Positions 1 through 35,427 of a stretch of DNA of 35,427 nt are shown in pieces. The stretch's first letter is position 1. The number at the start of each line of letters is the position of its first letter. Position numbers and translations under genes: made by a program. Under the pieces are notes generated by a model. That model ran no database searches. It had not been told where the DNA came from and worked only from the letters and a program-made list of their open reading frames with translations. Source of the DNA: Prevotella sp. (GTDB lineage Bacteria > Bacteroidota > Bacteroidia > Bacteroidales > Bacteroidaceae); NCBI GenBank assembly GCA_017449025.1, contig JAFSKJ010000098.1, positions 1 through 35,427 on the forward strand, written 5' to 3'.

Positions 1-2
1 CC

Positions 3-113
3 AATGCATCTGCAGAGTCTTTCAATTCAAAGGTGAAGGGCTTAAGAGCGCAGGTGCATGGGGTCAATGACCTGCCCTTCTTCATGTTCCGTTGCGCTAA
101 GATATTTGGTTAG
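3..113 (+). pseudogene. C-terminal end of an IS transposase (cut by window edge)
   Basis: The frame from base 3 reads 36 codons to a TAG at 111-113. It starts NASAESFNSKVKGLRAQ and ends FFMFRCAKIFG. This pattern (ESFN-K-K..R.Q..GV...FF.FR...IFG) is what I know from the C-termini of DDE transposases of the ISL3-like / ISAon1-like type in Bacteroidetes. The rest of the gene lies outside the window, so I cannot tell whether the element is intact. No clear terminal inverted repeat was recognised in the following 330 bases. The family assignment rests on memory of the motif. Confidence 0.6.
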
Positions 114-440
114 GCTGCATATGGGCTATCCACGGACATTCCCCCTGCGCCCGATAAAGAGTTATTGATGTTTACGCAAATCGCGGAGAATTTCAAACTT
201 CTGTATGTAACTAATTCGTAACCTCTCCAATTTGTTGACTCCAAACACGTTTGAAAGTCAATAGGTTATAAAAAATCACTGATTTATGCAAATAAAGTGC
301 CACTCTACGGATGAGGCCTCAATGTTTCTGACTTTTCGGAAAATCAGGATTCTGCTAACACCACTCTCATCGTAGGTTGGACGGAGACTTTTAGCTACCT
401 TTACGAGTCGGCTTTATGCACATGTTATGAAAATCTGCCG
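114..440. other. Gene-free stretch with one hairpin
   Basis: No coding frame is supported here. It probably holds the right end of the transposon whose transposase tail lies at 3-113, then the 3' flank of rnz. One inverted repeat is visible: TTGACT (235-240) and AGTCAA (256-261) with AAAC/GTTT inside. It could fold as a hairpin, but it lies about 180 bases beyond the rnz stop, so a terminator role for rnz is uncertain. Confidence 0.4.
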
Positions 441-1355
441 TTAGACATTGAAAACAGCAAGCTCGTCGGCAAGCTTGGTGTTAGGAAACACTTGCTGGGC
501 CTCGGCAAGCAGTATCTGTTCGTCATTGTAGCGTGAACTGTAGTGTCCGAGTATCAGCTGTCGGGCTTCAGCATCGCGTGCAACCATTGCAGCCTGTCGT
601 GCCGTTGAGTGAAAGTACTTCTGTGCCAGTTGCATGTTGTCCTCGCCGTATGTGCTTTCATGGTAGATGGTGTCTACGCCTTTAAGCTGTTGGTGCAGCT
701 GTGGCAGGTAAATAGTGTCGCTGCAGTAGGCATAGCTGCGCGGCTTGTCGGCAGCGTTTACAAGTCGGCTGTTGCTTATCACCTGCCCGTCGGCAGTAAC
801 CCAGTCGCTTCCTTGCTTTATGTTGTCGAATTGTGAAACGGGAATGCCATAGAAGTCGGTTACTGCCCGGTTTATGTGTGGCAGTAATGGTTTTTCCCTG
901 AATACAAACCCGCATGTGGGCATTCTGTGTGAAAGCGGGAGTGTGCTTACGGTAAGCGAGTGGTCGTCGTAGATGGTTTCCTGCTTGGTGGGGTCAATGG
1001 GGTGGAACACCACCTCGTAGCCAGGGTCTTGGCAGAAGAGTTCCATCTGTCGGTTGAGCATGTCTTCCAACCGTGGCTCAGCGTAAACGTGGAGTGGTGC
1101 TGTCCGTCCGAGCATGCCGAAGGTGCTTATCATGCCTATGAGTCCGAAACAGTGGTCGCCGTGAAGGTGGGAGATGAACACGCAGCTTAGCTTGGTGAAC
1201 CGAATGTGGCAGCGCCTGAGCTGCATTTGTGTGCCTTCGCCACAGTCTACCATCATAAGCTTTCCTCTTGCTTCTACTATTTGTGAAGAGGCATAGTGGC
1301 GAATGGTTGGCAGTGCGCTGCCACATCCGAGGATATGTATTTTGAACGGTTCCAA
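441..1355 (-). CDS. rnz: Ribonuclease Z (tRNA 3' endonuclease)
   Basis: This is a cytoplasmic metallo-beta-lactamase-fold endonuclease that trims tRNA precursors at the 3' end. The zinc-binding motif HLHGDH is at residues 63-68. An N-terminal ILGCGSALPT block, VDCGEGTQ, a LSHRMPTCGF region and the late HSTARQAA and LGHYSSRY blocks complete the family pattern. No ATG lies near the N-terminus. A TTG at 1355 gives MEPFKIHILGCG and 304 residues, the usual length in Bacteroidales as I recall it; a TTG at 1382 would add nine residues (SFVILKKT-like) derived from a TCATT microrepeat. It is the last gene of a minus-strand run after mazG and a lipoprotein gene. The family call is firm, the start less so. 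Confidence 0.93.
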   Translation of the reverse strand: MEPFKIHILGCGSALPTIRHYASSQIVEARGKLMMVDCGEGTQMQLRRCHIRFTKLSCVFISHLHGDHCFGLIGMISTFGMLGRTAPLHVYAEPRLEDMLNRQMELFCQDPGYEVVFHPIDPTKQETIYDDHSLTVSTLPLSHRMPTCGFVFREKPLLPHINRAVTDFYGIPVSQFDNIKQGSDWVTADGQVISNSRLVNAADKPRSYAYCSDTIYLPQLHQQLKGVDTIYHESTYGEDNMQLAQKYFHSTARQAAMVARDAEARQLILGHYSSRYNDEQILLAEAQQVFPNTKLADELAVFNV

Positions 1356-1401
1356 TGTTTTTTTTAAAATGACGAATGACAATCCTTTGGGTTGTAGGAG
1401 A

Positions 1402-2076
1402 TTACATTATGAAGTCGTCGTTAGTTTCATCGTCAAACTTCAGCTCTATGCGGTGTTTTACTTCGTGCCTGTGTCCGTAGTTGTAAGTGTCTTCTGCGTC
1501 CTTTATGACGAGGGTGTCGGGCCCGAGCATGAGCAAGTCGAACTTGAGCACTTCTTCCTCCTCACCGCCTCCTTCTCTCTGGGTAAGCATCTCGAGCTTG
1601 CCGTTGAATATTCGCCATGTCTTGTAGACAACGGAGCTTTGCTCAATGCCTTCTACAATTCCGCCTTCCTTTATGTTGATTCCCATTTCCGAGGAGCCGT
1701 CAAGCGGGTTTGGCATGACCCACTCTCCGAGCAGTGCCGACTGGTTGATGACCATCTTTGCCACGTTTTTCTTGCCCATCATGGGTAGCACGGCTATGCG
1801 GTCTCCATCCTGATAGCCTCCGAACACCATGCCTGCTTCCTGTGCTTCTGTTACTTTGAAGTTTATTGTGTCGCCACTGTCTATGATGACTTGCAGTGTG
1901 TTAATGGATGAGCCGCTTCCGCACAAGCCGTAGACCGTTGAGTCGCGAATGATGGCAGCCACGTCGGCGCTTTCTTCTTCGCTGTTTTGCTTAATCTGCT
2001 GCTGCTCCTTGTTCGAGCAAGCTGCAACCATGAGTGCAGTTGCTGCAATAATGCCAAATGCTTTAAGTTTTTTCAT
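1402..2076 (-). CDS. Predicted lipoprotein, possibly lipocalin-like
   Basis: The product has 224 residues. It starts MKKLKAFGIIAATALMVAACS, so there is a short basic N-region, a hydrophobic stretch and a lipobox (VAAC), which predicts lipid anchoring to the envelope. The mature part is acidic and contains a block GEWVMPNPLDGSSEMGINI and, near the C-terminus, a FDLLMLGPDTLVIKD segment, which suggests a small beta-rich lipocalin-like fold. I do not recognise a characterised homologue. The ATG at 2076 was chosen because the frame upstream of it runs back over the end of mazG and gives no signal sequence. It sits 28 bases after mazG and 20-47 bases before rnz, so the three genes are probably co-transcribed. 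Confidence 0.75.
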   Translation of the reverse strand: MKKLKAFGIIAATALMVAACSNKEQQQIKQNSEEESADVAAIIRDSTVYGLCGSGSSINTLQVIIDSGDTINFKVTEAQEAGMVFGGYQDGDRIAVLPMMGKKNVAKMVINQSALLGEWVMPNPLDGSSEMGINIKEGGIVEGIEQSSVVYKTWRIFNGKLEMLTQREGGGEEEEVLKFDLLMLGPDTLVIKDAEDTYNYGHRHEVKHRIELKFDDETNDDFIM

Positions 2077-2104
2077 ATTCTGTAGTGTTAAATGGTTTTT
2101 GTTG

Positions 2105-2992
2105 CTATTTTGTGTTCTCTTGCTCTTTTGCTTCGTTCCACAGCATGTCCATCTCGGCAAGTGTCATTTCCTGTAATGGCTTGCCTGCTTTGATGCTATG
2201 CTGTTCAATGTAGTTGAAGCGCGAAATGAATTTCTGGTTTGTATGCTCAAGGGCGTTGTCCGGGTTTAGCTTGTATAGGCGTGCGGCATTGATGACAGAG
2301 AAAAGGAAGTCGCCAAGCTCCTCTGTCTGTGTTGTGCGGTCGCCATTCTGCAGTTCTGCTTCCAGTTCGCCTAACTCCTCTCTTACCTTTTTCCACACGT
2401 CCTGCCGGTCTTCCCAGTCGAATCCCACATTGCGTGCCTTGTCCTGTATGCGATAGGCTTTGATGAGTGAGGGTAGGGCAGAGGGCACCCCTGAGAGCAC
2501 CGATTTGTTTCCGTCTTTCTCGCGCAGTTTTATCTGCTCCCAGTTCTCTAACACTTTTTCCTCTGTCTTTGCGTCGGAGAAATCGCTGTTTGGGGAGCTG
2601 TGGGGCATCGGCGACTCATGGGATGGCTCGGGCGTAAAGGGTAATGGCTTGGGCATCTCTGCGCCCATTTGCGATGGGTGATACACGTGCGGGTGGCGGA
2701 ATATCAGCTTGTCGGTCAAGAGGTTGCAGACGTCCGCTATGTCAAATTCTTGCTTCTCAGCGCCAATCTTCGCATAGAAACAAACATGGAGCAACACGTC
2801 GCCCAGCTCCTTGCACACCTCATGGTTGTCGCCCTTCATCAGGGCGTCGCACAGCTCGTAGGTCTCTTCAATGGTGTTTGGGCGCAGGCTCTCATTTGTC
2901 TGCTTTTTGTCCCACGGGCATTTCTCGCGCAGCTCATCGAGCACGTCAAGCATTCGTCCGAAGGCTTTCATTTGTTCTTCTCTTGTGTGCAT
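2105..2992 (-). CDS. mazG: Nucleoside triphosphate pyrophosphohydrolase MazG
   Basis: MazG hydrolyses (d)NTPs to monophosphate and pyrophosphate and is thought to clean up damaged nucleotides. Two all-alpha MazG domains are visible. The first carries CPWDKKQTNESLRPNTIEET and an ELGDVLLHVCFYAKI metal-binding helix; the second carries REELGELEAEL and EELGDFLFSVINAARL. Between them the linker is unusually long: after RHPHVY come about 35 Pro/Ser-rich residues before the conserved EKVLENWEQIK. The start at 2992 (MHTREEQMKAF) is preferred because a promoter at 3018-3049 overlaps the alternative upstream start at 3031. First gene of the mazG - lipoprotein - rnz run, divergent from valS. Confidence 0.93.
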   Translation of the reverse strand: MHTREEQMKAFGRMLDVLDELREKCPWDKKQTNESLRPNTIEETYELCDALMKGDNHEVCKELGDVLLHVCFYAKIGAEKQEFDIADVCNLLTDKLIFRHPHVYHPSQMGAEMPKPLPFTPEPSHESPMPHSSPNSDFSDAKTEEKVLENWEQIKLREKDGNKSVLSGVPSALPSLIKAYRIQDKARNVGFDWEDRQDVWKKVREELGELEAELQNGDRTTQTEELGDFLFSVINAARLYKLNPDNALEHTNQKFISRFNYIEQHSIKAGKPLQEMTLAEMDMLWNEAKEQENTK

Positions 2993-3017
2993 GTGTCTTT
3001 TTCTCTCTGATTTGCGC

Positions 3018-3049
3018 ACAAAGGTAGACATTTTTTTTCATACTGCCAA
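3018..3049 (-). promoter_or_regulatory. Promoter for mazG operon (Bacteroidetes type)
   Basis: On the minus strand, TTG (3047-3049) is followed after 20 bases by TACCTTTGT (3018-3026), matching the Bacteroidetes -33/-7 consensus TTTG / TAnnTTTG. It lies about 25 bases before the mazG ATG at 2992. This placement argues against the longer mazG start at 3031. Confidence 0.65.
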
Positions 3050-3100
3050 AACTTTCTTCCCTTAACCCTTACTTTGCGGTGTTTTTTTCTTCTCTTTTTG

Positions 3101-3131
3101 TTGAAATATGAAATAAAATGTGTACCTTTGC
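3101..3131 (+). promoter_or_regulatory. Promoter for valS (Bacteroidetes type)
   Basis: TTG at 3101-3103, a 19-base spacer, then TACCTTTGC at 3123-3131. This matches the -33/-7 consensus of the Bacteroidetes housekeeping sigma factor and leaves a leader of roughly 15-20 bases before the valS ATG at 3154. Confidence 0.7.
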
Positions 3132-3153
3132 AGCCGTTTAACAAAAATGTATT

Positions 3154-5853
3154 ATGGAAATTGCAAGCAAGTACGACCCAACAGAGGTCGAATCGAAGTG
3201 GTATCAGTATTGGTTAGACCACAAACTTTTTTCCAGTAAGCCTGATGGGCGTGAACCTTACACCATAGTGATTCCCCCGCCCAACGTGACAGGTGTGCTG
3301 CACATGGGGCACATGCTGAACAACACCATTCAGGACATCCTTGTGCGCCGAGCCAGGATGGAGGGAAAGAATGCCTGTTGGGTGCCGGGCACAGACCATG
3401 CCTCAATAGCCACAGAGGCAAAGGTGGTGAAGAAGCTTGCTGCTGAAGGCATAAAGAAACACGACCTTACCCGGGAGCAATTTCTTGAGCATGCCTGGGA
3501 CTGGACACATGAGCATGGAGGAATAATCCTTAAGCAGCTGCGGCGCCTCGGTGCCTCGTGCGACTGGGACCGCACGGCATTCACCATGGATGACACGCGC
3601 AGCAAGAGTGTCATCAATGTGTTTGTCGACCTATACAACAAGGGTTACATCTATAGGGGCCTGCGCATGGTGAACTGGGACCCCAAGGCTCTGACCGCCC
3701 TCTCCACCGAAGAGGTTATCTATAAGGAGGAAAAGAGCCATCTCTTCCATCTGAAATATTATGTGGCTGATTCCATAGACCCCATAAGCCCCATAGGAGA
3801 TAATGTCATCCACCGCGACGAAAAAGGCTACTACGCCGTTGTTGCCACCACGCGCCCTGAGACCATCATGGGCGACACAGCCATGTGTATCAACCCCAAG
3901 GACCCGAAGAACCAGTGGCTCAAGGGGCGCAAGGTGATAGTGCCTCTGGTGGGGCGAGTAATACCTGTCATTGAAGACCGATATGTTGACATCGAGTTCG
4001 GTACAGGATGCCTGAAGGTGACACCAGCCCACGACACCAACGACTACATGCTGGGCAAGACCCACAACTTGGAGACCATCGACATATTCAACCCCGACGG
4101 CACCATCTCCGAGCAGTCGCCCATCTATGTGGGCATGGACCGCATGGAATGCCGCAAGCAGATAGCCAAGGATCTGCAGGAGGCTGGGCTTATGGAGAAG
4201 ATAGAAGACTATACTAACAAGGTGGGCTACTCTGAGCGCAATCCAGACACGGCCATAGAGCCCCGGCTCTCGCTGCAGTGGTTCCTGAAGATGGAGCACT
4301 TTGCCGAGATAGCCCTTAAGCCCGTCATGACTGGCGAGATGAAGTTCTATCCGGAGAAGTACAAGAACACCTATAAGAACTGGCTCGAGAACATTCAGGA
4401 CTGGTGCATCTCGCGACAGTTGTGGTGGGGACACCGCATACCGGCTTACTACTACAACGAGAACGACGACTATGTGGTTGCCTCTACTCGCGAAGAGGCT
4501 TTGAAACTGGCTCAGGAAAAAGATCCAAAGGTGACCGATGCCGACCTGCGCCAGGACGAGGACGCACTTGACACGTGGTTCTCGTCGTGGCTGTGGCCTG
4601 TGTCACTCTTCGACGGCATCAACAATCCCGGCAACGAGGAAATAAACTACTATTATCCCACTTCCGACCTTGTGACAGCCCCCGACATCATTTTCTTCTG
4701 GGTGGCACGCATGATAATGGCAGGCGAGGAGTATATGGGCAAGTACCCCTTCAAGAACGTCTATTTCACCGGTATTGTCCGCGACAAGCTTGGCAGGAAG
4801 ATGTCGAAGTCGCTTGGCAACAGCCCCGACCCCATAGAGCTGATAGAGAAGTTCGGGGCCGACGGCGTGCGCATGGGCATGATGCTCTCTGCTCCTGCCG
4901 GCAACGACATACTCTTCGACGAGGCTCTCTGCGAGCAGGGCCGTAACTTCAACAACAAGATATGGAACGCTTTCCGACTGGTCAAAGGCTGGAAGGTTAG
5001 CAGCGATGCCCAGCAGACAGGAGCCGAGCTGTTGGCCATAAAATGGTTTGAGGCAAAACTCAAGGAGGCTGCCATTGAGCTTGACGACCTGTTCTCAAAA
5101 TACCGCATATCAGAAGCTCTGATGGTGGTTTACAAGCTGTTCTGGGACGAGTTCTCCGGATGGTACCTCGAAATGGTGAAGCCAGCCTACGTCGACGGTC
5201 AGCAACAGCCTGTAAACGCCAAGACTTACGAGGCAACCCTCGATTCCTTCGACAAGCTGCTGAAGATGCTCCACCCATTTATGCCATTCATTACCGAGGA
5301 GCTTTGGCAGGCACTCTACGAGCGTAAGCAGGGAGAGAGCATAATGCGTCAGGAGCTGAAGCTTAGCTCACCCACTGCCGACGAGAAGATGCTGCTCGAC
5401 AATGTGGAGACCATCAAGCAGGTGGTCAGCGGTGTTAGAACGGTACGTGCCCAGAAGAATATTGCCAACAAGGAGAAAATGACGTTGCAGGTGGTTAACT
5501 CACAACTCAGCGGCCAATATGCCGATGCAGTAGTGAAGATGGCCAACCTGGAAACCATCACCCAAGTTAGCGAGAAGGACAGCACCGCCAGCACCTTCAT
5601 GGTGGGCATGACGGAGTATGCCGTTCCACTTGGCAATATGATTGACATCGACGCAGAGATTGAGAAGCAGGAGGCACAGCTCAAGCATCTTGAGGGCTTC
5701 CTGGCCGGAGTCATGAAGAAACTCTCCAATGAGCGCTTTGTGCAGAACGCACCTGAGCAGGTGGTGGCACTTGAGCGCAAGAAGCAGAGCGACGCCGAAG
5801 AGAAGATTGCCGCCCTGCGAGAGTCGATAGCTTCACTCAAGGGCACACGGTAG
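3154..5853 (+). CDS. valS: Valine--tRNA ligase
   Basis: This cytoplasmic class I aminoacyl-tRNA synthetase charges tRNA-Val. The 899-residue product is full length. It has the HIGH-type motif HMGH at residues 50-53 within [12 protein letters not shown], the [10 protein letters not shown] block, KMSKS at 549-553, the anticodon-binding region after it, and the C-terminal coiled-coil arm (about residues 830-897, rich in Glu, Lys and Leu). The editing (CP1) domain includes [12 protein letters not shown] and [12 protein letters not shown]. It starts 18-23 bases downstream of its predicted transcription start. Its last 21 bases overlap the end of ispE on the opposite strand. Confidence 0.98.
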
Positions 5854-6678
5854 GCAGACGGCATAAACGCCTTCACCGCCGAACAGTCCTTCTGCATCAA
5901 CAGGCTCTCGGAACAGCCCGAAGAGGGCCGAACCACTTCCCGACATGGCAGCATAGACGGCACCGAGGTCATAGAGGCGCTGTTTTATGCTGCCAATTTT
6001 TGGGTGTATGGCAAATACGCTCTTCTCAAAGTCGTTGGTAAGACTGTCGCGCCAAGACTCCACAGGCTGCATTACCACGTCGCGGCAGCATAGTGAAGGA
6101 TACTTGGGAGTGACGAGAGAGAATGCCTCGCGTGTGGAGACGGGTATGTTAGGGCGCACCACGCATATCCAGTAGCCGCTCAGGTCGATGTCTATCGGCG
6201 TCAGCCTTTCGCCAATGCCCTCTGCATACGCGGGCCTGCTGTCAACGAAGAAGGGACAGTCGGCTCCAAGCCGTGCAGCCCGCTCTATAAGTTGTTCTCT
6301 CGTCAGCCCCAACCTGTACTCACTGTTAAGCAGGGTGAGCATTGCCGTGCCGTCGCTCGAGCCGCCGCCCATCCCCGCCTGAGTGGGTATGTGCTTGTGC
6401 AGGTGCACGTGCAGGCGTGGCAGTTGCGGGAAGTCGGCCTTCAGCTGCTGGTAGGCCTTCACCACCAGGTTCTTCTGTTCTTCGCCGTCAATGCTAATGC
6501 CTGTCACCTTGAGGTCGCAGTCCACAGCAGACGGGAACTTCTCGTCCATCTCAAACACCTCGATGGCATCGCGAATGTTTACAGGGAAAAACACAGTGTT
6601 CAGGTTGTGGTAGCCGTCGGGCCTGCGTTCCACAACGTTCAGGCCGAGATTGATTTTTGCTAATGGAAACTTTATCAT
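5833..6678 (-). CDS. ispE: 4-diphosphocytidyl-2-C-methyl-D-erythritol kinase
   Basis: IspE phosphorylates CDP-methylerythritol in the non-mevalonate (MEP) isoprenoid pathway in the cytoplasm. The 281-residue product has the GHMP kinase pattern: AKINLGLNV at the N-terminus, the ATP-binding glycine-rich motif [17 protein letters not shown] around residues 95-110, and a C-terminal [12 protein letters not shown] block. The ATG at 6678 gives [13 protein letters not shown], the usual N-terminus. It converges on valS and shares its last 21 bases with the valS 3' end, so there is no room for a terminator between the two genes. ansA lies just upstream, 18 bases away on the same strand, so the two are probably co-transcribed. 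Confidence 0.95.
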
Positions 6679-6696
6679 GCTCTGTTCTTGCTTTAT

Positions 6697-7728
6697 TCAC
6701 ATTGTCATTTCTCCACGGATGGACATTGACATCATCTGCCTCACTTTGTCGGGGTTGTCAGGGTAAAGAGCCTGCAGGTACATCAGTTTCGTGACAGCAG
6801 CTTCAACAGTGGAGTCGCGTCCGCTTATTACTCCCGCCTTCTGCAGGTGGTAACCGCAGTCGTAGCGGCTCATCTCCACTGCCCCCTGCATGCACTGGCT
6901 TATGTTCACTATCACCTTTCCCCGCCTTGTACCCTCCTCAAGAGCATTTAGTAGCCACTGACGCTGAGGAGCATTGCCCGACCCGAAGGTGCGCATCACT
7001 ATTGCCTTCAGGTCGGGGGCTTCTATGATGTGATTAATCATCTCCTCGCGGATGCCGGGAAAGAGTGAGAAAATCACTACGTTGTCGTCGAGCTGGAAGT
7101 GCGGAGTCATAGGCATGTTCATGTCCGGAGTAAGAATGCGGTTGCGATGATAGCATATATTCACTCCTGCCTCTGCTAAGTGGGGGTAGTTGAACGACTC
7201 GAAGGCGTTGAACTCCTCGGCACTCTGCTTCGTGGTGCGGTTTCCGCGCAACAGGTGCCCGCCAAAGTATATGCCCACCTCGGGCACCATCGCCAGCCCC
7301 CTCTCGTCTTTCGCCGCGGCTATCTCAATGCTTGTGATAAGGTTCTCTTTGCCGTCGGTGCGCAACTGGCCTATGGGCAGCTGGCTGCCGGTGAAGACAA
7401 CAGGCTTTGTAAGGTTCTCCAGCATAAAGGATAGTGCCGAGGCCGTATATGCCATGGTGTCGGTGCCATGTAGCACCACGAAACCGTCATAGTCTGAATA
7501 GTTGTCGGCTATGCAATGGCTCAGCTCCGTCCATTTTTCCGGCGACATGTTGCTCGAGTCTATAGGTGGCTTGAACTGGTATGTGTCGATAATCGTGTCG
7601 AACTGCTTCAGCTCAGCCACATTGTACAGCAGCTGCTCAAAGTCGAAAGGCTCAAGCGCCTGCGTTGCAGGATTGCGTTTCATGCCAATCGTGCCGCCAG
7701 TGTAGATAAGTAAAACCTTGCTCTGCAT
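6697..7728 (-). CDS. ansA: Type I L-asparaginase (cytoplasmic)
   Basis: This enzyme hydrolyses L-asparagine to aspartate and ammonia. The 343-residue product has no signal peptide. It has the N-terminal active-site motif LLIYTGGTIGM (catalytic Thr13) and the second motif VVLHGTDTMAYTASALSFML, followed by PVVFTGSQLPIG and VVIFSLFPGI. The C-terminal third includes VIVNISQCMQGAVEMSRYDCG, typical of the AnsA/GatD-like family. The ATG at 7728 was chosen because MQSKVLLIYTGG fits the family and because the upstream ATG at 7788 falls inside the predicted promoter. ispE follows 18 bases downstream. Confidence 0.95.
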   Translation of the reverse strand: MQSKVLLIYTGGTIGMKRNPATQALEPFDFEQLLYNVAELKQFDTIIDTYQFKPPIDSSNMSPEKWTELSHCIADNYSDYDGFVVLHGTDTMAYTASALSFMLENLTKPVVFTGSQLPIGQLRTDGKENLITSIEIAAAKDERGLAMVPEVGIYFGGHLLRGNRTTKQSAEEFNAFESFNYPHLAEAGVNICYHRNRILTPDMNMPMTPHFQLDDNVVIFSLFPGIREEMINHIIEAPDLKAIVMRTFGSGNAPQRQWLLNALEEGTRRGKVIVNISQCMQGAVEMSRYDCGYHLQKAGVISGRDSTVEAAVTKLMYLQALYPDNPDKVRQMMSMSIRGEMTM

Positions 7729-7784
7729 AGTTCCGTTCCCTGCCGTCCTCTGTCTTTGTTGTTCTTTACTGTTTGTTATGTGCT

Positions 7785-7816
7785 GCAAAGTTACGAAAAA
7801 AGCTTATAACAAGCAA
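7785..7816 (-). promoter_or_regulatory. Promoter for ansA-ispE (Bacteroidetes type)
   Basis: On the minus strand TAACTTTGC (7785-7793) is preceded after about 20 bases by TTG. This fits the Bacteroidetes -33/-7 consensus and gives a leader of about 50 bases before the ansA ATG at 7728. It also rules against a start at 7788. Confidence 0.6.
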
Positions 7817-7908
7817 CGGATTTCGGAGAATTAACTCAATTCGACCGTAAATCTAACTACGGTTAACTCCAAAATTACATAGTGTGTGTAAAAAAAATGG
7901 GGCTGCGA

Positions 7909-7937
7909 TGTCACAAAATCGTAATTTCTGCGTATTA
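7909..7937 (+). promoter_or_regulatory. Possible ECF-sigma-dependent promoter of the sigma operon
   Basis: The 150 bases upstream of the sigma gene hold no TAnnTTTG box. Instead TGTCAC (7909-7914) and CGTATTA (7931-7937), separated by 16 bases, resemble a -35/CGT-type -10 pair as used by ECF sigma factors. Autoregulation of the operon is therefore plausible. This is inference from spacing and sequence only. Confidence 0.35.
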
Positions 7938-7957
7938 TATATAAAGAGACAGTCAGA

Positions 7958-8425
7958 ATGACGCAAGAAGAATACAAGGAAGAAGCGCTACGGCTACGAC
8001 CACGACTGCTGCAGACGGCTCGACGATACCTGAACGAGGATGCAGCCGAAGACACGGTGCAAGACGTGCTGCTGCGCTTGTGGCAGATGGTTGACACCCT
8101 TTGCATGCCCATCGACGCACTGGCCACGGTGCTCGTACGCAACTTCTGCGTAGACAGACTGAGGCGGGAAAGGCCATCGCAGACGCTGAACGCCAACTAT
8201 GAACAGGCCGATGAGACCGAGACCGACGAGCGCATAGAGCGTGTTTTGGCTATGATAGACACTCTGCCAACCCTGCAGCAGACCATACTGCGACTGCGAC
8301 ATGTCGAGGGAATGGGGATGAGGGAGATAGCCAACCTGACAGGTTGCAGTGAGGTGGCAATACGCAAAACGCTGAGTCGGGCACGACAGGCATTGAAACA
8401 ACAATACGAGAAAAGATATGAATAA
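7958..8425 (+). CDS. RNA polymerase sigma factor, ECF (sigma-70) family
   Basis: This is a 155-residue alternative sigma factor. Region 2 spans about residues 12-70, with the DAAEDTVQDVLLRLWQ block that binds core polymerase and the -10 element. Region 4 spans about residues 100-150 and has the helix-turn-helix MREIANLTGCSEVAIRKTLSRARQ. Its 3' end overlaps the next gene by 8 bases (ATG at 8418), which suggests translational coupling with the putative anti-sigma factor. The operon layout (sigma, membrane protein, two exported proteins) suggests it responds to envelope or surface conditions. The signal is unknown. Confidence 0.92.
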   Translation: MTQEEYKEEALRLRPRLLQTARRYLNEDAAEDTVQDVLLRLWQMVDTLCMPIDALATVLVRNFCVDRLRRERPSQTLNANYEQADETETDERIERVLAMIDTLPTLQQTILRLRHVEGMGMREIANLTGCSEVAIRKTLSRARQALKQQYEKRYE

Positions 8426-8846
8426 ATTGCTGAGAATAAGAACCCTGACCGACAAGTTCTTCGACGGCATAACCACGTCGGAGGAGGAGCAGGAGCTGTA
8501 CGATTTCTACCGGAAGGACGACATACCTGATGACCTGCGGCACAACCGTGAGCTGTTCATGGACTTGGCGGCGCTAAACACTCTCACTCCGAACGCTCGG
8601 CAGATTGTGCCACACCGTCATCGTAGCTGGTGGATAGCTGCAGCAGTGATTGCCATGCTGATAATTGGCGGTGCAGCCATCTACCGCTATCAACTTGACA
8701 ACGAGTGTGTGGCATATATCTACGGCAAGCGGGTGACCGACCGCAAGGTAGTTCTCGGCGAGATGCAACGGACGATGACCGCCATGACCGCCGACGGCAG
8801 CGACGTGGTGGAGGTAGAACTGAAGGCTATGTTTGGAAACGAATAA
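8418..8846 (+). CDS. Putative membrane-bound anti-sigma factor
   Basis: This is a 142-residue protein with a cytoplasmic N-terminal half containing LTDKFFDGITTSEEEQELYDFY, typical of small zinc-free anti-sigma domains in Bacteroidetes. A single membrane helix follows at about residues 72-90 (WWIAAAVIAMLIIGGAAIY), then a short external tail of about 50 residues. It overlaps the sigma gene by 8 bases, and that arrangement is the main support for the function. There is no FecR or ZAS signature. It could instead be a membrane protein of unknown function. Confidence 0.65.
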   Translation: MNKLLRIRTLTDKFFDGITTSEEEQELYDFYRKDDIPDDLRHNRELFMDLAALNTLTPNARQIVPHRHRSWWIAAAVIAMLIIGGAAIYRYQLDNECVAYIYGKRVTDRKVVLGEMQRTMTAMTADGSDVVEVELKAMFGNE

Positions 8847-8894
8847 GAAATTGGAATGGATTTTTAAGTTTATGAGTTTATAAGTGTGTGAGTT

Positions 8895-9362
8895 ATGAAA
8901 CGTATCCTATATTTGTCATTTATCATTTTTCAGTTGTCGTTTGGTGACACTGCTGCGCAGACAGGACTGAAAATAAACGAGCTGTTCGAGGGTCGCATCA
9001 TTCCGCAGGAGCGAATGGTGGAAACCCGTGTGCGAGGCAAGACACTTGCCAAGTACCAGCTGACATACTACCGCAGCGTGCGCTGTAACGTTAGCGAACA
9101 AGAGGCCGAAAGGCTGTTGAAGATGGTGGAGGCCGATGGCAAGGGACACTTTGCCATGGGTAGCGACAAGGCCAGCAAAACCATGTTCGGCAAGGAGCAT
9201 AGCCTCACCTTCAAGACGCAAGTGAGGAAACAGGGCGACAAGAACTGCTTCCTGTGCTATCAGGTGTTCTGGAAGGGCAAGGCGTCGGAACGACAGGTAA
9301 CCGTCATCTACATGGAGGGACCAGTCAAAAGCCTCGAGCAATTGGAGGAACTGTTGAAATAG
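8895..9362 (+). CDS. Small exported protein, DUF6108-like
   Basis: The product has 155 residues. The N-terminus MKRILYLSFIIFQLSFGDTAAQ is a Sec signal peptide with likely cleavage after AAQ or nearby. The mature part is basic, with LKINELFEGRIIP, RVRGKTLAKYQLTYYRS and a final helix KSLEQLEELLK. I associate such proteins with the DUF6108 family that sits in sigma-factor operons of Bacteroidales, but I could not check this. It starts 48 bases after the putative anti-sigma gene. Its first 18 codons closely resemble those of the next gene, which points to a duplicated leader (see findings). Confidence 0.7.
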   Translation: MKRILYLSFIIFQLSFGDTAAQTGLKINELFEGRIIPQERMVETRVRGKTLAKYQLTYYRSVRCNVSEQEAERLLKMVEADGKGHFAMGSDKASKTMFGKEHSLTFKTQVRKQGDKNCFLCYQVFWKGKASERQVTVIYMEGPVKSLEQLEELLK

Positions 9363-9408
9363 TTTGTTTTACTTTATAAGTTAATTAGTTTTTTTTAGTT
9401 TGTGAGTT

Positions 9409-10290
9409 ATGAAACGCATACTGTATTTATCATTTGCCATTTGCCAGTTATCATATAGCAGCGCAGAGGCGCAAAACGACACCGTAGTCATACACAATCC
9501 CAAAAAGGTGACCATCGTCACCGGTGACTCGCTACAGAAAATCATCGTCACGGGAAAGGAGGGCGACGACAAGTTCACCTATCAGAATGCCATACGGCTC
9601 GTGGACTCCAACTATGTGAGCACAACCCGCATCGGCCGCGACAGATGGGAACTCATACCCAGCGTGAAGGTTGGCAAGAAAAAGGGCGACGTGAAGGGGC
9701 GTGGCTCCAACAACGCGATTTCAGCCCATCTCGGCCTCGGCTTCACTGCTCCAACAAAGGCCGACGCGCGCACGGACTTCTCTACATTTAAGTCGTGGGA
9801 AATATTCGCCACCCCTATACAGTGGGACCATCACTTCGACCGCCGGGAACGAAACACCATATCGCTGGGCTTAGGCATCGACTGGAAGAACTATCGCATG
9901 ACTGGAGACACGCGCTTCACGAAAGCCCCCGACGGCAATGTTGTCATTGAGAAATATCCTTTGCAGGTCTCGCCCGATTTCTCCCGCATAAAGGTTTTCT
10001 CGCTTACTACTATTATTGAGTATACCCATAGTTTCAACGATGACTTTTGGATAGGCATCGGCCCAGTGGTAAACTTCAATGTCTATGCCAGTGTCCTCAC
10101 CGAGTACTCAATGTATGGCGAAGACATCAGAAAACTGGAAAAGAACATCCGTCAGCGTCCTGTCACCATCGACTGGATGTTCCGGTTAGGTCTCTTTGGC
10201 GTTCCTTTCTATATGAAGTACTCTTACGACAACGTGCTGAAGGCAGGTGGTGTTAAGTTCCGCTCACTCTCGTTCGGCCTCTACATGTAG
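9409..10290 (+). CDS. Predicted outer-membrane beta-barrel protein
   Basis: The product has 293 residues. A Sec signal peptide (MKRILYLSFAICQLSYSSAEAQ) is followed by a region of about 80 residues, then alternating amphipathic strands such as AISAHLGLGFTAPT, TISLGLGIDWKNYRM, FSLTTIIEYTHSF, FWIGIGPVVNFNVYAS and a C-terminal strand ending in FRSLSFGLYM. A terminal aromatic/hydrophobic strand is typical of outer-membrane barrels. It ends the operon that starts with the ECF sigma factor and is a likely output or partner of that regulatory unit. The transported substrate, if any, is unknown. Confidence 0.75.
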   Translation: MKRILYLSFAICQLSYSSAEAQNDTVVIHNPKKVTIVTGDSLQKIIVTGKEGDDKFTYQNAIRLVDSNYVSTTRIGRDRWELIPSVKVGKKKGDVKGRGSNNAISAHLGLGFTAPTKADARTDFSTFKSWEIFATPIQWDHHFDRRERNTISLGLGIDWKNYRMTGDTRFTKAPDGNVVIEKYPLQVSPDFSRIKVFSLTTIIEYTHSFNDDFWIGIGPVVNFNVYASVLTEYSMYGEDIRKLEKNIRQRPVTIDWMFRLGLFGVPFYMKYSYDNVLKAGGVKFRSLSFGLYM

Positions 10291-10784
10291 ACCGATAAGT
10301 ATAGCTGTTGTATCTGAAATCAGCAGAAGAAAGACATAAGAATCCGGGGCATTGGCCAGCAAAGTGACAGGCTAATGTCCCGTTTCTAACGCAAAATGTA
10401 GATAATCAGAAAAAAGGGGCGCCCCGAGTCACCTCCGCCGACACCAGATTCTTGCTTCCGCATTCCGCGCCACCACCCCCGATGCAGGAATTACATTTCC
10501 ATACTCCGCGCTACCGCCGCCCAGCTTGACGGACACGCAAAAATCGCCTGTGCCTAAATTTTTGTTGTTTTTAGCAGAAAAACATTCAAGATGGCTATGA
10601 ATACGATTATTCTTCTTATCTTTGGATGAAAAATTAGGCAATTCAGTTACCGTTTGTGTGAGCCGTTAAATGTGGTAGATGTCAAGCACAGGGTTCTGCG
10701 GGTGGCACGAAAAGTGCAAATGAAAAAGAAATAATGACTTCCTCCGTTTGAGTCGGGAAAATGAGAAAATCGGCCATTCCAACG
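10291..10784. other. Gene-poor stretch with inverted repeats
   Basis: This is a 494-base gap between the barrel gene and the convergent DUF554 gene. A 70-codon open frame on the minus strand (10429-10641) was considered and not called: it is rich in Asn/Lys and then Gly/Ala/Arg and has no recognisable domain. A GC palindrome GGGGCGCCCC is present near 10417-10426. The arms TGCCTAAATTTTT (10551-10563) and AAAAATTAGGCA (10629-10640) form an inverted repeat with one indel around 65 bases. It may be a noncoding repeat or a structured RNA. Confidence 0.4.
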
Positions 10785-11474
10785 TTACCTCAGCGACAGA
10801 ACAAGATACCAGATTACTGGCACCAGCAGCGAGGGCAGAAGGTTGAGCGTCTTGCAGTCCTTCAGCTTCAGCAGTCCCAGTCCGCTGCCGGTAATCATCA
10901 GTCCACCGACAATCAGCAACTCCGACATCAAACTGTCGCTGATGGCGGTGCTACTGATTTCGGCCACGACGTAGAACATGCCTTGCCACAGAAACAAGAC
11001 CGGAGCTGCCAGTACCATGCCCACCCCGTATGTGGAGGCAAAGACGGTGCTGCTGACGAAGTCGAGCGTAGCATTGGTGAAGAGGAAGGTGTGGTCGCCC
11101 TTCAAGGCCGAGATGACAGGTCCCAGCATCGAGAGCGGCCCTATGCAGTAGAGCAGGATGGCTGTACTCAGTCCGTCGCCAAGCCTGTTGGCATTGCCCG
11201 ACTGGGAGCGCCTGTTCACAAGCCGCTTGAAGCGCCCGTCGATGTCGAGCTTGGTGCCGCAAACGCCGCCTATTGCCAGCGACAGGATGAAGAGCACGGG
11301 GTATTCGCTCTTGGGCAGATGGCTGATGGTGGCATTCAGGCCAATGGCCAGCGACGCAAGTCCCAAGCCCGTGTATAGCACTTCCTTGTATTTCTCCTTA
11401 ATGCCTCGGTTCAGCAGCGCTCCCAACAGTGAGCCGGCTATAATGGCACAGGTGTTGACAATGGTTCCTACCAT
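10785..11474 (-). CDS. DUF554 family integral membrane protein
   Basis: The product has 229 residues and about seven hydrophobic segments. It has the N-terminal family signature GTIVNTCAIIAGSLLGALL and later blocks GLGLASLAIGLNATI, FILSLAIGGVCGTKLDID, NRLGDGLSTAILLYCIGPLSMLG and LLIVGGLMITGSGLGLL. DUF554 (YdfK/YqgA-like) proteins are inner-membrane proteins of unproven function. The ATG at 11474 (MVGTIVN) was chosen over one 48 bases upstream because the family begins there. The gene abuts a decayed region on its upstream side; part of a 40-codon open frame (about 11495-11621) ends just before it. Confidence 0.9.
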   Translation of the reverse strand: MVGTIVNTCAIIAGSLLGALLNRGIKEKYKEVLYTGLGLASLAIGLNATISHLPKSEYPVLFILSLAIGGVCGTKLDIDGRFKRLVNRRSQSGNANRLGDGLSTAILLYCIGPLSMLGPVISALKGDHTFLFTNATLDFVSSTVFASTYGVGMVLAAPVLFLWQGMFYVVAEISSTAISDSLMSELLIVGGLMITGSGLGLLKLKDCKTLNLLPSLLVPVIWYLVLSLR

Positions 11475-11610
11475 AAATGTATTATCTCGTTTTTTTAATG
11501 AATGATTCGATAAGTAATGCAAATGGACTCCACCGGGTTCAGACGGAGGCGGTATGAGCCGTCGGCGCGTTTCTTCAGTGTGGTGCGTTTGCCGGTGGCG
11601 TTATGCCAGA

Positions 11611-12003
11611 TATGGCCCAATGCAGCTTGTTTTGTACTGTTGCAAAGAACTCGCGGGTCTGCGGTGCATGCGTGTTCGTGGCCTATCGGCGGAAGGCGGT
11701 TGCCTCCTTGCTGTTCACACGATAGCCAACCGCCAGAATTGCCTTCAGGTGGTAGAAGTCAAGCTCGCGCTCCACGTTCCTATGTCCCTCCTGTTGAACT
11801 ATCCGAATTTTTCGGATAGTTGCTTCTTCTGTCAATTCTTCACTATTGTAAATCTCCTTTAGGTGGTAGTTTACTGTGCGTACATCCACACCGAATAATT
11901 CTGCCATCCGCTTCTGCGTCAGCCAAAACGTTCCATCCTCATACTGCACCTGGATGCTTACGCTTCCACTATCTGTAGTATATAGTATAATGTTGCTCTC
12001 CAT
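11611..12003 (-). pseudogene. RhuM family protein, broken
   Basis: The frame from the ATG at 12003 encodes the N-terminus of a RhuM-type protein: IILYTTDSGSVSIQVQYEDG, TFWLTQKRMAELFGVDVRTVNYHLKEIY and FYHLKAILAVGYRVNSKEATAFRR. It then meets TAG at 11683-11685, where family members have Trp. Beyond the stop the same frame continues ATNT, as in relatives, then jumps to REFFATVQNKLHWAI, a block that normally lies far downstream. So there is a nonsense codon plus an internal deletion of perhaps 60 codons, and similarity is lost after 11611. RhuM genes often sit inside type I restriction loci, which fits the neighbouring remnants. Whether the 106-residue N-terminal piece is still made is unknown. 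Confidence 0.8.
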
Positions 12004-12054
12004 TGTTTATACGCTTGTTAATCCGACTTAATAAATAGCCTGTTTATTCTTTGA

Positions 12055-12168
12055 TTATTTAAACAGTTTTTTTTCAAAATCCTGTAAAGCCTGTTGTTTG
12101 AGGCGTTGTGCCTCTTTCCGCAAGTTCGATATTTTTTCTCGCTTCTCCTTTGTGTAGGCGACTTCTTT
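12055..12168 (-). pseudogene. C-terminal remnant of a restriction-modification subunit
   Basis: An open frame of about 37 codons ends at TAA 12055-12057. It reads KEVAYTKEKREKISNL, then a Lys/Gln/Leu-rich helix and DFEKKLF at the very end. Such a closing coiled-coil helix with a DFE..LF tail is typical of type I specificity or fused methylase subunits. An in-frame TAG lies immediately upstream and there is no start codon, so it is a fragment. It lies on the opposite side of the restriction-modification cassette from the N-terminal fragment at 14525-14902, in the same orientation, so the two may be the ends of one disrupted gene. Confidence 0.5.
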
Positions 12169-12207
12169 CTATTGGATTACACATGTCGTAATCATGGTGT
12201 TGTCATG

Positions 12208-12981
12208 CTATACTGCAATATCAACCCCCTCTTCAATGTCAATGCGCTTTTGACGGAGTCTGTGTTCCATCATTGCAATATACTCTTCATTACTGTCACA
12301 CAAGATAGACGCACGACGATGTTTTTTGGCTACGCTACCAGTAGTTCCAGAACCTGCCATTAGGTCGATAATTGTATCACCCTTCTTGGTGCTCATTAAT
12401 ATGATTCGCTCAAAAACAGCTTCAGGCTTCTGTGAGGGATGTCCTGTGCGTTCATTTTTCCCTACAAAACCTACTATTAGCGGGGCTTCTATCACGCTTG
12501 TCGGGCCAGGAATAAATCGCATTTTACCTTCATCAAACCTAAGTTCCTGCTCTGGATTGAGAAAGTTTTCTGGATGCAAGCTGGCTCCTTCTTTCGTGAA
12601 TTGTATGCAGGCATTCTGACTCGATCTCCATCCACGAATAACGGATGGACAATTCTTATAGAACCATGTTAGCCATGCTGTCATTTTGAATTTGTCAGGA
12701 GCAAAACGCACGTATGGACCTATGACTTCTGGGAATCCCCACAAATAAAGAATATCACTCGTTATTGCACTCTGATTGAGAAGCGTTCGTATAAATTCAT
12801 CATACTCGGCATCTGGCAACACTCCACCTATGCCCTTGTTATACCAAGGGTCAAGAATGCTTGTCTTGGCTTTTATACCATTCTCTATAAGCAACTTCAT
12901 GGAGTCTTTCACATCCATCGGAGGAAGTATGGCGACTCCCGATTTCTCTATGCTTTCTGCTATTGCTTGCTTTAAATTCAT
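12208..12981 (-). CDS. Type II DNA methyltransferase (beta-class, probably N6-adenine)
   Basis: The product has 257 residues. Catalytic motif IV comes first, as ILDPWYN around residues 43-48 (a DPPY variant with Trp in place of the second Pro). The target-recognition region follows, then FVGKNERTGHPSQKPE and motif I as IIDLMAGSGTTG around residues 198-209. This order defines the beta class, as in CcrM-like enzymes, and a D at the start of motif IV favours adenine N6 methylation. It starts 7 bases after the reading frame of the restriction endonuclease ends, so the two form an operon. The base composition is clearly more AT-rich than in the flanking genes, which suggests acquisition by transfer. 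The recognition sequence cannot be read from the protein. Confidence 0.88.
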   Translation of the reverse strand: MNLKQAIAESIEKSGVAILPPMDVKDSMKLLIENGIKAKTSILDPWYNKGIGGVLPDAEYDEFIRTLLNQSAITSDILYLWGFPEVIGPYVRFAPDKFKMTAWLTWFYKNCPSVIRGWRSSQNACIQFTKEGASLHPENFLNPEQELRFDEGKMRFIPGPTSVIEAPLIVGFVGKNERTGHPSQKPEAVFERIILMSTKKGDTIIDLMAGSGTTGSVAKKHRRASILCDSNEEYIAMMEHRLRQKRIDIEEGVDIAV

Positions 12982-12988
12982 ATATGTT

Positions 12989-14488
12989 TTATTTCAATAT
13001 TACAAATTCGTTGTCTATTAACCACTCAATCTTTTCCAAGATGTCTTTTGCTGACAATTCAATGTTAGGGAATTCTCTGTTGAAAGATTCTAATAGATTG
13101 GTTTGGCTCATACCCCAATTATTCGAGAATCCAGGCACATAGAGTATACCCTTTTCTTTGCTCACATTTATGGAATGGCCAAAATTGGCGATGCAGTCAA
13201 GGAGACAGTATTTTATAATGATGTCTCTGCGTTCCTCATTTATTGCATAATTATCATTGTTGAAGTCTAAAAGGTTTGCTTCTTTGCAAACACCAAGACT
13301 TCTGTAAATCTCTTCCTTGTTGTATCCTTGTGCTTGTAAGAAATATATTAGTTTTGCTTCAGTATTGTTTCATGCTAATATGGCATGTTCTATTTCAAGC
13401 GGTGTCAAGAAATCAATCTCCTGTAGTTCACGTCTGAATTTCACTGGGGCAGTTTTTACTTGAATAAAAGCTTTGGTTGTCTTCTTTGCCAGCATCTTTT
13501 TCAAATCACCGTTCAAAGAGGAGAAATATCCAGCACCATCCAGGTACTCAACAAATACAGCATTGGGATAAAACTTTAACGTTTGCTTACGAGAGGCATC
13601 TGTTTGATCTACAACTTTATGAGAAACGCTTCCTGAATCGCCGGCATAGAATTGGCACTGCACAAAAAGTTTCTTTCCTTCCGATTTTGAACGGAAAGGT
13701 ACTATGAAATCGTATTTACGGGCCTTGTCATTTTTCTTCTTCTTTATACCAAGCAACCCGTAAATATCTATGTCGTCAGTATTATAATCAGTTCCAGCAC
13801 TTAGCCCCCAATCAGCCATATAGGAACGAAGCTTGCGTTCTGGTTCATGACCTGCTTTAGCTGTAATTGAACCACGCGATTGGAAAATTGCTATTGAAGC
13901 CAGAAGATTTGAACTGTGTCCGGCTTCTTTCAGTTTGCAATATGAAGTGCCAAGAGAGTAGAGTTGTGACACATACTGTTTATCACTTAGTAAAAGGTCA
14001 AGATAAGATTTTAGTTGTGGGGCTAACATATCTTGATAGGCTGATAAAGACTCAAAATGCATGACAACTTTGTCCAAATCAAAAACACGCGGAATCTTTA
14101 TAAGTGTTATTTCCCCATTCTGACATGCAGGAATCTCGCCACTTTCAAATAATTTGTTTAATACGAGGGGATATTGGCATTTCAAATTATTATAAGTCTT
14201 TCCCGTCGATAGAAGTATGGCATTGAATACGTTTGCCAAATGGCTTTGAATATCATTAACCTGGCCTATACGGGTAGTAATATTCTCGGCGATATAATAC
14301 GAAGAGCATGTCTCTAATGTAGAAAAACTATTTGTATACTGAGACAAAGAATTAAAACCTTCTTCAAGCCCAGCTAAAACTTTTCCGAACTCAATGCTAT
14401 CTTTTATGTCACCAAGAGATGGTGTTATCCACCTGTCAAATTCAGACAGTTTCTCTTTTTCTGTATATATATGCTTATTAAGTTTCAT
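12989..14488 (-). pseudogene. Type II restriction endonuclease, interrupted by one in-frame TGA
   Basis: From the ATG at 14488 an open frame of 372 codons ends at TGA (13370-13372). The same frame then continues without any stop for 126 codons to TAA at 12989-12991, 7 bases before the methyltransferase start. Read through, it would be a 499-residue protein. The downstream part looks like genuine protein (AKLIYFLQAQGYNKEEIYRSLG, then KDILEKIEWLIDNEFVILK) but has no plausible start codon near its beginning. The 372-residue part contains KYDFIVPFRSKSEGKKLFVQCQF, a candidate PD-(D/E)xK-type core (D, then QxQ). The nuclease role is inferred mainly from pairing with the methyltransferase. It is either inactivated by a single nonsense change or still functional as a C-terminally shortened enzyme. 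Confidence 0.7.
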
Positions 14489-14524
14489 TTGGTATAAATA
14501 TTTTACGAATTAATAGTATTATCC

Positions 14525-14902
14525 TTATCTCATTCTAGTCTCTTTCAAATTGGTAGTCACAAAGTAGTCTGCGCCCGCCCATGACGCATAGTTGTAGCCT
14601 TGGAAATAGTCTTCCACGTGAATCGTGATGGTCTCTGTCTTACATTCCTCGATAATCAGCGGACTCTTTTTCTCTTGCTTGTCTTGCTTACTCTTCCAGA
14701 CAACGATGTTAGCCCTGGCCGCACCTTGTCCTCGCTGGGAGTTGTTCACCTGTAACTCCTGATCCATCTGGTCAACGTTGAAGTTATAATTGTTGACCAG
14801 ACGGCAGATATACTTCTGGCGCACCCTTTCCTCTGGCTTCACATGAAGCCATTTTTCTATGAGAGGTGCATATATTATATTTCCTTCTATTTGTATTTCC
14901 AT
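14525..14902 (-). pseudogene. N-terminal fragment of a type I-like restriction protein (HsdR N-terminal domain)
   Basis: This is a 125-residue open frame with the HSDR_N pattern: EERVRQKYICRLVNNYNF, then AARANIVVWKSK and PLIIEECKTE, DYFQGYNYASWAGADYFVTTNLKE. In the family the middle block normally has Asp (ADIVVW) as part of the nuclease site; here it is Asn. The frame stops two residues after NLKETR, far short of the several hundred residues expected, exactly where the restriction-modification cassette begins. This looks like the stump of a larger gene, with a possible C-terminal piece at 12055-12168. Confidence 0.75.
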
Positions 14903-14979
14903 AAGACATTTTCAACTTGCCCACTAACTTTTCCAGGTTACCCGTTAAGTGAATTGTGGTTACTCACTAACTCAAGATG

Positions 14980-15220
14980 TCAGTCCATTCGAACTAATTC
15001 ATTCAAACCAACATCAAGTAATCTGGCTATCTTGATAAAGGTTTCCATAGTAGGCTGGCAATCATTGGTACACCACTTTGACACAGTCGTAGGGCACAGC
15101 CCAATGGTTCTGCCAACCCCTTATTGGTTCTCTGGCATCCCTCCACGAGACACTTAGTAGCCTTATGGCACCTCCCTTCTCTGCAAGCACCGCCTTGATG
15201 CGATTGATATCTTTGTCCAT
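14980..15220 (-). pseudogene. XRE-type helix-turn-helix regulator, frameshifted
   Basis: From the ATG at 15220 the frame reads MDKDINRIKAVLAEK, the start of a small Cro/CI-type regulator found next to restriction loci. An extra segment of about 40 bases follows, after which the motif resumes in another frame (RTNKGLAEPLG) and then, after a second shift, in a third frame: TVSKWCTNDCQPTMETFIKIA and LLDVGLNELVRMD to a TGA at 14980-14982. Joined, the pieces match a 65-70-residue regulator. The gene is therefore dead. It lies directly upstream of the HsdR-type fragment, so it was probably the controller of that older restriction locus. Confidence 0.75.
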
Positions 15221-15535
15221 AATGAATTTCTATTGTTCTTGGTACAAAGATACAAATTTTTTCTGAAAGAACACACAATACACCAAGATATTTTGCAAAT
15301 AATCACATTTAAGTGCTGATTTACCTACCATTTCGACTGTTTTTCACGATATTTGGTTGGTAGGGGGCAGTTTAGTATGAATTAACTAAAGAATCCGCTA
15401 TTGTAACTGCCCAGCACCCCCTGAATATTCTCTTCAGCGAACAACATAATTAGTCGCCTACGGCGAGAAGGTTTAGCTCTACGGCCGAAGGGAAAGTCAA
15501 ATCTTCCAAATCTCTTATGGAAATATCTATTAATC

Positions 15536-15604
15536 GTAGGGACTTACTTTATGTATGTCCGTAAGTCAGCATAGAATCGGACATACATGAAAGTAAGTCC
15601 CTAC
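15536..15604. repeat. Long inverted repeat (26/27-base arms)
   Basis: The left arm at 15536-15561 begins GTAGGGACTTACTTT and ends GTCCG. The right arm at 15578-15604 is its reverse complement except for one extra base. The loop is 16 bases. It would form a very stable hairpin in RNA or a cruciform in DNA. It could be a miniature mobile element or a bidirectional terminator left in a decayed region. Confidence 0.8.
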
Positions 15605-15795
15605 AGAAAAACGAATTTATAGAACATACCTTATTTCTTTTTGTAAGATTTGGTCAGATTTGTTCGATTTCTGCTCCGGATGGGGCACTCATCTTGAGGG
15701 TGCTGAGTGGTTACCCGCTATTGTAACTACTCATGTGAATATCTTATGATATGTTAATTTTCATCACATTAGAGGTTTTTTTTTGAAAAATAGGT

Positions 15796-15874
15796 TGACA
15801 CGCTGACACAACGCCGATGTACAGGGCGTTTGCAGCCTTTTTCAAGGGTGACACGGGTGACACAAGGCTGACAC
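15796..15874. repeat. Five TGACAC direct repeats
   Basis: TGACAC occurs at 15796, 15804, 15849, 15858 and 15869, each preceded by GT or CT. The first two copies and the last three form two clusters 40 bases apart. They look like binding-site iterons or the trace of a tandem repeat. No adjacent gene explains them. Confidence 0.55.
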
Positions 15875-15930
15875 ATTGGCAGGTCGGCGAGAGGGATTTA
15901 CACGTTTTGCAGAGCACACAAAAAAAACTA

Positions 15931-15944
15931 ATTCTCGAGAGAAT
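15931..15944. repeat. Palindrome ATTCTCGAGAGAAT, copy 1
   Basis: A perfect 14-base palindrome, extended to 16 bases by the flanking A and T (15930-15945). An identical 14-base core recurs at 15995-16008, 64 bases away. Confidence 0.75.
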
Positions 15945-15994
15945 TGAACGGAAGAGTGGCACTTAAGCATGAGCAAGGGTGCTCTGAGCGTTGA

Positions 15995-16008
15995 ATTCTC
16001 GAGAGAAT
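15995..16008. repeat. Palindrome ATTCTCGAGAGAAT, copy 2
   Basis: Second copy of the palindrome at 15931-15944. The 64-base centre-to-centre distance is about six helical turns, which would suit a pair of operators or recombinase sites. No regulator gene for them is intact nearby. Confidence 0.75.
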
Positions 16009-16120
16009 CCGAAATTTATAGCACACTTTTTGCTGTTAGAGTATGGAGAAAATTTCCACCTGGTACGTTTGGCCCGCTAAATGACCGCGAAACGGTTGCC
16101 GCTCAATAGGATGCCGGGGA

Positions 16121-16187
16121 GCCCCCAACCCCCTAAAGGGGGAGTTCCTGCAGAGTCTGTAGTTCCCCCTTTAGGGGGCAAGGGGGC
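16121..16187. repeat. GC-rich inverted repeat (REP-like)
   Basis: The left arm (16121-16144, GCCCCC then CCCCCTAAAGGGGG) and right arm (16163-16187, CCCCCTTTAGGGGG then GGGGGC) are reverse complements with two mismatches, around an 18-base spacer. Each arm also contains its own CCCCCT/AGGGGG hairpin. Similar C-rich/G-rich palindromic sequence occurs inside the acyltransferase gene at 17285-17322. Confidence 0.75.
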
Positions 16188-16211
16188 TTATTCCCCATTT
16201 ATGCCGTTGGG

Positions 16212-16297
16212 GCACTCTTTCAGAGTGCGTTCGTAGTGTTCCTACTTCCGCAAGTCCTTAGGACACTGCGGCATTGAGCGAAGACGCTTTCAGCGTC
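16212..16297. repeat. Cluster of three small hairpins after the polysaccharide operon
   Basis: Three stem-loops lie in tandem: GCACTCT/AGAGTGC (16212-16228), AGTGTTCCTA/TAGGACACT (16235-16267) with an inner CTT/AAG, and GACGCT/AGCGTC (16283-16297). The last overlaps the acyltransferase stop codon (16296-16298). The cluster may act as the transcription terminator or mRNA-end stabiliser of the minus-strand operon. A similarly built cluster ends the window. Confidence 0.6.
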
Positions 16298-17549
16298 ATT
16301 TCAACCTTAGGTCGAACAGTTTCTCCTTCAGCCACTCGCGCACGGGCAGGTCGTAGAGTCGGTAAGAACCGTATGCCACGAGGATGGCGAGGGTAAAGAG
16401 ACAGACCCCGACGGCGATGTGGGTAGACGCGGGCAGGTCGGGATGGCTGGCGTAGAAGGACATCTGGAAGTAGATGAAGGGATAGTGGGTGACGTATAGG
16501 GGGTAGCTGATGTGGCCCAGGAACTTGCAGACAGCCCGACCCTTTGCGCCGCTTACCTTGCTGCCTGCGCCGAAAGCCACAATGAGGGGAAAGCAGGCGA
16601 GAATGACAAAGGCTTCATAGAGGCCGTTCGTCCATAGCTGTTCCAAATCGGCACCACCCAGACGTGGCACGTTCAGCAGGATGATGACGGCCAGTGCACA
16701 CCACCAGAAACCGCCTCTCACACGGAAGTGCTGCAGGGTGAGCATCTTGCGGCCTCCGTCGGCACCGCTGAACATTCTCGACAACAGCAACCCCATGAAG
16801 AACGGATAACACAGGCGCGTGATGGCTATCTGCAAGTGCTCGGGTTCAAGACTCCAGCCGCCTATGACGGTATAGGGATAGCTGCGTTCGGCGTATGCGC
16901 CAAAGAGGTTGATGTTCAGGCAGAGCGTGATGGTAAGGCAGGCCGAGAGCAGCACGAACAGCGAGAGCATCCGCCGCTTGAAATGACGGATAACGATGGC
17001 GTAGAGCACGTTGGCAATGTATTCCCACATAAGCGACCACTGCGCATTGTTCAGCGGGTGCATCTCGCCCCAGCCACGGATGTCCAACGCCTTGGGGATG
17101 GGTATCAGCGTGAAGCCCCACAGCATCACCATCACCAGCATCCACCACGGCGTCTGGAGAATCGCCTCACAGCCGGGCATGTCGCCCTCGAAATAGAACA
17201 TCAGCGCACCAAACAGCGTACCGAACATCAGCATGGGGTGCAGACGCACCAACCTTCGTTTAAAGAAGGACCAAAGGCTTAGCTTTCCCCCCTCTCCCTT
17301 TGGAGAGGGGGATAGGGGGTGAGTCTTTTCCCACCTATCATCATACGCATAGCCGATGACGAAGCCGGAGAGTACGAAGAAGAAATCGACGGCCAGATAG
17401 CCGTGGTTTATGGGCTGGTCAGGCTCCATGTGATAGTACGTTTCCAACAGGTGGAATGCCACCACCAGCATGGCAGCCACGCCGCGCAGTCCGTCGAGGA
17501 TCTCATAGCGCGGCTTTGAGGCCAGGTAGAGAGCTATGCTGCGTTCCAT
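16296..17549 (-). CDS. Membrane acyltransferase, OafA/acyltransferase-3 family
   Basis: The product has 417 residues with about ten membrane helices. These proteins transfer acetyl or other acyl groups to sugars of surface polysaccharides in the inner membrane. The signature is near the N-terminus: EILDGLRGVAAMLVVAFHL (His and Arg of the active region), then YLAVDFFFVLSGFVIGY. Residues 76-89 (HPLSPSPKGEGG region) are encoded by a palindromic DNA element inserted in frame in the loop after this helix, before SLWSFFKRRLVRLHP. The start at 17549 (MERSIALYLAS) overlaps the flippase gene by 16 bases. It is the last gene of the polysaccharide operon and probably decorates its product. Confidence 0.9.
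   Translation of the reverse strand: MERSIALYLASKPRYEILDGLRGVAAMLVVAFHLLETYYHMEPDQPINHGYLAVDFFFVLSGFVIGYAYDDRWEKTHPLSPSPKGEGGKLSLWSFFKRRLVRLHPMLMFGTLFGALMFYFEGDMPGCEAILQTPWWMLVMVMLWGFTLIPIPKALDIRGWGEMHPLNNAQWSLMWEYIANVLYAIVIRHFKRRMLSLFVLLSACLTITLCLNINLFGAYAERSYPYTVIGGWSLEPEHLQIAITRLCYPFFMGLLLSRMFSGADGGRKMLTLQHFRVRGGFWWCALAVIILLNVPRLGGADLEQLWTNGLYEAFVILACFPLIVAFGAGSKVSGAKGRAVCKFLGHISYPLYVTHYPFIYFQMSFYASHPDLPASTHIAVGVCLFTLAILVAYGSYRLYDLPVREWLKEKLFDLRLK
17285..17322. repeat. Palindromic element inside the acyltransferase gene
   Basis: CCCCTCTCC (17289-17297), loop CTTT, GGAGAGGGG (17302-17310) is a perfect palindrome, flanked by further C and G runs. On the coding strand it yields PLSPSPKGEGG. 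The segment is a multiple of three long and keeps the gene open. It resembles the intergenic GC-rich repeat at 16121-16187 in style. Confidence 0.7.
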
Positions 17550-18880
17550 AACCCTTTTGCCTTTCCGTTTATGAGTTTGTGGAATTGAATGCGGTTGACT
17601 ATGAGTCCTGGCAGGTTGACGATGGTCATTGCCCAGATGAAGGCGGCTATGCTGTGTGTGGCTTTGGCGGTGAGCCATGCGGCGGGTATGAAAACGAGAG
17701 CTGCGGCCGAGGTGAATATGAGCTGCAGTCGCAGCTTGCCTATGCCGTTGATGAAGTAGCTGTAGCGCATGCTGTAGATGATGGTGAAGATGTAGGCAGC
17801 CATGGCTATGGTGACTGACATTGGTATTTCCACGTCGTCGCCTATCCATATATGGTAGGCGATGGGTGAGAGGCCGACCATGACGGCCATGGCTGCAACA
17901 ATGAGAAGGGTGAGCTTGTTGAGTTTCTTTGTAGCACCGCGGATCCAGTTGATGTCGCCGCGCTCGTAGGCATCTGTGGTGGCATTCCAGAATGGCATGC
18001 ACACCACTGTGAACACCACTATGAAGAGGCTGAAGTATCGATAGGCTATCTGGTATGGTGTGACCATGGCAGGCGTGAAGAGCTTCGATATGAGGAGGTT
18101 TGACGTGGCGAAGAGCACCACGCTGGCTATCTGCATTATGAAGAACCTGACTCCGAGGCTCATCACCTGCTTGGCCTCACTCATGTTGACCAGGCTGATG
18201 CTTGGGCGCAGGGTGGGGTAGAGCCATCCGAAGGTGATGGGAACGGCTGCCATGTAGGCGAGCAGCGGTGCGGCGGTGCCGGCAATGGCTATGTGCATGA
18301 GGGAGTGTGTGCCGGAGAGGTAGACGGCGTATGTGGCAATAAGTGTGAGCGTCTGTCCGGCGGCTATGAGCAGGTTGTTGACGGCTGGCATCTGCAGACC
18401 CATGTAGAAGTTGCCCACAAGCTTGAATATGAAGGTGGCACAGACCATGCATACGGTGACGATGAGTACGGCGTCGAGGTTGGTGACGACGTTGGCATCG
18501 ACATTGAAAAGGGAATAGGTGTCTGTGAGGTGGATGGCAAGAATCAGCACGAGCATGGTGGGGAAGATGATGCAGGTGAGCATGGCAAAGGTGGATGAGA
18601 CCAGTGTCCGTGCGCGCATGGTGTCGCCGTGGGCCATGTATGTTGCCAGCTTGTTTCGCAGTCCGTTGCCCAGTCCAATGTCCATGTTGTCTATCCAAAG
18701 TAGCAGGCTGCTGATGGTGAGCCACAGTCCGTTCTGGTAGTCGCCGAGGCATTTGAGTGTGAGTGGCACCATGAGTAGCACAACGACTGCCGACCATGCC
18801 TTGATGAAGAACGACATTATGACGTTCTTTCGCAGCAGGCTGCTGCGATGGCTGCTAATTTCCTGTTGTGCTGACGGCAT
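17534..18880 (-). CDS. Polysaccharide flippase, Wzx/MATE-like
   Basis: The product has 448 residues and 12 or so hydrophobic helices. It belongs to the MOP superfamily that flips undecaprenyl-linked repeat units across the inner membrane. N-terminal NVIMSFFIKAWSAVVVLLMVPLTLKCLGDYQNGLWLTISSLLLWIDNMDIGLGNGLRNKL is typical of Wzx-type flippases (a Gly-rich G.GLRN motif after the second helix). The start at 18880 overlaps the preceding fusion gene by 26 bases and its end overlaps the acyltransferase start by 16 bases, so the three are probably translationally coupled. The specific glycan is unknown. Confidence 0.88.
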   Translation of the reverse strand: MPSAQQEISSHRSSLLRKNVIMSFFIKAWSAVVVLLMVPLTLKCLGDYQNGLWLTISSLLLWIDNMDIGLGNGLRNKLATYMAHGDTMRARTLVSSTFAMLTCIIFPTMLVLILAIHLTDTYSLFNVDANVVTNLDAVLIVTVCMVCATFIFKLVGNFYMGLQMPAVNNLLIAAGQTLTLIATYAVYLSGTHSLMHIAIAGTAAPLLAYMAAVPITFGWLYPTLRPSISLVNMSEAKQVMSLGVRFFIMQIASVVLFATSNLLISKLFTPAMVTPYQIAYRYFSLFIVVFTVVCMPFWNATTDAYERGDINWIRGATKKLNKLTLLIVAAMAVMVGLSPIAYHIWIGDDVEIPMSVTIAMAAYIFTIIYSMRYSYFINGIGKLRLQLIFTSAAALVFIPAAWLTAKATHSIAAFIWAMTIVNLPGLIVNRIQFHKLINGKAKGLWNAA

Positions 18881-20906
18881 GTGGCGTGGGGTTGAAGTTG
18901 AGGCTTATCTTGTTCTGTGCGAAGATGGTTACGAAGAACAGTATCTGCAGGTTGAACACGAGGCTGAGCATCAGGTTTTCCTGATAGAACTGCAGTATCA
19001 GCAGCTCGGCCATATAGGTGTAGAGGCAGCAGCCAATGCTGTCGCCGTTGCGATAGAGACGGTAGAGCCATCCGGAGAGTGTGCCGTAGAAGGCTGCGAA
19101 GAAAGCTATGCCCTTGTAGCCGAAGTCTATGAAGAAGGGCTGGAAAATGGTGTAGACATTGGTGATGATGGGCACGTAGACAAATTCCTGCAGCTTCTGC
19201 TTGACAACGATGTCGCTGATGCCTAAGCGGTCGAGGAAGAGGTAGATGATTTCGAAGGTGTTGGTGCCGAACTGCGGCGTTATGTCGGCTGTGAGCTGGC
19301 AGAAGGCTACGGGTGGCGACAGGGCGTACATGGCCACGAATCCTAACAATGTCTCGTTTGTCTGGTAGTCGCTGTCCTGCTCTGCGCGCGCAAGGTTGAA
19401 AATGTAGAACAGCACGAGCACTATGGCGGCGAGTACGGCTATGGTGCGAACCCTGATGACGCGCCGCTCGAAGAGCACGAAGACGGCGCAGATGAACACG
19501 AAGAACATGGTGCCCTTCTCCATGATGGCCAGTGCGTTGAGCAGGCAGGCTACGGCGAGCCACACCACCTGCCATAGCGGTACCTTGGGGTGTGCCCAGA
19601 GTGCTACTATGAAGAGCGACTGGTTGATGACGTTGGAATAGTTGAGCAGTCCGAAGCCCTCGCCGTAGAGTGCCAGCAGCCTGACGCTGTTCATCAGGTC
19701 TTCGGTGCTGAACATGTTCACTATCTGCCACACGCGATAGACGTAGAGTGGAGTGATGACCATCGAGATAAGGAAGAAGGCGTTGAAGACGACGCGGTTG
19801 AGCGATATGCCCTTGCTGTAGTCGGAGGAGCCGTGGCGGGCCAGGTTGTAGGTGACGAAGGAGGTGATGCAGAATATGACCAGCCAGATGACCAGGGCGT
19901 TGTAGAACTGTGCGGTGATGGGGTAGAGCTCTGTCTGCAGTATGTAGTATAGCGACAGTATGCCAACCCAGATGCCCACAGTGAGTGTCCACGGCGAGAA
20001 CAGTCCTCCGAAGTCAAGGTTGGCTATCAGGTTGTGTGGCGGGCGAGGGCGCCCGCGTTCCAGGTTGTTCCACGCCCTGTTGCGCCACAGGTGGTGCCAC
20101 GTGCACAGCAGTGCGGCTATCAGGGTGAAGACTGCGAAGTAGACCCAGTGCCGCGGCGTGAGTGGCTGTAGCGGCCTGATGCTGTTCTTTACGGTTGTGA
20201 ACGATATGTTGCTCTTCTCTGTCAGGTATTCGGCGCGCGTGTATTCCTCCGAGGCATTGCGGTAGATCTGCCCCAGCTTCAGGTAGTTCTGCCTCAGGCT
20301 CTCGAGCATGTTCTTGTGCACCTCCGATGTCAGGTCCTGATGGGCATTGGCGTATGATGAGTATGCCTTCATGGCTTCCTGGTATTGCCTGTTGGCATCG
20401 TCGAGCCTGGCCTTGGCATTGTCGCGCATGGCCGCCGCGCGCCGGTGGCGGTGCATCTCTATGTGCTGTCGGAGGTTGGCCACCACGGTGTCGAGCATTG
20501 CCATTGCCACGTCGGGGTCGTGGTCGGCCACCTGTATGTCGAGCGTCAGTGCCTGGGTGTTGAAGTTGTACTTGATGTTTTCGCGCACCGTCTCTATGTC
20601 GCCGAGGTAGTGCTCGTAGTCGGTGCCGTACTTCTCGACCTTGGCGGCAGCTGCCTGCCGTATGAAGTCTTCCGACTTGAGTATCTTGTTGTAAATCTCC
20701 GCGTCGTCGGTGCCGGTGTTTCCGAAGCTGTAGGTGAGGTCACGCATGAGCGCCTTTACTTTGTTCATGCCTACTGCCAGGTCGGTGACCTTGTATTCGT
20801 CGACCACCTTCACCTGCGCCACATACTCGTTGTCAATGGTGTAGGAGTAAAGAAGGCCGCACAGTGCGGCTGCGAGGATGAAGATGGCGTACTTGGCCTT
20901 GCGCAT
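18855..20906 (-). CDS. Wzz-like chain-length domain fused to Wzy-type polymerase
   Basis: One uninterrupted 683-residue frame has two parts. Residues 1-275 look like a Wzz/PCP chain-length regulator: TM helix at about 5-24, a periplasmic part with long alpha-helical stretches (about 130-235), and a second TM at about 253-270 (HWVYFAVFTLIAALLC). After a basic linker (about 272-300), residues 305-665 have about ten TM helices with features of the oligosaccharide-repeat-unit polymerase (Wzy) group, including a large loop near 515-590 and YTIFQPFFIDFGYKGIAFFAAFYG near 585-610. It starts 7 bases after the separate Wzz-like gene. So polymerisation and length control would sit in one chain, in addition to a free-standing Wzz. 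The polymerase call rests on topology and the late motif. Confidence 0.75.
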   Translation of the reverse strand: MRKAKYAIFILAAALCGLLYSYTIDNEYVAQVKVVDEYKVTDLAVGMNKVKALMRDLTYSFGNTGTDDAEIYNKILKSEDFIRQAAAAKVEKYGTDYEHYLGDIETVRENIKYNFNTQALTLDIQVADHDPDVAMAMLDTVVANLRQHIEMHRHRRAAAMRDNAKARLDDANRQYQEAMKAYSSYANAHQDLTSEVHKNMLESLRQNYLKLGQIYRNASEEYTRAEYLTEKSNISFTTVKNSIRPLQPLTPRHWVYFAVFTLIAALLCTWHHLWRNRAWNNLERGRPRPPHNLIANLDFGGLFSPWTLTVGIWVGILSLYYILQTELYPITAQFYNALVIWLVIFCITSFVTYNLARHGSSDYSKGISLNRVVFNAFFLISMVITPLYVYRVWQIVNMFSTEDLMNSVRLLALYGEGFGLLNYSNVINQSLFIVALWAHPKVPLWQVVWLAVACLLNALAIMEKGTMFFVFICAVFVLFERRVIRVRTIAVLAAIVLVLFYIFNLARAEQDSDYQTNETLLGFVAMYALSPPVAFCQLTADITPQFGTNTFEIIYLFLDRLGISDIVVKQKLQEFVYVPIITNVYTIFQPFFIDFGYKGIAFFAAFYGTLSGWLYRLYRNGDSIGCCLYTYMAELLILQFYQENLMLSLVFNLQILFFVTIFAQNKISLNFNPTPHAVSTTGN

Positions 20907-20913
20907 GGGCTTG

Positions 20914-21975
20914 TCAGCTTAATATTTCCTTGTAGTGCCTGAAGGCAAGGATGGCGAGTCGCAGGCCTATGGCGAGCATGAGGAAGACGGCGAGTATGAA
21001 CACCTTTGGTGTGTTGGAGTGCTTGATGGGCACTGTGGCGTTTTGCAGTGTGGTAAAGGCGGGCATGCGCTCCTGCACGCGGGCGCGGGCCAGCTGGAGC
21101 TGTTCCACCACCTGTGTGTAGATGTTGAACTTCAGCTGCATGTCGTTTTCCAGGGCGTCCATCTTTGTCCTTACCGACTGTAGCATGGCGTCGCTGTTGG
21201 CGTCGCAGAAAGCGGCATATACGTGGCGTGAGTGGGCATATTCCTTCTCGGCCTCCTTCAGCAGCTGTTCCATGTATGCGGCGTCGTGGCGGGCCTTTCT
21301 TGTGCGGTACTGGGTGATGAATTCCTGCAGCTGGGTCATGACGGCATTGGCCATGGTGGCGGCGATGAGCGGGTCCTGATCGGTGAAGGTGATGCTTATG
21401 ACACTGGTCTTCTTGTCTACGTGGCAGAGTATGTTTCCGCCTATGGCCTTGCAAATGTCGAACTGCTTCTTTGTCAGGTAGAAGGGGTCGGGCTCGCTGC
21501 CGGCGGCACCGGCGGGGCCTCCCTCGTCATCGCCGCCCGTCATGGCTTTAATGGCGGCGCGCAGCCACTGTGCGGGGTATGACCACCACGTCTGCTTCTG
21601 GTGCATGGAAATGTACTCGCTGTAGGGCATGTCCTTTATCTTACCGTCCTTGGAGGTCACCTTTACAGGAAACAGCTTCACGAGGAATGCCGTTGACTCC
21701 ATGGCATCGGGGTAAATCTCCGGGTAGATGGCGTCGCCGTTGTTGCCGAACTTCATGTTCATTCCCACCATGCTTGCCAGCGATGAGATGTTTCCCGAGA
21801 ATCCGTTGGAGGTGTCCTCTGGTGCGAGCATGACTGCCGATTTGTAGATTCTGGGAATGCTGAATGCCACGACTACGGCCACGACGGCCGCAATGCCGCA
21901 CCAGATGCCCGTGGTTTTCTTGTCGGCGCGTATTATGCTGAGCACCTTGGGTACGTTTATCCTTATCTTGTCCAT
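20914..21975 (-). CDS. Wzz-like polysaccharide chain-length determinant
   Basis: The product has 353 residues. There is a TM helix at about 23-41 (GIWCGIAAVVAVVVAFSI), then a periplasmic domain beginning RIYKSAVMLAPE, a long helical middle (TMANAVMTQLQEFI through about residue 290), and a second TM near 325-345 preceded by the typical proline pattern (NATVPIKHSNTPKV). The protein lacks a C-terminal tyrosine-kinase domain. It modulates chain length during Wzy-dependent polymerisation in the inner membrane. A Gly/Ala/Asp-rich stretch (about 150-165) is unusual. It begins 42 bases after the export gene and is followed at 7 bases by the Wzz-Wzy fusion. Confidence 0.88.
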   Translation of the reverse strand: MDKIRINVPKVLSIIRADKKTTGIWCGIAAVVAVVVAFSIPRIYKSAVMLAPEDTSNGFSGNISSLASMVGMNMKFGNNGDAIYPEIYPDAMESTAFLVKLFPVKVTSKDGKIKDMPYSEYISMHQKQTWWSYPAQWLRAAIKAMTGGDDEGGPAGAAGSEPDPFYLTKKQFDICKAIGGNILCHVDKKTSVISITFTDQDPLIAATMANAVMTQLQEFITQYRTRKARHDAAYMEQLLKEAEKEYAHSRHVYAAFCDANSDAMLQSVRTKMDALENDMQLKFNIYTQVVEQLQLARARVQERMPAFTTLQNATVPIKHSNTPKVFILAVFLMLAIGLRLAILAFRHYKEILS

Positions 21976-22017
21976 AGTAGTGTGTGTGTCTTGCTCTTTA
22001 CGTGTGTTCCTTCCTGT

Positions 22018-24642
22018 CTATTTCATCAGGCTGGCCACGGTGGCAATCATGGTTGCTATCGAGGCTATGCCCGTGCCGAGTGCCACGGTCTCTGTGGTGC
22101 TCATCTTGTTCTGCACCTTTGCTGGCACCACAATCTCGCATCCCGGACGCACCTTGGTTTTCCTGCCCACCTTGGCCACGTCGCCGTTCATGTAGATGAT
22201 GTATGTCTGCCTCTTCTTTGCCTTGCTGCTGTATCCGCCTGCCTGGTTGATGTAGTACTTCACGCTGCGGTCGGCCTCGAATCCCACGGTGTTGGGGTAC
22301 ATCACCTCGCCGTTGATCTTCACCGTGCCGGTGTAGACGGGCACCACCAGTCTGTCGCCTTCGCGCAGCACCAGGTCGTAGTCGCTGCCAGGGTGCTCCA
22401 GGGCCTTGTCAAGCTCAATGCCCACGGGGTAGGTCTCGGGTATCTGCAGCTTCTCCTGCTGTGCTGTCATGCCAGCCTGTATCTCTCCGAGCGAGCGTCC
22501 GCTCTTCAGTGCCTGTTCCATCATGGTGGCCTCGTTCTGCTGTCGCTGCATCTTCACAGACTCCTCGTATCTCATGCGCTCTGCCTCGTTCAGCTTTCGC
22601 TCAAGGCGTGCGCCTTCCACGTATGCAATGTTGGTCACACCGCCGGCCTTCTTCACCAGGTCGCTGAGCCGCTCGTCTTTCTTGCTCAGGGTGTATTCGC
22701 CGCTGAAGAGCACCTCGCCCTCGATGGTCACGTTCTGCTGTTCGTTGTAGCCGGGACTCTTCCTGACGTACACCTCGTCGAAGGGCTGGAGGTGGAAGCC
22801 GCTCTCGCCGTCGATGACGAAGCCGTCCTTGAGCGAGAAGTTGAACGTGTTGGCGATGAGTGAGTCGGAAGAGGTGGCAAAGGGGTTGACAATGCGCCGC
22901 GACACAAACACGTTGACCATGGATGCCGTCTCCTTAAGGCCTCCGGCCTGTAGCACGAAGTCCTCAAGGGTTTCGTTGGCGGCATACTTGTACACGCCGG
23001 GGTACATCACCTCGCCGTGGATGCTCACCGTCTGCTCCACCTGCACCTCCTGCTTTGTGGGCACGAAGAGCACGTCCTCGTTCTGCAGGGGTATGTCGGC
23101 GGTCTTGCCCGACAGTATGCCGTCGATGTCGACGGCCACAACCTCCAGCGTGCGGTCAGGCTTCATGCGGTGCATCACGGCGTGGGCCGTGAAGGCATCC
23201 TCGGTCACGCCCTCGGCGTGCTCAATCAGTGTGCGCACGCTGTTGATGTTGTCGCCCAGCTGGTACTTGCCGGGGCGGAACACCGATCCCTTGACCTCTA
23301 CCATGTTCATGTAGCGTGGCAGTATGGAGTCTACGCTCACCGAGTCCTCGTCCTCCATGCGGAACGAGGCCATGTCGAACTCGTTCACCGTGTGTATGCT
23401 GTACTGCGTGCCCGCCTTGCGCGTCACGCGAACATTTTTCTTATAAGCATCGCCGGTAAAGCCTCCCGAGTACTTGAGCAGGGTGAGCAGGCTCTCGTTC
23501 TTCTTCATCTCGTAGAACATGGGGCGCTTCACCTTGCCGGTCATGTTGACCAGACAGTCGTAGGGTCCCACCACAATAACGTCGTTGTCGCCCAGGCGTA
23601 TGTTGCCGCTCTGCTTGCCGTTGAGTATGTAGTCGTAGACGTCGACGGTGGTTGCCAGCCGGTTGTTGCGGAACACCTTGATGTTTCGCAGCGTACCAAT
23701 CTCGTTGGGTCCGCCGGCCATATACAGGGCGTGAAACACCGATGCGAACGCCGACACCGTGTAGGTGCCGGGGGTCTCCACCTCGCCCATCACGTTGACG
23801 GTGATGGTTCGCGTCTGTCCTAACGACAGGCGTATCTTCGAACTCTGATAGCGTGAGCCGAGCTTGGAGCGCAGCTGGGCCGTGGCCTGACTCACGGTCA
23901 TCCCCGCTACCTGCACGGGTCCGAAGTCCTCGACGGCAACGAAACCGTCGGGGGTCACCGTTGCCTCAATGGTTCTCTGTGAGGCACCGTAGATGTCGAT
24001 GAAGACGGCGTCGCCGGGGCCGAGCACGTAGTTCTGGGGGGTGGCAATGTTCATGTTCGGCTCAAACGACAGCTCCTCGTTGTTGAAGATGTCGCGTCCG
24101 AACACCTTGCGCTTGTGCTTCTTCTCAAGCAGCTCCTTGTCGCGGAGGTAGTTCTTTATCACCATGCGGTCGTAGATGTCAAGCGAGTCGGGAAGCATGT
24201 CGTCAAGCTCGGTCTTCATGAAGCGCTTCTCCTCCTCCTCTTCAAGCTGTAGTTCGCGGCGGTTCTTGTTGTTCTGCTTGTTGCGTTGCGAACGCAGCTT
24301 GTCGTCCTTGAGCTTCTCCGTGGAGTTGTTATACTGGCTGTTGTTCCTGCGCAGGCGGGAGTCAATCTGCTCCTCGTCGGAGAGGGTCTTGTCCTTCACC
24401 GTTCCCAGTCCCTGTTCCTTCTCCAAGCGCTCGTACTTCTTCTTTACGCGGTTTATCTGGTCGATGTTCACTCCCTTCTGCACAAGCTTGCTCACAATCT
24501 CGGCCTGCGACGAGCCGTTCTTGTGCTCCTTCATTACAAACTTAATCACTTGCTCGTCGCTCATCGACTGGGCGTTCACCGAGGCAATGCTCATGGCGAA
24601 CATAAACAATATAATGTATAGACGTCTCATCATTTTTTGCAT
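22018..24642 (-). CDS. Wza-like polysaccharide export protein with multiple SLBB domains
   Basis: The product has 874 residues. A Sec signal peptide (MMRRLYIILFMFAMSIASVNAQ) is followed by a charged helical region (about 40-180), then the polysaccharide-export domain (YVLGPGDAVFIDIYG, about 205-285) and at least five SLBB repeats recognisable by V.G.V..PG.Y / GEVMYPGVYKYA / GEVLFSGEYTLS / GEVMYPNTVGFEAD. A C-terminal hydrophobic segment (about 850-872) closes it. Wza-type proteins form the outer-membrane channel for capsular or exopolysaccharide; this long form is usual in Bacteroidetes, whereas E. coli Wza has about 380 residues. It is the first gene of the operon. The ATGs at 24642, 24633 and 24630 are all possible starts. 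Confidence 0.92.
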   Translation of the reverse strand: MQKMMRRLYIILFMFAMSIASVNAQSMSDEQVIKFVMKEHKNGSSQAEIVSKLVQKGVNIDQINRVKKKYERLEKEQGLGTVKDKTLSDEEQIDSRLRRNNSQYNNSTEKLKDDKLRSQRNKQNNKNRRELQLEEEEEKRFMKTELDDMLPDSLDIYDRMVIKNYLRDKELLEKKHKRKVFGRDIFNNEELSFEPNMNIATPQNYVLGPGDAVFIDIYGASQRTIEATVTPDGFVAVEDFGPVQVAGMTVSQATAQLRSKLGSRYQSSKIRLSLGQTRTITVNVMGEVETPGTYTVSAFASVFHALYMAGGPNEIGTLRNIKVFRNNRLATTVDVYDYILNGKQSGNIRLGDNDVIVVGPYDCLVNMTGKVKRPMFYEMKKNESLLTLLKYSGGFTGDAYKKNVRVTRKAGTQYSIHTVNEFDMASFRMEDEDSVSVDSILPRYMNMVEVKGSVFRPGKYQLGDNINSVRTLIEHAEGVTEDAFTAHAVMHRMKPDRTLEVVAVDIDGILSGKTADIPLQNEDVLFVPTKQEVQVEQTVSIHGEVMYPGVYKYAANETLEDFVLQAGGLKETASMVNVFVSRRIVNPFATSSDSLIANTFNFSLKDGFVIDGESGFHLQPFDEVYVRKSPGYNEQQNVTIEGEVLFSGEYTLSKKDERLSDLVKKAGGVTNIAYVEGARLERKLNEAERMRYEESVKMQRQQNEATMMEQALKSGRSLGEIQAGMTAQQEKLQIPETYPVGIELDKALEHPGSDYDLVLREGDRLVVPVYTGTVKINGEVMYPNTVGFEADRSVKYYINQAGGYSSKAKKRQTYIIYMNGDVAKVGRKTKVRPGCEIVVPAKVQNKMSTTETVALGTGIASIATMIATVASLMK

Positions 24643-24712
24643 AGTTTTACTATAGTATAACTTTTTTTTTGCAAAAATATTGCTTTATAAGTTATTTTTT
24701 GTCTCCAAAAGC

Positions 24713-24743
24713 TTGGCGTTTCAATTCTTTTGATTAACTTTGC
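24713..24743 (+). promoter_or_regulatory. Promoter for ssrA (Bacteroidetes type)
   Basis: TTG (24713-24715), 19-base spacer, TAACTTTGC (24735-24743). This matches the -33/-7 consensus and would start transcription about 20 bases before the tmRNA 5' end at 24767, so a short 5' leader would be removed by RNase P. Confidence 0.65.
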
Positions 24744-24766
24744 AGCCTCAATAGCTGAGTACACAT

Positions 24767-25162
24767 GGGGTTGACTGGATTTGACGGCAAGCCGAGATGG
24801 TACGTAAGCACGCGGAGTGACGGCTGTGTTCTCCATAATCAAGTCGGTCGGAAAATTAATTGGCAACAATGAGTATGCTCTCGCTGCTTAGTCGAAGTAC
24901 AGTAGACTGTTAGCTTAATTCCACTACAAGGTAGAGGAACGAGACGTCGCCCCGAGGATGTTGTTCCGAATCTGAGGAACCGGCGGCGCAGGAAAATCGG
25001 AAATAGCCGTGGCAGGCCCCGATGGCACGGTGATTTTTCAGGGGATAAGGTCGCGGTTGGTGGCTTGGGTCTTGCCGCGGCACGAAAATCAAGTCCAAGA
25101 TAAGCGTGTAGAAAGCGTATGGTTTCCTTGTGCGGACGAGGGTTCGACTCCCTCCAGCTCCA
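24767..25162 (+). ncRNA. ssrA: Transfer-messenger RNA (tmRNA)
   Basis: The 5' end GGGGTTGACTGGATTTGAC and the 3' end GGTTCGACTCCCTCCAGCTCC pair to form the tRNA-like acceptor stem (7 pairs including G-U pairs) and T arm, with A25162 as discriminator base. CCA is not encoded. The tag frame starts at the resume codon GGC (24862) and reads GNNEYALAA to TAG (24889-24891); the LAA end is the usual protease signal. The rest holds the expected pseudoknot region. tmRNA rescues stalled ribosomes with SmpB. The gene is a known integration hotspot, but no duplicated attachment site was seen in this window. Confidence 0.97.
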
Positions 25163-25166
25163 CTCA

Positions 25167-25184
25167 GTTACTCCCTTGAGTAAC
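25167..25184 (+). terminator. Stem-loop between tmRNA and glycosyltransferase
   Basis: GTTACTC (25167-25173), loop CCTT, GAGTAAC (25178-25184): a perfect 7-pair stem 5 bases after the tmRNA end. No T-run follows, so it may be a processing or weak termination signal rather than a strong terminator. The next gene starts only 12 bases further on. Confidence 0.4.
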
Positions 25185-25195
25185 ACGATGAGTAT

Positions 25196-26263
25196 ATGCC
25201 ATACGAAATAACTATAGGCATTCCAGTCTATAATGTGGAGAAGTATATCCGGCTGACGCTGGACTCCGCACTGGCCCAGACGTTCGAGAGCATAGAGTTC
25301 CTTATTCTCGATGACTGTGGAACTGACATGTCGATGGACATTGTGAGGCAGTACCAGCAGACTCATCCCCGCGGCAAGGACATCAGGATAGTAAGACAGC
25401 CCCAGAACGGGGGATTGGGGCAGGCGCGCAACCGCATCATAAGCGAAGCCAAGGGAAAGTACCTCTACCATCTTGATGCCGACGACTCCATAGCCCCCGG
25501 GACCATAGAACTTCTCTACAGCCATGCCAAGGAGATCGACGCGGACATCGTGTACGGGTCGTACGAGATGATTGACGAGTACAACGGCCAGAGGACTTCA
25601 ACCCTGTTCCGCTATCCGAAGATGACCTTCCTGAAAGAGCACGAGTTTGCCAACCATGTCTATTCCAAGTACGGATTCCTGCAGGCACAGACATGGAACT
25701 TCCTTATCAAGAGGGATATATACATGAAGAACGGCATCAGGCACAAGCCCGTGAACTTCTGGGAAGATTTCTCCACAACCATAGACTTGCCCACCTACGT
25801 CACACGCGCCGTACTGCTGCCCGACATCACCTATTTCTATTATTGCAGGCACGGCTCGTTGTCGAACTTCGGCAAGCGCGACCACATTGACAAGGCTGAG
25901 ATACAGAGAACCATCGACGCCATGAGGCCTGTGAAGCTCGACTGCAACAGAGTGAAGGAGAAGCCTTACTTCTACAAGTGGATGTATAAGGTTATGATTA
26001 CCCACTTCTACATGGCCAGCACCATACTGAAAGAAGAGAAGGCCATTACACCACCTTTCACCAAGCACGAAATACGCGACGTGATGCGCTCGCCGCTCTC
26101 GCTTGGCGAAGTGTTGAGGCTGAAGGGATGGAGGAGGCTCAACTTCGGACTCTACCTCCTCGGTGTCTTGCCCCCGACGCTCTCCGTGAGCCTCATCAGG
26201 TTGCTCAGCAAGAACAAGAGCCTGAGGCGCATGGGGCAGTTCGCAGGGCAGTCCGCAGGGTAG
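25196..26263 (+). CDS. Family 2 glycosyltransferase
   Basis: The product has 355 residues and a GT-A fold. The N-terminus ITIGIPVYNVEKYIRLTLDSALAQTF is the nucleotide-sugar binding start of GT2 enzymes. Asp pairs are at 39-40 (ILDDCGTD) and the metal-binding DAD is at 94-96 (YHLDADDS). A NFWEDFSTTIDL block later in the catalytic domain supplies a likely acidic base. The C-terminal 100 residues are basic and amphipathic, without a clear membrane helix. It probably adds a sugar to a lipid-linked intermediate or a protein at the inner face of the membrane. It begins 33 bases after tmRNA, without a recognisable promoter of its own, and is the only glycosyltransferase near the polysaccharide operon. 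Confidence 0.9.
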   Translation: MPYEITIGIPVYNVEKYIRLTLDSALAQTFESIEFLILDDCGTDMSMDIVRQYQQTHPRGKDIRIVRQPQNGGLGQARNRIISEAKGKYLYHLDADDSIAPGTIELLYSHAKEIDADIVYGSYEMIDEYNGQRTSTLFRYPKMTFLKEHEFANHVYSKYGFLQAQTWNFLIKRDIYMKNGIRHKPVNFWEDFSTTIDLPTYVTRAVLLPDITYFYYCRHGSLSNFGKRDHIDKAEIQRTIDAMRPVKLDCNRVKEKPYFYKWMYKVMITHFYMASTILKEEKAITPPFTKHEIRDVMRSPLSLGEVLRLKGWRRLNFGLYLLGVLPPTLSVSLIRLLSKNKSLRRMGQFAGQSAG

Positions 26264-26292
26264 ATGCTATTCAAAATAAGGCTTATATAATT

Positions 26293-26323
26293 TTGCAGAA
26301 TCAAATAATATGAGTACCTTTGC
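26293..26323 (+). promoter_or_regulatory. Promoter for the RelA/SpoT-domain gene (Bacteroidetes type)
   Basis: TTG (26293-26295), 19-base spacer, TACCTTTGC (26315-26323). Transcription should start near 26328, which leaves almost no leader for the ATG at 26333 but about 20 bases for the ATG at 26348, similar to valS. This decides the start chosen for the following gene. Confidence 0.65.
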
Positions 26324-26347
26324 ACTCCCAAAATGCAAAAAGAATCG

Positions 26348-27460
26348 ATGACCAACATGCTAACAGAAGAGAATTACGGACTGGACTTGCACTCGTCGAT
26401 GCTGCTCGACGAGTATCGCAAGCTGATGCCAGTCTACCAGAAGCTGCAGGAAGTGGTGATGAAGCTGCTCGGCGACATAGTGAAGAAAAGCGAAGTGGAG
26501 CTGAACTCCATGGAATCGCGAATAAAGGGAGAGAAATCGCTTGCAGGGAAACTACAGCGAAAGGGCTCTAAGTATCAGCATATAAGCAACATTACCGACA
26601 TTTTCGGTGCTCGCATCATTACCTTCTACAACGAAGACGTAGACCGTATAGCCTCTATGGCAGAGACCTTGTTCGACATTGACTGGAGAAACTCGGTGGA
26701 CAAGCGGAAGATGCACCAGTTCGACAGCTTCGGCTACAATTCGCTACACTACATCTGTCAGTTGCCCGTCAAGCTGTACCACGACCCGAAGATGCCGCAG
26801 CTTAACGAGCTGCCCTTCGAGCTGCAGATGCGCACGGCCTTGCAGCATGTGTGGTCGGCAATACAGCACGACATAGGCTACAAGTCGGAGATTGAGACCC
26901 CAAAGGAGTACCATCGCTCGCTGAGCCGCCTGGCTGGAATGCTTGAACTGGCCGACGACGAGTTCAGCCGCATACGCCACGACATTGTAGATTACCGGCG
27001 TCGCGCACTGTCGCTCATGGACAAAGGCAGGCTCGACGAAGTGCCGCTCGACGGCGACACCTTTACTGCCTATCTGCAGAAGCGCCCCTTTGACAAGCTC
27101 AACAGAAAGATTGCTGCCATTAACCAGGCTGAGCTTATGCCCACCTCTGCAATCCCCTATCTTGAAGTGCTGCGCAACATGGGGCTGAACACACTTGCCG
27201 ACGTGGAGCGGCTCGTGGCAGATAATTTTGACGACGCCTACCAGATGGCGCTCTTCCAGTTAGGCTCTACCGACATCGACATTCTGGCAGATACCATTGG
27301 ACTGCAGAACGTGGTGACCGTAAGTATTATAAAAGGTGGAGGGGGCGTTGCAGGCGTGGAGCGTTTCCTTGAGAAGCTCAACGGCCACTCTGAGCAAAAC
27401 CACAAGATGGCCCAGATGCTGGTGGAACAGGCCGGAAAGTTGTCGTTCATGAACAAGTGA
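26348..27460 (+). CDS. RelA/SpoT-domain protein, probable (p)ppGpp synthetase
   Basis: The product has 370 residues (375 from the ATG at 26333). The synthetase domain (about 35-215) contains SRIKGEKSLAGKLQRKG, ISNITDIFGARIITFYNEDVD, FDSFGYNSLHYICQLP and LPFELQMRTALQHVWSAIQHDIGYKSE, which match the RelA_SpoT pattern (substrate-binding Gly-Tyr and the catalytic-loop EQMRT/H region). There is no HD hydrolase domain in front and no TGS or ACT domain behind, only a C-terminal helical region of about 150 residues. It therefore resembles a small alarmone synthetase with an extension. Such enzymes transfer pyrophosphate from ATP to GTP or GDP. A LuxR-type regulator follows 9 bases later. Activity is inferred from motifs. 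Confidence 0.85.
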   Translation: MTNMLTEENYGLDLHSSMLLDEYRKLMPVYQKLQEVVMKLLGDIVKKSEVELNSMESRIKGEKSLAGKLQRKGSKYQHISNITDIFGARIITFYNEDVDRIASMAETLFDIDWRNSVDKRKMHQFDSFGYNSLHYICQLPVKLYHDPKMPQLNELPFELQMRTALQHVWSAIQHDIGYKSEIETPKEYHRSLSRLAGMLELADDEFSRIRHDIVDYRRRALSLMDKGRLDEVPLDGDTFTAYLQKRPFDKLNRKIAAINQAELMPTSAIPYLEVLRNMGLNTLADVERLVADNFDDAYQMALFQLGSTDIDILADTIGLQNVVTVSIIKGGGGVAGVERFLEKLNGHSEQNHKMAQMLVEQAGKLSFMNK

Positions 27461-27469
27461 TGCAAGAGT

Positions 27470-28060
27470 ATGGAGGCACCAAGGATAGCCGTCGTCGACC
27501 CTAACACCCTTTCGGCCATCGGGCTGAAAGGGCTGTTGCAGAGCATAGCCCCCATAGCTGCCATTGACACCTTCGGCTCTTTTGCTGAGTTGGAGGCCAA
27601 CTCCCCTGACGGCTATTTCCACTTTTTCGTGGCCATCAGCATTGTGCTGGAGCAGCGCCGCTTTTTCGAGCAGTACAGGCGTAAGACCATTGTGCTTACA
27701 CTGTCGCTCGACACCATGTCGCAGCTCAGCGGTTTCCACTCACTTTGCATCAACGTGCCAGAGAAGCAGTTGGTGCGCTCGCTTCTCATGCTGGAGCAGC
27801 ACGCACACTCTGGCGGGCGCAACATGCCGCCGATGCCCAGTGAGGTGAACAGTAAGATTCTCACCGACCGCGAGATTGAGGTCATGGCGCTAATCGTGCA
27901 GGGGTTGATAAACAAGGAGATAGCCGAGCGGCTGTGCATTGGCCTCTCCACAGTGGTCACCCACAGGAAGAACATCATGGAGAAGCTGGGCATGAAGAGC
28001 GTGTCGGCACTGACCATCTACGCCGTTATGCATGGCTATGTAGACATCAACAAAATCTGA
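27470..28060 (+). CDS. LuxR-type regulator with degenerate receiver domain
   Basis: The product has 196 residues. The C-terminal LuxR/FixJ helix-turn-helix (about 131-192) reads LTDREIEVMALIVQGLINKEIAERLCIGLSTVVTHRKNIMEKLGMKS. The N-terminal domain resembles a receiver (IAVVDPNTLSAIGLKGLL, with one acidic residue, D10) but where the phosphoacceptor Asp is expected the sequence is YFHFFVAI, without Asp, so it is unlikely to be phosphorylated normally. The gene starts 9 bases after the alarmone synthetase and is presumably co-transcribed. Its end is 3 bases from the convergent TPR gene. Confidence 0.85.
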   Translation: MEAPRIAVVDPNTLSAIGLKGLLQSIAPIAAIDTFGSFAELEANSPDGYFHFFVAISIVLEQRRFFEQYRRKTIVLTLSLDTMSQLSGFHSLCINVPEKQLVRSLLMLEQHAHSGGRNMPPMPSEVNSKILTDREIEVMALIVQGLINKEIAERLCIGLSTVVTHRKNIMEKLGMKSVSALTIYAVMHGYVDINKI

Positions 28061-28063
28061 ACC

Positions 28064-28738
28064 TTATTTGCAGCGGTCGGTCCATTCCTTCAGCGCATAG
28101 CGGGGAATGCCACGGCTGATGGCGCTCGCCAGCTCGGCGCGAGCCTCGTCGGCGCGCCCGAGCCGCAGCAGCAAGTCAACCTTCGACACGGCGAGGTCGG
28201 CCGACAGCGGGCGGCGCCTGATGGCCTCGTCCCAGTCGTAGAGGGCTGTCTCATACTGCTGCAGCGTGGTCTCGTATGCTGCGCGGGCGGCGTAGGCCGT
28301 GGCAGAGTCAGGGTGCTGGGCAACCAGTATGTTGAGCGCGTCCAAGGCATCGGTGCGGCGGTCCATCTGCTGCAGCACATGTGCCAGCCCAAGGCGCGCC
28401 TCGAAGTGGTTGGGCACTATGGCGAGTACAGCCGAGTAGTCGCTGCGCGCCATGTCGAGGCGGCGCAGGCGACTATATGCGTATGCACGATAGTAGTGGG
28501 CGGCAAGGTTGTGCTCGTCGATGGCAAGCACACGCCCGTACTCCTCCACAGCATACTCCCACTGCCCAAGCTCAATGTTGAGGGCGGCCTTGCGCAGACG
28601 AAGGTCGGTGGACTCCGGATTCCTGCCTATGGCGGCAATGAGCGCCGACAGCGAGTCGTGCACCTCCTGATGTGTCTGGGCCCCAACAGGCATGGCAAGC
28701 ACAAAGGCGAGCAGTGCCAAAAATGCTTTCTTCTTCAT
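28064..28738 (-). CDS. Exported tetratricopeptide-repeat protein
   Basis: The product has 224 residues. A Sec signal peptide (MKKKAFLALLAFVLAMPVGAQ) leads into about five TPR units, seen as repeated A..Y...L..D.A..DY/AL..N..A..  patterns such as RAYAYSRLRRLDMARSDYSAVL and LAHVLQQMDRRTDALDALNIL. TPR proteins bind other proteins, here probably in the periplasm. It lies 14 bases after leuB on the same strand and so may be transcribed with the leucine operon, though no role in that pathway is evident. It converges on the regulator gene with 3 bases between stops. Confidence 0.85.
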   Translation of the reverse strand: MKKKAFLALLAFVLAMPVGAQTHQEVHDSLSALIAAIGRNPESTDLRLRKAALNIELGQWEYAVEEYGRVLAIDEHNLAAHYYRAYAYSRLRRLDMARSDYSAVLAIVPNHFEARLGLAHVLQQMDRRTDALDALNILVAQHPDSATAYAARAAYETTLQQYETALYDWDEAIRRRPLSADLAVSKVDLLLRLGRADEARAELASAISRGIPRYALKEWTDRCK

Positions 28739-28752
28739 TCAGTATTGAGGAG

Positions 28753-29820
28753 TCAGAGAGTTATGTTTCTTATGTAGTCCACTATCCATTGCCCTACTTC
28801 GGTGGTGCCGTAGTGCCGTCCTCCGTCCACCTGTATTTCCGGCGTGCGGATGTTGGCATCGAGCGATGCCGTGACAGCCTGTCTGACAGCTTTTCCCTCA
28901 GCTTCAAGTCCGAAGTTCTCTAAGAGCATGGCGGCAGAGAGTATCTGCGCCAGGGGGTTGGCAATGTTCTTTCCCTTGGCCTGCGGCCATGAGCCGTGAA
29001 CGGGTTCGAAGAGCGGGGTGTGGGCGCCGAGCGATGCCGACGGCTGCAACCCCATGGAGCCTGTTATGCACGACGTCTCGTCGGTGAGTATGTCGCCGAA
29101 GGTGTTCTCCGTGACTATTACGTCGAAGAACCTCGGCTCGGTGAGCACGCGCATCGAGGCGTTGTCTATGTACATATAGTCGGTGGTGACCTCGGGGTAC
29201 AGCGGTTCCATCTCCTTGGCTATCTGCCGCCACAGGCGTGACGATGCCAGAATGTTGGCCTTGTCCACCACAGTGAGGTGGCGCTGCCGCTTCATGGCCG
29301 TCTCAAAGCCCATCTTCAGTATGCGCTCCACCTCAGGGCGGGTGTATACGTTGGTGTCGTAGGCGCGGTCGTTGTCCTGATACTTCTCGCCGAAGTACAT
29401 GCCTCCCGTCAGCTCGCGTATCACCACGAAGTCGGCTCCCTTCACCAGTTCGTCCTTCAGCGGCGACTTGTGTATCAGGCAGTCGAAGGTCATCACAGGG
29501 CGTATGTTGGCAAACAGCCCCAGCTTCTTCCTAATTGCCAGCAAGCCTGTTTCCGGGCGCACCTTGGCAGTGGGGTCGTTGTCGTACTTAGTGTCGCCAA
29601 CGGAAGCGAAGAGCACTGCGTCGGCCTGCATGCACACCTCATGGGTGCTGTCGGGGTATGGGTCGCCAACGGCATCGATGGCAGCTGCACCCACAAGTGC
29701 CTCGTTGTAAGTAAACTCGTGGCCGAACTTCTCGGCAACGGCGTTGAGCACGGCCACACCTTGTCTCATAATCTCCGGGCCTATCCCGTCGCCCGGCAGT
29801 ACTGCAATGTTTAGTTTCAT
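28753..29820 (-). CDS. leuB: 3-isopropylmalate dehydrogenase
   Basis: LeuB oxidises and decarboxylates 3-isopropylmalate with NAD+ to 2-oxoisocaproate in the cytoplasm. The 355-residue product starts [21 protein letters not shown] and has the family blocks [44 protein letters not shown] (with the conserved K), the metal-binding DNASMRV and [10 protein letters not shown] region, [12 protein letters not shown] and [19 protein letters not shown]. The ATG at 29820 overlaps the stop of the preceding synthase gene by 4 bases (ATGA), so translation is probably coupled. The TPR gene follows at 14 bases. Confidence 0.97.
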
Positions 29821-31382
29821 ATCTCGTTGTTTCGTTCGTTTTCTATTATGTTAAGCATCTTGAAGGTAGCCTTGATGGCTGCCTCTGTCTGGTCGGCGTC
29901 GAGCCCGCGGGTGCGTAGCTGGTGGCCGTTGTCGTTCCAGGTGATTACCGTCTGTACGAGAGCGTCGGTGCGTCCGCCGGGAGGTATCGACACCTGATAG
30001 TTCGACAGGATGGGGAAGGTGCGGTCGAGGTACTTGTGGTAGATGTATCGCAGGGCCTTGACAAAGGCGTCGTACTGACCGTCGCCGGTGGCTCCCGCCT
30101 CATACTGCTGGCCGTTTATCTCAACCTTGACGTTTGCTCCAGGCTTTAGGCCGTAAGCCGTTGACACCACGTAGCTTACCAGCTTCACGCTGTCTTCGGG
30201 CGCGTCGTGTTTCAGCACGTCGCTGACTATGAAGGGCAGGTCTTCCTGTGTCACTATTTCCTTTTTGTCGCCCAGCTCTGTTATGCGCTGTGTCACCCGT
30301 CTGGCCTGCTCAGGGGTGAGCACCAATCCCAACTCCTCGAGGTTCTTCATTATGTTGGCCTTGCCGCTGTTCTTACCCAAGGCATACTCCCGCTTGCGCC
30401 CGAAGCGCTCTGGCACCAGCGCGTTCTGGTAGAGGCCGTTCTTCTTGTCGCCGTCGGCATGTACGCCTGCCACCTGTGTGAACACGTTGTCGCCTATGAT
30501 GGGCTGGTTCGGGGCTATGGCTATGCCGCTGTAGCTCTCCACCATGCGGCTGATGGCATTGAGCTTGTCCTCGCAGATGCTGGTCTTGGCCTGAAACTGG
30601 TCTTTCAGTATCACCTGCACGCTTGAGAGCGGTGCATTGCCGCAGCGCTCGCCCAGGCCGTTGACGGTGACGTGCAGGCCCTTGGCTCCGCTGAGCACTG
30701 CCGCCAACGAGTTGGAGACAGCCAGGTCGTAGTCGTTGTGGGCGTGGAAGTCGAAGTGTGTGTCGGGGTATCGCTTCACCATCTTCCTGAAGTACTCTAT
30801 GCACTGCAGCGGATTCATTATTCCCAGTGTGTCGGGAAGCATGAACCGCCGTATGCCGCTGTCGCAGATGTTGTCCATGAGCCGGTAGACGTAGTCTGGC
30901 GACTCCTTCATGCCTTCCGACCAGTCTTCGAGGTAGATGTTCACGGTCATTGCCTTCGAACGCGCGTAGGCCACGGTGTGGTGTATGTCGGCGAAGTGCT
31001 CGTCGGGCGTTTTGTTCAGCTGCTCGCGGCAGTGCCTGAGCGACCCCTTTGCCAGCAGGTTGATTGTGCGGCATCCGCATGCCTCTATCCAGTCCACGCT
31101 CTCATGGCCGTCGACGAATCCCAGCACCTCAACGCTGTCCAAGCGGTCTATCTGGCTTGCCATGCGGCATATCATCCTCACAGCCTCCTTCTCGCCTTCG
31201 GACACTCGTGCCGAGGCCACCTCAATGCGGTCCACGTTTACGTCGCGCAGCAGCATGCGAGCTATCATCAGCTTCTCGTGGGGCAGGAAGCTCACTCCGC
31301 TGGTCTGCTCGCCGTCGCGCAGCGTGGAGTCCATTATCTCTACGTAGGGTCCGCCCCCTTCTCTATAGTCTTTCCTGTTCAT
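29817..31382 (-). CDS. LeuA/CimA-family synthase, probably (R)-citramalate synthase
   Basis: The product has 521 residues. The HMGL-like catalytic domain shows [16 protein letters not shown] (metal and 2-oxoacid site), [42 protein letters not shown], and [19 protein letters not shown]-terminal LeuA-type regulatory domain follows (about 390-510). These enzymes condense acetyl-CoA with a 2-oxoacid; with a true leuA at 33392-34897 in the same operon, this second copy may make citramalate from pyruvate for isoleucine, which would share leuC, leuD and leuB. This is inference. The start at 31382 overlaps the leuD stop as ATGA, favouring it over the ATG at 31403. Confidence 0.85.
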
Positions 31383-31978
31383 ATTCTGCAAAGTTTTTCC
31401 CACTGCTCAGTCTTCTCTTTGTTTGCCACAAGGAAGTCTATGTCGTCGAGTCCATTCATCAGGCAGTGCTTCTTGTAGCTGTTTATGTCGAAGTGCTCAC
31501 TGCGGCCTGTCGCCATGTTTGTTACCGTCTGTCGTGGCAAGTCTACGGTGACCTCGGTGGCCGGGTTCTTCTCGATGCTCTCAAACAGCTCGGCAAGAAA
31601 CTCCTCGCTCACCTGTACGGGCAGCACAAAGTTGTTCAGCTCGTTGTTCTTGTGAATGTCGGCAAAGAACGACGAGATTACCACCCGGAATCCGTAGCCT
31701 GCTATGGCCCATGCTGCGTGCTCGCGACTGGAGCCGGAGCCGAAGTTCTTGCCTGCCACGAGTATGCATCCGCTGTAGCGCGGGTCGTTGAGCACGAAGT
31801 TGCTGTTAACCGTGCCGTCGGCGTTGTAGCGCCAGTCGCGGAAGAGGTTGTCGCCGAAGAAACTCTCTTCGCGTGTGGTGGCCTTGAGGAACCGGGCGGG
31901 GATTATCTGGTCGGTGTCCACGTTCTCTTGCTGCAGTGGCACACATGTAGATGTGATTATGTCGAATTTCTGTTTCAT
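31379..31978 (-). CDS. leuD: 3-isopropylmalate dehydratase small subunit
   Basis: LeuD is the small subunit that pairs with LeuC to isomerise 2- to 3-isopropylmalate (and probably citramalate to methylmalate). The 199-residue product has VPLQQENVDTDQIIPARFLK near the N-terminus, the substrate loop ILVAGKNFGSGSSREHAAWAI and GFRVVISSFFADIHKNN, all typical. It starts at 31978, 20 bases after leuC ends, and its stop TGA overlaps the ATG of the next synthase gene (ATGA). Confidence 0.97.
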   Translation of the reverse strand: MKQKFDIITSTCVPLQQENVDTDQIIPARFLKATTREESFFGDNLFRDWRYNADGTVNSNFVLNDPRYSGCILVAGKNFGSGSSREHAAWAIAGYGFRVVISSFFADIHKNNELNNFVLPVQVSEEFLAELFESIEKNPATEVTVDLPRQTVTNMATGRSEHFDINSYKKHCLMNGLDDIDFLVANKEKTEQWEKLCRI

Positions 31979-31998
31979 ATTATAAATATGTTTAATAG

Positions 31999-33384
31999 CT
32001 ACATAACTTCTCTTGGATCTGTGATTACTCCTGTAACGGCAGCTGCGGCTGCGGTAAGCGGCGAGGCAAGTATGGTGCGTGAGCCGGGGCCTTGGCGTCC
32101 CTCAAAGTTACGGTTCGACGTGGATATGCAGAGCTTGCCGGCAGGCACCTTGTCGTCGTTCATGGCTAAGCACGCGGAGCAGCCGGGCTGGCGTATCTCG
32201 AAGCCGGCCTCCTGCAGTGTCTTGTCTATGCCCTCTAAGCGTATCTGCCTGTCCACGTTCCACGAGCCGGGCACGAGCCAGGCTGTCACTCCGTCGGCCT
32301 TTCGGTGCCCCTTCACTATTGATGCAAAGGCGCGGAAGTCCTCTATGCGACCGTTGGTGCAGGCTCCGAGGAATACGTAGTCAACCTTCTTTCCCAACAG
32401 CTTCTCGCCGGCCTTGAAGCCCATGTAGCGGAGGGCCTTAGTATCCCCAAGCCCCTCCGAGGTAGGGTGTGTTGGTATGCTTTCTGTTATTCCTATCCCC
32501 ATGCCGGGGTTGGTACCGTAGGTTATTCGTGGCTCTATGTCGGCTGCGTTGAAGCTCAGCTCCATGTCGAACACGGCATCGGCGTCGCTCTTCAGTGTAC
32601 GCCAGTAGCCTACGGCCTTCTCCCACTCCTCGCCCTTGGGGGCATGTTCCCTTCCTTTGAGATAGTCGAAGGTCACGTCGTCGGGAGCTATGAACCCGCC
32701 GCGTGCTCCCATCTCTATCGAGAGGTTGCAGAGTGTCAGGCGGCCCTCCATGCTCATGTCTCTCACCACCTCGCCGGCATACTCCACAAAGTAGCCCGTG
32801 GCACCGCTCGTGGTGATCTGTGCCATGAGGTAGAGTGCCACGTCCTTTGCCGTGACGCAAGGCCCGAGCTTTCCGTCTATGGTTATGCGCATCGACTTAG
32901 GCTTCTGCTGCAGTATGCACTGCGAGGCCATCACCATCTCCACCTCACTGGTGCCTATGCCGAAGGCAACGGCTCCCATTGCTCCGTGTGTTGAGGTGTG
33001 CGAGTCTCCGCAGACAATGGTCATTCCTGGCAGGCTCAGACCTTTCTCGGGGCCTACCACGTGGATGATGCCGTTGTCGGGAGTGTTCATGCCGTAGTGG
33101 GTAAGTCCGAACTCAGCGGCATTGCGTTCCAGGGTGTCCACCTGCGCCTTCGACACAGGGTCTTGTATGGGCTTGTCCTGGTCGTGGGTGGGAGTGTTGT
33201 GGTCGGGCATGCAGTAGATTTTTTCCGGACGGAAGCATCTGAGGCCTCGGCTCCTCAGTCCGTCGAAGGCTTGGGGTGAAGTCACCTCATGGCAGTACAG
33301 GCGGTCTACATAAAGCTGTGTGGGGCCGTCGTCCACACGCTGTACAATGTGTTTGTCCCAGATCTTGTCAAATAGTGTAGCCAT
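31999..33384 (-). CDS. leuC: 3-isopropylmalate dehydratase large subunit
   Basis: LeuC is the aconitase-like subunit carrying the [4Fe-4S] cluster. The 461-residue product begins [15 protein letters not shown] and has [21 protein letters not shown], the cluster cysteine in [15 protein letters not shown], and a later [12 protein letters not shown] pair, then the [12 protein letters not shown] block. The length is normal. It follows leuA by 7 bases and precedes leuD by 20 bases. Confidence 0.97.
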
Positions 33385-33391
33385 AGTCTTG

Positions 33392-34897
33392 TTACTCTTT
33401 CTTGAATTTGTTTATACAGTCGATATATGCTTCCACGGAGGCGGTGACAATGTCGGTGTTGGCACCGAAGCCGTAGTATAGTGAGCCGTCGTACTCCACC
33501 TGCATGTGCACCTTTCCCACATCGTCGGAGCCTTTCGAGATGGCTTGAATCGTGAACTCCTTGAGCGTCATCTGCTTCATGATGATTCTCTTCAGGGCCT
33601 TGATGGCAGCGTCCACGGGGCCGTTGCCCGATGCTGCTGCCTCGAACTTCTGCCCAGAGATGTCCAGGCCTATAGAGGCCACGCTCTTCACTCCCTTTCC
33701 CGTGGTTACCTGCAGGAAGTCGAGTTTCACGGCGTGGGCCTCGGCAGTGTCGGCTCCGGCCAGCATCAGCACGTCGGCGTCGGTCACCTCTTTCTTCTGG
33801 TCGGCCAGCTCCACGAACTTCGCGTAGATCTTGTCGAGCTTGTTCTCGTCTAGTTCCACACCGTTCATGTGCAGCCTGTGCTTCAGGGCTGCGCGTCCTG
33901 AGCGTGCCGTCAGCACTATGCTGTTGTCGTCGATACCTATGTCTTTCGGGTCCATTATCTCGTAGGTATGCACGTCCTTGAGCACCCCGTCTTGATGTAT
34001 GCCCGACGAGTGTGCAAAGGCGTTGCGCCCCACCACAGCCTTGTTGGGCTGCACCGGCATGTTCATCAGCGAGCTTACCAATCTCGACGTGGGATATATT
34101 CTCGTGGTGTTTATGTTAGTGTCAATGTTGAGCGCCTTGTGGCATTTCAGTATCATTGCTATCTCCTCAAGCGATGTGTTGCCCGCTCTTTCGCCAATGC
34201 CGTTGATGGTCACCTCCACCTGCCTTGCCCCGGCCATCACTCCGCTGAGCGTGTTGGCAGTGGCCATTCCAAGGTCGTTGTGGCAGTGCGTGGAGATGAT
34301 GGCCTTGTCAATGCCGTCGACATGCTCCTTCAGGTACTTTATCTTCTCAAAAAACTCCTGCGGCAGGCAGTAGCCCGTAGTGTCCGGTATGTTCACCACC
34401 GTTGCCCCGGCCTTGATAACGGCCTCCACCACACGGGCCAGGTACTCGTTGTCTGTGCGGCCGGCATCCTCGCAGTAGAACTCCACGTCCTCCACGTATT
34501 TCTTGGCGTACATCACCGCCGCAACGCCTCTGTCCAGCACCTCCTGCCGTGTTGAGTTGAACTTATACTTTATGTGCTCGTCGCTGGTGCCTATTCCCGT
34601 GTGTATACGCTTGCGCTTGGCATACTTCAGGGCTTCAACGGCTGTGTCTATGTCTTTCTCCACAGCACGTGTCAGTGCGCAAATGGTGGGCCATGTCACG
34701 GCCTTTGAAATTTCAATCACCGAGTTGAAGTCGCCCGGGCTTGAAATGGGGAATCCCGCTTCAATCACGTCAACGCCCAGCTGCTCTAAGGCCTTTGCCA
34801 CCTGTATCTTCTCAATGGTGTTGAGCTGGCATCCTGGCACCTGCTCGCCGTCGCGGAGTGTCGTGTCGAAGATAAACAATCTGTCTGTCATAATCAT
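33392..34897 (-). CDS. leuA: 2-isopropylmalate synthase
   Basis: LeuA condenses acetyl-CoA with 2-oxoisovalerate as the committed step of leucine synthesis. The 501-residue product has [16 protein letters not shown], the metal-binding [39 protein letters not shown], and [13 protein letters not shown], followed by the C-terminal regulatory domain (about 370-500) where leucine normally inhibits. The ATG at 34897 (MIMTDRLF) and the ATG two codons later (34891, MTDRLF) are both possible. It is the first structural gene of the operon, about 160 bases downstream of a leader peptide and attenuator-like RNA. Confidence 0.97.
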
Positions 34898-34958
34898 TCT
34901 TTTTTTTAGTTACTATAATTTCGTTTTTCTGTAGGGTCTTCTTTCTGTATGTCCGCAG

Positions 34959-34974
34959 CCTCCTCCGCAGGAGG
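34959..34974 (-). other. Small hairpin upstream of leuA
   Basis: CCTCCT and AGGAGG arms with a 4-base CCGC loop form a stem between the attenuator hairpin and the leuA start. It lacks a T-run. It might contribute to the leader RNA fold, for example by presenting or masking sequences near the leuA start region. Confidence 0.35.
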
Positions 34975-35000
34975 GGGTTTGGGTGGAGACAAATAAGCAA

Positions 35001-35034
35001 TGAGCCTTTCACACCCGGAAGTGAGAAAGGCTCA
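35001..35034 (-). terminator. Attenuator hairpin of the leu operon
   Basis: On the minus strand TGAGCCTTT and AAAGGCTCA form a 9-pair stem, extended by CAC/GTG with a small bulge, with a TTCCGG loop region, followed by the T-rich stretch TTGCTTATTTG. Ten bases of its loop side (35015-35024, TCACTTCCGG on the transcript) are perfectly complementary to CCGGAAGTGA within the leader-peptide codons (35074-35083). Formation of that pairing would prevent the terminator. The position, between leader peptide and leuA, is that of a classic attenuator. Confidence 0.6.
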
Positions 35035-35057
35035 ATTATGTCATTCCTTCTGCTGAA

Positions 35058-35138
35058 CTACATCTGCACCCTGTCACTTCCGGCCGCGCCCTGCAGTCGG
35101 ATAATAATAATGGTGCTAAGTAGGTTCAGAGTCTTCAT
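35058..35138 (-). CDS. Leader peptide of the leu operon
   Basis: This is a 26-codon frame on the transcript of the leu operon. It starts MKTLNLLSTIIIIRLQG and ends at TAG 35058-35060. It contains four consecutive Ile codons (residues 10-13) and four Leu residues (4, 6, 7, 15), as expected for a sensor of branched-chain aminoacyl-tRNA. Codons 19-23 contain the CCGGAAGTGA stretch that can pair with the downstream hairpin. A ribosome stalled at the Ile/Leu codons would leave this stretch free to pair and so block the terminator. The peptide itself probably has no function. Leu and Ile control together would suit an operon for both amino acids. Confidence 0.65.
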   Translation of the reverse strand: MKTLNLLSTIIIIRLQGAAGSDRVQM

Positions 35139-35167
35139 TCTTTCTGCGTTATTTTCTCTTTGCGGCG

Positions 35168-35199
35168 GCAAAATTACAACATTCCCGCGAAACCAACAA
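35168..35199 (-). promoter_or_regulatory. Promoter for the leu operon (Bacteroidetes type)
   Basis: On the minus strand TTG (35197-35199), about 20 bases, then TAATTTTGC (35168-35176). This fits the TTG / TAnnTTTG consensus and would start transcription near 35162, about 25 bases before the leader-peptide ATG at 35138. Confidence 0.6.
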
Positions 35200-35306
35200 A
35201 CATTTTGTTGCTTTTTTTTGCCTACAGCTTACATTTTAACACTTTCACCCAAAGGAAGTAACCATCCAGTCGTACGAAAAAGGAAAGAAAATTTCCGTGC
35301 TGTGCG

Positions 35307-35424
35307 GTTGAACAGCAGTATGACCGCAACGCGGTCACCTCTAAATAACCGGGTGGTGCGAAGCACCCCCGGAGAAGCAGAGGGGAGGACAACGACCCTG
35401 AAGGGGTCGCCCTATACTGCTGCT
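35307..35424. repeat. Nested hairpin element at the window end
   Basis: The outer arms CAGCAGTA (near 35313-35320) and TACTGCTG (near 35416-35423) enclose three inner hairpins: GACCGC/GCGGTC, GGTGC/GCACC within a CCGG-bounded stem, and CGACCC/GGGTCG. The arrangement resembles a folded multi-arm RNA or a small mobile palindromic element. No gene is seen between the leu promoter and the window end. Confidence 0.6.
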
Positions 35425-35427
35425 GGG

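Follow-up and report, generated by a model that had tools for sequence, protein, structure and literature searches.

How Wzz and Wzy touch each other, and in what ratio, is a long-standing question in the synthesis of bacterial surface sugars. The closest described system is the WzzE:WzyE complex of enterobacterial common antigen, for which the cited sections of PMC10030265 describe a PCP ring together with a Wzy-type polymerase. These are separate, non-covalently associated proteins with one kind of Wzz at a ratio of ~8:1, Wzy lies within the Wzz ring, and the second transmembrane helix (TM2) of Wzz faces inward, towards the polymerase. The authors did not confirm the functionality of the purified proteins, and they take the ~8:1 finding to invalidate the model in which a Wzz scaffold carries several Wzy. 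The part of PMC7809406 cited here also places TM2 on the inner face of the Wzz ring and proposes that the chamber holds Wzy. Among other PCP proteins, PCP-2a members such as Wzc carry an extra domain C-terminal of TM2 (section cited from PMC7310880), and KpsE was solved in complex with the KpsMT capsule transporter, where there is no polymerase. Our searches of the open-access literature turned up no description of a naturally occurring Wzz-Wzy fusion, most subscription papers lying outside that scope.

A Wzx/Wzy-type export cluster in Prevotella

The window, i.e., the whole 35,427-nucleotide stretch of DNA analysed (Prevotella sp., GCA_017449025.1, contig JAFSKJ010000098.1), carries a putative Wzx/Wzy-type export cluster of five genes, all on the minus strand. 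An OPX outer-membrane polysaccharide export protein of 874 aa (22018..24642; Poly_export, 8.1e-18; SLBB, 2.2e-40) is encoded by a gene that adjoins the gene of Wzz1 (20914..21975), a separate and complete PCP-like protein of 353 aa with matches to Pfam Wzz (E 0.001, under the gathering score), EpsF (2.6e-6) and BexC/KpsE (1.3e-4; both under their cut-offs). Wzz1 ends 7 bases upstream of the Wzz2::Wzy fusion (18855..20906), which is one frame of 683 aa with an ATG start; the first-pass annotation, made from the letters of the window, had described this single frame and the complete Wzz-like gene before it, and both are present. The cluster also holds a membrane acyltransferase (16296..17561; Acyl_transf_3, 9.5e-31) and a Wzx-like flippase candidate of 448 aa with 11 hydrophobic segments (17534..18880), so named from position and hydropathy only, for which there was no Pfam or NCBIfam match at E <= 10 and, with a five-row profile, no PDB match at E <= 0.1.

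The N-terminal half of the fusion has a PCP fold

Residues 1-283 (20058..20906) are assigned to a Wzz/PCP module by predicted fold, and weakly by sequence. In the AlphaFold2 model of the fusion (pLDDT 79.5, pTM 0.73; residues 39-66 with pLDDT < 50), TM1 spans residues 2-23 and TM2 residues 253-283, and the predicted periplasmic part between them has the PCP architecture, with an alpha/beta base and two long helices at residues 131-188 and 195-230. A fold search of this model against the PDB returned 33 chains at E <= 0.001, all of them KpsE, WzzE, Wzc or WzzB entries, with KpsE as the best match (8tsh, E 9.4e-7) and the WzzE chains of 8c0e, the structure deposited from the WzzE:WzyE study, at a best E of 2.2e-5; against viral models, 0 of 319 matches reached E <= 0.001. 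At the sequence level, Pfam Wzz (PF02706) gave E 0.015 and 16.1 bits for the window's fusion, below the gathering score of 25.5, and reached E <= 0.01 in 7 of the 33 fused proteins scanned (best 6.1e-6), the window's not among them. With a profile built from 33 fused proteins, KpsE was again the best PDB match (E 5e-4). The cited part of PMC7809406 describes for Wzz a proline-rich segment before TM2 and a glycine-rich segment inside TM2; by eye, the window's fusion has PLQPLTP before TM2 and 0 glycine in TM2. The Wzz-type module that the first-pass annotation placed at the N-terminus is thus borne out by the PCP fold together with the weak Pfam similarity. The fusion resembles PCP-2a proteins, to which the Wzc fold matches also point, in having an additional domain after TM2, but the domain of PCP-2a is a cytoplasmic tyrosine kinase, whereas that of the fusion is predicted to be a membrane polymerase.

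The fused polymerase lacks its own first helix

Residues 302-659 (18930..20003) constitute a putative oligosaccharide repeat unit polymerase of the Wzy type, matching TIGR04370 (NCBIfam) with E 4.8e-46 and a score of 157.5 bits where the cut-off is 40, and this family was detected at E <= 0.01 in all 33 fused proteins scanned. The model places ~10 membrane helices after residue 304, plus TM2 of the Wzz part, a number consistent with a polytopic Wzy, as the cited section of PMC12004945 puts O-antigen Wzy at 10-14 TM helices. The polymerase features previously noted in this region therefore hold, and the profile search did not assign it to a non-polymerase membrane family.

For comparison, we assembled 34 fused and 36 separate loci, a "distinct" locus being one with a distinct polymerase-domain sequence. 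The separate Prevotella clusters contain homologous parts in the same Wzz1-Wzz2-Wzy order (Wzz1 is absent at the contig edge in L053), but their Wzz2 and Wzy are encoded separately, and Wzy retains its own first helix. This helix is hydrophobic in 36/36 separate Wzy proteins, with 0 K/R before it and at least 1 K/R after it; for L087, L076, L083, L081 and L078 the start used is four residues downstream of the more likely one, and those four residues contain no K/R. By contrast, in 34/34 fused proteins the stretch from Wzz TM2 to the common motif [FSYKP][SA]PW contains no further hydrophobic helix, so that an N-terminal helix of the polymerase's own is found in none of the fused proteins and in all of the separate ones. 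The same start with a helix was seen by eye in 12/12 polymerases from other Bacteroidota, taken from 12 of the 36 other polymerase-holding genomes of the phylum sample described below, and an own first helix is probably ancestral in TIGR04370 polymerases. A structure model of a separate polymerase (pLDDT 75.1, pTM 0.78) had no match in the PDB (best E 1.0).

In place of the missing helix, the fused proteins have TM2 of Wzz2 followed by a basic linker, which in the window spans residues 284-301 (20004..20057) and leads to the polymerase motif FSPW. Across the fused proteins, the linkers hold 134 K/R vs 66 D/E in total; when counting begins at the most hydrophobic segment of TM2 and runs to FSPW, the linker has 32 residues in the window's fusion, with a range of 15-32 and a median of 20.5 among the 34 fused proteins. 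The density of K/R alternates from loop to loop as the predicted topology requires (33 proteins, with membrane sides assigned by us). These comparisons of sequences point to a new arrangement in which Wzz2 TM2 and the basic linker replace the lost N-out/C-in first helix of the polymerase, whose topology would be unchanged because Wzz2 TM2 runs in the same direction as the lost helix. A linker that is basic, variable and 15-32 residues long may be exposed, and the chain could in principle be cut there after synthesis, leaving Wzz2 and Wzy to act as separate proteins. We regard this as very improbable, since the polymerase part has no first helix and would rely on Wzz2 for correct insertion, and since by eye the linkers of the fused proteins share no common motif.

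Occurrence and origin of the fusion

The architecture recurs within the genus: of 398 genomes assigned to Prevotella, the fusion is present in 25, and another 32 encode this polymerase as a separate gene (counts made by match span, with a neighbouring wzz2 not confirmed in each of the 32). Named isolates with the fusion include Xylanibacter ruminicola Ga6B6 and Hoylesella loescheii An865. A search of 393 order-level genomes, sampled from a larger set, gave no fusion other than the window's at the strict cut-off of E <= 1e-50. A 247-genome sample of Bacteroidota gave a TIGR04370 match in 37 genomes, of which only the window has a frame > 600 aa; the other 36 polymerases lie in frames of 391-480 aa, compared with 683 aa in the window. 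Two further candidates, G261 (764 aa) and G060 (579 aa), were rejected because at the DNA level each turned out to have two genes whose frames overlap, and G276 likewise has separate genes. Each of the 34 distinct fused proteins, among them that of the window, keeps the frame open over the junction, which rules out a chance frame or a misassembly. A triple protein made by read-through from Wzz1 into the fusion was also rejected, as there is no common stop or frame: across the 34 fused loci, the relative frame of Wzz1 to the fusion is 0/1/2 in 17/7/10, and the Wzz1 stop codon is TAA/TAG/TGA in 16/12/6.

The polymerase tree requires at least 3 changes between fused and separate states, and so does a quick two-domain tree, which has a supported clade of 28/34 fused rows, window included; a single clade for all 34 fused rows was not rejected (AU p 0.468). 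L091, with its polymerase split over two frames, was excluded from trees and counts, and L053, at a contig edge without Wzz1, from the joint tree; L098-L101 and L103 were excluded as repeats, L056 from A2, and L087, L076, L085 and L078 from A3.

The fusion might be a matter of convenience, in which wzz2 and wzy, starting from an overlapping arrangement, merged into a single frame and the polymerase lost its first helix. Wzz2 would then be an ordinary Wzz that happens to be tethered, and complexes would assemble just as they do from separate proteins, with no special stoichiometry. Few changes would be needed, as wzz2 and wzy overlap in 16/35 separate loci, and the single origin left standing by the AU test also suits such an event. 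However, the fused state is kept in the 32 other fused proteins that were aligned, at 33-56% identity to the window's, and through exchange of polymerase halves (the groups in that exchange test were picked after the distances were known), and this persistence suggests usefulness. We therefore consider this account unlikely, although it is the strongest of the alternatives weighed here.

Two Wzz paralogues and the make-up of the complex

A Wzz1 homologue lies upstream in 34/34 fused loci. Over the 561 pairs of fused loci, pairwise distances of Wzz1 and Wzz2 correlate at 0.87, and those of Wzz2 and Wzy at 0.27 despite their belonging to one chain. Separate loci show an equally high Wzz1-Wzz2 correlation (0.95), so it is not peculiar to fused loci, and joint transfer of neighbouring genes could be its source; the low Wzz2-Wzy value is due in part to a few long-branched polymerases and to domain exchange. 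The separate-gene relatives also carry two Wzz, so the fusion was not what gave rise to the second one. Start codons differ among the genes: 19/34 fused genes have TTG as start with no in-frame ATG before Wzz TM1, the other 15, the window's among them, have an ATG start, and ATG is available in 68/69 Wzz1 genes, the remaining one being truncated by a contig end. Starts were chosen by script with ATG preferred, so these counts describe ATG availability; the TTG-only starts fit a low dosage of the fusion.

We propose, with a probability of roughly 0.55 for the explanation as a whole, that the polymerase became fused to Wzz2, the second member of a tandem pair of Wzz paralogues, with its own TM1 replaced by Wzz2 TM2, that this TM2 packs at the polymerase's former TM1 site, on the surface facing the ring wall, and that the functional assembly is a mixed ring in which most subunits are Wzz1 and a single Wzz2::Wzy chain serves as one stave. 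Such a stave would hold the polymerase in the ring lumen and favour one polymerase per ring, and the helix swap agrees with the WzzE:WzyE layout, in which Wzy sits in the ring with TM2 facing it. Chain length would then be determined by the Wzz pair, with the polymerase half selected to suit the repeat unit. A sharper version, about which we are more tentative, has ~7 Wzz1 and 1 Wzz2::Wzy per ring, with the join at the TM1 site enforcing one lumenal polymerase and intragenic recombination swapping polymerase halves under a conserved Wzz pair.

The first-pass annotation had suggested that the covalent link would fix a 1:1 ratio of Wzz to Wzy. For the working complex this is probably wrong, and a ring of fusion chains alone at 1:1 is unlikely, because the measured WzzE:WzyE ratio is ~8:1 with Wzy inside (cited sections of PMC10030265); that geometry belongs to the complex of enterobacterial common antigen. 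The annotation's other suggestion, a mixed complex with the second Wzz, is the better of the two. Indirect support for a mixed ring comes from the constant presence of Wzz1, from Wzz2 diverging in step with Wzz1 more than with its own polymerase half, and from the TTG-only starts.

Other assemblies of the two Wzz were considered. Fused chains could form their own ring with the polymerases around or below it, as in an older model that arranged several Wzy about a central Wzz hub (cited part of PMC7809406), and Wzz1, whose gene adjoins that of OPX, could form a separate ring for export. This is improbable in view of the lumenal Wzy and inward TM2 of the ~8:1 WzzE:WzyE complex, whose authors regard the several-Wzy model as invalidated. 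Equally improbable in our judgement is that Wzz1 and tethered Wzz2 alternate on the polymerase at different sites and thereby give two chain lengths. The Wzz pair of Shigella flexneri does compete through distinct sites on Wzy to give two modal lengths (section cited from PMC12004945), so that two Wzz need not share a ring, and Wzz1 and Wzz2 are clearly different paralogues; yet a tethered Wzz2 is always beside the polymerase, and Wzz1 would be at a disadvantage unless it were in the same ring.

Significance

According to the cited section of a 2025 review (PMC12004945), no Wzy structure had yet been solved experimentally. A tethered fusion may lend itself better to purification and structure determination than a loosely associated complex. 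The natural link of Wzz2 TM2 in place of TM1 would be independent evolutionary evidence for a contact surface that has been inferred from low-resolution maps, and the helix swap offers a natural test of how Wzz and Wzy normally fit together. As fused and separate relatives occur in one genus, the effect of tethering can be tested within Prevotella.

A co-polymerase module and a Wzy polymerase in one protein

The window encodes, on the minus strand at 18855-20906, a single frame of 683 residues with an ATG start (Wzz2::Wzy, hereafter the fusion), which begins 7 bases past the stop of a separate 353-residue Wzz-like gene (Wzz1, 20914-21975, minus strand); the first-pass annotation had noted both the frame and this neighbour. 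The C-terminal part, annotated there as Wzy-like, was confirmed as a polymerase: the NCBIfam model TIGR04370 (oligosaccharide repeat unit polymerase) scores 157.5 bits over residues 302-659, where its cut-off is 40. Enterobacteria phage HK620 has a gene (hkcF, 36833-37396), annotated as an oligosaccharide repeat unit polymerase, that shares 31.8% identity with fusion residues 484-672.

For the N-terminal part, annotated as Wzz-like, the Pfam Wzz signal was weak (E 0.015 for the window protein, under the gathering score; E <= 0.01 in 7 of 33 fused proteins); the fold was decisive. In an AlphaFold2 model built with 33 fused sequences (pLDDT 79.5, pTM 0.73), a TM helix leads into an alpha/beta base, followed by a pair of long helices and then another TM helix. 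Foldseek matched the fusion model to 33 PDB chains at E <= 0.001, every one of which belongs to a KpsE, WzzE, Wzc or WzzB entry (four, each chain I of a Wza-Wzc or Wzc entry, were assigned to Wzc by length), and KpsE was also matched by sequence when a profile of the 33 fused sequences was searched against the PDB (E 5e-4). The part is thus a Wzz/polysaccharide co-polymerase (PCP) module by fold and by the profile match to KpsE, but not by the Pfam Wzz gathering score. The existence of the fusion is solid, and it is a new arrangement of known families. No natural Wzz-Wzy fusion was found in the open-access literature searched, which is not proof of novelty, with most subscription papers lying outside that search.

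Also upstream is a gene (22018-24642, minus strand) whose 874-residue product is an outer-membrane export protein carrying Poly_export and SLBB domains. Downstream, overlapping and on the same strand, are the genes for a flippase candidate of 448 residues and 11 hydrophobic segments, named from place and hydropathy (Pfam, NCBIfam and PDB searches were all without match), and for a membrane acyltransferase; domain scans gave no match to tyrosine kinase families among these neighbours. We read this region as a compact Wzx/Wzy-type export cluster. Elsewhere in the window (12208-14488), a DNA methylase gene adjoins a gene with a weak DpnII-type endonuclease match (under the cut-off), perhaps a restriction-modification system.

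Distribution and gene order

An initial search found fused relatives in 6 of 59 other genomes, and in two of the 59 (G009, G019) the parts were separate adjoining genes. Among 398 Prevotella-genus genomes, the match listing at E <= 1e-130 gave the fusion in 25 (window's included) and a separate polymerase of its family in 32. A scan of genome contigs placed the hosts in Prevotella, Xylanibacter and Hoylesella, chiefly as metagenome assemblies, many titled rumen or foregut; isolates carry the fusion (X. ruminicola Ga6B6, H. loescheii An865) or the separate genes (X. caecicola, P. lacticifex, H. oralis). The architecture recurs in the genus. Among 393 genomes of the order (Bacteroidales), only the window's own passed at E <= 1e-50. 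Across 247 genomes of the phylum, 37 hold a TIGR04370 polymerase, and the window's is the only one in a frame of >600 aa.

With repeats removed, there were 34 fused loci (window's included) and 36 separate loci. The order is Wzz1, Wzz2, Wzy wherever all three are visible (34 fused and 35 separate loci; L053 ends at a contig edge), and every fused locus (34/34) keeps Wzz1. Four separate loci are interrupted: L085 (3586-4914) and L089 (3609-4940) have a flippase-like gene separating wzz2 from wzy, L090 has a gap of the same size at that point, and in L075 a 2.3-kb stretch separates Wzz1 from Wzz2. An open frame at L075 3992-4846, between wzz1 and wzz2, resembles a glycosyltransferase by eye. The separate polymerase of L091 is split over two overlapping frames (5790-7074), owing to a frameshift that is either genuine or an assembly error.

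Replacement of the first polymerase helix

A hydrophobic stretch opens the separate Wzy proteins, with the motif [KR].GD.F[SA]PW usually coming next, and in 36/36 the first helix has no K/R before it and at least one after it, which by the positive-inside rule puts its N-terminus outside. In all 34 fused proteins, a linker of 15-32 residues (134 K/R vs 66 D/E in total) joins Wzz TM2 to the polymerase motif shared with separate Wzy, with no second hydrophobic helix in between; the loss of the polymerase's own first helix, which follows from that absence, is solid at the level of sequence. In the sequence, Wzz TM2, predicted to have the same orientation as the lost helix, stands in its place, and it may also occupy its position in space. 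With loop sides assigned by us, helix 520-535 treated as re-entrant (placing the large conserved loop outside) and the large PCP domain (12.5 K/R per 100) omitted, the charge of the remaining polymerase loops fits this predicted topology: across 33 proteins, cytoplasmic loops carry 18, 9, 19, 56, 19 and 21 K/R per 100 residues and periplasmic loops 3.8, 4.9, 0, 12.5, 6.5 and 0, alternating between adjacent loops, but with one periplasmic value (12.5) above one cytoplasmic value (9). Polymerases from 12/12 genomes sampled among the 36 other phylum genomes with a match begin, by eye, with a hydrophobic helix, which argues that the separate, helix-bearing polymerase is probably ancestral.

Apparent exchange of the polymerase half, and origin of the fusion

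Distance correlations in fused loci (561 pairs) were 0.87 for Wzz1-Wzz2, 0.29 for Wzz1-Wzy and 0.27 for Wzz2-Wzy, although Wzz2 and Wzy are there joined in a single chain; the 595 pairs from separate loci gave 0.95, 0.90 and 0.91, respectively. Whether the locus is fused or separate, Wzz1 and Wzz2 therefore vary together, and in fused loci the polymerase half is what breaks the pattern, in part through apparent domain exchange inside the fused gene. A few polymerases also lie on long branches of the polymerase tree. The fused loci L084 and L121 share 73% identity in Wzz1, 75% in Wzz2 and 38% in Wzy, and L034 and L111, also fused, share 55%, 31% and 73%. The change in identity lies at about residues 275-305, the junction, in L034/L111, and ahead of it in L084/L121 (about 210-270) and in the fused pair L041/L122 (about 150-210). 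In AU tests on quick trees, with groups picked after the distances were known, the Wzy data reject the Wzz2 grouping (p 8.7e-6) and the Wzz2 data reject the Wzy grouping (p 1.7e-51). It seems that the fused gene swaps its polymerase half by intragenic recombination at or ahead of the junction, with the fusion retained. As to its origin, the trees need at least three changes of state, and a single clade of fused rows is not rejected (p 0.468); wzz2 and wzy overlap in 16 of 35 separate loci, so the frames could merge easily.

A proposed mixed Wzz ring

In the WzzE:WzyE complex (PMC10030265), Wzy lies inside the Wzz ring at a measured Wzz:Wzy ratio of about 8:1, with TM2 facing it. The WzzB structure report (PMC7809406) describes an empty chamber lined by TM2 and proposes insertion of Wzy there. 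Such a geometry permits a swap at TM2. The first-pass annotation proposed that a covalent link would fix Wzz:Wzy at 1:1. On the WzzE:WzyE geometry, a ring built only from fusion chains would be difficult to assemble, and a 1:1 ratio is therefore unlikely in the working complex. We infer a mixed ring, mostly Wzz1 with one fusion chain. In the ten loci aligned, Wzz2 is paralogous to Wzz1 but shorter and divergent, and in many main-clade fused proteins TM1 comes almost at once, with no cytoplasmic tail of the kind seen in Wzz1. A TTG start with no in-frame ATG ahead of Wzz TM1 occurs in 19 of 34 fused genes (L032-L037, L039, L040, L042, L043, L045, L055-L057, L084, L114, L121-L123); the remaining 15, the window's among them, begin with ATG. 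Of the Wzz1 genes, 68 of 69 have an ATG available (the exception opens at a contig edge), as do 34 of the 36 separate Wzy genes. These TTG starts would fit a low fusion dosage. The Wzz1-Wzz2 correlation would also be expected if neighbouring genes were transferred jointly. Less probably, the two Wzz proteins might act at distinct Wzy sites and set two chain lengths, as in Shigella, where two Wzz use distinct sites and two lengths result (PMC12004945). Taken together, Wzz1 retention, co-divergence, TTG starts and Wzz2 divergence indirectly favour a mixed ring, in which the fusion would work alongside Wzz1.
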